From assembly GCA_030145055.1 (NCBI GenBank), contig JAQYWK010000004.1, positions 448,701 to 512,700 of the forward strand: 64,000 nucleotides of DNA. Direction: 5' to 3'. The DNA is from Desulfovibrio sp. Lineage in GTDB: Bacteria > Desulfobacterota > Desulfovibrionia > Desulfovibrionales > Desulfovibrionaceae. The translations under genes and the position numbers were made by a program. How positions within the stretch are numbered: position 1 is the first letter of the stretch; the number at the start of each line of letters is the position of its first letter. Positions 1 to 64,000 of this stretch are shown here, piece after piece. The notes below the pieces were generated by a model, which saw nothing but the letters and a program-made list of their open reading frames with translations, had not been told where the DNA came from and did not search any database.

Positions 1-590
1 CCGGAGATTCCGGTGTATATCCCAGCTCATTTAACGGTCCGCTCGGTATGCGCGGAGTGCATCCTGCGTCTCCGTTTATGGGGAGCGGAGATAAAAAATG
101 GGATAAAGGCGGGCTGCTTGCCACAGACGTTGGTTTTGTCCTTGAAGGATATCACACTGACAAGACACAGGTTTTCTGGGCAGGGTCTAAAGATTCTGTT
201 CCGCGCAAAGTTATGGATGCACAGAATTTCTGTAAGGACATGCAAGATTTAGCTGCTGAGAATTTAAAGCCGGGTGTTACGCCTAGCTCTATTTACGCGC
301 TACTAGTTAAAGAGGCTGAAAAGCATGGCTATGCCGAAGGGTTTATGGGAATTGGTGAAAGTAAGGTTCCATTTATCGGGCACGGCATAGGGCTTACTAT
401 TGATGGTTTTCCGCCCATTGCAAAAGGGTTTGACCTTCCTATTGAAGAAGGGATGGTCTTTGCTCTTGAGCCGAAACAGAGCATTCCCGGTGTAGGAATG
501 GTTGGTGTGGAGAATACTTTTGAAGTGACCAAAGATGGAGCGGTCTCTATTACTGGTGATAATTATGATATGATATTTATTGAAACTTAA
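1..590 (+). CDS. M24 family metallopeptidase (Xaa-Pro aminopeptidase-like), C-terminal part
   Basis: The reading frame is open from base 3, so the gene starts upstream of the window. The visible part is the pita-bread catalytic domain of M24 peptidases, which hydrolyse X-Pro or related peptide bonds with two metal ions in the cytoplasm. All five metal ligands can be assigned: Asp in LLATDVGF, Asp in GYHTDKTQVF, His in IGHGIGLTIDG, Glu in FALEPK and Glu in GVENTFEV. These fit the creatinase/prolidase order. The exact substrate cannot be told from this part. A solute-binding protein gene follows 23 bases later on the same strand. Confidence 0.88.
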   Translation, partial: GDSGVYPSSFNGPLGMRGVHPASPFMGSGDKKWDKGGLLATDVGFVLEGYHTDKTQVFWAGSKDSVPRKVMDAQNFCKDMQDLAAENLKPGVTPSSIYALLVKEAEKHGYAEGFMGIGESKVPFIGHGIGLTIDGFPPIAKGFDLPIEEGMVFALEPKQSIPGVGMVGVENTFEVTKDGAVSITGDNYDMIFIET

Positions 591-613
591 GCGAAGGCCG
601 GAGATGTTTTTGT

Positions 614-1501
614 ATGGGGAAATTATTTATAATTTTAGTGCTTACTGTGTCCGTCTTTTTTCCGTTCAACGCATATTCAGTTGACGTTATAAAGCCTCAA
701 GCGCCTTCTTCAGTGAAAGACGTACGCGGAGATTATTTTAATGAACTGTATGTTTTAATAATGGAAGCTACAAAGCATGATTTTGGAGAATATCTGGTTG
801 AAAAAAAATCGTTATATTCTCCTCAGGAAAGGACTCTCCTTGAAATTGTTTCTGGAAAAAAAGTTAATGTAGCCATCCAAGTGGCTAGATCTGAGTGGGA
901 GAAGAAGACAATCCCTATATATATTCCTGTTGGAAAGGGTTTGATGAGTTATCGTTTGTTTCTTGTTAAGAAGGATGATTTATCTACCTTTAGCAAAGTT
1001 AAAACTCTTGATGAATTAAAGAAAATTAAAATGGGTCTTCAGGTGCAATGGACTATAACTCGTGCGTTGAAGCCACAAGGTTTTCGTATAGTTGATGGAA
1101 CATCTTATGAAGGGATGTTTGGCATGTTAAACCGAGGTAGGTTTAAATGTTTTCCAAGAGGCCTCAATGAGATCTATCCTGAATTTAATGAGTGGAAACC
1201 CCGTTGCCCGGATATGGTAATTGAGCCGACATTATCTCTTTTTGTTCCATTGCCAAACTTTATATTCGTTTCACCTGCGTATCCGAGGCTTGCTGAAAGA
1301 ATGGAGATTGGCCTTAAAAGGATTATCGCAAATGGCGAGTTCGATAAGCTTTTTGAAACGCATCATGGTAAAGTTTTTTCAAAAGCAAGACTTGATGAGC
1401 GAACCATATTTTATGCTTCCAATCCACTACTGACACCAGAATCTTTGAAAGCTGTTCAGACTTACAAGAAAATAATGTTATGGGATAAGGTGAAACAATA
1501 G
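614..1501 (+). CDS. Periplasmic solute-binding protein, family 3-like
   Basis: A 295-residue exported protein. It begins with a signal peptide (residues 1 to about 22, a hydrophobic run ending at AYS). The rest has the look of a type-2 periplasmic binding fold: a hydrophobic core strand around IPIYIPVGKGLMSYRLFLVKK, and a helix-strand segment LDELKKIKMGLQVQW where family 3 proteins carry the hinge after the first lobe. No permease or ATPase gene is adjacent, so it could be an orphan receptor rather than a transporter part. The ligand is not predictable. A strong terminator follows. Confidence 0.7.
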   Translation: MGKLFIILVLTVSVFFPFNAYSVDVIKPQAPSSVKDVRGDYFNELYVLIMEATKHDFGEYLVEKKSLYSPQERTLLEIVSGKKVNVAIQVARSEWEKKTIPIYIPVGKGLMSYRLFLVKKDDLSTFSKVKTLDELKKIKMGLQVQWTITRALKPQGFRIVDGTSYEGMFGMLNRGRFKCFPRGLNEIYPEFNEWKPRCPDMVIEPTLSLFVPLPNFIFVSPAYPRLAERMEIGLKRIIANGEFDKLFETHHGKVFSKARLDERTIFYASNPLLTPESLKAVQTYKKIMLWDKVKQ

Positions 1502-1530
1502 TGGATGGACTGATGATCAAGCCAAATATA

Positions 1531-1573
1531 AAGCCCCTGATGCAGAGTGTCTCTCCGCGTCAGGGGCTTTTTA
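1531..1573 (+). terminator. Rho-independent terminator after the solute-binding protein gene
   Basis: Inverted repeat AAGCCCCTGA / TCAGGGGCTT separated by about 20 bases and followed by T residues. It lies between convergent genes and could act in both directions. Confidence 0.85.
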
Positions 1574-1591
1574 ATAACTAACTTTTAAGTT

Positions 1592-2575
1592 TTATTTTAC
1601 GTCAATATTAAGTCCAGTGTCTGTCTTCTTAATTGACGGGGCAGGAGTGTCCCCTTTGAGATCCATTACCATGCGCAATTTATCCTCGTACATTCCTATT
1701 CTAAACTTCGAAAAGATCGGATTTTCCGGCTTCAAAGTGGTGGGCCCAAAGTACTCCCAGCTTCCGTGTATATCAACAACCAGTCGGTCAGGATTACGCA
1801 GAAAGAAGGAAGTATAAGACAGCGGTGAACCACCCAAATCTAGGTTGATTCTAGTTTTTCGCCCAATATCTTTAAAGTAAATGGAGTTAAGTCGTCCGCT
1901 CTGTATTGCCGCTTTAAAGGTAGGCTTTGAAGCGGCTGTGATAGTACCGTTTTGTACGTCTGCAATGGCAGACGCATTAAAATTCATATCAGTGCCGTTT
2001 ACAAAGGTATTCACTTCGTAAGTAGTTCCATTCGAGGTACCGTTAACTGCACCATCCATTGCGTCAGTACTATTGCCGAACATGGTTGCATTGGTGGGAA
2101 TCTGTAGAGCGGCTATTGTGCTGTTTGTTCCATTACTTGTAGGATTCTGTATCTCTGAGTAGCCAGTATTGTTGCCTGCTACTGGAGTGTCTCCGCCTAG
2201 GGATTCACTGCTGGATAAAGCTTCATAGCTTTGTGTGGTTAAGTCCACAGGCTGAGACATGGCGTCTGTGCTTTCGGAAGAGATCTGTTGGTCTGCTTCA
2301 GATGTTTGCTTAGTCATAAGCCAGTTTTTAGGATTAATCAGACTTGGATTGGTAAAGGCGACAATTGCAATAATTATCAGGATGTGAACAAGGGCCTGCT
2401 TGCTGGTAAAGTAGTTGTTGTATTTCCTGAAGCTCCTACTACACGAACCGCAAGTAAATGATTTTACAGAGGTTAGCAGTGAAATGAATGCGTCAGAAAC
2501 CAACCCGCGTCTAAGATACAGGCGATTGCTGTTGCAATAGGGGCATTGAATAATTTTTTTGTTTTTCAGGGTCAT
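1592..2575 (-). CDS. Membrane protein with N-terminal zinc ribbon, sequon-rich linker and C-terminal AMIN-like domain
   Basis: A 327-residue protein with three parts. Residues 11-45 form a four-Cys zinc ribbon (CPYC and CGSC). Residues about 60-74 form one membrane segment (ALVHILIIIAIVAF). A low-complexity Ser/Thr/Asn linker (about 90-215) follows, and then a C-terminal AMIN-like beta domain (about 228-327, with KTRINLDLGGSP and PDRLVVDIHGSW), a fold usually found in periplasmic envelope proteins. The linker holds ten N-x-S/T sequons between residues 135 and 211. The ribbon is probably cytoplasmic and the AMIN domain periplasmic. The role is unknown; peptidoglycan or envelope localisation is an inference from the AMIN family. 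Confidence 0.75.
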   Translation of the reverse strand: MTLKNKKIIQCPYCNSNRLYLRRGLVSDAFISLLTSVKSFTCGSCSRSFRKYNNYFTSKQALVHILIIIAIVAFTNPSLINPKNWLMTKQTSEADQQISSESTDAMSQPVDLTTQSYEALSSSESLGGDTPVAGNNTGYSEIQNPTSNGTNSTIAALQIPTNATMFGNSTDAMDGAVNGTSNGTTYEVNTFVNGTDMNFNASAIADVQNGTITAASKPTFKAAIQSGRLNSIYFKDIGRKTRINLDLGGSPLSYTSFFLRNPDRLVVDIHGSWEYFGPTTLKPENPIFSKFRIGMYEDKLRMVMDLKGDTPAPSIKKTDTGLNIDVK

Positions 2576-2709
2576 ACTTTACTGTTTTTGAGGTTAAACT
2601 CTTATAATTAAATTCTATGCGAAGTTTACACCTTTTGCCAAGGATATTCGATTGAATGTTTTGAAACATGATTATGAAGGTCCTGTATCACTGTCTGGGC
2701 TCACTTTCT

Positions 2710-3900
2710 TTACCCTTTAATAGCTTCGGACATTATGCATTCAAGGTCGTCCTGATCCATTTCAGTCGGGGTGAAGTCGAAAAGTTTACCCATAGTTTCC
2801 ATAGCAATCTTAACAAGTTCGGGAACATCTTCTTCTTTTGCACCATAGGTTTTTAATGATTCCTGATCGAGTCCGGTGCGCTCTAATAGGACACGCAGAC
2901 CTTCGAGGAATACTGATGCGCGCTGATTTTCTTCAAAGCTTGATGTGTCATAACCCATTGCCATCGCGAGGTCTTCGAAACGCTCAGGGCTTCCGGGGAC
3001 TAAGCGTTTGAAGTAAGGTAGCGAAAGTTTTGCTAAGCCCAGTCCGTGCGGCAATTCAGGGTACATGGCGCTTAAAGCATGCTCTAAAGAATGCTGGGAT
3101 ATACAGCGGGATAATGTTTCACACATTCCGGCCGCTGTGCTGGCCCATGCCATCACTGTACGGGCTTCGATGTTGGTTCCGTCTTCTATCGCCATCGGCA
3201 AATAGTTTGTGATGAGGTGCACTGATTCAAGTGCAAGCATGTCACTCATTGGCTGATGTTCGGTTGAAACAAAAGTTTCTACTGCGTGAAAGAACGCGTC
3301 AATTCCAGTATATGCGGTGGTGCGGGGCGGAACGCTGACCATAAGTTCTGGGTCAATAATGGATATGGTAGGGAAAGTAGAATCGGTGCCTAGGCTGATT
3401 TTTTCTGCGCCGCCACTTTTACTGATGACTGCCCATTGGTCGGCTTCAGTTCCGGTTCCGGCAGTGGTCGGGATGGCAATGAGAGGCGCGGCTGGATTCT
3501 CAGCTGTGATGCCGCCGCCTGATCCGGCCTGAATGAAATCCCAGCATTTCCCGACATTTGTGGTCAATAGAGCGATGGCTTTTGCCGCATCGATTGTGGA
3601 GCCACCGCCGAGTGCCACGATAAAGTCGATTTTTTTATCACGGGCTATTTTAGCCGCTTCGTCAACTTGATCAGACTTAGGATTGGGAGAAATATTATCA
3701 AAAACTATAGTTGCAACATTCTGTTTACCTAGTGCGGCCTGAACTTTATCAAGGTAGCCATTGCTAACCATTGCGCCGGATTCACCTATGACTATAAGGG
3801 CTTTGTCACCTTTAGGAAGGGTGGTGATTGTTCCGAGTTCTGCTAATTTACCGGGTCCGAATATAAGTCTTGTAGGGATGAAGAATTGGAAGTTGAGCAT
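2710..3900 (-). CDS. Iron-containing alcohol dehydrogenase
   Basis: A 396-residue group III dehydrogenase that would oxidise alcohols or reduce aldehydes with NAD(P) in the cytoplasm. The nucleotide-binding loop is GGGSTIDAAKA and the second glycine segment is IPTTAGTGTEAD. The iron ligands are present: Asp and His in GIDAFFHAVE, His in SLEHALSAM and His in ELPHGLG. An AAGGA ribosome site precedes the ATG. The gene stands alone, about 150 bases from the dsbD-like gene on the same strand. The substrate is not predictable. A second, divergent family member lies at 54175. Confidence 0.9.
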   Translation of the reverse strand: MLNFQFFIPTRLIFGPGKLAELGTITTLPKGDKALIVIGESGAMVSNGYLDKVQAALGKQNVATIVFDNISPNPKSDQVDEAAKIARDKKIDFIVALGGGSTIDAAKAIALLTTNVGKCWDFIQAGSGGGITAENPAAPLIAIPTTAGTGTEADQWAVISKSGGAEKISLGTDSTFPTISIIDPELMVSVPPRTTAYTGIDAFFHAVETFVSTEHQPMSDMLALESVHLITNYLPMAIEDGTNIEARTVMAWASTAAGMCETLSRCISQHSLEHALSAMYPELPHGLGLAKLSLPYFKRLVPGSPERFEDLAMAMGYDTSSFEENQRASVFLEGLRVLLERTGLDQESLKTYGAKEEDVPELVKIAMETMGKLFDFTPTEMDQDDLECIMSEAIKG

Positions 3901-4047
3901 GTTGATCCTTATATAGTTGGTCTTTGTATAAATATATAATTGTTAGTTCAGCCAGTTTAATTAACCGACACCGCCGCCCGCGTAAAGGGATAGTACGCAA
4001 TAATAAAACAACAAATTTAAAGAAGTTTTGCCGTTGCAAACGTAGAG

Positions 4048-6063
4048 CTATTCAGCTGTCAATGTTTGCTGAAGAGCTTCTTCAAGCTGACCTGTGGTGT
4101 AAATGTCACGGATAACCGTCGGTGAATGGCTGTTTTTGCCCTTGCTGAAAATAGCCGCAAGGGGGATGGACCTGCTTCCCAAGGCACGGAGAAATTCATC
4201 CGCAGTCTTGTCGGGAGACGACAGGTCAACTTTAATTAAACGGAGATCATATTTTTCCTGCCAGCGGTTGAGATTTCCGATAGTGAGTACGGTTTGTTCA
4301 AGTATTTTACAGGAAGGGCACCAGTCGGCTGTGAACTCAACAAGAATAGCCTCTTTACCGATGCGCGAAGCAAAGTCTTCCTGTTTGAAATTGATCCAGT
4401 TCGCAGTGCGTACTGGCGGGGTAGAAGCCCAGAATCCTGCTGTTATACAGATGGCCAGTGCAATGACTCTCAAGAGTAGCATGCCGGACTTGGTGTCACT
4501 TCCGGCCGAAAGTCCCCACATCCATGCCGCTACACTGGTAAACCACATGAAAATAAGGGTTGCGATGAGCATATTTTCTGGAAGTATGCTGATCAAATAA
4601 ATACACGTTCCTGCCAAGAAAAAGCCAGCAGAGCGTTCAACCCAGACTGTCCATGCTCCCGGTTTTGGGAATTTTTTAACAAGACCTGGAAAAATTGCCA
4701 TAGCAATGTATGGAAGAGCCATTCCGGCCCCTACGCTTATGAAAACGCTACCAATAACATAGGGCGCCTGAATCATGGCCCAGCCAAGTACGCCGCCCAG
4801 GAACGGGCCACTGCAAGGAGTGGCAAGTAGTGTAGCAAGTATCCCTGTGAATAAAGCCTGCCTGCGCGGGCCTGTGTTTGCCGTGTTGATTTTCAGGTCT
4901 ACTATAGGAAGATTAAATAATCCGAACAGACTGAGACTGAGTGCAAACACAACCCCGGTAAGTATAATAACGACAGATGGCTTTTGGAATATCTGGCCCC
5001 AGGCAAGTCCTGTGAAGCCTAATATTCCACTCAACACTCCGAAATACAGTAATATGCCGAGTGCGAAGTAAAGGTTATGTTCCCTGAAACTTTTTCTACG
5101 CTTAGACTCCTCTACATGCTGTGATCCCGCCAACAGGGCTGAAAGCTTTAAGCTAATTACCGGAAGCACACAGGGCATGAAATTGAGCAGGAAGCCTGCG
5201 AGAATTCCGAAAAGTATTGCAGTAGTGAGGTCGCCAACCTCAAGTCCCGGAGTGAAAGATATAGGTTTTAACGATTCAAATGAAAATTTAGATTCAACTG
5301 GTGTTTGATTCGGTTCTTTTGAACTTTTTTCATCGACTTTGGGCGTGGTAAATATTTTAGTCTTTTCTGTTATTTTAATAGCTTCAGGACTTTCAGCGGT
5401 AGTTGTTTGGGTAGAAATGTCTTTAAGGGAGAACTTACCGTTCGCAACGGTTTTAATTTGGCTTGCGCTCTGTTTTGTGATTTTGTTTTTGCTTTGTTCT
5501 ACGCTAGCTTTTAGAAATAGAGGCCACCATGATTGCTTGCTAGCTTCAGGGAGATTCGCAGGAACAACTCCCATCCCTATAAAATTGAGTTCTGTTTTAA
5601 ATGGCAGACAGGAAGTTTTGGAACACATTAACAGCGACAGCTTCGCCTTCAAAGAAATAGTGGATGATGCGCTAGGGATTGGGATTAGAATAGGTGTAGG
5701 AGTAGCGTATACTTCTATCTTGCTCCCTTTGTTAAAAGGGTCATCTTTAAGTTTTCCGGATATGTAGATTGATTGAAGAACAGTCTTGTCCGGTAAAGTG
5801 TTCACCGTCAACTTTGTCGGCTGTCCCATTTTTCCCGGATTGTGCGAGTAAGTATACCAGCCGTTCTTGGTTTCCAGAATTAAGGCTGCGAGAACTTCCG
5901 TTTGCAAGCCCGTCTGTGTCTGATCATCAGGACTGAGTTTGAAAAGTTTCCATTTAGTACTGAGATTAGGATTTTCTTTTTGAGCACTGCGAGCTTGATC
6001 CGGACAAGCTGCGGAGAGCATGAAAATACTTAAAAATATGATGAAATATGTCTTTAAACGCAT
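4048..6063 (-). CDS. dsbD: Thiol:disulfide interchange protein DsbD-like
   Basis: A 671-residue inner-membrane protein that moves electrons from cytoplasmic thioredoxin to periplasmic thiol proteins. Order of parts: signal peptide (1 to about 26), periplasmic alpha domain with the Cys pair CSKTSC (147, 152), a Ser/Thr/Lys-rich linker, a membrane domain of about eight helices (about 280-550) with conserved cysteines in MPCVLPVISLK and TPCSGPFLGG, and a C-terminal thioredoxin domain with WCPSC. All three redox pairs are therefore present and the length is close to that of DsbD in other Proteobacteria. The gene ends 147 bases upstream of the alcohol dehydrogenase gene. Confidence 0.92.
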   Translation of the reverse strand: MRLKTYFIIFLSIFMLSAACPDQARSAQKENPNLSTKWKLFKLSPDDQTQTGLQTEVLAALILETKNGWYTYSHNPGKMGQPTKLTVNTLPDKTVLQSIYISGKLKDDPFNKGSKIEVYATPTPILIPIPSASSTISLKAKLSLLMCSKTSCLPFKTELNFIGMGVVPANLPEASKQSWWPLFLKASVEQSKNKITKQSASQIKTVANGKFSLKDISTQTTTAESPEAIKITEKTKIFTTPKVDEKSSKEPNQTPVESKFSFESLKPISFTPGLEVGDLTTAILFGILAGFLLNFMPCVLPVISLKLSALLAGSQHVEESKRRKSFREHNLYFALGILLYFGVLSGILGFTGLAWGQIFQKPSVVIILTGVVFALSLSLFGLFNLPIVDLKINTANTGPRRQALFTGILATLLATPCSGPFLGGVLGWAMIQAPYVIGSVFISVGAGMALPYIAMAIFPGLVKKFPKPGAWTVWVERSAGFFLAGTCIYLISILPENMLIATLIFMWFTSVAAWMWGLSAGSDTKSGMLLLRVIALAICITAGFWASTPPVRTANWINFKQEDFASRIGKEAILVEFTADWCPSCKILEQTVLTIGNLNRWQEKYDLRLIKVDLSSPDKTADEFLRALGSRSIPLAAIFSKGKNSHSPTVIRDIYTTGQLEEALQQTLTAE

Positions 6064-6100
6064 TAAATAACCTTTTTTGAAGAAAAATATGAAAATATTA

Positions 6101-6129
6101 TTGACAACTTACTCAATCCACTCTAAATC
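6101..6129 (+). promoter_or_regulatory. Probable sigma-70 promoter of tRNA-Lys
   Basis: Perfect -35 box TTGACA, 17-base spacer and a weaker -10 box TAAATC, placed about 15 bases before the mature tRNA 5' end. Confidence 0.55.
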
Positions 6130-6144
6130 ACTTTCTCACCACAT

Positions 6145-6220
6145 GGGTCACTAGCTCAATTGGTAGAGCAGCGGACTCTTAATCCGTTGGTTGAAGGTTC
6201 AAGTCCTTCGTGGCCTACCA
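6145..6220 (+). tRNA. tRNA-Lys (anticodon CTT)
   Basis: A 76-base cloverleaf with acceptor stem GGGTCAC / GTGGCCT, discriminator A and encoded CCA. The anticodon stem GCGGA / TCCGT closes the loop CTCTTAA, giving CTT at positions 34-36. The T arm carries GGTTCAAGTCC. The gene borders a run of accessory genes and is a plausible integration site. Confidence 0.96.
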
Positions 6221-6228
6221 GAGAATTC

Positions 6229-6262
6229 AGGGGTTTAGATGAAAATCTAAGCCCCTTTTCTT
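6229..6262 (+). terminator. Terminator of tRNA-Lys
   Basis: Hairpin GGGGTTTAGAT-GAAA-ATCTAAGCCCC followed by TTTTCTTTTT directly after the tRNA. Confidence 0.85.
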
Positions 6263-6410
6263 TTTGCCCTTACCCCTCTCCCCATATTCTTCCCCATAAA
6301 TCAAAATAAAGTAAAAAAAGTTTGATTAAGTTCATCTTTTTAAAGTTGTTCTATTGTTATGCCCTAGTTAAGCTTGATTAAATTTAATTTAACCAATCTG
6401 GAGAATAGGC

Positions 6411-6755
6411 ATGTCCAACGCCGAAAAGCATAAATCCGTAGAGGCTCAAAGTACAGAAATAAAGCCCGTTAAGAGTGAAATAATTCAACCTGAAGCGGCA
6501 GAAACCATAGATGATAGCGATTCAAAGAACAAAAAGTTGACTCTTCCTTTTAAGACCGCACCGCTTGTACTAGAAAAGAGTATGCAGGAAAGGACTATTG
6601 GCGCGCTGCTTTTAGCGAGTGGGATGTATGCTGGGATTTCATTTTTTGAGATATTACCAACTAATCCAGATGCATCAAGTTATTACCGTACAACTGCTTT
6701 GGTTATATGTATTGTTTTTTTATTTATATTTTTAAGTGTTTTGCAGCTTTTTTAA
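6411..6755 (+). CDS. Small two-helix membrane protein of unknown function
   Basis: A 114-residue protein preceded by a GGAGAA ribosome site. The first 60 residues are polar and charged. Two hydrophobic segments follow (about 67-85 around IGALLLASGMYAGISFF, and about 92-113 rich in Val, Ile, Leu and Phe), so it is probably an inner-membrane protein with a cytoplasmic N-tail. No family was recognised. The stop codon overlaps the next start (TAATG), which indicates translational coupling with the coiled-coil protein at 6755. Confidence 0.65.
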   Translation: MSNAEKHKSVEAQSTEIKPVKSEIIQPEAAETIDDSDSKNKKLTLPFKTAPLVLEKSMQERTIGALLLASGMYAGISFFEILPTNPDASSYYRTTALVICIVFLFIFLSVLQLF

Positions 6756-7564
6756 TGAAAGAAGGGACTTCACTTGTTAAGGATAAAGTTCCTAATAGAA
6801 TATCTGCCGCTGAGTTAAGAGAGCGGTGGGGAAGAGTTGTTAAACATGATTTCATCAATGTAATTCTTGAAACGAAGATGAATATTTATCTTAGATCAGA
6901 GGTGCGGCCCGAGAATGTGCTAAGATCAAAACGTTTTTATTCACAATTTTTTCCACAACAAGATAGAACGAATATACTTTTTGATAAACGCTGTTTTTTT
7001 AATTTGGATCAAGTTGAAGAAGTTGAACAAAAATACCCTAGGCTTTGGGCTGGAGAACATAGCGTAGTTGGAAAGCTCAATTTAGAAATTGAAGAGCTTA
7101 AAAAAGAAGTAAAATCTTACCAAACAAAGAAGGCTCGTTTGACTCTCGCTCAGAAAAAGTTAAACGGAGCGCAAAAAGAGGGTTTCTTTCTTGCGAATAT
7201 GATGTTGGAGATGGTCAAAGACCCAACTCCTCAAAAACAGTTTTCACACGAGGAATACCAAGCCATCGCAAATAATGTAAAAGATAAGCAATACATTCAA
7301 AAGTTGGAGTTGGTGCGTCCAGCAAATACGCTTATTGAACTTTCCGTGAAAATCTACCCCCAGAATTCAGAAACGAAGGAAATAGTCCTAAGTAAAAACC
7401 TTGGGACAATATGGACAAAAGGTAAGCCGCAAATCGAAGCAGGGCTCTATAAGTCTGCGGGCTTTGACATGTATTTCCGTATTTTTTGCAACTTTCCAAT
7501 TAAGCAATACCCTGCTAAAATGTGCAGATGCCAACCACTACCTACCACCCACCCCACACAATAA
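6755..7564 (+). CDS. Hypothetical coiled-coil protein
   Basis: The ATG at 6755 was chosen because it overlaps the stop of the preceding gene (TAATG); an in-frame codon 48 bases upstream would lie inside that gene. The 269-residue product is soluble and highly charged, with a coiled coil around residues 105-145 (LNLEIEELKKEVKSYQ). No family was recognised. Its last 43 bases overlap the fic start and encode a tail rich in Pro, Thr and Cys, unlike the rest of the protein. The natural 3' end may therefore have been lost when this gene was joined to fic. Confidence 0.6.
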   Translation: MKEGTSLVKDKVPNRISAAELRERWGRVVKHDFINVILETKMNIYLRSEVRPENVLRSKRFYSQFFPQQDRTNILFDKRCFFNLDQVEEVEQKYPRLWAGEHSVVGKLNLEIEELKKEVKSYQTKKARLTLAQKKLNGAQKEGFFLANMMLEMVKDPTPQKQFSHEEYQAIANNVKDKQYIQKLELVRPANTLIELSVKIYPQNSETKEIVLSKNLGTIWTKGKPQIEAGLYKSAGFDMYFRIFCNFPIKQYPAKMCRCQPLPTTHPTQ

Positions 7565-8544
7565 CCCCAACCATCGTAAATCTGATAGCCCAGATAAGCG
7601 AGGTAGTAGGGCGTTTAACCGTTCTTACCGACAATTCAAAGGAATTGCGGCTAAGGCGTATCAATCGTGTACGCACTATTCGTGGCTCATTAGCTATTGA
7701 AGGGAACAACCTAAGCGAAGAGCAGATTACAGCCATTCTGGACGGCAAAAGGGTAATAGCTCCGCCCCGTGAAATTCAGGAAGTTCGTAACGCCATTGCT
7801 GCTTATGAGCGATTTGGTAGTTGGTCTGTGGAGCGGGAAGCTGATTTGCTGGAGGCACATAGCGTGCTTATGTCCGGCCTGATAGATGATGCTGGTATTT
7901 ATCGTCATTCCGGTGTCGGCGTGATTGCGGGTGAAAGGGTAATTCACATGGCCCCGCCTGCGAAGCGAGTTTCTATTTTAATGCAGGATCTTTTTGGATG
8001 GCTTGCCGCTACTGACGACCACCCGCTAATAGCAAGTTCAGTTTTTCATTACGAATTTGAATTTATACATCCTTTCGCAGACGGCAACGGTCGTATGGGC
8101 CGTTTGTGGCAGACTCTTATTTTGAATCGCTGGAATCCTTTGTTTGCAGATATCCCGGTCGAAAGTCTGATCTATGAACACCAAGAAGAATATTATGACG
8201 CTCTACAACAGAGCACGGATAAAGCTGATTCAGCTCCATTCATCGAGTTCATGCTCAAGATGATTTTGGATGCTATTGCATCTGCGACCCCCCAAGTTAG
8301 CCCCCAAGTTACCCCCCAAGTTAAGGCATTGGTGGAAGCCATTTTAGGTGAAATGAGCCGTGATGAGCTTCAAGCTGTTTTGGGTCTGAAAGATCGTAAG
8401 TCATTTAGAGAGCTTTATCTCAAGCCAGCTCTAGAAGAAGGGCTTATTGAAATGACTATTCCTGATAAGCCTAATAGTAAGTTGCAGAAGTATCGTTTGA
8501 CTGAGAAGGGGCAGAGGTCTGTCCGTTCGCCACGCTTGAGTTAA
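7522..8544 (+). CDS. Fic family protein (predicted AMP-transferase) with C-terminal winged helix
   Basis: A 340-residue Fic protein. The catalytic motif HPFADGNGR lies at residues 183-191, with a flap region ahead of it. An N-terminal inhibitory helix motif of the S/T-x-x-x-E-G/N type is visible in SLAIEGNN (about residues 57-64), so activity is probably autoinhibited in cis. The C-terminus contains three short TPQV-like repeats and then a winged-helix segment, an arrangement common in Fic proteins that may act as regulators. Fic enzymes transfer AMP from ATP to protein hydroxyls. The first codon could also be the ATG two codons later. No toxin or antitoxin partner gene is recognised next to it. 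Confidence 0.9.
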   Translation: MQMPTTTYHPPHTITPTIVNLIAQISEVVGRLTVLTDNSKELRLRRINRVRTIRGSLAIEGNNLSEEQITAILDGKRVIAPPREIQEVRNAIAAYERFGSWSVEREADLLEAHSVLMSGLIDDAGIYRHSGVGVIAGERVIHMAPPAKRVSILMQDLFGWLAATDDHPLIASSVFHYEFEFIHPFADGNGRMGRLWQTLILNRWNPLFADIPVESLIYEHQEEYYDALQQSTDKADSAPFIEFMLKMILDAIASATPQVSPQVTPQVKALVEAILGEMSRDELQAVLGLKDRKSFRELYLKPALEEGLIEMTIPDKPNSKLQKYRLTEKGQRSVRSPRLS

Positions 8545-8996
8545 GTCTTTGCCTGCCTTCAATTTGTAGCACACCGCTTTATGCTCGCATAATAAATCCC
8601 AATAATTTAGTTGATCCTCATTTAAAGATCCTAAACATGGTTCAATACCTCTTTATATCTAATCGAGAGGATCTTTTCTAGTTTAGCGCCCCTTCTGTCT
8701 ATAAGTTTCTTAATTCTAAGGTAATATAGATTTATTGCGCAGTATATAAGTCGTTTTTTCCTCGTTTTCTATTTCTATTCCGTCTTCGAATTTCCCCCAT
8801 CTTTTTTTTGTAGTGTTACAGCTACAAGCTGTCTTTTATTTCAGACAAAGCTTGTTTAAAATTATTATTTCCTCATAAGTACCATTATCAATTTTAGTTG
8901 GCTCTTTGTCTAAGAGTCTATTTTTTTGTATTGAAAGATTTTAATTTCGTTTATCCGTATAAAATTATTTATTTAGTGTTCAGAATGAGGGGCGCG
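8545..8996. other. Intergenic region, about 450 bases
   Basis: AT-rich with no credible ORF. It contains one short perfect hairpin, ACAGCT-ACA-AGCTGT (8818-8832), followed by a T-rich stretch, which might terminate transcription from fic. Nothing else is seen. Confidence 0.5.
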
Positions 8997-11423
8997 ATGA
9001 AGTTTTTAGAAATGAATTTTAATAAGAAAATAGTATTAACATGTCTTCTGATATTAACAATTCTCAGTTCTGTTTTAACAACAACTAGTTATTTTGAATC
9101 TATGAGTTCATTGCGTGATTTTGGATTAGCATTTGTTAAAAATACTGTAGAAGGTTTGTATAATACAATAGATTTACAAAGCAGAGTTTCGCAAAATCTT
9201 CTTAAATCAGAAAGCCAATTTTTAGTTAATAAAATCTTAGCAGATGGTGGTGTTCGTGTTGATGAAAATAATAGTGAGTCGGTTCTCATCTACAATCAGA
9301 AAAACATGCTTTCTGAAAAAGCAGAAATACCTACTCTTATGATTGGCAGTTCCAAAGTTATGGGGTCATATGATTTGGTTGATGGAATAAAAAATAAATC
9401 AGGATCATTCGCAACAATCTTTCAGTTGTTACCAGGAAAACTTCTTCGAATTTCCACAAATATCATTAAATCTAGTGGAGAACGGGCTGTACAGACATAT
9501 ATACCCTCCAGCAGTCCTGTTTATCAGACCGTAGTTTCCGGTGAGTCTTTCTACGGGCGTGCTACGGTTATGGGGGAAGATCTTTTAACTGCATATGTAC
9601 CAATAGAGGACTCTTCTGGTAAAATTGTTGCAGTGGTTTTTACGGGAGTTAAGATTATCAACTCTGAACTTAAGAAACTTGTTAATGCTGTGAACATGGC
9701 GGGTCGTGGATACGCCTTTATCTATAATTCTAAAGGAGATGTTCTTATTCACCCAACCTTTTCCGGGGCAAATTTCAGCAAATCTTCTCCTAAAGTATGG
9801 AAGGCTTTGAGCGAAGTAAAAAACGGTCTTGTTTCATATGATTTCAACGGTGATACTCGAAATTGTTACGTAAAATATTTTGAGCCTTGGGATTGGTATA
9901 TTAGTGTTAGCTTGACAGATAGAGAGATGTATCTCGGAGCGGATATTAGACTTTTATACATTAATGTTGGAATTGGAATAATTGGTTTGATCGTTTCGGC
10001 GTTATTTGTAGTCTTTATTGTGCGACGTCTTCTCACGCCTTTACGCGATTTGGCTCAGACTACTAAAAAAATTGCAGCCGGTGATTTGAATGCCCGCTTC
10101 GAGTATAATTCTAAAGACGCCATCGGAGACACCGTTTCATCCGTCAACGCGATGGTCGCAGAATTAAAAAGTAAGCTTGGTTTTTCAGATGGAGTCCTTA
10201 AGGGAATTACCATTCCCTTTATTATTACGGATTCTGAGGGAAAAATTATATTCTGTAATGAGTCACTTCTGCAATATGCAGGAAGAAAAGGACGACCGGA
10301 GGATTATTATGGGCGAGTATTGGGAGATGTTTTTTATAATGATCCGAATAGAAAGAGTCTTACGAGTAAAGCTATCGCTGAGAAAAAGAAAATAGCGAAT
10401 GTTTCTTCAAGTATGACCAATTTAGACGGTCAAGAAAAGCATGGCGTATTTAACGCGTCTCCGTTGTATGATTTAGATGGGAATCTCATTGGCGCATTCA
10501 GTATGATTAATGACGTTACTGAAGAGAAGAGGCAGCAGCAGCGTATTCAGGAACAGACTGAGCGGATTACTGAAGTGGCTGCGCAGGCGATTGATATTGC
10601 TGAGCAGGTATCTTCTGCCTCTGTGGAACTTTCTTCCCAAATTGATGAATCTAGCAGTGGAGCCCATACGCAACGAGAACTTACTGCAGAAGCTGCAACG
10701 GCAATGGAGCAGATGAATATTTCTGTGCTTGAGGTGGCTAATAATGCTGAAAATGCGGCTTCTCTAGCAATTGATTCCCGAGAAAAAGCAGTTGCTGGTG
10801 AGGAGATTGTCTCGCAGGTAGTGGGCGTGATGCAGCAATTGCGCGAAACCACGGGCGTTTTGCAAAGTGGTATGAAAGAACTTGGTGTTCAGGCTGAGGG
10901 TATTGGTCAGGTTATAACTGTTATTAATGATATTGCGGATCAAACCAACTTGCTCGCTCTTAACGCTGCCATTGAAGCTGCCCGTGCTGGAGAAGCTGGC
11001 AGAGGTTTTGCCGTTGTTGCTGATGAGGTTCGCAAACTTGCAGAAAAGACCGTGCAAGCTACAAGTGAGGTGAGTAAGAATGTTACGTCGATTCAACTGG
11101 CTGCTAATACTAACATAAAAAATACGGAACATGCTGCTACAGCTGTTGACCTCGCCACAGACCTTGCAGGTCGTTCAGGGAAAGCTTTAGAGGAAATTGT
11201 ATTACTTGTGGGGAGTTCTACAGATCAGGTTCGCTCCATTGCAACGGCCTCGGAAGAGCAGTCCGCTGCCAGTGAGCAAATTACCCACTCTGCCTCGCAG
11301 GTGAACTCCATTGCTGAAGAGACTGCTAGCGCCATGGAGCAGTCAGCTGTTGCGGTTGCTGAACAGGCAAAACTTGCAGAAGAGTTGCGTATGCTTGTTT
11401 CTTCAATGCAACAAGCGTCTTAA
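8997..11423 (+). CDS. Methyl-accepting chemotaxis protein with Cache, HAMP and PAS domains
   Basis: The start at 8997 is preferred over an upstream in-frame codon because GAGGGG lies just ahead of it and a signal-anchor helix follows. The 808-residue receptor has TM1 (about 10-32), a periplasmic Cache-type sensor (about 33-315), TM2 (about 318-342), HAMP (about 341-388), a cytoplasmic PAS domain (about 391-511) and the methyl-accepting domain (about 521-808), whose hairpin tip contains [18 protein letters not shown]. It combines an extracellular and an intracellular sensor, so it may monitor a small molecule and redox or energy state. It lacks the aromatic C-terminal tail of two other receptors here. 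Confidence 0.92.
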
Positions 11424-11722
11424 AGTGGCTTTTATTTTCTATCAATAGTTAAGCAACATGCCGGACTGATTTTACCCTCATCTGTTCAAGTATAAGCAAG
11501 CATTGTTTTGTCATGTATATTTATTATAAATTGTTATGGCCAGAACAATGCTGTGACTTTTTCTTACTTAATAAATGTGTGCTATACAGGTATTAACTGG
11601 TTTTTTAAATGAAGATATTAGCATTGCTCTTTATTTCAAGCAATTTTCTTAAATAGGTACTAAGAAGTTTGTTAGATGGTTTTTATAAAGAATGTCGGTA
11701 ATAATTAAATTCGAGATTTAAA

Positions 11723-12946
11723 ATGAAAGACAGAGACGTGAACAAACTTATAGGTGCAGTTTGTAAAAAAAACCAAAAAAACTCAATTGACTTGCCTGAT
11801 CATACTTTAGCAGAAGTATGCAGATGTATTCTAGCGAATCAGGACTTTGCGCTTAGTATTCGTGGCAACGATTTTGAAACTCTTTATATTAATGATGCAT
11901 GCTTACGTCTTTTTGATGAAACACGTGAACAATGGATGCTGGATAACTGGGAAAGTAGGTTCCAATCTGAGCACGTTACCAAGATATATGATGAGATTAT
12001 CCCTACAATTCTTGCTGGAAATAAATGGCGTGGTGAATTTGAGATAATTACTTCAAAAGGGGAAAAAAAACAGGTAATAAGTGATTGGGATACGATTTAT
12101 GATGCCGAAGGTGAGATAGTATGTTTTTACGGGCTTTATACCGAAGTTACTCACATGAAATTTTTAAAGCAGGAATTGAGTAGGCAAAACTCGGTTTTGA
12201 ATGAAATAATTGATGCTCTTCCTGATCCTCTGGTTGTTAAAGATAAAGAACATTTGTGGGTAATTGTTAATAAGGCTTTTTGTCAAATTACTGGAAGAAC
12301 TCGTCAGGAATTGATTGGAAAAAGTGATAACGATTTTTTTTCTGTGGCTGAGGCTGAAGTTATTTGGGAGGCTGATAATGAAGCAATGTATACTGGTAAA
12401 GAAATAATCAGTGAAGAAAGTATTACAGGTAAAGATGGTGAAACCTGCTTATTTTCTACCAAAAGAGTTACGACTACCAGCGCTGACGGAGAAATAATGC
12501 TGATAAGTGTAGCCCGTGATATTACAAATGAACGTAAATTGCATAAATCTGTTGCCGATTCTTATTGTCAGTTGGAGTCGAGTTTGACGGCTCTTAATTA
12601 CGATTTTAGCAGAATACAAGATGATGTCGCAGATGGTGTTTCCAAGGCTGAAGCAATTCGCGGTCTTTTTAAACACTGCAATCGTGATTTTGTTGCGCTA
12701 ATTAAAGAGGCAGAAATAAAACCGATCTCAGATAAAAGTAAAAAAAATACTCCTGCCCATCTTTCTTCCAGAGAGTACCAAGTGTTCTTGCTGCTGATTC
12801 AAGGTAACCGTATTAAGGACATTGCAAGCCACTTGGGGATAACTGCCAACTCAGCAAGTACCTATCGCAGCCGTATTATGAAGAAATTAGGAATAAGCTC
12901 CATGACTGATATGGTGCAGTATGCAATACGATTGGGACTAATTTAA
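11723..12946 (+). CDS. PAS-PAS-LuxR-type transcription regulator
   Basis: A 407-residue protein with two PAS domains (about 45-150 and 155-270; the second has DPLVVKDKEHLWVIVNKAF) and a C-terminal LuxR/FixJ helix-turn-helix (about 345-407, with SSREYQVFLLLIQGN and SRIMKKLGISSMTDM). No receiver or kinase domain is present, so the signal probably passes directly from the PAS domains to DNA binding. A PAS histidine kinase follows on the same strand after 127 bases, suggesting a functional link. The ribosome site is weak. Confidence 0.85.
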   Translation: MKDRDVNKLIGAVCKKNQKNSIDLPDHTLAEVCRCILANQDFALSIRGNDFETLYINDACLRLFDETREQWMLDNWESRFQSEHVTKIYDEIIPTILAGNKWRGEFEIITSKGEKKQVISDWDTIYDAEGEIVCFYGLYTEVTHMKFLKQELSRQNSVLNEIIDALPDPLVVKDKEHLWVIVNKAFCQITGRTRQELIGKSDNDFFSVAEAEVIWEADNEAMYTGKEIISEESITGKDGETCLFSTKRVTTTSADGEIMLISVARDITNERKLHKSVADSYCQLESSLTALNYDFSRIQDDVADGVSKAEAIRGLFKHCNRDFVALIKEAEIKPISDKSKKNTPAHLSSREYQVFLLLIQGNRIKDIASHLGITANSASTYRSRIMKKLGISSMTDMVQYAIRLGLI

Positions 12947-13073
12947 AAATTATACGCTCTAAACTTGTGTAGGGATATTACTACACTCTGTCTTATTTTC
13001 CAGGCCAAACTTGTTCATGCATACGTTTAGGGATATCCACTAAATATGCATTTATTTGATCGCGGGAGTACTG

Positions 13074-14246
13074 ATGAAGACAGATGAGTATTATTATATT
13101 TTGGAACTGATGCAAGAGGGATATGTTCTTTTAAATGTTTCATGTAGCCGAACTATATTAGCTTATGACTACCGAGTAGTAAGGGTTAATCCTGCTTTTG
13201 AAAGAATGACCGGCTTGTCGGCTAATAATGTTGTCGGAAAATTTTTCTCTGATTTTGGGACGGTTTTCGAAGGTATTTGTAAGGACTGCTTGGATAAGGT
13301 GTTTCGCACTGGAAAAAGCAACTCGTGTGAAATATATTCAAATGTTTTTGATAAGCAATTTAAAATTACATTTTTTACTCCCACTTCAAGTCAGGTTGCT
13401 TGTATTTTTAGAGATTCAACAGGGCTTGCCAAAGCTGAGAAGGTACTTTGTGGAGCAAAGAATGCCTTTAAGAAAGACGAGAAGAGCAGGGCTTCTTTTC
13501 TGTCTGTACTAAGTCATGAGTTGCGAACCCCATTGAATGGTATAATGGGAGCACTTAATTTACTTGAAGAATCTTTTTTAAATGAGGATCAATGCAAAAT
13601 TATTAAGGTGGCTTTGTCCTCTGCAGGTAGATTGAATTGTTTTGCAAGTTCCTTAATTAATTATTTAATGTTTGAAACTGGAGCAGTCTCTCTCCATACT
13701 GAAGTTTTTGATCTGAGGCAAAAACTTGGTAACCTTGAAAAATATTTTCAGGTAACATTCAAGCTGAAAGACATACAATTTGTTTTAAGTGTGGATAGGT
13801 CTGTTCCTGAAGAAATAGTTGGTGACTACCGCTGGGTTCAGAAAATTATTGAACCTCTTGTTTCTAATGCCTTCACTTACTCTAAAGAGGGAATTGTAAA
13901 GCTAGATGTAGCAATGATGAATATGAATGATCATGATTGTCGCCTTTTGTTTTCTGTAGCGGATAATGGAATTGGAATACCAGAGGAAAGTTTTGAAAGA
14001 ATTTTCACTCCTTTTATGCAGGTTAAGAATGGCCTTGATCGACCATATGAAGGGGCCGGGCTGGGGTTATCTATTTGCAAAAAAATTGTTGAAATAATGA
14101 AGGGCAACATTGCAATTGAAAGTACCGTAAATAAGGGCACAACTGTCTATGTCAGTATTCCTTTTCAACTTTCAAGAGATCAAATTGATGATTTTTTCCC
14201 CATGGCGAGCACACCTTTGATCAGCCGGAAAGTCCAAATGTTATAG
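13074..14246 (+). CDS. PAS-domain sensor histidine kinase
   Basis: The ATG at 13074 follows GGGAG at good spacing; a TTG six codons upstream is less likely. The 390-residue soluble kinase has a PAS domain (about 15-125), a HisKA helix with the phospho-acceptor in LSHELRTPLNGI (about 145-158), and a HATPase domain with the N box SNAFTYSKEG, DNGIGIPEES and GAGLGLSICKKI. No membrane segment is seen, so it senses a cytoplasmic signal. There is no receiver domain, and the partner regulator is not obvious; the upstream PAS-LuxR protein lacks a phospho-acceptor domain. Confidence 0.88.
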   Translation: MKTDEYYYILELMQEGYVLLNVSCSRTILAYDYRVVRVNPAFERMTGLSANNVVGKFFSDFGTVFEGICKDCLDKVFRTGKSNSCEIYSNVFDKQFKITFFTPTSSQVACIFRDSTGLAKAEKVLCGAKNAFKKDEKSRASFLSVLSHELRTPLNGIMGALNLLEESFLNEDQCKIIKVALSSAGRLNCFASSLINYLMFETGAVSLHTEVFDLRQKLGNLEKYFQVTFKLKDIQFVLSVDRSVPEEIVGDYRWVQKIIEPLVSNAFTYSKEGIVKLDVAMMNMNDHDCRLLFSVADNGIGIPEESFERIFTPFMQVKNGLDRPYEGAGLGLSICKKIVEIMKGNIAIESTVNKGTTVYVSIPFQLSRDQIDDFFPMASTPLISRKVQML

Positions 14247-14560
14247 CCGTCAATAATTGCGGATGAAATGTGTAACGAGTTAAATGTTATTAAGGCCACT
14301 AAAGATTCATCTAATAGCAAACACAAAGTTCAAAGTAATAAATTATCGCACACTCCTTTTCACCCAGCTCTAATCTGATTCCCTGAATTCTCCTCGAATT
14401 CACCCCTAAATCACCCCTAAGGTTGGAGATGTGGGTGAAAAACCCCACAAGGGTTACAAGAACTAATCTTGTAACCCTTTCTTTTCTTGATTGGTCCCGA
14501 CAAGCAGTGAGAGCTGGTAGCAGATGTCAGGTTTGGCTATTTGCTGGGCAGAGCAATTAG
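14247..14560. other. Intergenic region between kinase and recombinase genes
   Basis: About 310 bases without an ORF. It holds CACCCCTAAAT-like short repeats (14400-14420) and a long hairpin at 14449-14480. The 12 bases CCCTGAATTCTC (14381-14392) are the reverse complement of the sequence immediately 3' of tRNA-Lys. Confidence 0.5.
14449..14480. terminator. Bidirectional terminator
   Basis: Perfect 12-base stem AAGGGTTACAAG / CTTGTAACCCTT with a 7-base loop and a T-rich tail on the plus strand. It lies between convergent transcription units. Confidence 0.75.
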
Positions 14561-15409
14561 CTAGCCTGTCTTTTCCTGCATCTGCTGATACATATCCCCT
14601 ATAACCTCACTGGCTCTTTGCATGGCATCGTCACGCAAATGGGCATATCTTTGAACCATAGCTGGCGTTCTGTGAGTGAGCAGTTTTTGCAAGGTGTACA
14701 GATCTACTTTTCCAGAACTGGCAAGAGTAGATGCGAAAACGTGCCTTAATCCATGCATGGGACGGAAATTATTGGGTAGCCCCGCATTCTTGCGAATGCG
14801 TTTGAAGGGTGCACGCACATCAGTAATGGGACCATTGGTTTTGCCGGGGAAAACATATTCTGTTTTACCACTCCTACTCTTTTGAATCTCAAGGACTTTT
14901 CTCGCCGAGCTGTTTAAAGTGATGCGCTGATCCAGTCCTCCTTTAGGGGCTCGAAGCATTATGAATCCTCGTTCGAAATCTATATGATTCCATTCCAACT
15001 TGAAAATTTCACCACGTCTCATGCCTGTATACAATGCCATGAGCATTATACTGGCTGCGGACTTATCCGGTTCATTGGCAATAGCCGTCATAAGGTTGGA
15101 AAGCTGTTTTGCGTTGAGATCTTCGGTCTTGATATTATTGATCTTTGGCATTTCAAAGTAGAGTTGGGCAGGATTGATAGGTTCGCATAACCCTCGTTTG
15201 GTTCCAAAGTTTAAAATACGCTTAAGCAAAACAATCCCTTGCTTTACTGTACCGGGAGCAAGCTCACGGTCCTGTAATTTGCGGCGCAGTTTATCAATGT
15301 CGGTGGTGTATACTTGATCAGGTAATTTATTGCCAAAGTCTTTTAGTCGGTAGTTGCGCCAGTCGAGGTTATTAAAAAAATTATATAAGTAGTTTATTTT
15401 GTTAGACAT
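14561..15409 (-). CDS. Tyrosine recombinase (phage-type integrase), short form
   Basis: A 282-residue site-specific recombinase. The catalytic domain is complete: Arg in TGMRRGEIF, His and Arg in HGLRHVFAS, His in LLTHRTPAM and the Tyr nucleophile in QRYAHLRDD. A SAM-like core-binding domain precedes it (about 20-100). Full-length integrases of this type usually carry another 70-100 N-terminal residues for arm-site binding. Here a stop codon lies 12 codons upstream of the ATG, so the arm domain is missing and the protein may be a relic of a mobile element. It is divergent from the sulfatase gene. Confidence 0.88.
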   Translation of the reverse strand: MSNKINYLYNFFNNLDWRNYRLKDFGNKLPDQVYTTDIDKLRRKLQDRELAPGTVKQGIVLLKRILNFGTKRGLCEPINPAQLYFEMPKINNIKTEDLNAKQLSNLMTAIANEPDKSAASIMLMALYTGMRRGEIFKLEWNHIDFERGFIMLRAPKGGLDQRITLNSSARKVLEIQKSRSGKTEYVFPGKTNGPITDVRAPFKRIRKNAGLPNNFRPMHGLRHVFASTLASSGKVDLYTLQKLLTHRTPAMVQRYAHLRDDAMQRASEVIGDMYQQMQEKTG

Positions 15410-15474
15410 CCCTGCTATCAGAAAGACTTCTGCGTGGACTTTTTAATATTTTTATACTTGCATGAGGAATAACT

Positions 15475-17274
15475 GTGAAGAATAAATCATCAGGATCATC
15501 CAGACGTGACTTTATCAAGATGGCGGGACTGGGGCTGGTTGCATCAACCTTGCACGCTTCGTCAACCAATGTTTTCGCTGGAAAATCAAAAACAGAGATC
15601 AAACCTATTTCTCCCAAAAAAATTTCCGAGAAGGGTTATAATGTCGTTTTTATAGTTACTGATCAGGAACGATATTTTAAAGATTATCCTAAAAGTGCAG
15701 AACTTACTTCCAGAGAAAAAATAAAAAGCGAAGGTGTCAGCTTCGACAATCATTATAACTGTTCAAATATGTGCACGGCCTCGCGTTCCGTAATGTATAC
15801 TGGTCAGCACATTCAGCATACTGGCATGTTCGACAATACCAATCTCCCTTGGCAGCCGGATATGTCTACTGATATTCCTACCATCGGGAATATGATGCGT
15901 GATCTCGGATATTACACTGCATATAAAGGAAAAGTGCATCTTAGTGAAGCGCTCACCCCCGAAGGAAACAAAGACCAAAAGTTGATGACCGATGCTATGG
16001 AACCTTACGGATTTTCAGACTTTAATCCCTGTGGGGACGAGTACGGACATGTTTTGGGCGGATATACGCACGATGCAGGATTTTCAGGTGATTCCGTTAA
16101 CTGGCTGCGCTCAAAAGGGGCGAAACTCAATAAGGACGGTACCCCGTTCTTTCTGGCCGTGAATCTGGTCAACCCGCATGACATCATGTATTTTAATACA
16201 GATGCAGAAGGTGAGAGTGATCAAAAGAATACAAAAGATGAAAGCGTTCAGAAAGCAGGTGATCTGCTAGACCCTACAAACAAGGCTCCAGACAACACCA
16301 TATATCAAACCAAGCATACAGATTATCCGCTGCCATCTAATTTATACCAGTCTATTACAGAAAAAGGCCGTCCTCGTGCCCACTACGAATATCACGAAGG
16401 CTGGGATTGCCTTATGGGTGCTATCCCTGATTCAGATGCTCACTGGACTCGATACAAAGACTATTACTTGAACTGTCTGAAAGACGTAGATATGCAGATC
16501 GGTACTGTGCTTGATGAGCTGGACAGATTGGATATGAGAGAGAACACGGTGATAGTCTTTACAGCAGACCATGGGGAGATGTGTGGAAATCATAACTTGC
16601 GAGGTAAGGGACCATTTTCATATGAAGAAAATATCCATGTCCCTATGATTGTCATACATCCTGAAGTTGCTGGTGGACAATCAACTCACGCTCTTTCATC
16701 CCACCTTGACCTTGCACCCACACTACTGAACTTGACTGGCGTTGCGGCTCAAAAGGTAGAAAGAATTACGGAAAACCTCCCGGGCAAAGACGTCAGCCCT
16801 GTTTTGGACGATCCGAAAGGAATGAGTATCACGCAGATTCGTTCGGGTGCACTGCATTGTTTTGATATGATTTTTACTGTCGATGCCAATTTCCTAAAGG
16901 AACTAGTGCAGGCCCAATCTAAAGGTGAGGACTGGGCAGGTGGGAAGAATATCAAACCGGATCTTTCAAAGCGTGGAAATATACGCATAGTGTTTGACGG
17001 AAGATATAAATTCGCCCGATATTTCGCTCCGCTTAAGCACAACACTCCAAAAAACCTGAACGAACTGATTCGCGATAATGATCTGGAATTATTTGATCTA
17101 AAAAATGATCCTAATGAAATGATCAATCTCGCAATGGATTTGGACAGAAATAAAGAACTTATTCTGCGGATGAACGAAAAACTTAACGCGCTTATAGCTC
17201 AGGAGGTTGGAAAAGACGTGGGGCATGAGCTGTCCGATTTTTCCAATTGGGCCGTAACAGATATGCGCCACTAG
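15475..17274 (+). CDS. Tat-exported sulfatase (formylglycine type)
   Basis: Starts at GTG with GAGGAA about 6 bases upstream. The N-terminus has a twin-arginine signal (SRRDFIK, residues 9-15, followed by a hydrophobic stretch to about residue 35), so it is folded before export. The sulfatase active-site motif is Cys100-Thr-Ala-Ser-Arg104, a C-x-A-x-R form in which Cys100 would become formylglycine. A metal-site motif TADHGEMCGNH is present further on. The 599-residue length is typical of sulfatases. The next gene begins on the base after the stop codon and encodes the matching anaerobic maturase. The sulfate-ester substrate is not predictable. Confidence 0.92.
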   Translation: MKNKSSGSSRRDFIKMAGLGLVASTLHASSTNVFAGKSKTEIKPISPKKISEKGYNVVFIVTDQERYFKDYPKSAELTSREKIKSEGVSFDNHYNCSNMCTASRSVMYTGQHIQHTGMFDNTNLPWQPDMSTDIPTIGNMMRDLGYYTAYKGKVHLSEALTPEGNKDQKLMTDAMEPYGFSDFNPCGDEYGHVLGGYTHDAGFSGDSVNWLRSKGAKLNKDGTPFFLAVNLVNPHDIMYFNTDAEGESDQKNTKDESVQKAGDLLDPTNKAPDNTIYQTKHTDYPLPSNLYQSITEKGRPRAHYEYHEGWDCLMGAIPDSDAHWTRYKDYYLNCLKDVDMQIGTVLDELDRLDMRENTVIVFTADHGEMCGNHNLRGKGPFSYEENIHVPMIVIHPEVAGGQSTHALSSHLDLAPTLLNLTGVAAQKVERITENLPGKDVSPVLDDPKGMSITQIRSGALHCFDMIFTVDANFLKELVQAQSKGEDWAGGKNIKPDLSKRGNIRIVFDGRYKFARYFAPLKHNTPKNLNELIRDNDLELFDLKNDPNEMINLAMDLDRNKELILRMNEKLNALIAQEVGKDVGHELSDFSNWAVTDMRH

Positions 17275-18438
17275 ATGGCCTATTCCATCATTGCCAAAGC
17301 TGTCGGGCCGCGCTGTAATCTGAATTGCACCTATTGCTATTATCTTGAAAAAGCATCTTTGTTCGCAGACGCCTCTGTGGAGGGGGCGCTGGGACTGATG
17401 TCCGAAGAGGTACTTGATGCTTATGTCAGGCAGATGCTTAATTCTCCCGGCACGCACCCTGTTGAGTTTGTCTGGCAGGGGGGCGAACCTCTATTAGCTG
17501 GTATTCCTTTTTACGAACAGGCTTTGCGCATCCAGAAGACATATGCAGGGCAACGGTCCTATACGAATGTTATTCAGACCAATGGCACACTTCTTGGTGA
17601 TGCGTGGGGTGAATTTCTATCCCGAAATGCAATTTTGGTCGGTATCAGTATTGATGGTCCTGCTGCTTTGCATGACGCCTATCGCGTTGATAAACAGGGG
17701 CGAGGATCGTTCAAACAGGTCATGGCCGGTTTGGATATACTTAGAAAACATCGGGTAGATTACAACATTCTGGCCACAATAAATCATAAAAACGCAGAAC
17801 ATCCTTTGGAAACATATCAGTTTCTCAAAGAGCAGAGCCAAGGATTCTTGCAATTTGTGCCAGTGGTGAGACAAGCTGCAGAGTCCCGCGAAACAGTTAC
17901 TCCATGGAGTGTAACTGCTAAGCAGTTCGGTGAATTTTACGTGACCGTTTATGACGAATGGATTCGAGAGGATGTAGGCAAGATCTTTGTCCAACTCTTT
18001 GACGCGACACTGGGCAATCATCTTGGAGCTCCGCCGCTTGTGTGCTATTACGCCACGGATTGCGGAGGATCGGGATTGCTCGAACAGACTGGAGACGTAT
18101 ACGCCTGCGACCATTTTGTGTCTCCTGAGTTCAAACGAGGAAACATCCTTGAACAATCGCTTCAAGAAATGCTCAGTTCTCAGGTTCAGCATGATTTCGG
18201 CCTTGCAAAATCAAGATCACTTCCTCTGGAATGTCAAACCTGTCCGGTTCTGTTCGCCTGCAAGGGAGAATGCCCTAAAAACAGATTTTTACCTGCAACA
18301 GATGGAACACACGGAAAAAACTATCTTTGCGCTGGGTATAAATATTTTTTTGAACACAGTGCGGATACAATGCGGGAAATGGCTTTGCTGATACGGCAAA
18401 GAAGACCGGCGCAGGAAATTATGCGCCGCAAGAACTGA
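17275..18438 (+). CDS. Anaerobic sulfatase-maturating enzyme (radical SAM)
   Basis: A 387-residue radical SAM/SPASM enzyme that oxidises the active-site Cys or Ser of a sulfatase to formylglycine in the cytoplasm without oxygen. The SAM cluster motif is C14-x3-C18-x2-C21 (CNLNCTYC). The C-terminal auxiliary-cluster region has CGGSG, YACDHFV, CQTCPVLFACKGECP and YLCAG, matching the seven or eight SPASM cysteines and the conserved Asp in the CDHFV segment. The ATG immediately follows the sulfatase stop codon (TAGATG), so the two proteins are made together. The sulfatase must be matured before Tat export, which fits this coupling. Confidence 0.94.
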   Translation: MAYSIIAKAVGPRCNLNCTYCYYLEKASLFADASVEGALGLMSEEVLDAYVRQMLNSPGTHPVEFVWQGGEPLLAGIPFYEQALRIQKTYAGQRSYTNVIQTNGTLLGDAWGEFLSRNAILVGISIDGPAALHDAYRVDKQGRGSFKQVMAGLDILRKHRVDYNILATINHKNAEHPLETYQFLKEQSQGFLQFVPVVRQAAESRETVTPWSVTAKQFGEFYVTVYDEWIREDVGKIFVQLFDATLGNHLGAPPLVCYYATDCGGSGLLEQTGDVYACDHFVSPEFKRGNILEQSLQEMLSSQVQHDFGLAKSRSLPLECQTCPVLFACKGECPKNRFLPATDGTHGKNYLCAGYKYFFEHSADTMREMALLIRQRRPAQEIMRRKN

Positions 18439-18450
18439 TCTTTTTTGCTT

Positions 18451-18771
18451 CTAATCTTCTGCCTTGAAGGTTGGACAGCAAAATTCCTTATTCTCAAATG
18501 TGCCGAAGAATTTGTTACAGCTGAGGCACTTGGCAGGTCGCCTGTCGCCGGATTTCCATCGTTTGACTAAATCTGGTTCATATATGAGAGGTTGGCACAT
18601 TGTTGTCGCATCTGCGGTTTCAGGGTTGCGTATTCCCCCTACAAGAATCAGTGGAATATCTATATTCTCTTTGATTAATTGAGCTGCATATTTATACCAT
18701 GCCATTTCCCACCAACGCAGTTGCCATATGGGTAAAAACAGTATTACGGTAATGGGGTATGGACCAGGCAC
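18451..18771 (-). pseudogene. Remnant of an NADH:flavin oxidoreductase (old yellow enzyme family), C-terminal part
   Basis: The reading frame encodes the last part of an old-yellow-enzyme barrel: PLILVGGIRNPETA, then PLIYEPDLVKRWKSGD and CLSCNKFFGTF. Relative to the family, about ten residues between PETA and the PLI motif are missing, and the N-terminal two-thirds of the barrel, including the flavin-binding part, is absent. It is a decayed fragment. Intact members are 340 residues or more. Confidence 0.75.
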
Positions 18772-18853
18772 TCTGCAAGCCTGTCATGAGCATGATGCGT
18801 GCTACTCTTCCTGTAATTTATACTTACGATAAAATAATCAAAGGAGATGTTTT

Positions 18854-19234
18854 ATGAAAACACAGATCAATACCTCCAATGCCCCCGGAGCAGTTGGACC
18901 TTATTCCCAGGCAATTAAAGCAGGCAATACCTTGTACGTTTCCGGACAGCTCCCAATCAATCCTGAAACAAGTAAAATGTGTGAAGGGTCTATCGAAGAC
19001 TGCACCCGTCAGGCTTTGGAAAATCTTAAAGCAATCATCACAGAAGCAGGAGGAACACTTGATAACGTGGTTAAAACAACCGTATTTCTAGCCGATTTGG
19101 GAGACTTTTTGGCCGCAAACGGTGTATACTCTGAATATTTTACTCAGCCTTATCCCGCACGTAGTGCATTTCAGGTAGCAGCTCTACCTCTGGGCGGACG
19201 CATTGAAATCGAAGCTGTCGTTGTTCTGCCGTAA
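18854..19234 (+). CDS. ridA: RidA family reactive-intermediate deaminase
   Basis: A 126-residue protein matching the whole RidA/YjgF/UK114 family, which hydrolyses 2-aminoacrylate and related enamines or imines to keto acids plus ammonia. It has the N-terminal APGAVGPYSQA, the central TVFLADLGDF, and the C-terminal YPARSAFQVAALPLGGRIEIEA, which includes the substrate-carboxylate-binding Arg and the catalytic-site Glu. The ribosome site AAAGGAGATG is strong. The gene stands alone, closed by a terminator, with decayed genes on both sides. Confidence 0.95.
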   Translation: MKTQINTSNAPGAVGPYSQAIKAGNTLYVSGQLPINPETSKMCEGSIEDCTRQALENLKAIITEAGGTLDNVVKTTVFLADLGDFLAANGVYSEYFTQPYPARSAFQVAALPLGGRIEIEAVVVLP

Positions 19235-19253
19235 TAGAAATCCGGTATAAAAC

Positions 19254-19291
19254 AAAACCCCACAACGAGTTAACTCGTTGTGGGGTTTTGT
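19254..19291. terminator. Bidirectional terminator after ridA
   Basis: Near-perfect palindrome AAACCCCACAACGAG-TTAA-CTCGTTGTGGGGTTT with T residues on the plus strand and A residues on the other side. Confidence 0.9.
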
Positions 19292-19311
19292 TTTTGTTAG
19301 ATTACTATTAT

Positions 19312-19497
19312 TTATGAATTTATTAATTCTTCAATCAAAATTGAGAGTTGTTCACCCAGCTTTCCAAGTCCTTCGTTCATGTCAGCTGAATCTGAAGCAT
19401 CTGCTGCATTTCTTGCTACTTTCAAGACAATTGCATTCATTTTATCCATTTCTGAACTGTAAGCTTCAACTTCGTACTGGGCTTTCGCGCTTTGCGA
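19312..19497 (-). pseudogene. C-terminal remnant of an unidentified reverse-strand gene
   Basis: The minus strand encodes an amphipathic, coding-like helix that ends in a proper stop (QYEVEAYSSEMDKMNAIV, then LGKLGEQLSILIEELINS) just before the ridA terminator, which would also serve this strand. No start or family can be assigned. Around 19500 the sequence changes abruptly into the plus-strand chemoreceptor remnant, so the 5' part seems to have been deleted. Confidence 0.4.
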
Positions 19498-19499
19498 CA

Positions 19500-20333
19500 A
19501 TAGTACCAACATTTGTTGTCGTACTTATTCTTATGTCGATTAGTACAATTATTATAACCCTGAAGGCTCAGAGTATGGCTGTGGAGCAGGCCAATTCGTT
19601 CGCAATCATCTCCATTACTATTGGTGTTATGCAATCCTATTCCTCGTATTGCTTGTTATTGCAGGCATCGTAGTGAAGTCAATAGCCCTAGCGGAAAGCT
19701 TGGCCAATGGTGATCTTACAAAGACGATTGATGTTGAGCAAAAAAGACGAGGTTGGGCAGCTTGCAGAAGCTTTACGCAAAATGACCACGCAATTACCTG
19801 CTGTCATTGGAAATGTTGCGGTATCGACCAGCAACGTTGCTTCTGGAAGTGAAGAATTGTCCTCGGCATCCCAAGCTATGGCTGAAGGGGATGCTGAACA
19901 GGCGGCTAGTGTTGAAGAGGTGCCGTCTTCTATAGAAGAGATGTCCGCAAAGATCATGACAAATGCAGAGAACGCGCAGAAGAGAGTGGTAAGGCTGTTG
20001 CTCAGGCTATGGGAGCCATAACAGATATTTCTGAAAAAATATTCGTTATCGAAGAAATCGCACGCCAGACTAATTTACTTGAGCTCAACGCGGCAATTGA
20101 AGCTGCCCGCGCTTGAGAACATCTCGATCAACTCGTACCAGATATCAAGGAGACGGCTGAGCTGATCCAAGGCATATCTGCTGTCAGTAACGAACAGAAT
20201 TCTGGAGTGGAACAGATAAATCAGGCCATCCATCAATTGGACCTAACCAGTAGCTCCGTTCTCCCGCGCTCCGAAATCTTTGGCAGGTATCGCGCTAGAT
20301 ATGGATGATAATAATGATTTTGAGAGATTCTAA
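19500..20333 (+). pseudogene. Decayed methyl-accepting chemotaxis protein
   Basis: Parts of a chemoreceptor appear in different frames. First is an N-terminal membrane helix (FVVVLILMSISTIIITLKAQ), then a second helix and HAMP start (GIVVKSIALAESLANGDLTK). After a frameshift come KKDEVGQLAEALRKM and the signalling helix ([16 protein letters not shown]). After a second shift comes [20 protein letters not shown], with an in-frame TGA replacing the hairpin Gly. A deletion then joins directly to [14 protein letters not shown], and finally the tail [10 protein letters not shown]. The periplasmic sensor is mostly missing. The tail matches the intact receptor at 31156. Confidence 0.85.
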
Positions 20334-20342
20334 ATCTTTAGG

Positions 20343-20376
20343 AAAGAGGTGGAGGCTTATGCCTCCGCCTCTTTTT
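20343..20376 (+). terminator. Terminator of the decayed chemoreceptor gene
   Basis: Hairpin GAGGTGGAGGC-TTAT-GCCTCCGCCTC followed by TTTTTA. Confidence 0.85.
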
Positions 20377-20424
20377 ATTGAGTTGCTATATAATCTTAGA
20401 AATGAGTCCACTTAGTTGGACTTG

Positions 20425-20934
20425 TTAATCTTTGCTTACTAGAAAATCGTCCTTATCTTTCAGAGGCTTATAGTACCAGCCGACCTTTCCTTGTCTTGTC
20501 TTGCTGTTGTATTTAAATTTGATCACCAGCCCATCCATGACGTGCTTGCACTTGATGATCCGCCAGTCACCATCGACAGACCTTTTTATTGGCTTAATGA
20601 TCTCTTTATCCATCATGTCTAAGCCAAATTTTTCGAACTCTTCAATAGTGAGATCTTCTGGTAGATAGAAAGAAAAAATATTGCAGTATACTTTGTTGTC
20701 TATAAATCCATAGTACTGCTCAACTGGTGCAACCATTTTTTCTATCTGAAGCGTGCATTCTCCAGTAAACTTATAGTAAGTTATTCCGTTTTTTTCTTTA
20801 TGCTTGCTGAATAGCGCTTTGTCATTGAGATGTTCAACAGTTTTTCCATACGGTGGGAATTGACAATTAAAATAATCAGCCATGGCGGGGACAGCTAGGA
20901 GTAGTATAAAACAAATAATTATTATCTTTTTCAT
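20425..20934 (-). CDS. Exported protein of unknown function
   Basis: The ATG at 20934 was chosen because it opens a clear signal peptide (MKKIIIICFILLLAVPAMA, cleavage after AMA) and has AAAGGCG upstream; a longer frame adds 14 unlikely residues. The mature protein is about 150 residues, hydrophilic, rich in Lys, Asp and aromatic residues, with three Cys (in FNCQF, GECTL and VYCNI) plus one in KCKH that might form disulfides. No family was recognised. It stands alone among decayed genes. Confidence 0.7.
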   Translation of the reverse strand: MKKIIIICFILLLAVPAMADYFNCQFPPYGKTVEHLNDKALFSKHKEKNGITYYKFTGECTLQIEKMVAPVEQYYGFIDNKVYCNIFSFYLPEDLTIEEFEKFGLDMMDKEIIKPIKRSVDGDWRIIKCKHVMDGLVIKFKYNSKTRQGKVGWYYKPLKDKDDFLVSKD

Positions 20935-20976
20935 GTAGTATTCGCCTTTAGTTTTAAAATTATAGAGTTGTAACAC

Positions 20977-21190
20977 ATTTCTATTCTATTTTAATAGAGT
21001 AGAAAACCTTTCTAGGTCTGTCTTAGTATATTCAAATAATGTCCATGTCGAGTCTTACATATGTTCATTGCAGAGTCTTCTATCACACCCTAGCTACTCA
21101 TTCTGTAGTGAACAGGAATGGATATTAGTGTTTACGAGCTTTTTAATATACATTTTAACCATGGTTCTGCGCACGTGCTAAGTCTAGATC
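20977..21190. other. Intergenic region
   Basis: AT-rich region upstream of both the exported-protein gene and the solute-binding-protein remnant. No ORF or clear structure is seen. Confidence 0.4.
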
Positions 21191-21366
21191 ATGAAAAAAA
21201 TAATTGGTGCAATCGTAATCGCTTGCCTAAGCTTTTCAACAGTTGCTTTTGCTCAAAGAAAAAGTCACCTCATATTAATAATTGGCAAGATTTAAAGGGG
21301 AAAACTGTAGGCTATTTGCGCGGGCGACAGAACGTGAAAAAGTATTTGAGTGATGTTTCACCTTAA
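21191..21366 (+). pseudogene. Stub of a periplasmic solute-binding protein
   Basis: The ATG at 21191 opens a textbook signal peptide (MKKIIGAIVIACLSFSTVA, then FAQ) which soon runs into a stop. In a shifted frame, NNWQDLKGKTVGYLRGRQNV follows, the D-L-K-G-K-x-V-G segment typical of family 3 binding proteins, and then a stop. Only about 60 of the usual 240 residues remain, so this is a frameshifted and internally deleted remnant. Confidence 0.65.
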
Positions 21367-21591
21367 TTTAGATAATTAGTGATTTAATCAAACTAATTTT
21401 AAAGTTAAAAATATATTTGTAGAAGTAATTGACAAGTAATATTAGAATCTTATGTCTTGAAAAGAGTAGATAGCTAGAGTCTTATAGAGTATTGTTTATG
21501 CTCATAAATGATGATGAATTTCTTTTACACCAACTGAATATCAAAAAGTCAAAATGTAGGGCTATTGGTTTTAATTGTTAGGGGAACTAAA

Positions 21592-22785
21592 GTGCGAATT
21601 AGTTTTAATAGGATGGAGTGGGCTGGATCTGTGGGAGATTTAGGCGCGTTGCTACCCTTAGCTTTCGGCATGATCATGATAAATGGGTTGTCGTCCACTG
21701 GATTGTTTTTGACTGTTGGACTCTTTTATATTCTCGGGGGCATGTATTACCGAACTCCAATTGCAGTACAGCCCATGAAAGTTATTTCTGCTTATGCCAT
21801 TGCACAAGCTTTGAGTGCTGAGGTCATCACCGCATCAGGGATGATTATTGCTGTACTTTTACTTTTTCTAGGGTTGACCGGGATAGTGAAGCAGGCCGCT
21901 CGGATTATCCCTTTGCCCGTTATTAGAGGGGTTCAGCTATCCACAGGGATATTGCTAATATTGAAGGGGATAGATTTGGTTTTAGGTAAGAGTAGTTTGC
22001 AAGTTCTCAGAGGGGCGGTTGAACCTTTTTTGAGCTTTCAGTCCGTTGGTCCTGTTCCGCTAAGCATTGTTATTGGACTTGGATTTGCGGTAGTTGTTTT
22101 CTTCCTGCGAAATAGTAAACGCTTTCCTGCCGGCCTGATTGTTGTTGGTAGCGGTGCTTTTCTGGGTGTTTTATTAGGGGCGTGGCAGGGGCTTTCGGAA
22201 CTGAATTTCGGTGTGCACTTGCCGGAAATACTGCCTTTCGGAATTCCGTCGGGGGAAGCGTTCTCTTTTGCATTACTTGCTCTAGTTTTACCTCAGATTC
22301 CTATGACGCTCGGTAATGCCGTCATTGCGAATAGAAATTTAAGTCATGAATATTTTGGTGAAGAAAGCCGTAGGGTCACGGATCGTGCTTTGTGTATTAG
22401 CATGGGGCTGGCGAACGGATTTTCGGCTTTTGTCGGGGGGATGCCTGTTTGTCATGGGGCAGGAGGTCTTGCGGCACATTACCGATTCGGAGCTCGCACT
22501 AATGGCGCAAATATTATTATTGGTAGTATGTTTGTAACTCTTGCCATCGGTTTTGGAGCGGGATCAGTAAAAGTGCTCCAGCTTATTCCTATGGGAGTTC
22601 TAGGCGTGTTGTTATTTTTTTCAGGGTCTCAATTGGCAATGACTGCTAGAGATATGCGTACGTACCCTAATTTACTTGTCTTGTTTGTCATGCTGGTAAT
22701 TACATTACTCTCAAATCTTGCTTGGGCTTTCGGGGCAGGGATTATTTTAAGCGCTCTTCTCACAAAATTTAAGTTCTCTTCATAA
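21592..22785 (+). CDS. MOT1-like molybdate (or sulfate) transporter
   Basis: The GTG at 21592 is the best start, with AGGGGA six bases upstream; a TTG nine codons earlier has no ribosome site. The 397-residue protein has about ten membrane helices. It shows MOT1 family hallmarks: SVGDLGALLPLAFG near the N-terminus, PIAVQPMKVISAYAIAQ, LPQIPMTLGNAV, and the signature GGMPVCHGAGGLAAHYRFGA. MOT1 proteins take up molybdate; sulfate is a possible alternative. A molybdenum-storage-like protein gene lies 480 bases downstream on the same strand, which favours molybdate or tungstate. Confidence 0.85.
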   Translation: MRISFNRMEWAGSVGDLGALLPLAFGMIMINGLSSTGLFLTVGLFYILGGMYYRTPIAVQPMKVISAYAIAQALSAEVITASGMIIAVLLLFLGLTGIVKQAARIIPLPVIRGVQLSTGILLILKGIDLVLGKSSLQVLRGAVEPFLSFQSVGPVPLSIVIGLGFAVVVFFLRNSKRFPAGLIVVGSGAFLGVLLGAWQGLSELNFGVHLPEILPFGIPSGEAFSFALLALVLPQIPMTLGNAVIANRNLSHEYFGEESRRVTDRALCISMGLANGFSAFVGGMPVCHGAGGLAAHYRFGARTNGANIIIGSMFVTLAIGFGAGSVKVLQLIPMGVLGVLLFFSGSQLAMTARDMRTYPNLLVLFVMLVITLLSNLAWAFGAGIILSALLTKFKFSS

Positions 22786-22904
22786 GTTTTTGAGTTGGGA
22801 TTTGGTCATGTTTGATTGACACAACTCCCTGTATGATTAATTTGAACGCAGTAATGAAATTGAAAACAACAGTCAGATCAAAATAATCAAAGGAAATGTG
22901 AATT

Positions 22905-23096
22905 ATGAAAATTGATATTGCTATAGAAAAGATTCTTAGAGATGAGTCCGCTGATTTGAAAGAATTTTGCCGTAAGCGTAATGACGGAACTTTTACCGAC
23001 GGAGTTACTCTTTCCCGGGAATTGGACGGAAATCACGAAAACTATGTTCTTGGAGAAGGCTGGGTTGCTGACTATACTGTTATGACTGATTTGTAA
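22905..23096 (+). CDS. Small protein of unknown function
   Basis: A 63-residue acidic ORF with an AAAGGAAA ribosome site, lying between the molybdate transporter and the molybdenum-storage-like gene on the same strand. It has one Cys (EFCRKR) and no signal peptide or membrane segment. No family was recognised. It is supported by its start context and position; it could be chance. Confidence 0.5.
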   Translation: MKIDIAIEKILRDESADLKEFCRKRNDGTFTDGVTLSRELDGNHENYVLGEGWVADYTVMTDL

Positions 23097-23267
23097 GGTC
23101 TAGCGATAGAGATTAACACCGACAGAGAAGTATTTTTTGTCAAAGTTGTATGTAGAAGATTTGTATTGAGTTTGCTGCCGCAACATGTGTATTTTGTATT
23201 ATAAAAAAGTATAAAATTAAGTCCCTGTTTTGCAGGAGTTAACTCTAATAATCTGGAGGTAAGTAAT

Positions 23268-24116
23268 ATGGGAAAGTTGATTAAAGAAGATGGAGAGAAA
23301 GGTAGGTTGCACATAGAGACTAACCTGCTTGGAGAATCTCTGGTTGGAAAAGACTGCTTGCGTAGCACTGAGTCTGCGGAATATTTCCATATGCAGCCAG
23401 AAGTAAATGTCCTGAAAATCGGTGGTCAGTCTATCATGGATCGTGGAGCAAAAGCGTTGCTTCCTATTCTTGATGAATTAGTCATTGCTAAAGAGAAACA
23501 TAAAATTTTGCTGATGACTGGCGGCGGAACCCGCGCCCGTCACGTATATAATATCGGAATTGATTTGGGTATGCCTACAGGCGTACTGTCTAAGCTTGGT
23601 GATAAAGTTTCTTGGCAGAATGCCGAAATGCTGTCGGTTCTACTCGCTAAACATGGCGGAGTTAAAATCGGTCACGGTGATCATCTTGAGCAGCTTAATA
23701 TGTATTGCCAGCTCGGTTGTCTGCCTATTACTACAGGCATTCCTCCGTATGGCTTTTTTGAGCATCCTGCTGAGCTGGGGTCTATTCCTCCGCATCGCAC
23801 GGATTCCGGTGCATGCTTGCTCGCAGAAAATATAGGGGCTAAATCTCTATTGTATCTGAAGGATGAAAGAGGATTGTATGAAGATGATCCTAAAAAGGCT
23901 AAAAACCGTGAAGCACTCAAATTCTTTGATAAAATTCATGTAGATGAATTGATCGAAATGGATCTTGACGATTTGATCGTTGAACGTCCTGTTTTGACCT
24001 TCCTTAAGAATGCCAAAACTCTCAAACAGTTCCAGATCATTGATGTTCTGCGTCACCCTGAAGAAATTCATGCTGCTCTTAATGGCGAGCATGTCGGAAC
24101 TATTGTTTACAAATAA
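23268..24116 (+). CDS. Amino-acid-kinase-fold protein similar to molybdenum storage protein subunit
   Basis: A 282-residue protein resembling the MosA/MosB subunits of the Azotobacter molybdenum storage protein, a kinase-fold cage that uses ATP to pack polyoxomolybdate. The shared features are ESLVGKDCLR near the N-terminus, VLKIGGQSIMDRG (residues 48-60), TGGGTRARHVYNIG (84-97), GMPTGVLSKLG, IPPHRTDSGACLLAENIGA, LYLKDERGLYEDDP and the C-terminal GEHVGTIVYK. Generic kinase annotation (uridylate or aspartate kinase) fits less well. Only one subunit gene is present, so a homomeric cage is inferred. A GGAGG ribosome site precedes the ATG, and a strong terminator follows. Confidence 0.8.
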   Translation: MGKLIKEDGEKGRLHIETNLLGESLVGKDCLRSTESAEYFHMQPEVNVLKIGGQSIMDRGAKALLPILDELVIAKEKHKILLMTGGGTRARHVYNIGIDLGMPTGVLSKLGDKVSWQNAEMLSVLLAKHGGVKIGHGDHLEQLNMYCQLGCLPITTGIPPYGFFEHPAELGSIPPHRTDSGACLLAENIGAKSLLYLKDERGLYEDDPKKAKNREALKFFDKIHVDELIEMDLDDLIVERPVLTFLKNAKTLKQFQIIDVLRHPEEIHAALNGEHVGTIVYK

Positions 24117-24135
24117 AGTTGACGGTTTTAAATTT

Positions 24136-24171
24136 AAAAAGGGCTGTGAGGTTAACCTCACAGCCCTTTTT
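24136..24171. terminator. Bidirectional terminator
   Basis: Perfect hairpin AAAAAGGGCTGTGAGG-TTAA-CCTCACAGCCCTTTTT between the storage-protein-like gene and a convergent small gene. Confidence 0.92.
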
Positions 24172-24178
24172 AGTGGTC

Positions 24179-24385
24179 TTAATTCTTTTTCCCTTCGCTA
24201 CCCTTGCCGTCTCTTTCGAGGTAGATAATCTCAGCTCCAGTGTGCTCTGCAATCTGTTTCAACTCACATTTACGGATACGCTTAACTTTAATGGTAAGTT
24301 CTCCGCCATCGACACCAACTACGCGATATCTAGGTTTTTTGTCGCCATCTTCTGATCTGCGGCGTTCTCTTACAAATACTTTCAT
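24179..24385 (-). CDS. Small basic protein of unknown function
   Basis: A 68-residue, strongly charged protein with an AAAGGAGA ribosome site and a terminator directly after the stop. The middle part (RYRVVGVDGGELTIKVKRIR) looks like a small beta barrel or hairpin, and the C-terminus is Lys/Gly-rich. No family was recognised. It is divergent from the padR-like gene, with which it shares a 97-base promoter region. Confidence 0.65.
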   Translation of the reverse strand: MKVFVRERRRSEDGDKKPRYRVVGVDGGELTIKVKRIRKCELKQIAEHTGAEIIYLERDGKGSEGKKN

Positions 24386-24482
24386 AGAGTTCTCCTTTAG
24401 ATGTTATTGTGTCTTTGTGGATATTCGTCTATAATACATATATATCCTTGAAGAACCTATAGTCAAGAAGGACTTTGCAAAA

Positions 24483-24830
24483 ATGTCAAGAAAAGTTGGT
24501 GGGGGAAAACCCCAAAGATATGTACAGCCGTCATTATTAATGGCTCTTCGCGGTGGTTCTTCCTATGGTTATCAATTAATTCAGACCATTGGGGAGTACG
24601 GATTTATGCGGGGGGATGTTCCCCCGGGAATGATTTATAGGCATCTGCGCCAAATGGATGAAGAGGGACTTGTGCAGTCCGAATGGGATTCAGAAGGAGA
24701 TGGTCCCGCGAAACGGGTTTACTCCATCACCGCTGAGGGATTAGAAATACTGGAAGCGTGGATCATCCATATGGAACGTCAGCGTGATTCTCTGGATAAA
24801 TTTATTTTGCGGTATGCTGAGCATCCTTAG
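24483..24830 (+). CDS. PadR family transcription regulator
   Basis: A 115-residue protein with the PadR winged helix: YGYQLIQTIGEYG, PPGMIYRHLRQMDEEGLV and a wing with RVYSITAEGLEIL, then a short C-terminal dimer helix. PadR proteins usually repress neighbouring genes and respond to small ligands. It could control the divergent 68-residue gene, its own gene, or the molybdenum genes next door; none is shown by the sequence. Its last 29 bases overlap the convergent gene at 24802. Confidence 0.88.
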   Translation: MSRKVGGGKPQRYVQPSLLMALRGGSSYGYQLIQTIGEYGFMRGDVPPGMIYRHLRQMDEEGLVQSEWDSEGDGPAKRVYSITAEGLEILEAWIIHMERQRDSLDKFILRYAEHP

Positions 24831-25569
24831 CTTCGGGCTTTGCTTCTACGCTATGGCCTTTTTTGCGCTTGCCGTGAGCTGGTTCCCAGACTCCATGGCT
24901 GATGTTTTGCACTTGCAATACGGGGCGTCCTCCCCAAAGTGATGGGCGAATCCATGTAGCGCTTTGAACGAGGTCTCCTAGAAGCGGTACAAGCGGGTCG
25001 CGGTCTACCGAAACTACTTGGATGCCTGCATCGTACAAGTCATAGACATGCAGGGATGATGAAAGGTCGCGCAGTTTTCCATATTCAATAAATCTTCCGC
25101 ACCACCCGAATTTGGTTAGCCCGATTGCGGCTGTCGCTCCGATAATGCCGTCATTTGTTCCGCCAAGGCCCATCAATTCTATTGATTTGGTGACGTCCAT
25201 CGCGTTTTGCTGTGTGACGAGTTGCCCTGTAACAATTTTTGAGAAGTCGATTATTTCGCTGCCAATTTCTGACTCTTTAGCTATGCATAGTCCAGGATCG
25301 CTTCCCGGAGCGCAATGGTTCATGATGTGTTCTACTGCTAAAGTGCGGAGGAGCTCAATGGAGCCGTCCTGCGACATGTCTATGATGGCACAGGCAGAAC
25401 TGTTGTTCGAGGTGAAAGGGATATCGCCTAATCTTGGCAGCTGGTGACGAACCACACCCATCACGTGGTAATCTTCTGGTAATGAATAGACAAACTCTCT
25501 GACTAATCTGCCAGTTCCAATTGGAGCGTCTTTGTCATCTGTATCATCGAATCCTACGTATACGCGCAT
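24802..25569 (-). CDS. TiaS-like protein (FDDTD motif)
   Basis: The ATG at 25569 has AGGAGA upstream and gives a 255-residue protein; an earlier ATG adds 12 residues and is unlikely. The N-terminus VGFDDTDDKDAPIGTGRLVR resembles the nucleotide-binding start of archaeal TiaS (tRNA-Ile2 agmatidine synthetase), and later segments (GLGGTNDGIIGATAAIGLT) also recall that family's ferredoxin-like/kinase parts. The TiaS tRNA-binding C-terminal domains seem absent, so tRNA modification should not be assumed. The C-terminal 20 residues are Lys/Ala-rich and overlap the padR-like gene. Confidence 0.6.
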   Translation of the reverse strand: MRVYVGFDDTDDKDAPIGTGRLVREFVYSLPEDYHVMGVVRHQLPRLGDIPFTSNNSSACAIIDMSQDGSIELLRTLAVEHIMNHCAPGSDPGLCIAKESEIGSEIIDFSKIVTGQLVTQQNAMDVTKSIELMGLGGTNDGIIGATAAIGLTKFGWCGRFIEYGKLRDLSSSLHVYDLYDAGIQVVSVDRDPLVPLLGDLVQSATWIRPSLWGGRPVLQVQNISHGVWEPAHGKRKKGHSVEAKPEAKDAQHTAK

Positions 25570-25740
25570 GTTTGTGTCTCCTGCTTTTTGGGTACATTTT
25601 ATCATGCTTTAGCGCAAAGCAAGTAGTTTGAGCTTAATGATGAATTGGCACAACTTTAACGGCTGTTTTACGTCCTAATAGTCATTCATTATGTCTATTA
25701 TTGCATGTTATATCTATTTGGTATATTAATAACTAAATAG

Positions 25741-25850
25741 CGAAGGGCTGATGGGCTAAGCCCAAATGGGCAAGCAATGATACCCATGTGATTAAGTACT
25801 AAAACCTCTATGATAATGCAATAAAACAGTCGCGTTGAAACCATATGGAG
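25741..25850 (+). other. Possible structured leader of the ArsC/Spx-family gene
   Basis: Upstream of the candidate selenoprotein there are nested inverted repeats: GGGCT-A-AGCCC, GCCC-AAAT-GGGC and ATGGG...CCCAT within 25755-25795. They cannot all form together, so alternative folds are possible. No known riboswitch class was recognised. Confidence 0.3.
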
Positions 25851-25861
25851 ATGATATTATC

Positions 25862-26212
25862 ATGATTTTTGTACATTACCCAAGTTGAACGAGTGCACGT
25901 AAGGCCAAGGCTTGGCTTGAAGGAAAAGGTGTAGATTTCGTTGTTCGCAATATCATAAAAGAAACTCCGACTAAGGAAGAACTTCTTGAGTGGCGGAAGA
26001 TTGCAGGTGTTGATAAAAAAAAGTTTGTGAATACCAATGGCAAAAAGTACAAGGAACTCGGTCTTAAAGATACGATAGATACCATGTCTGACGATGAACT
26101 TTTTGGTATCATCGCGGGAGATGGAATGCTCATTAAACGTCCGCTTCTTGTGGGTGAAGATTATGTTCTTATGGGGTTTAAGATTAAAGAATGGGAAGCT
26201 TTAGAATTGTAA
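25862..26212 (+). CDS. ArsC/Spx-family protein with in-frame TGA at the catalytic Cys position (candidate selenoprotein)
   Basis: Read from the ATG at 25862 with TGA (25886-25888) as selenocysteine, the frame encodes 116 residues, the normal length for the ArsC/Spx/YffB family. The N-terminus is MIFVHYPS-U-TSARKAKAWLEG. In homologues this position is the catalytic Cys of YPxCSTCRKA. The rest is intact and family-like: TKEELLEWRKIAG, KKFVNTNGKKYKELGLKD, TMSDDELFGIIAGDGMLIKRPLLV. The hairpin GGCCAA-GGC-TTGGCT has its loop 20 bases after the TGA and a G at the loop start, which fits a bacterial SECIS. GGAG lies 11 bases before the ATG. The second Cys of CxxC is Ala. The alternative is a gene broken by one nonsense mutation. 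Confidence 0.72.
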
Positions 26213-26289
26213 TTTACTAGGCCGTAAAATATGCCGTCCCGTGCATTGGTGGGGTTGGTAATTTGTTATAATTGATTTTGACTGTGCTT

Positions 26290-26325
26290 AAAGAGGTGTC
26301 CATTAATATGGATACCTCTTTTTTA
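26290..26325 (+). terminator. Terminator downstream of the candidate selenoprotein gene
   Basis: Hairpin AAGAGGTGTCCAT-TAAT-ATGGATACCTCTT followed by TTTTTT. Confidence 0.85.
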
Positions 26326-26527
26326 ATGCTAAAGTGTAACTATAAGTAGGTTGCTTGCCTGTCTGTTGCGCTGGTGGCACGGGTGTATGCGTTTGATCTT
26401 GATAACAGTGCCTCAACTATGTTTCGAAGGGGCCTTGTATGTATGAATAAATTTAACAGTTAATCTTAACAGCCCTAAATTTGATCGTTGATGGACAGGC
26501 ATTTGATTACCAAGAGGCAGGTAGAGT

Positions 26528-28561
26528 ATGAAGTTTAGTATTTTGAATAAAATAGTCCTGATGGCAGTCAGTATGGTGATATTAACAGCTGCATCAATTT
26601 TCTTTACCGTTGATCATTATATGGCTGAGGGATTTGCCAATGAATCACGTAATAACATTATAACCTTTAAAAAAGTTTTCGATAATCACATTGAGATGCT
26701 CGCACATGAGTCTTATGAAGAATCTAAGTTAGCGGCTAGAGATAAGGAATTGATTGAAGCTGTTCTGTTGAAAGACTATTCCCTCATAAAACCTGTTGTG
26801 AATTCAATATTGGGCGACACTGAGTTTGACCTAATTACTATAACTGATTCAACAGGCAAAGTCCTTGCCCGAGGTCATTCTGATAAATATGGGGACAATA
26901 TATCTTCGCAGGCGACAGTGCAGGCAGCTCTTGGACGTCAGAGTAAGTCTGGTGTGGTCGAGGGGACAGAGGTTCCTTTCTCATTGCGTTCATCGTCACC
27001 AATCAAATCCGGCAATAGTGTAATCGGAACTATTTCTTTCGGTGTTTCTCTTGAAAAAGAATCGTTCGTAGACGATATTAGAGAATTCACAGGTTTGGAA
27101 ATTACCGTTTTCAAAAATGAAACACGAGCTATGACAACAATCATTAAGTCCGGTAAGAGAGCTATCGGTACAAGAATGACCAATCCGGAAGTTATTGCTA
27201 CTGTTCTTGATAGAAGTTCTACATTTCTTGCTCGTAACAATATCCTCGGTATTGAATATCAAACAGCTTATTGGCCTATAAAAGGATTGTCCGGAGATAA
27301 TTTAGGCATGTGGTTTATAGGAATGCCAGTTGAAACTATAATACAGGCTCAGTCTAAGGTTTCTACCTCTTCATTGCTTGTTATTTTGATGATTATTCCA
27401 CTTATGATTATTGCTGCTTGGCTGATAGCAAAATCTTTATCAAAGCCAATAGTTCTTACTACCGAATTTGCTTCATCTGTTGCAGACGGGGATCTTGACC
27501 GCGAACTTGTTGTCAAAACCAAAGATGAAGTCGGAGTTCTTGCAGAAGCCTTAAATAGAATGGTTTCGACTCTTAAGGAAAAGATTGGCCACGCTCAGGA
27601 GAAAACACACCTCGCAGCTGAAGAAACAGAAAAAGCCAAACAGGCTATGGCAGAAGCTGAGGAAGCAAGGGCTGCGGCTGAGGTTGCCAAACGCGAAGGT
27701 ATGTTACAGGCTGCAAGTGAACTTGAAGGGGTTGTGTCAATTATTTCAGCAGCATCAGAGGAATTGTCGGCTCAGGTAGAGCAGTCTTCTACTGGATCGG
27801 ATATTCAGGCTCAGCGGACAAGTGAAACTGCAACAGCCATGGAGCAGATGACAGCATCGGTGCTTGAAGTTGCAGAAAGCTCTGGGCAGGCCTCCGGTAC
27901 TGCAAATGACGCGAAATCGACCGCAACATCCGGTGCTAATATTGTAGATACAATGATCGGTGGAATTGGAACTGTACAAAAACATTCTGAAAACCTTCAA
28001 AACGAAATGGTTCAACTTGGGCACAGTGCAGAGAAGATTGGCGAGATTATTGATGTGATTTCTGATATTGCCGATCAAACTAATTTGCTAGCACTCAATG
28101 CTGCGATTGAAGCCGCACGCGCTGGTGAAGCTGGCCGAGGCTTTGCTGTTGTGGCTGACGAGGTTCGCAAATTAGCAGAGAAAACAATGACTGCCACAAA
28201 AGAGGTAGAAGAAGCTATTTCAGGGATTCAGAACGGTAGCCGCAATAGCATGGCTAGATGTCTGGATACTGTAAAGGAAGTTGGCTCAGTCGCAGAAATG
28301 GCGACCGATGCCGGAAAGTCACTGGCTGATATTCAGTCTTTGACTGACGAAGTTTCAGATCAGATAAGAGGCATTGCCACTGCTTGTGAAGAGCAGTCAT
28401 CTACTTCTGAGGAAATTAATCGTGCGATAGATGAGATCAATAATATCTCAACCGAAACAAGCGATGCTATGCGTCAATCCTCCGAAGCTGTAATGGATCT
28501 AGCCTCTCAGGCTCAACGTCTCCAAGCTATAATTCAAGAGATTGAAAGAGAAAATAGATAA
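26528..28561 (+). CDS. Methyl-accepting chemotaxis protein with Cache sensor
   Basis: A 677-residue receptor: TM1 (about 8-30), a periplasmic Cache-like sensor (about 31-275, with [21 protein letters not shown] typical of single-Cache folds), TM2 (about 281-303), HAMP (about 303-356), an Ala/Glu-rich coiled coil (about 358-392), and the methyl-accepting domain with the hairpin tip [18 protein letters not shown] near 510-528. The start has GAGGCAGGTAGAG upstream. The C-terminus (EIERENR) has no CheR/CheB docking tail. It stands alone between terminators. Confidence 0.93.
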
Positions 28562-28568
28562 TTAGATG

Positions 28569-28605
28569 GGCTGGTCTTCTTTGAAGAAGGCTGGCCTGTT
28601 TTTGT
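28569..28605 (+). terminator. Terminator of the Cache chemoreceptor gene
   Basis: GU-rich hairpin GGCTGGTCTTC-TTT-GAAGAAGGCTGGCC followed by TGTTTTTGTTTT, directly after the stop. Confidence 0.7.
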
Positions 28606-28788
28606 TTTACGTGCCTTACGACTGCCTTTATTTTAAGCAGGTTAAGCGATTGCAAGCTATTTTGATTTGATTTAAGTAGCTTTATCAGAAAGTAATTTAT
28701 GTTGTTTGGTATTGGAATATTTGTATTTGAGAGAGTTACTATAAGCTCCGCTTAATTAAACAGGAACTTTTGATTCGGGAGGTCTTTT

Positions 28789-29070
28789 ATGGGCGATTCG
28801 TCTTTGAAACAGGTTAAATATGGCGAGTTTTTAATAAGATATTTCGTTCAAGGAAATATCGCTTATTTGTGCCCTGCAGATATTTTTGCAGTAATGGGCA
28901 AGAGTGCAGATGAAGCTGCAGCCTGTGAAGGTGAAGCTTGGGATAAGGTTGAAACTGGACGACGTATTTTTACAGACGAAGATTTTTTTGAGTGGTTTTC
29001 AGTCCAATTTGATAGTTACGATTATTCTAGTGATATGGATTTCCCCCTCCCTCTTCCTTGGAGTGATTAG
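28789..29070 (+). CDS. Small acidic protein of unknown function
   Basis: A 93-residue protein with a GGGAGG ribosome site. It is acidic, with a C-terminal run rich in Asp, Ser, Tyr and Pro (DSYDYSSDMDFPLPLPWSD) and two Cys. No membrane segment, signal peptide or known domain was recognised. It ends 10 bases before the convergent XRE-PAS-receiver gene, with no terminator between. Confidence 0.6.
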   Translation: MGDSSLKQVKYGEFLIRYFVQGNIAYLCPADIFAVMGKSADEAAACEGEAWDKVETGRRIFTDEDFFEWFSVQFDSYDYSSDMDFPLPLPWSD

Positions 29071-29080
29071 GATTCAATAG

Positions 29081-30979
29081 TTACCCTACGAATTTCATTA
29101 TCTCTTCCATCAATGTTTTTATTTCAAAGGGTTTCGAAACGAATCCATTGATTCCTGCTGCGAAACAATTGCCTCTGTCTTCCTGGGTAGCATGTGCGGA
29201 AACTGCGAGAATGGGCACTTTTGAATTTGGGGATTGCTCATTTGATCTGATCTCTTTAGCGATTTGAATTCCGGTCATGTCGGGGAGCTGTATATCAAGT
29301 AATATTATGCTGAATTCACCTCGTCCGGCTTCTCTTAAAGCCTCTTTCCCGTTCTCTGTCCTAACTACTTCGTATCCCTGACGTTCGAGTACTTTAGCTA
29401 TATAAAGCTGGCTGTGTTTGTCATCTTCAACGATTAGAGCATGTTTATGTAATGTTGTTGGGATATATTCGTTGCTAATTGGTTCGCAAGTTTTCATAGG
29501 GAGATGGATGTTGACCAAACTTCCCATGCCGGAAGGGTTTTCGAATTGAATTTGTCCATTCATTGCCTTTACTATCGGTCCGACCAACTGGGTTGGATTT
29601 GATTGATAAGGAGTGTCCTGCTCAGAATTTTTAGGGTAAAAGATATGTTCATCGAGGGGCTTATTTTTGGCGGCAGACGTGATCGCAAGTACGAGCGTTT
29701 TTTTGTCCGCACCAACTGCAGCGGAGAATTGTACATATCCCCAAGGTGTATTGGTAATGAATAATTCGAGCAATGCTGTAGAAATCTGCTCAATGCGGAG
29801 TTTGTCAGATTTGATAAAAGCAGGCAGGTCCGGAGATTTTGTGAGAGAAATGTTGATCTTCTTCTGTGTATAATCAGATTCAAACTCTTGAACTATTCCT
29901 TCTAATGTTTCGTGCAGGTTAAAGGGTACTTCTTCAACTTTCAGCCCTTTGTCCCATGTGAAAAAGTCTCCCAGATCATTTATTTTTGAGGAGATTCTTT
30001 TTAGTTTGAGAGGTGAAGAATGATCTTTGTTTTTTTCGGATTGCTCCGCGATAAAATGAGTCATCAAGGATCTCAAGCTGTATGCTCTATTCTCAAAAAA
30101 AGCTGCCTGAATATCAGCTCTTTGGGTGGTTTCTAAATTAATTATCTTTAATTTGTCTTCGAGTTCTTTTCTTGAGGATATTTCTGATTTTAGTTTTTCA
30201 ATGGCAGTTGAAAGTTCTTCACCCTGTTCATGATAGTTTATTTCCAACGAATTTTTGGCAGATTGGATTTCATTTCTGAGCTGTACAATTTCTGTAATAT
30301 CTTGAATTACACCAAATGTTGCAGAGCGGTCACCTTTCTCATCTTTTTCAAAATATCCCCACATGAGAATGTAGACTGGCTTATCTGTATGTTTTCCGAG
30401 TTTAAGTTCGCAATGGAAGTGCGTATTGTTTTTGAGAGCCTTATCAGTGCTTTGCTTGATTAGGTTCTGTTCTTCGGGGGCTAAGGCTATCAAAAGGGAG
30501 TAGAAATTTGGGGGAGAGTCTCTTGGTATTCTTAATATGGACGTTACTTGTCTTGTCCAGTGCGAGCTGTCTTGATCTGTTCCGAATTGGAAGGCTCCTA
30601 TGGAGGCTAAGTCATGCAGCTGGGACAGCTTTTCCTGCACTTGGTTAAATTCCTGACTAGCTTCAATTGCTTCATCTGGTAAATCTTTCAACTCTCGTAC
30701 AAGCCGGGAGAAAAGCATGGGGCGCTTTTTAATAATATCTTTAACATCACCGGATATTTTGCCGCCAAGCGCTAGTAGATAGTCAGAATCTTCACCTAAT
30801 ACTTCGGCTAGTGCTATAATTTTTTCTTCTGATAATGCGACCGGTAGGCATCTTTCAATTTTGCTTAGATAAGACGGTTCAATACCGATTCGGAGGCTTA
30901 CCTGCCGCTGAGAGAAAGCTTTGTCATTTTCTTGCAGAGCGATTCTTTTTGATTTGATGTAATTTCCAAATTTTTCCAT
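29081..30979 (-). CDS. XRE helix-turn-helix / PAS / degenerate kinase / receiver protein
   Basis: A 632-residue soluble protein with an unusual order: XRE-type DNA-binding domain (about 1-70, with QRQVSLRIGIEPSYLSKIER), PAS-like domain (about 125-235), coiled coil (about 235-285), histidine-kinase-like region (about 290-490) and a C-terminal receiver (about 510-630, with VEDD, phospho-acceptor Asp in ILLDIQLPDMTG, AVSA and the Lys of SKPFE). In the kinase-like region there is no HE/D-x-R-T-P box, the N-box Asn is replaced, and the G1/G2 glycine motifs are missing, so it is probably a scaffold or phospho-switch rather than an active kinase. It lies back-to-back with the chemoreceptor at 31156. 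Confidence 0.82.
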   Translation of the reverse strand: MEKFGNYIKSKRIALQENDKAFSQRQVSLRIGIEPSYLSKIERCLPVALSEEKIIALAEVLGEDSDYLLALGGKISGDVKDIIKKRPMLFSRLVRELKDLPDEAIEASQEFNQVQEKLSQLHDLASIGAFQFGTDQDSSHWTRQVTSILRIPRDSPPNFYSLLIALAPEEQNLIKQSTDKALKNNTHFHCELKLGKHTDKPVYILMWGYFEKDEKGDRSATFGVIQDITEIVQLRNEIQSAKNSLEINYHEQGEELSTAIEKLKSEISSRKELEDKLKIINLETTQRADIQAAFFENRAYSLRSLMTHFIAEQSEKNKDHSSPLKLKRISSKINDLGDFFTWDKGLKVEEVPFNLHETLEGIVQEFESDYTQKKINISLTKSPDLPAFIKSDKLRIEQISTALLELFITNTPWGYVQFSAAVGADKKTLVLAITSAAKNKPLDEHIFYPKNSEQDTPYQSNPTQLVGPIVKAMNGQIQFENPSGMGSLVNIHLPMKTCEPISNEYIPTTLHKHALIVEDDKHSQLYIAKVLERQGYEVVRTENGKEALREAGRGEFSIILLDIQLPDMTGIQIAKEIRSNEQSPNSKVPILAVSAHATQEDRGNCFAAGINGFVSKPFEIKTLMEEIMKFVG

Positions 30980-31155
30980 AAGTGATCTGTAGTCTTTTTT
31001 TTTTATATTTACAAAGGTTGAATCATATGTGATTTGTTGTGTGTACTATCCGATACACGCTCAATGCTTTTATAATCAAGATAATAGCGTTTGTGGTGCA
31101 TGTAATATGATTTTTAATATTGGGTTTTTAATTGATTTCACATAGGGAGCATATA

Positions 31156-33117
31156 ATGAAGCTTTCGTCTAAATTATCACTTGGTTTCGGTTCGGTCTTG
31201 GTTCTACTATTAATTCTTGCCAGCACGGCTTTCTGGGCTCTTGAAAATTCGAATGAAGGTTTTTCAAAATATCGTGGACTTGCAAAAGTTACAAATCTCA
31301 CCGGACGCCTTCAGGCTAATATGCTTATGATGCGCATGAGCGTTATAAACTTCATTGTAACGGGTAGTGATGCAGATTTGAAGCAATTCAATATTAATTT
31401 TGACAAGATGAAGACGTTTATGAGTACTGCTCAGTCTGAGATTAAAAATCCCGAAAGAGCAAAGCTTATTGATCAGACGGATGACTTGATAAAGCGTTAC
31501 GGCTCGTATTTTGATGAAGTTAAGCAGGCCTGGGTTAAGCGCAACAAGCTTGTTAATGATATTTTGTTTGTTAGCGGGCCTCAGATGGAGCTTCGATTAA
31601 CTGATATTTTGCGCACAGCTAAACGAGACGGAGACATGAATGTCGCGTATTTAAGCAGTGTGGCAATGCGAAGTCTGCTTTTGGCTCGTCTTAATGTGGT
31701 CAAGTTCCTCGATAGTAATTCTTTGGACGACTCTGACTTAGTTCTTAAGGAAATTGAGGTATTGAATGAACAGTTCTCCGATCTTGATAAGTCTCTTCGA
31801 AATCCGGAAAGTCGTAAGCTTCTTGCTGAGGTTCTAGCGCTGGAGAGGGGCTATACTCAGGCATTTACTTCTGTTGTTACGGTTATTTCAAATAGAAATG
31901 AAGTAGCAAATGAAAAGCTTAAGAAGATAGGTCCGGACGTAGCTAAGGCTGTTGAGGATATAAAGTTGTCAGTTATGGCTGATCAGGATGTTATTGGTTC
32001 TCAGTTGCAGGCGGCAAATGATCGTGCCACTATGGTGGCAGTTTCACTCAGCGTGCTCGCTTTAATTTTCGGAATAGGGACAGCTTGGTTTATTATTAGA
32101 ACTACACATCGGCAGCTTGGTGAAGATCCTGCTGAAATCGCTATTATTGCTGGAGAGATTTCAGAAGGCAACTTGGATATTAAGTTCGCAAGCGATGTGT
32201 TTGGTGTATATGAAAATATGAAGAATATGGCTGTTCAACTCACACAAGTAGTTTCTGATGTCCGTGAAGGATCTGCTAATGTCGCTGCTGGTAGTAATGA
32301 GCTTTCCGTAGCTGCACAGAGCCTTTCTTCGGGGGCTACTGAACAGGCAGCAGCAATTGAAGAAGTCTCAGCGTCTATTGAAGAGATGGCATCAAATATT
32401 CAACAGAACTCGCAGAATGCTTTGGCAACTGAAAATCTGGCAACTAAGTCGGCATCTGATGCTTCCGAAAGTGGTGTGGCTGTTAATGAGGCCGTCTCTG
32501 CCATGAAGAATATTGCAGAAAAGATATCTATCATCGAAGAGATTGCACGTCAGACAAATCTGCTTGCTCTCAACGCTGCAATTGAGGCAGCCCGCGCAGG
32601 CGAACATGGTAAGGGGTTTGCCGTTGTAGCTGCCGAAGTTCGTAAGCTGGCAGAGCGCAGTGGTCAGGCGGCTGGGGAAATAAGTGAACTTTCGACATCA
32701 ACTGTTGATGTTGCAGAGAGAGCTGGATCCATGCTGGAATCCTTGGTTCCCAATATTCAGAAGACAGCAGAGCTTGTACAGGAAATATCCTCCGCAAGTG
32801 CTGAGCAGAACTCTGGCGCTGAACAGATCAGCCGCGCAATAACTCAGCTCGACTCGATTATTCAGCAGAATGCATCTGCTTCTGAAGAAATGGCTTCAAC
32901 TAGTGAAGAGTTGGCTATGCAAAGTGAACAACTCGAGCAGACTATGGCTTTCTTTAGATTGCGTAACTCTGGGGCAAGGATTGCCGCGCCTAAACAGGCT
33001 GTGACTCGTTCGACTCCTCGGGCTTTACCTAGTTTTCCAAGAGCGCCTCGCTCATCAGGAACAGGCATTGTCATGAACATGGATTCAGATGACAACGAAG
33101 AGTTTGAAAGATTCTAA
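31156..33117 (+). CDS. Methyl-accepting chemotaxis protein with HBM-like helical sensor and C-terminal docking tail
   Basis: The ATG at 31156 has AGGGAG upstream; a TTG eight codons earlier does not. The 653-residue receptor has TM1 (about 8-30), a long all-helical periplasmic sensor (about 31-290) of the helical-bimodular type, TM2 (about 293-314), HAMP (with [16 protein letters not shown]) and the methyl-accepting domain, whose tip contains [18 protein letters not shown] (about 470-490). After a Pro/Arg/Ala-rich flexible linker, the protein ends in [11 protein letters not shown], an aromatic-x-x-aromatic tail like the CheR/CheB-binding pentapeptide of Tar and Tsr. Confidence 0.93.
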
Positions 33118-33190
33118 CGAATGATATCTGGTTTGTGCATTAGGTGAGATGTACAGTAAATGCTGCTTAAAAGTATAGACCTTCCAAGTG

Positions 33191-33235
33191 GGCATGGTTC
33201 TTTGTTTGATAGCAAAGCATCATGCCCGTTTTTTA
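33191..33235 (+). terminator. Terminator of the HBM chemoreceptor gene
   Basis: GGGCATG...CATGCCC with an inner CTTTG/CAAAG stem, followed by GTTTTTTA. Confidence 0.75.
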
Positions 33236-33429
33236 TGCAATGTATTAATTATAGGATTTAATTTTATTATTTTGTGTATAGTTGTGCACTGCGAGATAAT
33301 AATAGAGCAATTTTGTTAGCCTTTGATCGGTTAGTTGAGCATGATACTATTGTTTTTGCAGTTATTACTCACATTTATTATGTGTTTAACTGGAGTTGCA
33401 TTGTTTGGTTAAAATGATTAGTTGTAGCG

Positions 33430-33456
33430 GACCAAAACGCCGAAGGCGTTTTGGTC
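33430..33456. repeat. Perfect hairpin without a T-run
   Basis: GACCAAAACGCC-GAA-GGCGTTTTGGTC, a 12-base perfect stem with a 3-base loop. No T-tract follows on either strand, so it may be a REP-like palindrome or a processing or attenuation structure rather than a terminator. The rest of 33236-33494 shows no ORF. Confidence 0.6.
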
Positions 33457-33494
33457 TAGTTACTGAGTTGATAGTTTTATGACCGGGGGGGCAT

Positions 33495-33894
33495 ATGAAT
33501 TACCTATTTTGTTCTATTCTTTTTGCGTTTTTTTACTCTTCTAGCACCCCTTTCTGCCAGTGCCACTGTCTTTATTGTTCCAGATAGGAGCTTGGGCACG
33601 TTTTCTGTGGGCCGCAGGAAGACGGTGTTGTGAAGGGGCTGATCAACAAAATTAATGATGATAAATCCGTAATGTCTATATATCCCGAAGCATTATCTCT
33701 CGAATCTAAAAATGGGCAGACTTATACCGCTGGCGCAATTTTTAATGGACCATAGCAAATGGGAACAAGCCGGTTCACTACCCATTGAAGACGCGCCAGA
33801 ATATGCAATTGTTTTTAATGTTAAGCGCGCAAAACAATTAGGAATAGCAATCCCCACTCCTCTTTTGACTGCCGCTGACCACGTTTACAAATAA
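33495..33894 (+). pseudogene. Frameshifted remnant of an ABC-type solute-binding protein
   Basis: The end of the region encodes DAPEYAIVFNVKRAKQLGIA followed by [14 protein letters not shown] and a stop, which matches the C-terminus of the uncharacterised-substrate ABC binding proteins (TrpX/DUF534 type). Upstream, in other frames, lie a hydrophobic leader followed by SASATVFIVPDRSLGTFS, and then LINKINDDKSVMSIYPEALS, consistent with pieces of the same protein after deletions. No intact reading frame longer than 60 residues remains. It ends 10 bases before the hybrid kinase gene, so the pair may once have been a binding-protein/sensor operon. Confidence 0.65.
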
Positions 33895-33904
33895 AAGTTT
33901 TTCT

Positions 33905-36900
33905 ATGGATAAAATGATTATGCCTACTTCTTCAATTAAAAAACCAGCCTCTTCGTTTAGAACTAGACTTTTATTGCTGGTTGTTGCCGCAATTTTACTG
34001 CCATTGCTCGCTGCCGCTACAATTGGGGGCGTTACAATTATTAAGCAGTTTCGCATGATGCACTCTGAGAATATTAAAGCTAATATGTCCATGTTCGGTC
34101 TTGTTTTGAATAACCGAGCAGGCGAACTAAAGCGAACAGTTAATAATCTTTCACTTGATAACACACTACAAGTTACTCTCGATTTGGGGATTATTCCTCA
34201 GCTTCAAAAACATATTATATCTCAGGCGGAGAATTTAGGCCTGTCGAATTTGTCAGTCTTCAATAACGAAGGGGAAATAATAGCCTCCTTTAAAGGTGGA
34301 ATAAAAGCGGAAATGGTTCGCCATTCTAAAAATAAAATTTTCGTAAATCGCAGTTCCGAAGGATTCTTTCTTTGTTATGAAAAGAAGATTGATCGTGGTA
34401 ATCATTTAGGGGCAGTCGTCGGTTGTTACAACCTTTCAGATGATGCTTTTATTGATTCTGTGCAACAGGTCGTCGGTGGAATGTTTGCGGTATGGTTTGA
34501 TGGTGACCTCGTAGGATCAAATTTTATTGAAAAGGGAGATCTTTCTCTAGTTGAGCCGGACGTGACAGGGAAGGTTTTTAATCAAGATATCGGTGATAAG
34601 CCCCACTTGGTTCGTGCTGAAAAAATTATTGTCGGTGAAAGTACGATTACTTTTAGTGTATATGCTCCAGTAGCTGGTGCTTTTAAAGAAATAGCTACTA
34701 TTTTTATAGCTATTTCTACAGTTGTCGCATTACTTGCCGGATTTTTCATACTCAAATCTAGAAAATTTATCAGTGATATGCTTGTTCCTGTAGATGATTT
34801 GATTAAAGCTTCATCGGCAATTTCTAATGGTGACAAGGGTATTCCTGATCTTGATTATACAAGGATTGATGAGTTTGGGGTCCTGAATAAAGCCTTTCGG
34901 GATATGCAAATTTCGCAGCGTAGCGCTGCTAAGGTTCTCAGAGAAAATGAAGCTAGGCTTGATGCTATTTTTGAGACAGTTCAGACTGGGATTCTAATTA
35001 TTGATTGGGAAAATCATAATATAGTTGATGTAAATAAGGCCGGAACTCAGATTATTGGTGCTCCGAAGGAAGAAATTATTGGTCGCAGGTGTCAGGGTTT
35101 TATCTGTCAGCAAAAGAAAGGTCAGTGTCCGGTTACTGATTGCGGTGTCACATTAGATAACACCGAACGTATTTTGGTGAGGGCTTCCGGACGCAAAGTT
35201 AGTGTATTGAAGAGTGTCATTCCGTTTGAGATTAATGGTAGGAAGCTCCTGCTTGAAAGTTTTGTTGATATTACTGACCGAAAGCAAGCCGAAAGACTTA
35301 AGCAGGAAAAGCTCCTTGCGGAAGCGGCGAATCAGACAAAAGATATAATACTTGCGAATATGAGTCATGAGGTTCGGACTCCTATCAATGGTATTATTGG
35401 TATGAATGAGTTGCTTCTTGAGTCTCCTCTAAATTCTGAACAGCGACAATTCGCAGATATTATTAATAACGAAGCCGGTATTCTGTTGGGACTTGTGAAT
35501 AGTATTTTGGATTTTTCCAAGCTCGAATCAGGTAAAATGGATTTTGAAGAAATTCCTTTTGATATCCGAAGTTTAGTTGAAAGACTGGGGTTCAGCCTGG
35601 CTCTTGCTGCTGCTGATAAAGGTGTTGAGCTTGTCACTCACATTTCTCCTGATATTCAAAGTCAACTTGTTGGCGATCCTATTTGTATTCGCCAGATTAT
35701 TACAAACCTTGTATCCAATGCTATTAAATTTACTTCCCAGGGATTTGTTCGCGTTAAAGTGAGCGCAGCCTCTGTAACTAATGGATTTATGAAACTGGAT
35801 ATTCAAGTGCAGGATACGGGTGTCGGTATTCCGGCCTCTAAGCAGGATGCTATCTTTGAAAGTTTTACGCAGGTTGATGCTTCTACTACCCGTGAGTTCG
35901 GTGGAACAGGGCTCGGGCTTACTATTGCCAAGAAGCTTGTTGAGAATATGAATGGGGCAATTCGGGTCGAAAGTAAGGAAGGAGTTGGGACTACTTTTTA
36001 TGTTTCGATCTCGTTAAAAGAGCAACTTGAAATTAAACATTTTGATGAAGTTTCGATCTTGTGTACTCGTAATTTTAGAGCTCTTCTTGTAAATAATCAT
36101 ACTGCGACAAGTAAGATGCTTGTTGAATATTTGAACTTCGCTGAGATTAAGACTGAGGTTGTTGAGTCTGTTCGTGATGCAATTGCATTGCTGGATAATC
36201 CAGATTCTGGTTCCTTTGATATCATCCTTGCGGATGCAGAAATAGTTTCAAAATCAGAGATTGATATCCCATGGGCTGGGGAACATGGCGCTTCCAAATT
36301 GGATATTCCCACTGTCTTGATGCAATCACTTGGTAAATTGACAGTAGGAACTCATAAACTTAGTTCTGCCGCATCCATAGTTAAGCCCGTGTCCTTATCC
36401 GGGTTGCTTGGAAAAATTACTGGGATTTTGTGTTCAGAGGAATCAGTTAATATTGAAAAGACAGCCGATGAAAATATTTCTAGTAGTAATCATAGTTTAA
36501 ATATTCTGCTTGCGGAAGATTATGAACCTAATAGCATGTTAGTTTGCAGGCATTTGAACAAGTTTGGTGTTAATGTGGATGTTGCCAACGATGGAGCTAA
36601 GGCCACTAGAAAGTTCGAATCTGGAAATTATGATTTGATTCTTATGGATATTCATATGCCTATTATGGATGGCTATGAGGCTACCACGCACATTCGCAAA
36701 TTTGAAAAAAATGCTAATTTAGAGCCGGTTCCTATTGTTGCTTTAAGTGCTCACTCTGCAAAAAGTCACATTGATAAGTGCTTTTTTGTAGGAATGAATG
36801 ACTGTATTACTAAACCAATCCGTAGAGCTGATTTGATAGAAGTTGTTAGAAAATGGACAGAACCTGCTGCAGATGATTTAACGATAATCCCGATTGATAT

Positions 36901-37222
36901 GGAGAAGGCTCTATATGAATTTGAAAATGATCAAGAATTTTTAATTGAGATAGTTAATTCTTTTTTAAGTGTTGCAGCTCGACAATTTATTGAAATGGAT
37001 TCCGCCATAAAGAATAATGATTTGAAAAGTGTTTCCCGGGCAGCCCATGCTATTCGCGGCGGAGCTGCAAATCTGTGCGCTGATCCCCTAGCGCTTGCGG
37101 CAACTAATCTTGAAACTGTTGCTAAAGAAGAAAGTCCTGAAACTGTTGATGCCATGAAAAAGGTACACAAAGAATTTGATATATTGAAAAAGTTTCTCAT
37201 CTCAGAGCTGGATATAAAATAG
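33905..37222 (+). CDS. Membrane hybrid histidine kinase with two receiver-like domains and HPt
   Basis: A 1105-residue sensor. Order: TM1 (about 17-42), periplasmic sensor (about 43-260), TM2 (about 262-282), HAMP (about 283-335), PAS (about 352-459), HisKA with [14 protein letters not shown] (about 485), HATPase with [23 protein letters not shown] and [11 protein letters not shown], a first receiver-like domain (about 716-842) that looks degenerate, a second complete receiver (about 866-982, with [24 protein letters not shown] and TKPI), and an HPt domain (about 997-1099, with the phospho-His in [12 protein letters not shown]). It can run a full internal phosphorelay. The output regulator is not adjacent. 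Confidence 0.92.
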
Positions 37223-37320
37223 TAATCGGTTTTGTTGTGTGAATACAGCGACTCTTATAGTTCTCTTTTTGTTATGCGTAATTTTAAATGCCAATAAATA
37301 TGTTTTTTAGGAGTTTTTTA

Positions 37321-37977
37321 ATGGATAATATTGTTTCTGAATCTCTTTCTGTTCTGCCTGTTAAACGTAAAAATGGAGCTTATTCTTTACGTTTATGCGT
37401 AAGTCAGGGGCAGCTTACAATTGGTATGCTTAAAAATCTTACAGAGACCATGGCTGAATTCAATCTGACCTCACTTAGAGCTACGACTGGGCAGCGCATG
37501 AATCTTGAAGGTATTCCGGAGGGCAAGCTTGATGCTGTCGTTGCAAGTCTTGGTGTAGGCGTGACTAAGGCCCCTCCGGGCATGTCTGTCTGTACGGGCG
37601 GAGGCATCTGCATCTACGGTAAGCAGGAAACTCGCGATATCGCAGATAAAGTTCTGGATTTGGTTGAAGAGAATGGACCATACCCATATAAGGTCAAAAG
37701 CGGTGTGTCAGGGTGCAAAATGGCTTGTGGTCTTAGCTTTGTGCGCGATATTGGCCTTGTTGGCGGACCTAAGGGATGGGACGTTTACTTTGGCGGAGCC
37801 GCCACTAGAAATGCCGGGGTTGGAGTGCAGCTCGGAAAAAATGTTACTGAAGATGAAGCTTTAGCAATGATTACTAAAGCTCTTGGTTTTTACCGTGAAA
37901 GCGGTAGGAAACGTGAGCGCCCAAGTGGAACTGTTAATCGCTTAGGTAAAGAAGCCTTACTAGATTTTATGAAATAA
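37321..37977 (+). CDS. Small assimilatory-type sulfite reductase (siroheme / 4Fe-4S)
   Basis: The ATG at 37321 has AGGAG upstream; an upstream ATG adds 11 residues and lacks a ribosome site. The 218-residue protein has the siroheme-4Fe-4S cysteine set in C-x5-C form (CTGGGIC) and C-x3-C form (GCKMAC), with a ferredoxin-like half domain on each side. The size matches the single-subunit, low-molecular-weight sulfite reductase described in Desulfovibrio. It reduces sulfite to sulfide with six electrons in the cytoplasm. The physiological role in assimilation is an inference. A strong terminator follows. Confidence 0.85.
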   Translation: MDNIVSESLSVLPVKRKNGAYSLRLCVSQGQLTIGMLKNLTETMAEFNLTSLRATTGQRMNLEGIPEGKLDAVVASLGVGVTKAPPGMSVCTGGGICIYGKQETRDIADKVLDLVEENGPYPYKVKSGVSGCKMACGLSFVRDIGLVGGPKGWDVYFGGAATRNAGVGVQLGKNVTEDEALAMITKALGFYRESGRKRERPSGTVNRLGKEALLDFMK

Positions 37978-38046
37978 GTTGATAAATATATAAATCGAAG
38001 ATTGAGGAAGAAATTCTTTCTCAGTGTTATACTTTGATCTGCAATG

Positions 38047-38085
38047 AAAAGCCCTGAAAGAATGATTCTTTCAGGGCTTTTTTTG
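38047..38085 (+). terminator. Terminator of the sulfite reductase gene
   Basis: Perfect hairpin AAGCCCTGAAAGAA-TGAT-TTCTTTCAGGGCTT followed by TTTTTG. Confidence 0.92.
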
Positions 38086-38093
38086 TAAAGCAA

Positions 38094-38132
38094 CCCCGAA
38101 CAACCATAATGGTTGCACGGGGCAGGGTATTA
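38094..38132 (-). terminator. Terminator of the convergent chemoreceptor gene
   Basis: On the minus strand CCCCG-TG-CAACCAT-TATGGTTG-TT-CGGGG followed by TTGCTTT. Confidence 0.6.
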
Positions 38133-38150
38133 ATTCTGCTAGTTATTTGG

Positions 38151-40232
38151 TTAGAATAACTCGAAGTCGTTATCATCATGATCGTTCATGTCTAGAGCAA
38201 CCCCAGAACCTTTGTTGGCTTGCGGTTTAGGGCTAGTAGGCGCAGCAGCTTTTGGTGTTGGTAGGGCTCTTTTAGGTGTTCTATGAGCAATCTTGGCTGG
38301 GGTATATTGTCTGCCTCCGCCATCAACATTAAAGAATGAAATGGTCTTCTGCAGATGATCAGCCTGACCTGATAATTCTTCTGAAGTAGAAGACATTTCT
38401 TCTGATGCAGCTGCATTTTGCTGAACGACGGTGTCAAGTTGCTGGATAGCGTTGTTAATTTGAGTAGCGCCGGAATCTTGTTCGTTACAAGCTGCGTTAA
38501 TTTCCTGAACAAGTTCAGCGGTCTTCTGGATATCTGGAACTAATTGATTCAGCATCTGTCCGGCTTTTTCGGCTACATCAACACTGGATGACGAAAGTTC
38601 GCTAATTTCACCTGCAGCAGCTCCGCTTCGTTCTGCAAGTTTGCGAACTTCGGCAGCGACAACTGCAAATCCTTTTCCATGCTCCCCGGCTCGTGCTGCT
38701 TCAATTGCAGCGTTCAAAGCAAGCAGGTTCGTCTGGCGGGCAATTTCTTCAATGATGGATATTTTTTCTGCAATTTCCTTCATAGCTCCAACCGTCTGGC
38801 TGACAGCAGAGCCTCCTTCCTGAGCATCGGCAGAGGCTTTTTGTGCAATTGCCTCGGTCTGTCTTGCATTATCTGCATTTTGTCTGATATTAGAGGCCAT
38901 TTGCTCCATGGATGAAGAAACTTCTTCTACTGATGCTGCTTGCTCGGTTGAGCCTTGCGATAGTGCTCCTGAGGTCGATGAAAGTTGTTCACTCCCCGTG
39001 GCGACATTGCCTGACGCAAATTGTATCTCACCGACAACTTCGCGTAAACGCAGGTTCATCTCAGTAAGGGCTCTAGCTAGATCTCCAATTTCATCAGTGG
39101 AGTCTACGTCTATAGAAGTATTTAGGTTACCTGCTGCAACAGTTTTTGCGAAGGAAACCCCTTTAACTAGAGGGATGATAATGTTTCTTGCGAAAGTAAT
39201 AAAAGCAGGAATAATGATAATTATAGAGACGCAAAAGACAACAAGTGAGGTCCATAAAGCAGAGCTAATGGCTTCTGTTTGATAGGTAGAAGCTTCAGCC
39301 ACTTCTTTGCGGATGGATCCTGTGTATAGGTCAAGCTGTTCGCTTACTAATGCACCGTTTGCATCAAGTGAGTCATCTATTGCGGAAAATTTTTCTGCAA
39401 TTTCTACTTGTTCGCGAGCACCTTCTTCAATCAGAGTAACCAAATTGACTTGAATTTCCAATGCAAGACCATCAATTGCATTGTTTATTCTAGGAAGGAG
39501 TGTTGCTTCATTCTGTGTAGTGGTATGCGTTGAAAGTTGTTTGCTGAATTTGCGGAGATCTTGAATAGTTATATCTACGATTTGCATGCGCTCTGAACTA
39601 ACGGTTCCATCATTCTTATCAATAATGGAGTCCATTGCAGCCAGAAGAAGCTGAGTTAAGGAGAGTTGCATCTTCATTGAAATGAGTGCGCCGTCATTAT
39701 TATCATTAGATTCAAAGCTTGCTTCAAGCTTTTGAAGTATGTCTTGCAGCTCGTTTCCGTTTTTATCAAGAATGTCGTCAATTTGGGCAAAATCATTTTC
39801 AATCTGTGAATCCCTGATAGCACTTTCACTGATTAATTTGTTCAGATCAACCTTAATTGCCTTGACCAAGCCTTGCGCACCCACTTTGATTTGCTGAGCG
39901 GATCGTTTTTCACTCTCAGTATCCGCTGCTTGAACTATAGCATTAGAATTTTCTGTCAAAAATTTAGATGTGCGGTTAATCACATCCATCACATCACCAG
40001 ATATTTTTCCTTGATCTCTGTCGACGATGGAATCCATCGCAGCAAGTAACAATTCTGCCTGTGCAAATTTCATATTTTGCGCTAGCTCAAATTGTTCGTA
40101 CCTTAAGCTCTGAAGATCACTAGATTCTTCTACAGACTTAAATCCGAAAATGTTGATTATCGCCAGTACGCTCAAGGCGGCTACTACGATTGTGCCCATT
40201 GCAGTCATTTTTTTCTTAATTGTCCAATTCAT
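38151..40232 (-). CDS. Methyl-accepting chemotaxis protein with internally duplicated helical sensor and C-terminal docking tail
   Basis: A 693-residue receptor: TM1 (about 11-31), helical periplasmic sensor (about 32-325), TM2 (about 326-350), HAMP, then the methyl-accepting domain with [18 protein letters not shown]. The sensor is made of two similar halves: [15 protein letters not shown] near residue 61 recurs as [15 protein letters not shown] near 195, and IDDILDKNG near 151 recurs as IDDSLDANG near 285, a repeat period of about 134 residues. The C-terminus has a Pro/Ala/Lys-rich linker and the tail DDNDFELF. A single gene, closed by its own terminator. Confidence 0.93.
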
Positions 40233-40533
40233 AATAACACCTTCTCTTTATTGAAAATATATTTATGAGTTTATTGTAATTAAATATGAACAATTGTCTA
40301 ATATTTTTTCAAGTAAATAGTATTCTTTTATAATGGCTATTTATATTAACTTTTCATCGTAGGCGAAAGCATGATGTAAGTGCAGAACTGTAACAAATGA
40401 TCACGAATATGAATTTTCAACAAGTTATTATGATGTGGCGGTGTATTGATTGTAATGTTATTGGATTGGGTAAAATTAACGAGATTTATTTTGCACCGCA
40501 GCTTGAAGTGCAATTTTTTGTATAAAGGAATTT
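40233..40533. other. Divergent promoter region
   Basis: About 300 AT-rich bases between the divergent chemoreceptor and diguanylate cyclase genes. No ORF or stable hairpin is seen. Confidence 0.4.
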
Positions 40534-42750
40534 ATGAAGGTAAGATTTATTTTTTGGGTATTAGTTTCTTTTGTGCTGCTTTACGCTGATTTAAAATTGT
40601 CAGAAGCCAACCAAAGCGGTTTGAAGCTTAGTGCTCAAGAGCAAGAATTTATAAAAGAAAATTCTGAAATAGTAATCGGCGGTGGTATTTCCTTTGATCC
40701 TTTTGTGATTCAAAATAATGATGGATCTGTAAGTGGTTATGATGCCGATATAGCGAAGTTAATCAGTGAAAGGACTGGACTTGGTATCAGGTTTGAACTT
40801 GGAAAATGGATTGATGTTCAGGATAAAGCTAAGAGGGGCGAACTTGACGGTATCAGCACTGCTACCGCGCAGGAAAGCCGCGATAAATATTTAATTAAGA
40901 CTTCTTCTTACCTTACGATGACAAGTTTAGTGATTGTTAGGAATGGTAATCCGAAGCGGATATACAGTATTAATGACATTGCTAACAAGCGAGTAGCTCT
41001 TCAGCGTGGTAACTTGGGTTTTAAAAAGCTTCTTGAGCCTTATTGGGATGAGATAGAGATAGTTTATTATGATTCCATGCATGAATTGATCAGAGCTGTT
41101 GTCGCTGGTGATGCAGACTTCACGCTTTTAGATGAAACAGCATATTATGTAGCCGATCAGCTGGGATTAGGCGGATTTATAGAAACTACTTTCCCAGTTG
41201 GAGAGCCCATTGAGATTAGATTTTATTTAAGGAAGGATAAACCTGTACTGGCGTCCATTTTTAATAAGGGACTGAAAACTATATCAGAACAGGAAAAGAA
41301 CATCCTCAGAAAAAGATGGTTTGCCAAGAATCAAAAGAACTTCAGCGATAGTGAAGGGGTTGCAGACTTTACCCCTGAAGAGAAAGAGTATCTTACCCGC
41401 AAGGGAGGTCTCTCTGTTAGTGTATATCCAGATCAAATGCCCTATATGAATGTTGACGAGAGTGGGCAGCTTGATGGAATGGCTGCTGACTATTTCTCTG
41501 TTTTTGAAGAGCGGATTGGTGAAGCATTTCGGTTTTTGCCTACCAAAACATTCGAAGAAACAGTTCAGTCTATCCAGTCACGCAAAACTGATGTCCTTCT
41601 TATGACAAGGGAGACAACTGAACTTAATGACTACGTATATGTTACGACTCCATATCTTTCATTTCCGTATGTAATTGCGACGACTAGTGACAAACTTTTT
41701 ATTGAAGATATATCAATGGTTATTAGTAAGACTTTTGCTGTGATTAAAGGCTCTATTATTATACCTGAGCTTAGGAATATGCATCCTTTCATAAAGATCG
41801 TTGAAGTTGAATCCTTACTAGATGGACTCGGGCTGGTTCGAGAAGGCGAAGTTTTCGGATACATAGATACCTCCGCTGCGATTGGATATGTCATACAAAA
41901 AGAGCTGATGTTGGACATTAAAATTGCCGGTAAGATACCTCGTGATTGTGATTTCAGGGTGGCAACACGTATTGACGAGCCGCTTCTGAGCAGTATTTTC
42001 CAGAAGGTAGTAGGGAGTCTTACAAGAGAAGATAAACAGCGTATCTATAATCGGTGGGTTGCAATTAAGTATGAGCGAGGCGTTGATTATTCCGTTGTAT
42101 GGAAAGTCATAATTGTTGCCGCTCTTTTACTTTTGGCAAGTATGTTTTGGAATCGCAAACTTTCGATAGCAAGGTGTAAGATTCAATCCACTCTTGATGA
42201 CCTCAGCGTGGCTCAAAGTCTATTGCAGGAAAAAAACGATGAGCTAGAAAAACTGGCCATCACGGACAGGCTGACCGGGCTCGGCAATCGTATGAAGCTG
42301 GACAGTACTCTTCAAATAGAGATTGCTCGAAACATTCGTTACGAGCATCCTCTTTCAGTAATTATTATGGATCTAGATTTCTTCAAACGAATCAATGACA
42401 GCTTGGGACATCAGGCTGGAGACAAGGTACTTCAGGGCGTGTCAGAAATTTTGCGCAACACCATTCGTGATACCGATATTGTTGGGAGATGGGGCGGAGA
42501 AGAATTTTTGATAATATGCCCTGAGACAACTCTTGAAGGTGCAAGTACACTTGCCGAGAAAATTCGTTTAATAATGGAAAGTACTGAGCTTGAAGAAGGC
42601 GTGATAGTCACCGGAAGTTTCGGCGTGGCTGAGAGAGAACTTGGAGAAAAAGACGCAGGCTTAATTAGCAGGGCAGATGATGCGTTGTATGAGGCAAAAG
42701 CCAATGGGCGAAACAAGGTCGAAGCTTTACGTGGTAAGGAAAGCGAATGA
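40534..42750 (+). CDS. Membrane diguanylate cyclase with two periplasmic binding-protein domains
   Basis: A 738-residue protein: signal peptide or anchor (1 to about 25), two tandem family 3 solute-binding domains (about 44-265 and 285-505), one membrane segment (about 518-538), a coiled coil and a GGDEF domain (about 580-735). The active site is GGEEF near residue 654, and an inhibitory I-site RxxD sits five residues before it (RDTDIVGRWGGEEF). It would make cyclic di-GMP in response to a periplasmic small ligand, possibly an amino acid. The stop overlaps the next start (ATGA), so it is coupled to the HlyD-like gene. Confidence 0.92.
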   Translation: MKVRFIFWVLVSFVLLYADLKLSEANQSGLKLSAQEQEFIKENSEIVIGGGISFDPFVIQNNDGSVSGYDADIAKLISERTGLGIRFELGKWIDVQDKAKRGELDGISTATAQESRDKYLIKTSSYLTMTSLVIVRNGNPKRIYSINDIANKRVALQRGNLGFKKLLEPYWDEIEIVYYDSMHELIRAVVAGDADFTLLDETAYYVADQLGLGGFIETTFPVGEPIEIRFYLRKDKPVLASIFNKGLKTISEQEKNILRKRWFAKNQKNFSDSEGVADFTPEEKEYLTRKGGLSVSVYPDQMPYMNVDESGQLDGMAADYFSVFEERIGEAFRFLPTKTFEETVQSIQSRKTDVLLMTRETTELNDYVYVTTPYLSFPYVIATTSDKLFIEDISMVISKTFAVIKGSIIIPELRNMHPFIKIVEVESLLDGLGLVREGEVFGYIDTSAAIGYVIQKELMLDIKIAGKIPRDCDFRVATRIDEPLLSSIFQKVVGSLTREDKQRIYNRWVAIKYERGVDYSVVWKVIIVAALLLLASMFWNRKLSIARCKIQSTLDDLSVAQSLLQEKNDELEKLAITDRLTGLGNRMKLDSTLQIEIARNIRYEHPLSVIIMDLDFFKRINDSLGHQAGDKVLQGVSEILRNTIRDTDIVGRWGGEEFLIICPETTLEGASTLAEKIRLIMESTELEEGVIVTGSFGVAERELGEKDAGLISRADDALYEAKANGRNKVEALRGKESE

Positions 42751-43925
42751 ATATCCGTTTAAGCAGTAAAAAGGTAACGTGGATAGTGGTAATTCTTATT
42801 GCCCTACTTCCATTACCTTCTATCATTAATTATATGCAGCGTTTTGTCGTCCGCAATGGAGTTGTTACCGCCTTCAGGTATGAAGTACGTGCTCCTATAG
42901 ATGGTGTGGTGGACAACCTATCGGTTGTGCCCGGGACCATTGCCGGAGGAAAAACCGCTTTACGGCTGGGTAATAAACGAAAAGCAGGGCAGCATGAAAC
43001 GCTTGAACAAGAACTTACTTCTCTTGATGGCAGTCTTAAGCAAAGCAAAAAAATGTTGTCAGAATATATTTCTCAAATATCAAAGGATCTTGATCAAAGT
43101 CTTGGTATACTTAGAGCTAGGCTCATTGGAGAAAAAGCCTCACAGAACGAATCCTATCAGCGACGTGAGCGAACCATTAAGCTTGTAAAGGATCTTGTGG
43201 CAACTCGGGAAGATGCTGATCGGGTTGAGTCTGAGTATCGGAAAAATGAAGCTAAGGTAAAAACAACTAAGCTGGAGATTGAGCAGCTCAAGCACCGGCG
43301 CCGGATGTTGTCTCAAGGTATGTTTCCTCAAGATTTATCCGATGGAGTTATTCAGGTGCAACGCCGGATTAACACTCTGAAGCAGGGGATTCTTGAGTGC
43401 AAAAGGCGTATGAGTGAAGCTGACACTGCATTCATAAATGAAGATGACTCTCTGAATGTGGGCAAAGCTAATATCAATAACAGGTCCGCCCGAGCCTCTG
43501 TGGTCTTGCCTGATTCCGCAGTAATATGGGAAGTGGACGTGCAAAACGGTATGGAGGTGACGAAAGGTGATCGACTTTTGTCCTATATAGATCGAAGTCG
43601 CCTTATGGTTGAAGTTGCTGTGGATGATGCGACTTTGGAGCTGATTAGGCCCGGCCATCCTGCACGAATTCGGTTGTTCGGGAAAACTGATTTCATCGAC
43701 GGAAAGGTCACACGTGTAATGGGCTCAGGCGGTGTTTGGCATTCCAATCTCTTCGCGGCAAATATCAAGCGCAGAGCATTTCGAGATGGGCGTGTTCTTA
43801 TCCAGATTAAGGACGACAAGCTTTATAATGAGGTAGAGAAGTTTTGCGGAGTGGGAAGGACAGCTTATGCTGAATTTGAAGGAATTGGTCTTGTAGAACA
43901 GTATTTTGGAACGTTTCTTAGATGA
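42747..43925 (+). CDS. HlyD-like membrane fusion / adaptor protein
   Basis: A 392-residue protein with one N-terminal membrane helix (about 11-29), a biotinyl-lipoyl-like half (VVRNGVVTAFRYEVRAPIDG), a long coiled coil (about 85-215), and the second lipoyl half and beta barrel (DSAVIWEVDVQNGMEVTKGD, then HPARIRLFGKTDF). This is the layout of type I secretion and efflux adaptors. No ABC or RND pump and no outer-membrane channel gene is adjacent. It overlaps both neighbours by 4 bases, so it works with a diguanylate cyclase and a CDF-like protein. Adaptors of the Alg44 type in c-di-GMP-controlled exopolysaccharide export are a partial analogy only. Confidence 0.85.
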   Translation: MNIRLSSKKVTWIVVILIALLPLPSIINYMQRFVVRNGVVTAFRYEVRAPIDGVVDNLSVVPGTIAGGKTALRLGNKRKAGQHETLEQELTSLDGSLKQSKKMLSEYISQISKDLDQSLGILRARLIGEKASQNESYQRRERTIKLVKDLVATREDADRVESEYRKNEAKVKTTKLEIEQLKHRRRMLSQGMFPQDLSDGVIQVQRRINTLKQGILECKRRMSEADTAFINEDDSLNVGKANINNRSARASVVLPDSAVIWEVDVQNGMEVTKGDRLLSYIDRSRLMVEVAVDDATLELIRPGHPARIRLFGKTDFIDGKVTRVMGSGGVWHSNLFAANIKRRAFRDGRVLIQIKDDKLYNEVEKFCGVGRTAYAEFEGIGLVEQYFGTFLR

Positions 43926-44833
43926 GCTCTTTCGCTTCGGAATTATCCCCCCATCAGAAGGATAAAGAAAGCTCCGTATTATGGGCGGCTGTTCTAGATA
44001 CAATTCTCTTGGTCTTTCTTATGAGTGTAGGGCTTCTTTCCGGTTCAATGACAGCGTTATCCGAAATTATCAGGGTTTTACTTTTACTCGTGATAGAATA
44101 CGTTTCGTATGTTGTTTTGAGACGAGTTCACAGAAGTAGATTTAATGAGTTTGAATTTGGTACTGGCAAGATCGAACGAATTACAAACTTACTGGTTGCC
44201 TTCGGACTTCTGCTGAGTAGCCTATATATTTTTTCAAAAGTTATTTCCATGGATGAGAGTGCCCCCATTTCCCCCACTGCTTTGATGTTGACGCTGGTTG
44301 TGGCCAATTTCAATTTGATTATTAATTTCTATTTCTCAATGGCATTCATCCGTTCCAATCAGACGGAAAGCTCTGTGATTATTTCATCTCAGATTGCGGC
44401 CAGAATTGCGAAAACAGTCGCATCGTGTATTGTCGTAGGTGTTCTAATGCTTGCACTATGGTTGCCTGATCCAAGATCTGCACGCATTGTTGATCTGTGG
44501 GGATCAATATTTCTTCTTTGTTATATGGTTTTCATCGCCTATGGTTTGATCAAGGAAAGCCTGCCGGAAATTCTAGACCGCACCATTTCCGAACCAGATC
44601 ATTATCAAATTCTAAGAATATTGGCGGAAAATTTCGATCATTACGACGGCTTCAGCGGATACAAGACGCGCAGATCCGGTAAAGATTTATTTATACTTTT
44701 GACATTGTCCTTTTCCCCCACAAACTCGCTAGAGCAAATTGAAGCACGCTTGCAACCCATACGGCAATCCTTTGAAGCAGAACTTCCGGGGTCATCGCTT
44801 ATCATTGTGCCTGAGGTTACGAAGGCGTGTTAA
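43922..44833 (+). CDS. Cation-diffusion-facilitator-like membrane protein lacking the metal ligands
   Basis: A 303-residue protein with about six membrane helices (about 18-215) and a soluble C-terminal domain (about 220-300) like that of CDF metal exporters. CDF landmarks are visible: LLSGSMTALSEIIR at helix 2 and FEFGTGKIERITNLLVAFG before helix 3. However, the Asp/His ligands expected in helix 2 (x-D-x-x-H-x-x-x-D) and helix 5 (H-x-x-x-D) are absent: helix 2 reads SEIIRVLLLL and helix 5 reads SQIAARIAKTVAS. It is therefore unlikely to move zinc. The start overlaps the HlyD-like stop by 4 bases. Confidence 0.75.
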   Translation: MSSFASELSPHQKDKESSVLWAAVLDTILLVFLMSVGLLSGSMTALSEIIRVLLLLVIEYVSYVVLRRVHRSRFNEFEFGTGKIERITNLLVAFGLLLSSLYIFSKVISMDESAPISPTALMLTLVVANFNLIINFYFSMAFIRSNQTESSVIISSQIAARIAKTVASCIVVGVLMLALWLPDPRSARIVDLWGSIFLLCYMVFIAYGLIKESLPEILDRTISEPDHYQILRILAENFDHYDGFSGYKTRRSGKDLFILLTLSFSPTNSLEQIEARLQPIRQSFEAELPGSSLIIVPEVTKAC

Positions 44834-44912
44834 TAGTAATTTATAAGACTAATTGATATTGTTTTATGGTTGCTGTACATTTAACACTAAATAATATTTT
44901 AAGGAGTATTAA

Positions 44913-45137
44913 ATGAAGCTAGTAAAATTATTAGGATTGGTTGTTTCGGTCGCGCTGGCAGGAGTACTGATACTTGGACCAATGACAGGTTGCGGAGGCG
45001 GCGGTGCTGATCAGACCATGCAGGCTAGAACGACAACCACAGGGCAGGAACTTCAGGACCTGGATGCAGCGTACAAGAAGGGCGTTATCACTGAAGATCA
45101 GTACAAAGAGCAGAAAGAGAAGATTCTTGACGATTAG
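44913..45137 (+). CDS. Small SHOCT-like lipoprotein
   Basis: A 74-residue protein with a signal peptide ending in the lipobox PMTGC, followed by Gly-rich residues and a short C-terminal helix pair (LQDLDAAYKKGVITEDQYKE) of the SHOCT type. It is probably anchored to the inner or outer membrane. A TAAGGAG ribosome site precedes it and a terminator follows, so it is a single transcript or the last gene of the cyclase operon 80 bases upstream. Confidence 0.75.
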   Translation: MKLVKLLGLVVSVALAGVLILGPMTGCGGGGADQTMQARTTTTGQELQDLDAAYKKGVITEDQYKEQKEKILDD

Positions 45138-45161
45138 TATTTGAAATATTTTATTAGATTC

Positions 45162-45202
45162 AAAACCCCGATGCTGGCGACAGTTTCGGGGTTTTATTTT
45201 TT
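45162..45202 (+). terminator. Terminator after the lipoprotein gene
   Basis: AAAACCCCGA...TCGGGGTTTT followed by ATTTTTT. Confidence 0.88.
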
Positions 45203-45296
45203 GGGGGAAAGGGTGAATTCGTTATCGGTAGAGATGCTTGCGGCGCTGTGAGAAAGTCTATAATCTCTTCCTAGTCTGAAATATTAGGAGCTATTA

Positions 45297-47009
45297 ATGG
45301 CGTGTTGTAAATGTAGTTGCGAGGGTCTGGGTGTTGATGGGGAGATGTATAAATGGGAAGATCCTCAAGAGCCAGTTTATAAAGATCCAGAAGATAATAA
45401 AGAATATTGTATTTTTCATGCACCTAAAGATTGTAAGTTTAAGAAGTTGGGAGAAGAGAATATTATCTCTGTAGAAGACTTCAATAAAAAAGTGTTTGAG
45501 CGAATTAATAACGTTGTTGATGATACGAAAAGTCCGTGGTCTTGTAATTTATCCTTTACCGTATTTCCTGATAAAATTTCTTTTTCGCAATACGGGATCA
45601 AAGAAATTTTGCCTTCTATTTCTTTTTATAAATCTACTTTCTACGGGATTGCGAATTATAGAGGGTTGTCATTTAATGGAGAAGTCGATTTCGAGAATGT
45701 TAACTTCAAGAAAGAGGCTGTGTTTACGAATGTAATTTTTGATGAAAAAGCTGTGTTTATGGATGCAATTTTTGATGAAGGAGCGGGCTTTTTAAAAGCC
45801 GTATTTGATGGGGAAGCGTATTTCGGACGTACAACATTCAGCAGTATGTTTGCCAATTTTATTGGGGTAGTTTTTAATAAAGGAGCTAACTTTCATGCGG
45901 TAACATTTAATTCTTCAGCTCTTTTTACAAAGGTAAAATTTAATGGAAATGCTATTTTTAGCCGAGCTAAAATTAAGGAGGGAATTGGCAAATTCGACGA
46001 AGCATTTTTTAGCAATACGAGTGATTTCTCTCTTGCCCAATTTGAAGATGGTGCTATGAATTTCACAGGGTGTAACTTCATTGGTGATTCCAAGTTTTCC
46101 GGGGCTGTCTTTAGCTATGGGGCCAATTTTAATACAGCTTCTTTTAGTAAAGAGGCTTGGTTTGATCAATCTAAATTTGCTGGTAAGGCTTCTTTCGTGC
46201 GGACTGTTTTTAACGGCTATGCTGGATTTATGGCTACAATTTTTGAAAGTGAAGTTAGGTTTACCCATTCCGTATTTAATGACGTTGCAAAATTTTCAGA
46301 GCTAATCATAGGTTCTGAGGGTACATGGTTAGATTTTGAATCTTGTTATGCTGATCCAATTAAAAAAATGTATTTTGAAAATTTAGATATGGAATCGTTT
46401 GTTTTTTTCAACACAGATATGACTAATCTTCAATTTGTAAATTGCACTTGGCCACTTGAAGAAAATCGTTATTGTATTCAGAGTGAAAAAGATGAAAATT
46501 ATTTAGAATCTGTTCGAGACTTTTATCAGCGCATGAAACGTAAGTTGAAAGATGAACATAATGAATATGAAGCATCAAAATGGCATATTGCAGAAAAGGA
46601 AGCTCATCTTAAAATTTTAAAACAGAAAAATGAATCACGTTTTATTCGTTCAGCACTTTGGATCTATAAACAGTTAAGCGGGTTTGGTGAAAATCCATTT
46701 CGCGCTGGTTGGGTTCTAGCTGCTGTTATGTTGATCGTTTTGGTTCTTCTTGGACTGGGAGGAATTGTTAAAGGTGATAAAGATCTTATCATTCAAGGGA
46801 TAGCTTATCCTAGTTGGGGAAATATAGAAAATTTCGGAACGGTGTTTATTACTTTTTTTAAAAATGTGATGTTGTTCAAAGCGACCACAATAGAGTTTAA
46901 ACCTCAGTATGGTTTCGTGAATGGCGTAATTTTAATCCTGACTCGTTTGATCATTCCATTACAAGCTGCTTTGTTTGCATTCGCCCTGAGAAATAGGTTT
47001 AGACGTTAG
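45297..47009 (+). CDS. Pentapeptide-repeat membrane protein with N-terminal Cys cluster
   Basis: A 570-residue protein. The N-terminus is Cys-rich (MACCKCSCEG, and a later Cys-His pair in EYCIFHAPKDC), possibly a metal site. Residues about 110-370 are made of pentapeptide-like repeats with Phe in the central position (for example AVFTNVIFDEKAVFMDAIF), predicting a long right-handed quadrilateral beta helix. After a helical linker (about 400-455) come two or three hydrophobic segments (about 475-495, 520-535 and 545-565). The layout recalls pentapeptide proteins with ion-channel-like membrane tails. The AGGAG ribosome site is strong. Function unknown. Confidence 0.85.
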   Translation: MACCKCSCEGLGVDGEMYKWEDPQEPVYKDPEDNKEYCIFHAPKDCKFKKLGEENIISVEDFNKKVFERINNVVDDTKSPWSCNLSFTVFPDKISFSQYGIKEILPSISFYKSTFYGIANYRGLSFNGEVDFENVNFKKEAVFTNVIFDEKAVFMDAIFDEGAGFLKAVFDGEAYFGRTTFSSMFANFIGVVFNKGANFHAVTFNSSALFTKVKFNGNAIFSRAKIKEGIGKFDEAFFSNTSDFSLAQFEDGAMNFTGCNFIGDSKFSGAVFSYGANFNTASFSKEAWFDQSKFAGKASFVRTVFNGYAGFMATIFESEVRFTHSVFNDVAKFSELIIGSEGTWLDFESCYADPIKKMYFENLDMESFVFFNTDMTNLQFVNCTWPLEENRYCIQSEKDENYLESVRDFYQRMKRKLKDEHNEYEASKWHIAEKEAHLKILKQKNESRFIRSALWIYKQLSGFGENPFRAGWVLAAVMLIVLVLLGLGGIVKGDKDLIIQGIAYPSWGNIENFGTVFITFFKNVMLFKATTIEFKPQYGFVNGVILILTRLIIPLQAALFAFALRNRFRR

Positions 47010-47040
47010 GAAGTAGTGTTTGATTAATTGGTTTAAACAT

Positions 47041-47215
47041 AAAAAAACCCGACAGACCAACGTCCGACGGGGCAATCTAATTCTAAATATTCCGACTCTC
47101 TACAACCTACAAAAAATAATCACCAAGATAAATACCCTTACCCGCAAGAACACGATTAATATTTCTAACCGCACACATCTTTCCACTCATAGATCAGGCA
47201 TGCCACAGTCTAAGC
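47041..47215 (-). repeat. Copy 1 of a duplicated short-ORF/terminator unit
   Basis: About 175 bases similar (roughly 70 percent by eye) to 47788-47961, in the same orientation. The best conserved part is ATTTCTAACCGCACACATCT. On the minus strand each copy has a short ORF, then a GC-rich hairpin with a T-run (47041-47072 here). The two copies flank the gene at 47210-47662. Confidence 0.65.
47107..47190 (-). CDS. Candidate 27-residue micro-protein, copy 1
   Basis: Starts [19 protein letters not shown] and ends at a TAG about 30 bases before a terminator-like hairpin. The sister ORF at 47863-47937 keeps M[14 protein letters not shown], with only a few changes. It lies just after the stop of the 150-residue gene on the same strand. 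No family was recognised, and it could instead be part of a small RNA. Confidence 0.35.
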   Translation of the reverse strand: MSGKMCAVRNINRVLAGKGIYLGDYFL

Positions 47216-47662
47216 TTTTCTTGTCTTCATCCCCTGTAACACTTTTCTATTAATACCCATTCGCGTTTGAAGTTGACTATAAGATAGTTTTCTCATGCTT
47301 TTTGTCTTGAGTAACACCCCATATTCAAAGTAGTTAATCCATTTTTTATTATAGGCATATTGTATAGCTTCTTCATTCAGTGCCTTTTGGTCATCATCTC
47401 GGATTCTTTTAATCGCTTGAAATATTTTGTCAGAGGGAAGGTTCAGGAGTTCTTTTACACAGCAATTTCCAATAATTGTCTTCTTGCTATTCTGTGCGTT
47501 TTTAAGAACACAAAATTCTTGTATAGGAGAATGACAGCATAAACAATTTTCGGGTTCTTCCGTTTCATATATTTTAAGGAGTGACCATTCGAGTTTCGCT
47601 ATATCCCAAGTTGTGGCTTCAGATAATTCAAGAATATTTTCTTTTAAGTTGCCTTTAGACAT
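47210..47662 (-). CDS. Cys-rich protein of unknown function
   Basis: A 150-residue protein with a strong GGAGGG ribosome site. A candidate zinc knuckle is seen: CLCCHSPIQEFC (about residues 40-51) followed by NCCVKE (about 67-72). The C-terminal third has a helix-rich, Lys-rich segment (YSQLQTRMGINRKVLQGMK) that could bind nucleic acid. No family was recognised. It is framed by two direct copies of a short-ORF/terminator unit, and base composition is AT-rich. Confidence 0.65.
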   Translation of the reverse strand: MSKGNLKENILELSEATTWDIAKLEWSLLKIYETEEPENCLCCHSPIQEFCVLKNAQNSKKTIIGNCCVKELLNLPSDKIFQAIKRIRDDDQKALNEEAIQYAYNKKWINYFEYGVLLKTKSMRKLSYSQLQTRMGINRKVLQGMKTRKA

Positions 47663-47787
47663 TTGCCCTCCATTTTTTTTTCCATAAGCGGTCTTAATGA
47701 GTAATCTGAGTTTATGAAAAAGTAATTTTGATCATTTGTCAAAGATGTTTCTGGTGTCTAACTCAGAGACTCTTTGAAACTAATCCC

Positions 47788-47961
47788 AAAAAGCCCCGAC
47801 AGACCTTCGTCCGCCGGGACAATCTAATCCCAAATATTCCAAATATCTACAATCGACAAGAACTAATCATCAAGCTGAATATCTTTACAATCAAGAACTC
47901 TATTCATATTTCTAACCGCACACATCTTCCCACGCATGGAGCAGGACTCTTCGTGCTAAGT
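47788..47961 (-). repeat. Copy 2 of the duplicated short-ORF/terminator unit
   Basis: Direct repeat of 47041-47215. The minus-strand hairpin at about 47794-47820 is followed by T residues, as in copy 1. Confidence 0.65.
47863..47937 (-). CDS. Candidate 24-residue micro-protein, copy 2
   Basis: Begins [19 protein letters not shown] and ends at TAG. Its similarity to the ORF at 47107-47190 is stronger at protein-start positions than in the flanking bases, which hints at selection on the peptide. A structured RNA is the alternative. Confidence 0.35.
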
Positions 47962-47964
47962 TGA

Positions 47965-48346
47965 ATAACCCTTGGTAATGGAAATAAAATAGAAACAAAT
48001 ATAACAGAGGCAGGGCTGTCTTTAATTAATAAGGCAAACGACATTATTTTATCTTCCGAGGATGATATATTCAAGCGTCTGTTGCAAGGAAAGGCTGAGA
48101 TATTATTACTCTTATTTAAAAAACTTAGAATAGAATGAGCATAGCATCTATATTTTACCGTTACATTGGTTGAGTGCTTTTTAATTCTTTTTACGTGTCA
48201 TAATCATTTTTAACTAACCACATAGGTAAAATTGTGTTATGGGATGAGAATGAAGTTATTGTCTGATCAATTGGTTTTTGGCTGTTTCTTTTAAGTCATC
48301 GGTAGTGCTTTGGTTTATAAGAGTAACGCACAAGGAGGCTGTTTGT
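47965..48346. other. Region with a coding-like fragment but no gene
   Basis: An open plus-strand stretch (about 47968-48138) without a start codon encodes NKIETNITEAGLSLINKAND, then KRLLQGKAEILLLLFKKLRI and a stop. It looks like the C-terminal remnant of a lost gene. The remaining bases up to the DUF4301 gene hold nothing recognisable. Confidence 0.35.
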
Positions 48347-49909
48347 ATGTCGACTGAAATAGATTTCCGCGAAGTAGAGGAAAAGTTACAGGATATAATC
48401 GGTGGTAGCGTTCCTGCTCGTGTCTTGGCGGACCAGTTTATGCGCCTTAAAAAGGGATTTAAGCCCACGGCTTTACATAGAGCTTGTACGCCAAGCGATG
48501 GCATCCTTCTTTTGTCCGATGAATTAAAAGATCAGTTGCTCGGCAGCTACGAAACGGCCGCACGCGAAGGGCGCTTCACTAAGTTTGTTCCATCTTCCGG
48601 CGCAGCGACCCGTATGTTTAAATTTCTGCTTGAGTTCTTAAAAACAGGCCATAAGAATTTTGATTCCGCTACCGATTGCGATGAATCTTACCTTGAAATG
48701 GGGCGAACCTTTATCAGTTCACTTCCCAACTTTGCATTTTATGGTGACTTAAAAGAAGTACTTCAGCGCGATAATATGAAACTTGATGAATTGCTTCTTC
48801 AGGGAGATTACCGCACTGTTTTAGAATATTTGCTCACGGAAAAAGGTCTCAAATATTCGAGTTCTCCAAAGGGCATGATTCCATTTCATGGAGCTGAAGA
48901 GGGTACACGCACTCCTTACGCAGAGCACATAGCTGAGGCAATTGAGTACGTGAAAGATAAGGACGGAAAGATTCGTCTCCACTTCACCGTATCTCCGACT
49001 CACAAAGCGGCTACGGAAAAACATATTGCGGAAGTTTTAAGTAAATTTCCGGAACTTAATTTCGAGATCACTTATTCGGAGCAATGTCGTAAGACGGATA
49101 CTATCGCGGTTGATTTAAATAATGAAATTTTCAGGACTGATGATAATAAGGTTCTTTTTAGACCTGCAGGGCATGGCGCTTTGCTTGTGAATTTGAATGA
49201 GCTGAATGCTGATCTTGTTTATCTAAAAAATATAGATAATGTTGTCCCTGACAATTTTAAAGCAGATACGATCGAGTATAAAAAGTTCATCGGTGGTCTT
49301 TTAGTACAATTCCAAAAGCAAATTTTCGATTGTATTCACAGACTGAAAACTCCCGGTTTAACAGAGATGGAAGTGGCAATTACGGCTCTTTTTGTTGTTT
49401 CTAAATTGAATATGACATTGTCAGATAATTTTGGCTCAATGTCACTTTTCGGTAAGGCTGGTTACTTAATATCAAAGTTGGATAAACCTATCAGGGTTTG
49501 CGGGATGGTTAGAAATCAGGGCGAGCCGGGCGGTGGACCATTTTGGGTTGTTGGTTCGGACGGTTTCATATCCCCGCAGATCGTGGAGAAAAGTCAGGTT
49601 GATATGAATGCCCCTGATCAGGTAGAAATATTAAACTCATCAACACATTTCAATCCGGTTGATATTGTTTGCGGCCTGCGCAACTACTGCGGAGAGCAAT
49701 TTGACCTGATGAAATATACTGACCCAGAAACTGGATTCATTTCACATAAGTCTAAACAAGGGCGGGATCTAAAAGCTCTCGAACTTCCGGGACTTTGGAA
49801 TGGATCGATGGCTGATTGGGTAACAGTTTTTGTTGAAGTCCCGCTTAGCACTTTTTCACCAGTGAAAACAGTTAACGATTTGTTAAATGATGAGCATCGG
49901 AATTTGTAG
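48347..49909 (+). CDS. DUF4301 family protein
   Basis: The ATG at 48347 follows AAGGAGG and gives a 520-residue protein; the longer frame adds 23 unlikely residues. It is soluble and matches the DUF4301 family, which is best known from Bacteroidetes: VPSSGAATRMFK near the N-terminus looks like a phosphate- or nucleotide-binding loop of a nucleotidyltransferase-like fold, followed by SPKGMIPFHG, RPAGHGALLVNLNEL, LKNIDNVVPDNFK and GMVRNQGEPGGGPFWV. The biochemical role of the family is not established. A terminator follows. Confidence 0.82.
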   Translation: MSTEIDFREVEEKLQDIIGGSVPARVLADQFMRLKKGFKPTALHRACTPSDGILLLSDELKDQLLGSYETAAREGRFTKFVPSSGAATRMFKFLLEFLKTGHKNFDSATDCDESYLEMGRTFISSLPNFAFYGDLKEVLQRDNMKLDELLLQGDYRTVLEYLLTEKGLKYSSSPKGMIPFHGAEEGTRTPYAEHIAEAIEYVKDKDGKIRLHFTVSPTHKAATEKHIAEVLSKFPELNFEITYSEQCRKTDTIAVDLNNEIFRTDDNKVLFRPAGHGALLVNLNELNADLVYLKNIDNVVPDNFKADTIEYKKFIGGLLVQFQKQIFDCIHRLKTPGLTEMEVAITALFVVSKLNMTLSDNFGSMSLFGKAGYLISKLDKPIRVCGMVRNQGEPGGGPFWVVGSDGFISPQIVEKSQVDMNAPDQVEILNSSTHFNPVDIVCGLRNYCGEQFDLMKYTDPETGFISHKSKQGRDLKALELPGLWNGSMADWVTVFVEVPLSTFSPVKTVNDLLNDEHRNL

Positions 49910-49942
49910 CTTGTGCTCGTTGCATATTCGCATGATTTAATT

Positions 49943-49978
49943 AAAAGCCTGTCAGGTTATGACGGGCTTTTCTTTTTG
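49943..49978 (+). terminator. Terminator after the DUF4301 gene
   Basis: AAAAGCCTGTCA-GGTTA-TGACGGGCTTTT followed by CTTTTTG. Confidence 0.88.
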
Positions 49979-49994
49979 CGTAAAAGGTTTCATT

Positions 49995-50147
49995 ATGATC
50001 AAAGGAAACTTCGTAGCGGTAATTACGACTACTTATGCGTTTGTTATTGCGTATATTTATAACGGCTCTACCCATTGGTGGGATATGTTGGTTTTAATGT
50101 TAGTTTTTGTTAGTTATCAAGAGTTAAATTATGAGACAAAACAATAA
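49995..50147 (+). CDS. Small membrane protein upstream of hydG
   Basis: The ATG at 49995 has AAAGG seven bases upstream. The 50-residue product has two hydrophobic stretches (about 6-18 and 27-40) and overlaps the hydG start by 17 bases. It starts directly after the previous gene's terminator, so it may carry the first cistron of the hyd operon. No family was recognised; coding status is uncertain. Confidence 0.4.
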   Translation: MIKGNFVAVITTTYAFVIAYIYNGSTHWWDMLVLMLVFVSYQELNYETKQ

Positions 50148-51555
50148 GTTAAGTAGTTCATTAGAGTCTTTTATTGATGAAGACCTTATTTGGGCTGAAA
50201 TAGATAAAGCGACTGATCCTGACCCTGCACTTGTTCGCGATATTCTTGCCAAGGCGAAGGATGCTAAAGGTCTTTCTCCTTTTGAAGCGGCTGTACTGCT
50301 TAAGAATACAGATAAGGAACTCGATAACGAACTTTTCTCGGCTGCAATAGAAGTTAAAAAGAACATTTACGGTAATCGTCTGGTGCTGTTTGCTCCGCTT
50401 TATATAACTAATGAATGTAATAACCAGTGTTCGTATTGCGGCTTTAATGCGAAAAATAAAGAACTCACGCGCCGAACTCTCACAAGTAAAGAAATTTCAG
50501 AAGAAGTCACGGTCTTAGAAGATTTGGGCCATAAACGGCTACTGCTTGTTTATGGCGAGCATCCAAAGTTAGATGCGGAGTGGATAGCTCAGACAGTACG
50601 CGATGTTTATGATGTTACATCACGTAAAAGCGGTGAAATTCGCAGGGTGAATATTAACTGCGCACCGCTTGATGTTGAAGGCTTTAAAACTCTTAACGAG
50701 GTTGGCATAGGTACGTATCAGTGTTTTCACGAAACGTATCACCGTGAAACATACGAAAAGGTTCACACCGCAGGTAATAAAGCTGATTATCTGTGGCGGC
50801 TTCACGCTATGCACCGTGCGCAGGAGGCGGGCATTGATGATGTGGGCATGGGCGTACTTTTCGGACTTTTTGATCCTGTTTTCGAAGTTATGGGGCTTTT
50901 ATACCATGCCTTGCAGCTTGAAAAAGACTGTGGAGTGGGGCCGCATACCATTTCTTTTCCACGGCTTGAGCCTGCACTTGGATCAGAAATAGCCTTTAAT
51001 CCTCCTTACCTGTCATCTGATCATGATTTCAAGAAAATCGTATCAGTACTTCGTCTCGTGTTTCCATATGCAGGGCTTATTCTAACCACTCGCGAAAGTT
51101 CCGAATTCCGTGCAGAGCTACTTGAAGTGGGGGTAACTCAGCTTTCTGCTGGTTCGCGAACTTATCCGGGAGCCTATAGCGACCCTGAATTTGATCGGCC
51201 TGATGTTCAGCAATTCTGTGTGGGAGATAATCGATCACTTGATGAGGTTATCCAATCAATTGTTAGTGAGCACGGTTATATTCCATCATGGTGTACGGCT
51301 TGTTATCGTCTGGGGCGTACGGGAAAGCATTTTATGGATCTCGCAAAAACAGGTTTCATCCAGAAATTTTGTCTTCCTAATGGATTACTGACTTTTAAAG
51401 AGTATTTGGAAGATTACGGCTCTGATGAAACTAAAAGGATCGGAGATGAGTTCTTACTGCGTGAAATAGAGAAATACGCTGACCCGAAGCGAAAAAAGCT
51501 GGTTGAAGATCGCCTTGCTCGCATGGAAAAAGGGGAAAGAGATCTTTTCATATAG
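50131..51555 (+). CDS. hydG: [FeFe]-hydrogenase maturase HydG (tyrosine lyase)
   Basis: A 474-residue radical SAM enzyme that cleaves tyrosine to make the CO and CN ligands of the H-cluster and delivers an Fe(CO)2(CN)-Cys unit. The SAM cluster motif is C96-x3-C100-x2-C103 (CNNQCSYC). The C-terminal auxiliary-cluster motif is C388-x2-C391-x22-C414 (WCTACYRLGR ... KFC), the form that separates HydG from ThiH. It heads a hydG-hydE-hydF operon. No [FeFe]-hydrogenase structural gene lies in the window, so the client enzyme is encoded elsewhere. Confidence 0.96.
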   Translation: MRQNNKLSSSLESFIDEDLIWAEIDKATDPDPALVRDILAKAKDAKGLSPFEAAVLLKNTDKELDNELFSAAIEVKKNIYGNRLVLFAPLYITNECNNQCSYCGFNAKNKELTRRTLTSKEISEEVTVLEDLGHKRLLLVYGEHPKLDAEWIAQTVRDVYDVTSRKSGEIRRVNINCAPLDVEGFKTLNEVGIGTYQCFHETYHRETYEKVHTAGNKADYLWRLHAMHRAQEAGIDDVGMGVLFGLFDPVFEVMGLLYHALQLEKDCGVGPHTISFPRLEPALGSEIAFNPPYLSSDHDFKKIVSVLRLVFPYAGLILTTRESSEFRAELLEVGVTQLSAGSRTYPGAYSDPEFDRPDVQQFCVGDNRSLDEVIQSIVSEHGYIPSWCTACYRLGRTGKHFMDLAKTGFIQKFCLPNGLLTFKEYLEDYGSDETKRIGDEFLLREIEKYADPKRKKLVEDRLARMEKGERDLFI

Positions 51556-51615
51556 TTATTTTGTTGGAGCGATAACAATATTTTATAAGTTTAATTGGAA
51601 CCGGATTTAAAAATA

Positions 51616-52647
51616 ATGCGCGATTTTAGTGACGATGAAATTTTGGCCTATTTAAATGGCTGCAATGATAATGAGCTTTTTAAATTAGCGGATAAACTGT
51701 GTCGCGCTGAATTTTCGGATCAAGTTTATTTACGTGCAATTGTGGAATTTTCAAATTTTTGTAATAAAAAGTGTAAGTATTGCGGGCTTAGATACCCTAA
51801 TTCAGAAATTACGCGTTATCAGTTAGATGATCAGGTCATCATTGATGTGGCAAGCCTTGCTGCATCAAATGGAGCCGGCACAATAGTATTGCAGTCCGGT
51901 GATGATTTCAGCTATTCCGCAGAGAGGATTGGCGAGATTGTGCGTAATATTAAAAGGGAACATGATGTTGCGGTTACGCTTTCTGTTGGCGATCGCGGAA
52001 TTGATGAGTATGATCACTGGTTCAGATGTGGTGCCGATCGTTGTTTAATTAAGCTCGAAACAACTGACCCCGATTTTTATAAAGACATACGGTGCGGAGA
52101 AAGTTTTGCTGAGCGCTTGAACCTCGTGAAAGAGGTACGGGAAATAGGGTACGAGGTCGGCTCAGGAATTATTGTCGGATTGCCGGGCTACACTCCAGAA
52201 TCTTTGCTACAGGATATCCTCTTTTTAACGAGCCTTGATCTAGATATGATTGCTGCAGGGCCGTTCATCCCGCACCCAGAAACTCCTTTTTACGCCAGTC
52301 CCTCAGATGGTTTAAGTATGGCTTACCGCGTAACCTCATTACTTCGCATACTTAATCAAAGATCCAATATTCCGGCTACATCTGCCTTGGATTCTTTAAT
52401 GGTTGATGGACGTAAGATTGGGCTGAGCAGAGGGTGTAACGTCATTATGCCATCGGTTACTCCCAATGTGAACCGAGCTGATTATAATATATACCCGGGT
52501 AAGAATTCTGTCACCTTAGATGGCGACAACGGAGTTGTGGAGGCTAAGGAAATGATTCGTTCTTTGAACTTAGTTCCCTCTGTGTCTAAAGGATATTCAA
52601 ATAAAAAATGCGTACTTAAGAATCTGAATATAATGAATATTCATTAA
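51616..52647 (+). CDS. hydE: [FeFe]-hydrogenase maturase HydE (radical SAM)
   Basis: A radical SAM enzyme of about 343 residues that converts the HydG product toward the dithiolate-bridged diiron precursor. The cluster motif is CNKKCKYC (about residues 49-56). Other HydE segments are GLRYPNSEITRYQL, SGDDFSYSAERIGEIV, ETTDPDFYKDIRCG, GIIVGLPGYTPESLLQDI and GPFIPHPETPF. The start is uncertain: ATG at 51616 or TTG at 51595, neither with a strong ribosome site. It sits 60 bases after hydG and 80 before hydF, in one apparent operon. Confidence 0.93.
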   Translation: MRDFSDDEILAYLNGCNDNELFKLADKLCRAEFSDQVYLRAIVEFSNFCNKKCKYCGLRYPNSEITRYQLDDQVIIDVASLAASNGAGTIVLQSGDDFSYSAERIGEIVRNIKREHDVAVTLSVGDRGIDEYDHWFRCGADRCLIKLETTDPDFYKDIRCGESFAERLNLVKEVREIGYEVGSGIIVGLPGYTPESLLQDILFLTSLDLDMIAAGPFIPHPETPFYASPSDGLSMAYRVTSLLRILNQRSNIPATSALDSLMVDGRKIGLSRGCNVIMPSVTPNVNRADYNIYPGKNSVTLDGDNGVVEAKEMIRSLNLVPSVSKGYSNKKCVLKNLNIMNIH

Positions 52648-52726
52648 TGCAGCATACAGATAATAAACGGCGAAAATTGTAAACGTGCAAAATAGTAAAT
52701 AGGCAAATCAGTAAACAGGATAAACA

Positions 52727-53929
52727 ATGTCGAATAAAGCTCCGCGTGGAATAAGGATGGTCATAGCCCTTGCTGGAAGGCGTAATACTGGGAAGTCGTC
52801 ACTGATTAATTCAATTGTTGATCAGGAGGTGGCAATAGTATCAGATCACCCGGGAACAACTACGGATGCGGTGGCTAAACATTACGAATTGCTACCTTTA
52901 GGGCCTGTTACATTCTATGATACCGCTGGTCTTGATGATACCGGTGAACTTGGCGAGTTGCGCATTAAGGCTACACAAAAGGTTCTCTGGCGATCAGATG
53001 TAGTACTTGTGGTGGTTGGTGATGAGGGCATTACTGACTACGAGAAGCAGATCATCGAAAATATTCACGGTTTGCAGATTCCACTTATAGTGGTGTTCAA
53101 TAAGAATGATTTACGAGAACCTACTGCCCATGATTTATCCTTTTGCCGCAATAATAATATCTCATATCTAGCTGTTTCCGCTACTCTCGGATTAAATGTA
53201 TCAGAGTTAAAAGGGGCTATTGTAGATATGGCGCCTGAGGATATGAAACGTGATCCCGTGCTCGCGGGAGATCTGTTTAGTGCTGGGGATTTTGTGGTCT
53301 GCGTTGTGCCTATAGATTTGTCCGCTCCGAAGGGGAGACTTATTTTACCGCAAGTGCAGGTGCTGCGTGAAATACTTGATTGCAATGCGATTGGAGTCAC
53401 AGTTAAGGAGCATGATCTTGCTAAATCCCTGTCCAATTTTAAAGACGAACCTACTCTCGTTATCACTGATTCGCAGGTAGTAAAAAGTGTTGCGAATATT
53501 GTTCCTGACCATATTCCTTTAACTACATTCTCTACCCTTTTTGCTCGCTATAAAGGCAACTTGCCTCTCCTTGTAGAGGGGGCTAAAGCTATAGACACTT
53601 TGAAAGATGGTGATACTGTTCTTATTGGTGAAGCTTGTTCACATCATGCCATGGACGATGATATTGGGCGTGTTAAAATTCCCAACTGGATTTCGAACTA
53701 TACTGGTAAAAATATAAATTTTGAAACATATTCCGGCTATGATTTTCCGGATGATCTTGAACGTTTTAAAGTAGTTATCCATTGCGGTGCTTGCATGTTG
53801 AATAGAACTGAAATGTTGCGGCGTATTAATGAGTGTCGCCGTAGAAAAGTGCCCATAACAAATTACGGTGTCGCTATATCAAAACTTCAAGGAGTTATGG
53901 ATAGAATCATTGAGTCTTTCAGGTTATAA
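52727..53929 (+). CDS. hydF: [FeFe]-hydrogenase maturase HydF (GTPase scaffold)
   Basis: A 400-residue scaffold that assembles and transfers the diiron subcluster to apo-hydrogenase. The N-terminal GTPase domain has the P-loop GRRNTGKS (17-24), the DTAG switch in FYDTAGLDD and NKND. The C-terminal cluster domain has EACSHHAMDDDIGRVKIPNW and HCGACMLNR, giving the C-x-H-H and C-x-x-C ligands conserved in HydF. A dimerisation domain lies between. Completes hydGEF; no terminator is obvious before the ercA-like gene 245 bases downstream. Confidence 0.95.
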   Translation: MSNKAPRGIRMVIALAGRRNTGKSSLINSIVDQEVAIVSDHPGTTTDAVAKHYELLPLGPVTFYDTAGLDDTGELGELRIKATQKVLWRSDVVLVVVGDEGITDYEKQIIENIHGLQIPLIVVFNKNDLREPTAHDLSFCRNNNISYLAVSATLGLNVSELKGAIVDMAPEDMKRDPVLAGDLFSAGDFVVCVVPIDLSAPKGRLILPQVQVLREILDCNAIGVTVKEHDLAKSLSNFKDEPTLVITDSQVVKSVANIVPDHIPLTTFSTLFARYKGNLPLLVEGAKAIDTLKDGDTVLIGEACSHHAMDDDIGRVKIPNWISNYTGKNINFETYSGYDFPDDLERFKVVIHCGACMLNRTEMLRRINECRRRKVPITNYGVAISKLQGVMDRIIESFRL

Positions 53930-54174
53930 TATATTACAAGTAATAAAGCTCGGATATTATTGATGAACTTTGCTTTGAAAATGTATGTGCATCTAGCTAT
54001 TCAGGGGCAATACCTATTTCAGAGTTAGAATAAAAACCATTTTCATAATGATGAAATGCGCGTAATAATAAATAGGAATATGAATCGTAGGGTAGATTTT
54101 TTTGTACTCACTTTTGATGCAATCGTAATTGTGTCATTAAATATTGGATTTGATCTTTTTTTTATGGAGGTCAC

Positions 54175-55335
54175 GTGAAGCAGGTATTAGAGATTCGAAA
54201 ATTTGTAGCACCTGAACTTATATTCGGACCGGGATCAGCTTTGCTTGCTGGTCAATATGCTGAAAATTTTGGGGCAAGCAAGGCTCTCATTGTTACTGAC
54301 CTTGGAATTGTAAAGTGCAGCTGGGTTACTTCTGTGCGCGAAAGTTTGGAAAAAGCAGGGATTGAAACATTTACCTTTAGTGACGTCTCAGAAAATCCCA
54401 GAGATGCTGAAGTCATGAAGGGAGCTGAGTTTTACCGTGAGAATAATTGTGACTGTATTGTTGCTGTTGGTGGCGGAAGTCCTATGGATTGCGCAAAAGG
54501 AATAGGCATCGTAACCACAAACAATGCTCATATTTTGTCTTTTGAAGGGGTTGATATGGTGGATTCTCCGGGGCCACCTTTGATATGCATCCCGACCACT
54601 GCGGGCAGTTCTGCGGATGTTTCACAGTTTGCTATCATTACGGATACCACGCGGGATGTTAAAATAAGTATTGTCAGTAAGGCAATGGTCCCAGATATCG
54701 CACTTGTTGATCCTATCCTAACAACAACAATGAGTGCGCAACTGACAGCGGCCACCGGCATTGATGCTCTTACGCACGCCATAGAAGCGTATGTCTCAAA
54801 CGCTAATTCTGCGGTCACAGATGTTTTTGCTCTTGATGCTATAAAGTTGGTGAGTGCTAATCTAGTCGCGACCATAAAAGATCCTGCTAATCTCGAGCTT
54901 CGCGGTCTGATTATGCTTGGAAGTATGGAAGCAGGGCTTGCTTTTTCTAACGCAATTCTCGGTGCTGTTCATGCAATGGCGCATAGCCTTGGGGGGCATT
55001 TGGATCTCCCGCACGGTGAGTGCAACGCGATATTGCTTCCTTACGTAATAAAAGTAAATTTTCCATTTTCTGAAAGTAGATACACTGAAATTGCCAGATC
55101 CATGGGGGTTTCTGTTGATGGCAAGACTCCTGAGCAGGTATGCCAAAGTCTTATAGATGCTATTATAGAACTCAGGACTAATGCTGGAATAAGAAAAAGC
55201 CTAAAAGATTTCGGACTTAAAAAAACTGATATTCCTAAGCTTGCAGAATTGGCTTTGCAGGATGCTTGTATGATTACCAACCCCGTTGATTTGAGTCGTA
55301 ATGATGTAGAGAGAATTTATGAAGCGGCGTTCTAA
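54175..55335 (+). CDS. ercA: ErcA-like iron alcohol dehydrogenase family regulatory protein
   Basis: Starts at GTG with GGAGG upstream. A 386-residue member of the group III alcohol dehydrogenase fold with GGGSPMDCAKGIGIV, IPTTAGSSADVSQFAII, Asp and His in GIDALTHAIEA, His in VHAMAHSLGG and His in DLPHGE, so the iron site is intact. The segment RKFVAPELIFGPGS and the SADVSQFAI variant match the ErcA subgroup, reported in Pseudomonas as part of a regulatory network for alcohol oxidation together with PAS kinases. The overlap of 17 bases with a PAS histidine kinase gene supports a regulatory rather than purely catabolic role. Confidence 0.8.
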   Translation: MKQVLEIRKFVAPELIFGPGSALLAGQYAENFGASKALIVTDLGIVKCSWVTSVRESLEKAGIETFTFSDVSENPRDAEVMKGAEFYRENNCDCIVAVGGGSPMDCAKGIGIVTTNNAHILSFEGVDMVDSPGPPLICIPTTAGSSADVSQFAIITDTTRDVKISIVSKAMVPDIALVDPILTTTMSAQLTAATGIDALTHAIEAYVSNANSAVTDVFALDAIKLVSANLVATIKDPANLELRGLIMLGSMEAGLAFSNAILGAVHAMAHSLGGHLDLPHGECNAILLPYVIKVNFPFSESRYTEIARSMGVSVDGKTPEQVCQSLIDAIIELRTNAGIRKSLKDFGLKKTDIPKLAELALQDACMITNPVDLSRNDVERIYEAAF

Positions 55336-57001
55336 ATCTGACAGCAACGAGAATGTTCGCAACAAGCTTATCGGGCTTGGTGAGAACTCTATGCGTAAGA
55401 GTTATTATCCTGAATTGCGTGCTCGGGTTAATGAACTTGAGCGCTTTAGAGCATTGGTTGAGCACGCGAATGATGCCCTTTTTGTTATTGATGCCTTTGC
55501 TTGGGATTTTGCAGATATTAATGCTACAGCCCTGAAAATAACCAATTTTAAACGTGAAGAGCTTATCGAAAGTTCTCCTGAGATGATTTTCCCTAAATCA
55601 ACTTGTGAGCTTCTGCATGATATAGTTGCGCAAAATACTAATAGTGTTTTGCGCGATGAAGAAGGGCTCTATACAACTGAATTGCTGGTTAAAGAGGGTG
55701 GAACCGTCCCCGTAGAAATTACAATGAGGGTACTCTTGGTTGGTGGCAGGCTCTATGTTGTGATGGTTGCTCGGGATGTTACGCGCCGTCTTGCTGATCA
55801 GATGGAATTGCAAAAGACCCGTACTTATCTCGGTAATGTTATTAACTCTATGCAATCTATTCTTGTTGGTGTTGATGATAAATTGAACGTTGTTCTCTGG
55901 AATTCATCAGCAGTAGGTGAAACTGGAATAGCTGAGCCTGCAGCTTTAGGAAATTTTCTTTTTGATGTTATGCCCGAGCTTAGGAAATTTAATAAATTAA
56001 TTAATAATACTATTTTGAGTGATAAGTCCGCTGGAACTGAAATTTTCCCTTTTGAGCATAGTGGAGAAACTGTGTTTTATGAAATTGCAGTTTTCCCTTT
56101 TAAAGGGGGAGTTGAAGGGGATTCAGGTGCGGTTATTAGAATAGATGACATCACTGCCCGTACAAGAATGGAAGAGGTGATGGTTCAAACCGAAAAAATG
56201 ATGACTGTGGGCGGACTTGCTGCAGGAATGGCGCATGAAATTAATAATCCTCTGGGTGGTATACTGCAGGGAAGTCAGAATTTATTGCGCAGACTTTCGG
56301 TCGAATTCGAAAAGAATCATGCTGTAGCTAAAGAGTGCGGAACTACTTTTGAGGCAATTCATGAGTACTGCGAAAAGCGTGGGATTATATCTAAGGTCAC
56401 TTCTATTCAGGAGCTTGGAAAGCGTTCTGCCAGAATTGTGGCAAATATGCTTCAGTTCAGTCGCCAGACTGGGGGAGAGCAGTTTTGTACAGATCTCGTT
56501 AAGGTTGTCGAAGACGCTATTGAACTTGCTTCTAGCGGTTATGATTTTTATCGAAAGGAAGGAAGCAAGAGCGTAGAGATCATTCGAGAGTTTGACGTAA
56601 ATGTTCCCTGTGTTTTTTGTGCTCCATCTGAAATTGAGCAAGTGCTGATAAATCTTATAAAAAACTCAGTTCAGGCAATTCTTTCATCTCGGGAAAAAGG
56701 AGAGACGAAGGGCGGAAAGATTTATGTCAGAGTTAGAACTGATGGAGACTTTATAAGGCTCGAAATCGAAGATAACGGCCCTGGCATGGATATAGAAACT
56801 AAAAAGAAGGCTATGGAGCCATTCTTCACGACAAAAGAACATGGTGTTGGAACTGGGCTTGGTCTTTTTGTCTCATATTTTATTATTACTCAGAAACATA
56901 AAGGGTCTTTCATTATAGAAACCAGCCCATTTCAGGGAACCACCATTATCATTAAGCTTCCTATTGCTAAGCATTGTGAGAATAATATTTCAAATATCTA
57001 A
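55319..57001 (+). CDS. PAS-domain histidine kinase coupled to ErcA-like protein
   Basis: A 560-residue soluble kinase whose ATG lies inside the end of the ercA-like gene, so the two are translationally coupled. It has a short basic N-tail, a first PAS domain (about 45-155), a second PAS (about 165-275), HisKA with the phospho-His in GMAHEINNPLGGI (about 302), and HATPase with NLIKNSVQAILSS, DNGPGMDIETKKKAMEP and GTGLGLFVSYFII. This is the NtrB/atoS-like HisKA class. No receiver gene follows, and the next gene is convergent. It probably senses metabolic or redox state together with ErcA. Confidence 0.9.
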   Translation: MKRRSKSDSNENVRNKLIGLGENSMRKSYYPELRARVNELERFRALVEHANDALFVIDAFAWDFADINATALKITNFKREELIESSPEMIFPKSTCELLHDIVAQNTNSVLRDEEGLYTTELLVKEGGTVPVEITMRVLLVGGRLYVVMVARDVTRRLADQMELQKTRTYLGNVINSMQSILVGVDDKLNVVLWNSSAVGETGIAEPAALGNFLFDVMPELRKFNKLINNTILSDKSAGTEIFPFEHSGETVFYEIAVFPFKGGVEGDSGAVIRIDDITARTRMEEVMVQTEKMMTVGGLAAGMAHEINNPLGGILQGSQNLLRRLSVEFEKNHAVAKECGTTFEAIHEYCEKRGIISKVTSIQELGKRSARIVANMLQFSRQTGGEQFCTDLVKVVEDAIELASSGYDFYRKEGSKSVEIIREFDVNVPCVFCAPSEIEQVLINLIKNSVQAILSSREKGETKGGKIYVRVRTDGDFIRLEIEDNGPGMDIETKKKAMEPFFTTKEHGVGTGLGLFVSYFIITQKHKGSFIIETSPFQGTTIIIKLPIAKHCENNISNI

Positions 57002-58128
57002 ATATTTTTCTGGATAGCTTCAGCTCTTTTTTCCATTTGTCCTGCAAACTTGGATAAAATTTTACTTCCAGATAGAATTGAATCTATTCTGCTTTCATTC
57101 GTGTTTACTCTCCTGAAAACCCACTGTGCGATGTAGAATGCATCGGCTGGCTTGTCGCATGGCCCTATGCAGAATGTGTTTATCTTATCAGTAATTCCGT
57201 CCTTTATTTTTTCTCTTACCATGATGGCGTCTTTTAAAATTTCACCGGCATGAGATGTTTTATTTTTAGCTGTAAGCGTTTTCGTGAAATTTGAATTAGT
57301 AAGTGATTGTTGGAAAATACTATTGGCACTTTCAACTCTCTTTTCTGCTTTAATGTAGCCGTCCATGGCCTGGATAATATCAGGGTTTTGCGCAATAGCC
57401 GTAAGCACTGCCGATACGTGGCGCAAAGGCGTTGCGCTTACTCTAAACATTTCCGCACGTTCTTTTGCTGTTAGGGAACGAAGTTCAGTTCCTTGTCCTT
57501 CAGTGGCAAAATATTTTTCAGCAGTGATTCCTTTTTCTTCAATAATATCGAGCAAGATAGAGTGGTAGTTTGAATAAGAGTTTGTCAAAGCTTCAGGTGC
57601 AAGGAGCGTTTCCCAAATGTTTTTTCTTGCTGAAATAATGTTGTCAGCATTTGGCATAAGCCCCATTAAATTAAGTCCGAAGTGAGTATTAATGCCTTTA
57701 AAAGTAGCTGAGCTGTAGCCTGCTTTGGGGGTAAAAGGCATGGACCCTGCTGGTTGGTAATTGTTTGCAATATATTCAGCAAGGTTGTTTATAAAAACAT
57801 CTGTTATGATGTCCTGCTTAATTTTCTTTACTACCTTGGCAACGGTCGAACCTTTGCTTTCTGAACTGTTTTTTGTTTTGGTTACAGTTGTCTTATTTGC
57901 CGTTGGGGCAGAATCCTTCGCTGATGATGGCGTTGCAGTAGGGCTTTGGGCTATTTTCGTAACTATCGGAAGTCTCCCGCTAGATCCTTCTTCATGAATC
58001 CATGCCGGGGCTTCGACTTTTTCATCCTCTTGCTTCTCTGTGTCCTTATTGATGAAGAAAACAAGTGCGGCAGCCGAAATAACGAAAACGGCGGCAAAGA
58101 TGATGATAGGAAGTTTGAATTTATTCAT
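56998..58128 (-). CDS. Membrane-anchored periplasmic protein of unknown function
   Basis: The ATG at 58128 has GGAG upstream and opens a membrane anchor (residues about 5-25, FKLPIIIFAAVFVISAAALV); a longer frame is unlikely. The 376-residue protein has a Ser/Thr/Lys-rich linker (about 55-100) and a largely helical periplasmic domain with repeated Ala/Lys/Glu helices and two Cys (CIGPCDKPADAF). No family was recognised. It lies 18 bases after the Na/Pi cotransporter gene on the same strand, so the two are likely cotranscribed. Its stop overlaps the end of the convergent kinase gene by 4 bases. Confidence 0.7.
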   Translation of the reverse strand: MNKFKLPIIIFAAVFVISAAALVFFINKDTEKQEDEKVEAPAWIHEEGSSGRLPIVTKIAQSPTATPSSAKDSAPTANKTTVTKTKNSSESKGSTVAKVVKKIKQDIITDVFINNLAEYIANNYQPAGSMPFTPKAGYSSATFKGINTHFGLNLMGLMPNADNIISARKNIWETLLAPEALTNSYSNYHSILLDIIEEKGITAEKYFATEGQGTELRSLTAKERAEMFRVSATPLRHVSAVLTAIAQNPDIIQAMDGYIKAEKRVESANSIFQQSLTNSNFTKTLTAKNKTSHAGEILKDAIMVREKIKDGITDKINTFCIGPCDKPADAFYIAQWVFRRVNTNESRIDSILSGSKILSKFAGQMEKRAEAIQKNI

Positions 58129-58145
58129 TTGTGTGCTCCAGTCTA

Positions 58146-59807
58146 TTACCAGTGGCGGTTCCATGCAAATTTTACTGCCCCGGTTCCAGGACAGCATGTC
58201 ATGGAGTTGGGGGTCATTGCCGCAAGATAAATTGATCCCTTGGCGGATTGTTTAGCAATTCTTCTAATCTTCGAGAAAAGTTCTAATTGATCGACCATAT
58301 CCGGTACTTGCAGGTCTCCCGTTCCACCTGCGGAAAGTAGTCTGGCCTTAAGGTCGTGATAAGCTGATAACATGTCAGCTATCATGTTGTCGATTTGGCA
58401 AAATTCTGATGTACATGGGTGTTCTGAGGTATTTAAGACTCCAAGGCAAGAATTTAAAAATACGGTAACAAGATCAGAGTCAGATCCTAAGGACTCTACG
58501 TTCGGCATTAATTTCTTTTTTGCTAGCGATTCACATAACGCGCCCGATGTTCGATAATATTGCAAAATCCTGAGTGCGGTAGCTATTTGCTGAGCCTGTG
58601 TTTCTGTAAGTGGCTGTCCTTGCATTTTTGCGCAGAACTCCCTTGAAATTTCTATCAAATTGTCAAGAGAGCCCTTGTCGGACGTGAGAGCTGCATAATT
58701 AAAATTTGAATTTAGTCCATTTCTAACAATTGAGCGCGTATGAATTCCGATGCGTGTAAGCTCAAGATTAAGTGCATCGATGGCAAAAGATGGAGTAGAT
58801 AATACATTGTTATCCAGGTATTTGGGGCGCCCTTTTTTATCGCCCTTATGCCCGATTCTTCTCTCAAGAAATGCTACAAGACGATCTGTAAAAGGCCATA
58901 AACACATCACGCCTAACACGTTAAATACAGTGTGGAATATTGCCAAAACAAGAGCAGGTTCTTTTGATATCCCCACACTCTCGGTAAAGAGCAAAATTCC
59001 CTTCAATAAAATTGGAAGAAGAAGCAAAGCTATTAGCGCCGTGACCATATTAAAGATGATATGGCCTGTAGCAACTCTTTTGGCGTTTACAGTTGCTCCC
59101 ATTACCGAAAGGGCGGCTGTGGAGGTTGTTCCTATATTGGTGCCGATAACCGCGGCGGCTCCTTGATCCAAATTCATTAGTCCTGAAATTGTGGCGGTTA
59201 AGACCAATGCCATAGCTGCACTTGAACTTTGCATCAGCAAGGTAAGCAGAAGTCCTATTCCGATAAAAATGGGGAGGGAGAGTATGCCGGTTCCTGCAAA
59301 TGCAGAGAGATCAAGTGCTGATTCAATTCCATCAAACGAATGTTGTAGGGTGGATATGCCGAGAAAAAAAAGTCCGAAGCCCGCAAGTGCATCACCGAAG
59401 TGAACTCGCTTGGAAAGAGATCCTGTTAACCTTAGAAGTGCGCCAACCGCAATAAGGGGCAGGGCCAGTCCTTTAATGTTAATACTGAACCCCGCAGCGG
59501 CAACAATCCAGCCTGTGACTGTCGTTCCTATATTACTGCCGTAAATTACGCCTATGGACTGTGTAAGTGTTATCAGCCCTGCATTTACGAACCCAATTAC
59601 CGCAACTGTTACTGCGCTGGAAGATTGAACTAGTGCTGTTATGAAAAAACCTGAAAAGAGTCCGCGGCCGGGGCTTTTGGTCCATTCGCCAAGAATGCGT
59701 CGTAACGAATGTCCGGCGGCTTGGCGAAGCCCCTGTGTCATCAGGCGCATGCCGATAAGGAAGAGCCCAAGCCCTCCGAGAAGATTTGCAAGAAGCGTAA
59801 ATGTCAT
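58146..59807 (-). CDS. Na/Pi cotransporter family protein with PhoU-like domain
   Basis: A 553-residue membrane protein with two inverted NptA/PNaS repeats, each carrying the QSSSA signature (VQSSSAVTVAVIGF near the N-terminus, and MQSSSAAMALVLTA later) and a GxNIGTT motif (YGSNIGTTVTGW, IGTNIGTTSTAA). The C-terminal 180 residues form a helical PhoU-like domain. It is predicted to move phosphate with sodium; some members act in phosphate efflux. The start gives MTFTLLANLLGGLGLFLIGM, the usual first helix. It is followed closely by a periplasmic protein of unknown function. Confidence 0.9.
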   Translation of the reverse strand: MTFTLLANLLGGLGLFLIGMRLMTQGLRQAAGHSLRRILGEWTKSPGRGLFSGFFITALVQSSSAVTVAVIGFVNAGLITLTQSIGVIYGSNIGTTVTGWIVAAAGFSINIKGLALPLIAVGALLRLTGSLSKRVHFGDALAGFGLFFLGISTLQHSFDGIESALDLSAFAGTGILSLPIFIGIGLLLTLLMQSSSAAMALVLTATISGLMNLDQGAAAVIGTNIGTTSTAALSVMGATVNAKRVATGHIIFNMVTALIALLLLPILLKGILLFTESVGISKEPALVLAIFHTVFNVLGVMCLWPFTDRLVAFLERRIGHKGDKKGRPKYLDNNVLSTPSFAIDALNLELTRIGIHTRSIVRNGLNSNFNYAALTSDKGSLDNLIEISREFCAKMQGQPLTETQAQQIATALRILQYYRTSGALCESLAKKKLMPNVESLGSDSDLVTVFLNSCLGVLNTSEHPCTSEFCQIDNMIADMLSAYHDLKARLLSAGGTGDLQVPDMVDQLELFSKIRRIAKQSAKGSIYLAAMTPNSMTCCPGTGAVKFAWNRHW

Positions 59808-59916
59808 GTTTCGTTTTTATGTATTGGGTTGAATTGTCGAATCAATATTTGGATAATCTACTGAGAAGGCGGAAAATGCAAGGGGCATAAGCTATTTATT
59901 ATGTCAGTTTAAATAA

Positions 59917-59953
59917 AAAACCCCTCTCACAAATTGCTTGTGAGAGGGGTTTT
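59917..59953. terminator. Bidirectional terminator
   Basis: AAAACCCCTCTCACAA-ATTGC-TTGTGAGAGGGGTTTT, a perfect stem with T-runs on both strands. On the minus strand it serves the Skp-like gene. Confidence 0.92.
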
Positions 59954-59987
59954 GACTATCTAATTAACTTTGACAGTTTTAAAACTG

Positions 59988-60461
59988 TTAAGGTGTAACT
60001 TTGATGTTCATCTTGTTCATTTCTTCAATGATAGCAGCTGTGATGTCTGCATCTTTATCGTAGCTGATAGCTGATTCCATTGAAAGAACTGCGGACAAAC
60101 CTTTTTCTGCACGGTATTTATCCACCGCAGTGGTGAATCCTGCGTTCAAAGATTCTACTATGCGAGTCTGCTCTGCGCCCATTTTAGCCTGGTATTCGCC
60201 GAGAGCTTCTTGGAATTTGCGTGAATTTTCTTCAGTCTGGTTTCCTGCAAGTTCTTTCTGCATTTCAGTGAAAGTAGACTGGAAGGTTTCACTCGCATTC
60301 TTAAGGTATTCCATGCCTTCAGCTCCGGCCTTACACTCTTTGAATACAGTATTGGTATCTACAACACCAATTTTAGCTCCTGCTGATTCATCTTGTTGAC
60401 AGCCGAATAGAAAAACTGAAAGAGTAATAAGTGCAACTAATGTAAGTATTTTTTTAAACAT
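59988..60461 (-). CDS. OmpH/Skp-like lipoprotein
   Basis: The ATG at 60461 has GGAG seven bases upstream; a GTG four codons earlier would overlap that site. The 157-residue protein has a lipoprotein signal (SVFLFGC lipobox), then the Skp/OmpH pattern: a beta strand IGVVDTNTVFKEC, two long charged helices (about 40-115) and a final strand and helix. Skp family members chaperone outer-membrane proteins in the periplasm. A lipid anchor is unusual for classic Skp but is seen in OmpH-like proteins of deltaproteobacteria-type genomes. A strong terminator follows. Confidence 0.8.
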   Translation of the reverse strand: MFKKILTLVALITLSVFLFGCQQDESAGAKIGVVDTNTVFKECKAGAEGMEYLKNASETFQSTFTEMQKELAGNQTEENSRKFQEALGEYQAKMGAEQTRIVESLNAGFTTAVDKYRAEKGLSAVLSMESAISYDKDADITAAIIEEMNKMNIKVTP

Positions 60462-60713
60462 AATGTTCTCCACTGTTAGATTTTTAGATTTTGTCTTCTT
60501 GAACAGACAAAAAGACCTTTAAACCGAAAAAAGAGTAGTTGGCAAGAAATCGTTGCTGAAAATTAACATGGTAGACATTTTTTAATTATGAGTTAAAGTA
60601 TTTGATATCTTAATTTACGGATTTCATAGTTGTTTATGTGAAGGTGATAATCAAATATATAGGGTTAAAAGCAGTTTGTGCTTCGTAATTTGTAAAACTG
60701 TGAGGACAGGAAG

Positions 60714-62135
60714 ATGAGAACTAAAGTAATCGCCACATTAGGTCCGGCCTCTGCAAATGTTGAAACTATTCGCAAAATGGTTCTTAACGGAGTCAGGATT
60801 TTGCGCCTGAATTTTTCTCATTCAAATGCAGAGAGTTTTCGTCCGGTTATAAAAATGATTAAGGAAGTTGAAGAAGATCTTTCGATTTCTTTGACCACCA
60901 TGGGTGATTTGTGCGGACCGAAAATCAGGGTCGGTGAAATTAAGGGTGCTCCTCTTGAAATAGCTCAGTACACTAATGTGTATCTGGGTATGCCAGAGGA
61001 AAGTGAAAAGTATACAGATTGTCCTTTTATTCCGCTCGATCAGCCTGAATTACTTCATGGCCTAGAAGATGGAATGCTTGTTTCTCTCAGTGATGGAATA
61101 TTACAGTTCATTGTAACTGAGACCATCGAGAAGGATAAACTGTATAAGCTTGAGGTTCAGAACGCAGGTATCTTGTCGTCTCGCAAGGGAATTGCATTTC
61201 CCGGAAAAAATTTGGCTCTTGCTGCTTTTACTGAGAAGGATAAAGTCGATCTTGCTGAAGGAATTGAAATTGGTGTTGATTCCTTTGCAATGTCCTTTGT
61301 TCAGACAGCAAAAGATGTCGAAGATGTAAAAGCCGAAATGCAGAAGCGTGGTGTCTGGCTCCCAGTTATCGCCAAAATTGAACGACAGAATGCTGTTGAA
61401 AATATCGAGTCGATTTTACAAGTTGCCGACGCCATCATGGTTGCGCGTGGGGATTTAGGACTTGAGTGTAAGTTATCGGTGGTTCCGGTTATTCAGAAAA
61501 AGCTGATACGTGCTTGTCGTCATGCTCAGAAGCCTGTGATCGTTGCCACTCAGATGATGCTTTCTATGGTAAAGAATCCTATTCCGACGCGTGCAGAAGC
61601 CAATGACGTCGCAAATGCGATCATGGATGGGGCAGATTGCTGTATGCTTTCAGAGGAAACCGCAATTGGCGATTATCCGGCTGAAGCGGTTGGTTTCATA
61701 AAGGAAATTGCCGAAGCGACTGAGCCATATTACCTCGAAAGAATTGACGGTCCGTACAAGCCTAAAAAGGGAACAAATACCATTAAGTCCCTGAGTTACT
61801 CAGCATGTTTGTTGGCAGATAATATCGACAGTCCTGCGATACTTTGTCATTCAAGCAGTGGTGAGTCTGCAAGGGTTATTTGTAGCCGTAGGCCGAAACA
61901 GCCGATTCACTGCCTGACTCCTGATAGGAGTGTCCCCGCTTACTTGAACTTCTTCTGGGGCATGACTCCGGTGGTCGCGGATGCCAGTATTTGTGAGCAC
62001 AGAGTGCGTCTTGAAATGTATCTGGAAGGTAATATCTCATTTCCGCGAGGTAAGGGGTATATCCTTGTTTCCGGACAGCCTACACCGGGGCAGACGGAAT
62101 CAAGAACCAATGAAATTAAGTTGTATTACAAATAG
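60714..62135 (+). CDS. pyk: Pyruvate kinase
   Basis: A 473-residue glycolytic enzyme that transfers phosphate from phosphoenolpyruvate to ADP. The start MRTKVIATLGPAS and NFSHSNAES carry the usual N-terminal active-site residues. LCGPKIRVGEI, the catalytic-Lys segment VIAKIERQNAVENIESI, MVARGDLGLE, ATQMMLSMVKNPIPTRAEA and DGADCCMLSEETAIGDYP are all intact. The C-terminal regulatory domain is present (ILCHSSSGESARVICSRRP). The ribosome site GAGGACAGGA fits. A terminator follows the stop. Confidence 0.96.
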   Translation: MRTKVIATLGPASANVETIRKMVLNGVRILRLNFSHSNAESFRPVIKMIKEVEEDLSISLTTMGDLCGPKIRVGEIKGAPLEIAQYTNVYLGMPEESEKYTDCPFIPLDQPELLHGLEDGMLVSLSDGILQFIVTETIEKDKLYKLEVQNAGILSSRKGIAFPGKNLALAAFTEKDKVDLAEGIEIGVDSFAMSFVQTAKDVEDVKAEMQKRGVWLPVIAKIERQNAVENIESILQVADAIMVARGDLGLECKLSVVPVIQKKLIRACRHAQKPVIVATQMMLSMVKNPIPTRAEANDVANAIMDGADCCMLSEETAIGDYPAEAVGFIKEIAEATEPYYLERIDGPYKPKKGTNTIKSLSYSACLLADNIDSPAILCHSSSGESARVICSRRPKQPIHCLTPDRSVPAYLNFFWGMTPVVADASICEHRVRLEMYLEGNISFPRGKGYILVSGQPTPGQTESRTNEIKLYYK

Positions 62136-62162
62136 ATTAGAAAGTGTTTAAGCTAGGTGTAA

Positions 62163-62201
62163 GGCCGCTCTGAATCGTTACGGTTCGGGGTGGCTTTTTT
62201 T
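62163..62201 (+). terminator. Terminator of pyk
   Basis: GCCGCTCTGAATC-GTTAC-GGTTCGGGGTGGC (with GU pairs) followed by TTTTTTTTA. Confidence 0.75.
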
Positions 62202-62671
62202 TATTGGGAAGAGCTTTGGATGTTGTCTTTTATGAGACCGTAGAAAGAATCTGAGTCTGAAACAAACACCCAACCGAGATGGCAGAGGCATTTTCCGCAT
62301 ATGGCAATTTGCCAGCGATATCCTGAAAACCAAGAGAATTCGGAGTAATTATTTCCAGATGGGAGACAGCCAGGTGCATTAGAAAAACATTTGATCTGAA
62401 ATATATAGCCATGCGGATTGAAAAACGAGTGTTCGTGACTTCCGTTTTTAGATATGGCGAAGGAGCTGTTGGTTATTTGATATTTACATTTTTTGCACAG
62501 AATATTTTGTTCGGGATCATGTGGCTCGGGTTGATCCGCCTTGAGAGGGGCGTTACTTGAGAATCTATCACTGTCTGGAATAGTTTTAAGTAACGCAGGT
62601 GGAGTCGAAAGTGTGCAGGGGGTCGTGTTCTGTATATCCATGTGCTTATGCATGTTCTGTATGGTACACAT
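62201..62671 (-). CDS. CULT-domain protein (cereblon thalidomide-binding domain homologue)
   Basis: The frame is open further upstream but runs into the tRNA-Asn terminator, so an internal start was chosen: ATG at 62671, or at 62641, neither with a clear ribosome site. About 156 residues. The C-terminal 105 residues match the CULT fold: zinc ligands in LCKKCKYQI and ICGKCLC, a central SFFNPHGYIFQIKCFSNAPG, and the aromatic cage with all three Trp in SWFSGYRWQ and HLGWVF, equivalent to W380, W386 and W400 of human cereblon. Bacterial single-domain CULT proteins exist (for example in Magnetospirillum), with unknown native ligand. The N-terminal 50 residues are Pro/Thr-rich and unlike the domain. 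Confidence 0.8.
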   Translation of the reverse strand: MCTIQNMHKHMDIQNTTPCTLSTPPALLKTIPDSDRFSSNAPLKADQPEPHDPEQNILCKKCKYQITNSSFAISKNGSHEHSFFNPHGYIFQIKCFSNAPGCLPSGNNYSEFSWFSGYRWQIAICGKCLCHLGWVFVSDSDSFYGLIKDNIQSSSQ

Positions 62672-62740
62672 AGGACGAGAGTATGAAAAGGGGAGAGTGA
62701 TGCGTGACGTTGTTTTTGCTGTGTAATAGGCACTTGCTCC

Positions 62741-62780
62741 AAAAACAGAAAAGGCTACTTTCTTAACGAAAGTAGCCTTA
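62741..62780 (-). terminator. Terminator of tRNA-Asn copy 1
   Basis: Minus-strand hairpin AAGGCTACTTTCG-TTA-AGAAAGTAGCCTT followed by TTCTGTTTTT. Confidence 0.88.
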
Positions 62781-62788
62781 TATAATTC

Positions 62789-62864
62789 TGGCTCCCCGGG
62801 AGGGACTTGAACCCCCAACCTAGTGATTAACAGTCACCCGCTCTGCCGATTGAGCCACCGAGGA
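62789..62864 (-). tRNA. tRNA-Asn (anticodon GTT), copy 1
   Basis: 76 bases on the minus strand: acceptor TCCTCGG / CCGGGGA, discriminator G and encoded CCA. The anticodon stem GGTGA / TCACT closes CTGTTAA, giving GTT. The T arm carries GGTTCAAGTCC. Identical to copy 2, 325 bases away. Confidence 0.96.
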
Positions 62865-62902
62865 AGATACTTGCTGAACAGTTTCCCGTTGCAACGAAGA
62901 GA

Positions 62903-62931
62903 TATCTACGGATTTGGTCCGAAGATGTCAA
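62903..62931 (-). promoter_or_regulatory. Promoter of tRNA-Asn copy 1
   Basis: On the minus strand TTGACA, a 17-base spacer and TAGATA, with the -10 box about 40 bases before the tRNA. Confidence 0.75.
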
Positions 62932-63066
62932 ACATTATCTGCACTTAAAATGAATCTAATTAAAAAAAGTATGAAATCAGCTATATATAATGAAGAGACG
63001 AAAATTGAGCGATTTTAGAGAAAAAGAGGAAAGGGGAGATTGCTGACGTTTGGCATAAATGGTTAG

Positions 63067-63105
63067 AAAACAGAAAAGGCTACTTTCTTAACGAAAGTAG
63101 CCTTA
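63067..63105 (-). terminator. Terminator of tRNA-Asn copy 2
   Basis: Same hairpin as copy 1 (stem AAGGCTACTTTC / GAAAGTAGCCTT) with a shorter T-rich tail. Confidence 0.85.
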
Positions 63106-63113
63106 TAAAATTC

Positions 63114-63189
63114 TGGCTCCCCGGGAGGGACTTGAACCCCCAACCTAGTGATTAACAGTCACCCGCTCTGCCGATTGAGCCACCGAGGA
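63114..63189 (-). tRNA. tRNA-Asn (anticodon GTT), copy 2
   Basis: Base-for-base identical to the tRNA at 62789-62864, with encoded CCA and anticodon GTT. The tRNA, its terminator and the first bases upstream were duplicated as one block, while the sequence between the blocks differs. Confidence 0.96.
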
Positions 63190-63228
63190 AGATACTTGCT
63201 GAGAAGTTGTCTCAAGCAACGAGATTGG

Positions 63229-63257
63229 GTTTTACGTATTTGCCTTAGAGATGTCAA
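63229..63257 (-). promoter_or_regulatory. Promoter of tRNA-Asn copy 2
   Basis: On the minus strand TTGACA, a 17-base spacer and TAAAAC, positioned as in copy 1. The -35 box and first spacer bases match copy 1 while the rest has diverged. Confidence 0.65.
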
Positions 63258-63395
63258 ACATTTTTTTAAAAAAAAATAGTACGTCCGAGGTGGCTATAAA
63301 ACATGTACTTTCTTGACGACAAAGGGTATTTAGCTTAGGCAAACAACGGATCTCGTATTTTTCTAGACTTTATTCGGTTACGGAGAATTAATAAG

Positions 63396-64000
63396 TTGAG
63401 CGGCAAGAAAAAGAAGCAAATAAAGCTGGCAACCAAATCCGAGCATGTGGCAAAATTTATGCCCCTGCTCGAGGCTCTGCAAGCTCAGAACGAACTCAAT
63501 GAGGTTCTGAAGAATCGCGTTGAAAAGGCTTGTACTCTTCTTGATGAAGGTGTGCAGCTTTATCCAAACGACTTCAGTAAAGATACAGATGTTTCATTTA
63601 TTTGGGACAATTACGACAAAACTGATACTGAGGGTCTACAATCTCTCGGTAAAAAGTTTAAGATGGCGGGCAGAATACTTACTCTGCGTTCCTTCGGTAA
63701 AGTCGCATTCTTTCACCTGCAAGATCCAACCGGCAGAATTCAGATTTATGCCGCAAGGGATGATCTTGGTGTAGAACTGTACAAAATATTTAAGAAATTT
63801 GACATCGGTGACATTGTCGGCGTTGAGGGAGAACTCTTCAGAACTAAAACTGATGAGTTGACTCTGAAAGCCGACACGGTCAGCCTGATTACTAAATCTA
63901 TGCGTCCGCTTCCCGAAAAGTATCATGGACTTAAAGATGTAGAGACCAGATATCGTCAGCGTTATGTCGATCTGATCGTTACTCCTCGTGCCCGTGAAAT
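63396..64000 (+). CDS. lysS: Lysyl-tRNA synthetase (class II), N-terminal part
   Basis: Reading from a TTG at 63396 (GGAG ten bases upstream), the frame stays open to the window end. After a short Lys-rich N-tail and a helix comes the OB-fold anticodon-binding domain of bacterial-type LysRS: KFKMAGRILTLRSFGKVAFF, LQDPTGRIQIYAARD, and IVGVEGELFRTKTDELTLKA. Then comes the start of the catalytic core, PLPEKYHGLKDVETRYRQRYVDLIV (shown here in part), typical of lysS. No ATG fits better: the first in-frame ATG is inside the helix. The enzyme charges tRNA-Lys; the gene continues beyond the window. Confidence 0.9.
   Translation, partial: MSGKKKKQIKLATKSEHVAKFMPLLEALQAQNELNEVLKNRVEKACTLLDEGVQLYPNDFSKDTDVSFIWDNYDKTDTEGLQSLGKKFKMAGRILTLRSFGKVAFFHLQDPTGRIQIYAARDDLGVELYKIFKKFDIGDIVGVEGELFRTKTDELTLKADTVSLITKSMRPLPEKYHGLKDVETRYRQRYVDLIVTPRARE

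Follow-up and report, generated by a model that had tools for sequence, protein, structure and literature searches.

A predicted selenocysteine-containing protein of the ArsC/Spx family in Desulfovibrio

The gene and its surroundings

We examined a candidate selenoprotein gene of the ArsC/Spx family in a stretch of 64,000 nucleotides from Desulfovibrio sp. (the window, Table 1). Its frame has a single TGA, and this codon, the ninth, is where the family has its catalytic cysteine. With U written at that position, the predicted protein begins MIFVHYPS-U-TSARKAKAWLE and has the motif U-T-S-A. The window protein contains no cysteine, and the position three residues after the predicted selenocysteine (+3) is no exception. 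An earlier sequence-only reading of this DNA had described the frame, the TGA, the motif, the stop codon and a hairpin following the TGA, all of which were borne out when we reread the sequence. The GGAG upstream of the gene was read by eye, and a GGAG also precedes the start codon in those relatives whose sequences were inspected in the same way.

Table 1. Features of the window at and around the predicted selenoprotein gene
Feature	Position	Strand	Remarks
Neighbouring genes: MOT1-type molybdate transporter, amino-acid-kinase-family protein, PadR regulator, unnamed gene	21565..25605		together in 6 of 10 neighbourhoods compared
Shine-Dalgarno-like GGAG before ATG	25847..25850	+	read by eye, unscored
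ArsC/Spx-family selenoprotein gene, predicted	25862..26212	+	116 codons plus TAA; ATG start
In-frame TGA (codon 9), predicted selenocysteine codon at the catalytic-Cys place	25886..25888	+	TGA in 16 of 17 full-length genes, TGT in 1 of 17
Predicted bacterial SECIS hairpin	25902..25918	+	7 pairs; fold, codon conservation and alignment
Terminator-like hairpin, then U-rich tail, 3' of the gene	26290..26321	+	fold
Neighbouring gene: small protein without a Pfam match	28789..29070		close to the gene in 7 of the 10 compared neighbourhoods, namely those of this genus

Ordinary gene calling had been expected to reduce the gene to the part after the TGA. A table-11 open reading frame finder does so, giving on the plus strand only a 61-residue piece from the GTG at 26027, together with an antisense frame of 85 residues. 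The hairpin downstream of the gene has a folding energy of -20.5 kcal/mol (z -6.47, with none of 200 shuffled sequences as good); it was not among the results of a terminator pattern scan. The gene upstream points in the opposite direction. Seven neighbours in the window were scanned and five have a Pfam match, these being a MOT1-type transporter, an amino-acid-kinase-family protein, a PadR regulator, a chemotaxis receptor and a response-regulator protein.

The sequence-only reading had named selA, selB, selC and selD as genes to look for, and the window's genome has all four, each above its cut-off. The scores are 607.6 bits for selA (cut-off 267.9), 374.7 bits for selB (cut-off 242.25), 80.1 bits for the tRNA-Sec gene selC (cut-off 47), with the anticodon TCA assigned by ARAGORN, and 329.6 bits for selD (cut-off 125), which itself holds one in-frame TGA.

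Conservation of the frame, the TGA and the hairpin

Among 348 genomes of the class, 17 genomes in 3 of 59 genera contain a total of 19 matches at E <= 1e-10; for some genomes the scoring covered a part of the candidates from a first look (13 of 21 in G004), and a match may have escaped there. Duplicate loci were counted once per genome (L011, L024, L033-L036, L038, L039 and L044, with L045 counted as L055). Seventeen of the matches, including the one in the window, are full-length genes. Sixteen have one TGA, in every case at the identical codon, and the seventeenth (L022, from genome G013) has none and instead reads TGT, for cysteine, in YPSCSTSRKA. Of 395 sampled genomes from the phylum, seven match at E <= 1e-5, namely the window's genome, G600 and five weaker ones with 28.8 to 43.8 bits, one of which (G640) has a TGA in a UxxC motif. 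The G600 relative (123 bits) has cysteine at the catalytic place in a CTTC motif. Homologues therefore exist that keep either cysteine or TGA at codon 9; the sequence-only reading had named their absence as a refutation. Four of the 17 genes (L019, L020, L021 and L023) encode a cysteine at column 91.

The two remaining matches, a piece at a contig end (L042, in G267) and a second copy in G277 (L043, at G277:C1:2536440-2536577), were left out of the codon counts. The second copy is decayed; its DNA is 82% identical to the intact copy and has frameshifts, with the TGA retained.

Purifying selection is evident along the whole frame of the 16 TGA genes, with pS and pN of 0.746 and 0.071 in codons 1-8, 0.723 and 0.124 in codons 10-55, and 0.752 and 0.145 in codons 56-112; the whole part after the TGA has a pN of 0.135 and a pS of 0.739. 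That pN is far below pS in the first two of these segments indicates that the codons ahead of the TGA, like those from the TGA to the GTG, are kept as protein in this frame. These values bear on two simpler accounts of the TGA. It could be a nonsense mutation in an ArsC gene undergoing decay, or a sequencing error, and the frameshifted copy in G277 is a true case of decay. That copy looks different from the 16 genes, however, which share the same TGA in 16 separate genomes and are constrained on both sides of it, and we have ruled this account out as having a negligible chance of being correct. The earlier observation that the gene has no other lesion extends to the 17 full-length genes, all with an intact frame, the decayed copy being the exception. 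Translation could also begin beyond the TGA, for example at the GTG from which the table-11 finder begins its frame, and yield a short protein as the actual product. Such a protein would have only half of the fold and no active site, and the constraint on codons 1-8 and 10-55, upstream of that GTG, leaves it with next to no probability; we have rejected it.

Since the insertion of selenocysteine is here deduced from sequence, the UGA could alternatively be read without selenium by an ordinary tRNA, for tryptophan or another amino acid, through read-through or a change of code. However, the residue at codon 9 in G013 and G600 is cysteine rather than tryptophan, and the full machinery for selenocysteine is present together with a constrained SECIS-like hairpin. 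TGA is also the terminator of 4 of the 17 genes (L009, L010, L012 and L018), showing that it is not reassigned throughout. We find both ordinary read-through and a genome-wide reassignment of TGA scarcely credible and have rejected them. The tRNA-Sec gene was found in all 23 genomes checked, including G013 and six genomes of the genus that are without the selenoprotein gene. Its retention in G013 indicates that the cysteine form is a change in this gene and not a loss of selenocysteine use.

The hairpin described in the sequence-only reading, with a loop that starts 20 bases after the TGA and has G first, was confirmed, and its support comes from conservation at synonymous positions, not from folding energy. 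Its core, GCCAA-GGC-TTGGC, has five pairs (25904-25916), and the loop GGC (25909-25911) lies exactly 20 nt after the TGA. Codons 15, 16 and 17 are GCC, AAG and either GCT or GTT, and the three genes with valine at codon 17 still end it in T. No pair of the 16 TGA genes has a synonymous difference in these three codons, where about 201 pair differences would be expected from codon use. The lowest runs of 6, 8 and 10 codons in the gene all include codons 15-17, and a value as low as that of codons 14-19 came up in 9 of 20000 random column sets. Codon diversity over the entire gene is 0.86 of expectation, although the genes share ancestry. Of the 17 genes, only the cysteine gene L022 has changed synonymously in codons 15-17, from GCT to GCC. 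Covariation was not counted because the core columns are invariant in the TGA genes.

The available text of a recent inventory (PMC13188914) gives the limits for a bacterial SECIS element as a loop of 3-9 nt, a stem of 4-16 bp, a G in the first two loop bases, a distance of 16-37 nt from the UGA and an MFE of at most -7.5. The window's hairpin falls within these limits, with the loop GGC, 7 pairs, a distance of 20 nt and an MFE of -9.3 when the lower stem is included (the bare hairpin has -7.1). In a scan for single hairpins, the lowest fold in 15 of the 16 TGA genes has the 20-nt spacing and a loop of GGC or GGU (MFE -8.7 to -15.3); the exception is L014, whose lowest fold is a different one (-8.1, loop CAAG, spacing 17). 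Shuffled sequence folds as well as the window's hairpin does (z -0.12 to 0.10, with 77 to 96 of 200 shuffles as good), and we have dropped folding energy as proof of a SECIS element. An Rfam search gave one match at the level of chance (17 bits, against a gathering score of 105). We regard the hairpin as a predicted SECIS element that is backed by codon use.

The base immediately after codon 9 (25889) is A in all 17 aligned genes, the serine codon 10 being AGY and not TCN. A context effect in decoding may account for this, or simply common descent.

Four features of the sequences together argue for a selenoprotein: a frame conserved before and after the UGA, a constrained hairpin, the exchange for cysteine in one relative, and the presence of the machinery genes. 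The gene very probably encodes a protein of about 13 kDa with a thioredoxin-like ArsC/Spx fold, in which SelB would bind the hairpin just 3' of the UGA and deliver Sec-tRNA(Sec) to codon 9.

Relationship to known ArsC-family selenoproteins

Family searches were run on the protein with cysteine in place of selenocysteine. The window protein scores 62.6 bits with the Pfam ArsC model PF03960 (cut-off 24) and 99.8 bits with NCBIfam TIGR01617 (ArsC-related, Spx/MgsR), above the curated cut-off of 75.05, and is assigned to the latter family. It scores under the cut-offs of NF041106 ArsC_rel_Se_1 (19.1 bits, cut-off 85), of the TIGR00014 arsenate reductase (50.9 bits, cut-off 106.05) and of Spx NF002459 (63.7 bits, cut-off 123), where the second cysteine is in addition replaced by alanine or serine, and so is not a member of these three families by score. 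A search of the window's own genome with NF041106 gave no match.

Selenocysteine in ArsC-family proteins has a longer history. As far as the available parts of these papers extend, 14 ArsC-family selenoprotein sequences with UXXS were reported in 2005 (PMC1088965), an ArsC-like selenoprotein in Desulfotalea and a distant ArsC homologue in Desulfuromonas in 2006 (PMC1794560), and in the Global Ocean Sampling data of 2008 two types, ArsC 1 (UxxS, 77 sequences) and ArsC 2 (cd03032, UxxC, 42 sequences) (PMC2398784). Both types recur in a 2022 review (PMC9312934, available part), and an inventory of 119 families or subfamilies published in 2026 has TIGR00014 with UxxS and NF041106 with UxxC as its ArsC kinds; the available main text of that inventory does not mention TIGR01617, PF03960, cd03032 or UxxA (PMC13188914). 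ArsC terms are absent from the main text of PMC8318568 and PMC5029168. In the openly readable literature, no title or abstract start among the entries listed, in one case 25 of 899, names the present subfamily; subscription papers, supplements and RefSeq lie outside this scope, and an earlier notice is possible. The sequence-only reading had proposed a candidate new selenoprotein. Its identification as a selenoprotein stands, given the exchange of TGA and TGT, the selection and the machinery, but as a kind it is not new, as publications on selenoproteins of the ArsC family go back to 2005 (PMC1088965, PMC1794560 and PMC2398784, in their available parts). To judge from the sequences, the newness looks to lie in a TIGR01617-type subfamily with UxxA or UxxS, and not in selenocysteine within an ArsC fold.

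Several known types resemble this group in part. The TIGR00014 selenoproteins with UxxS (PMC1088965, PMC2398784, PMC13188914) are likewise of the ArsC family and have selenocysteine at the catalytic place without a resolving cysteine; L076, L079 and L082 are TGA rows of this type in our data. The window protein differs from them in its low TIGR00014 score and in belonging to a different starred clade of the tree. The NF041106 proteins with UxxC (PMC13188914) are also ArsC-like with selenocysteine at the same place, and all 27 NF041106 matches in our sample of 395 phylum genomes have one TGA; however, nearly every row read keeps a cysteine at +3, which the window's group never has, and the window protein is far below the cut-off of their model. 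ArsC 2 (PMC2398784), with UxxC as against UxxA or UxxS here, is set apart by its description in the available text and not by its sequences.

Our tree contained 70 ArsC-family rows (53 with selenocysteine and 17 with cysteine) in 117 columns, with some long branches. It included 25 of the 27 NF041106 loci and 28 loci listed besides the window's duplicate L044, and omitted L048 (G402) as well as L095 and L102, whose genes, close to a contig end, were not captured by the frame that was read. G600 groups with the 17 genes in one clade (99/97), to which neither the NF041106 rows nor the UxxS ArsC rows belong. The label changes between selenocysteine and cysteine at least 8 times on the tree, or 5 times when starred branches alone are counted, and a single clade for all 53 selenocysteine rows was rejected (p 5e-77). 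A joint clade of the selenocysteine rows of this group and of NF041106 was not rejected (p 0.134), and this test gives no support to an origin of selenocysteine independent of NF041106. Placing the cysteine gene L022 inside or outside the selenocysteine genes gave p 0.34.

Two other sets of rows stood out. L056, L057, L059, L061, L062, L064 and L073 make up a further ArsC-like group within the phylum, in which the catalytic position is a TGA and the motif is UxxC (CWxxUTTCRKA type); they are below the TIGR01617 cut-off, occupy their own starred clade and are perhaps the published ArsC 2 type. Close relatives with either TGA or a cysteine codon at the same place (STUTTCRNA or STCTTCRDA) were seen in L060 and L072 as against L058, L063, L065, L066 and L070, another exchange of selenocysteine and cysteine.

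Predicted fold and function

The best AlphaFold2 model, from a 14-row alignment, has a mean pLDDT of 89.9 and a pTM of 0.81; the other four models are weaker, with mean pLDDT values between 57.0 and 73.7. The best model places residue 9 between strand 1 (2-5) and helix 1 (10-21). The top solved structures in a fold search were 3gkx (TM 0.90), 3fz4 (0.90) and the Spx structure 3gfk (0.88), with arsenate reductases lower, at 0.83 and less. The domain cd03032 is the Spx-like ArsC domain, so the fold of ArsC 2 may be near that of the window protein. TIGR01617-type cysteine proteins such as G600 (L045/L055), 51% identical to the window protein, and 3gkx of Bacteroides fragilis share its length and fold, but have CxxC where the window's group has U (C in G013) with alanine or serine at +3.

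If the protein is a selenoprotein, it could be an arsenate reductase in the strict sense and not a reductase of another substrate. The PF03960 match is consistent with this, as are the residues invariant in the group (H5, P7 and R93-P94) and the pattern H-x-P-x-[C/U], which is common to the group and ArsC rows such as L067 and L080. However, the TIGR00014 score is less than half of its cut-off, the fold search ranks unassigned ArsC-related proteins and Spx higher than the named arsenate reductase of E. coli, and there is no arsenic gene among the five of seven window neighbours that have a Pfam match. We consider a strict arsenate reductase unlikely.

The Spx regulator works through a CxxC redox switch. 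Its fold is the same (TM 0.88 to 3gfk and 1z3e), and the TIGR01617 model is itself named Spx/MgsR, whereas the Spx score of the window protein is about half of the cut-off and its group is without the second cysteine for such a switch. A selenium-based, Spx-like redox regulator, a putative binder of RNA polymerase whose selenocysteine sensor would switch by bonding to an external thiol rather than through a disulfide within the protein, is in our estimate very unlikely.

A reductase with one selenol that needs an external thiol is probably the better description. The sequence-only reading had suggested a single selenocysteine without a resolving cysteine, which agrees with the UxxA or UxxS found across the group. 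Because the window protein has no cysteine, selenocysteine would be its only chalcogen redox residue, and most likely its selenolate would attack the oxidised substrate. It seems somewhat probable that an external thiol, for example thioredoxin or a low-molecular-weight one, then resolves the intermediate.

The gene adds a well-supported subfamily to the bacterial selenoproteome. It is dispensable, since 6 of the genus's 17 genomes do not carry it, yet tRNA-Sec is present in every one of the 17. The genus also provides a natural pair of forms, with selenocysteine in the window's genome and others and cysteine in G013, which is well suited to asking how selenium benefits the enzyme. The synonymous change in the cysteine form breaks the hairpin and so shows which positions the predicted SECIS element needs. 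Downstream of the gene, G013 has the same gene order as G016 and G001.
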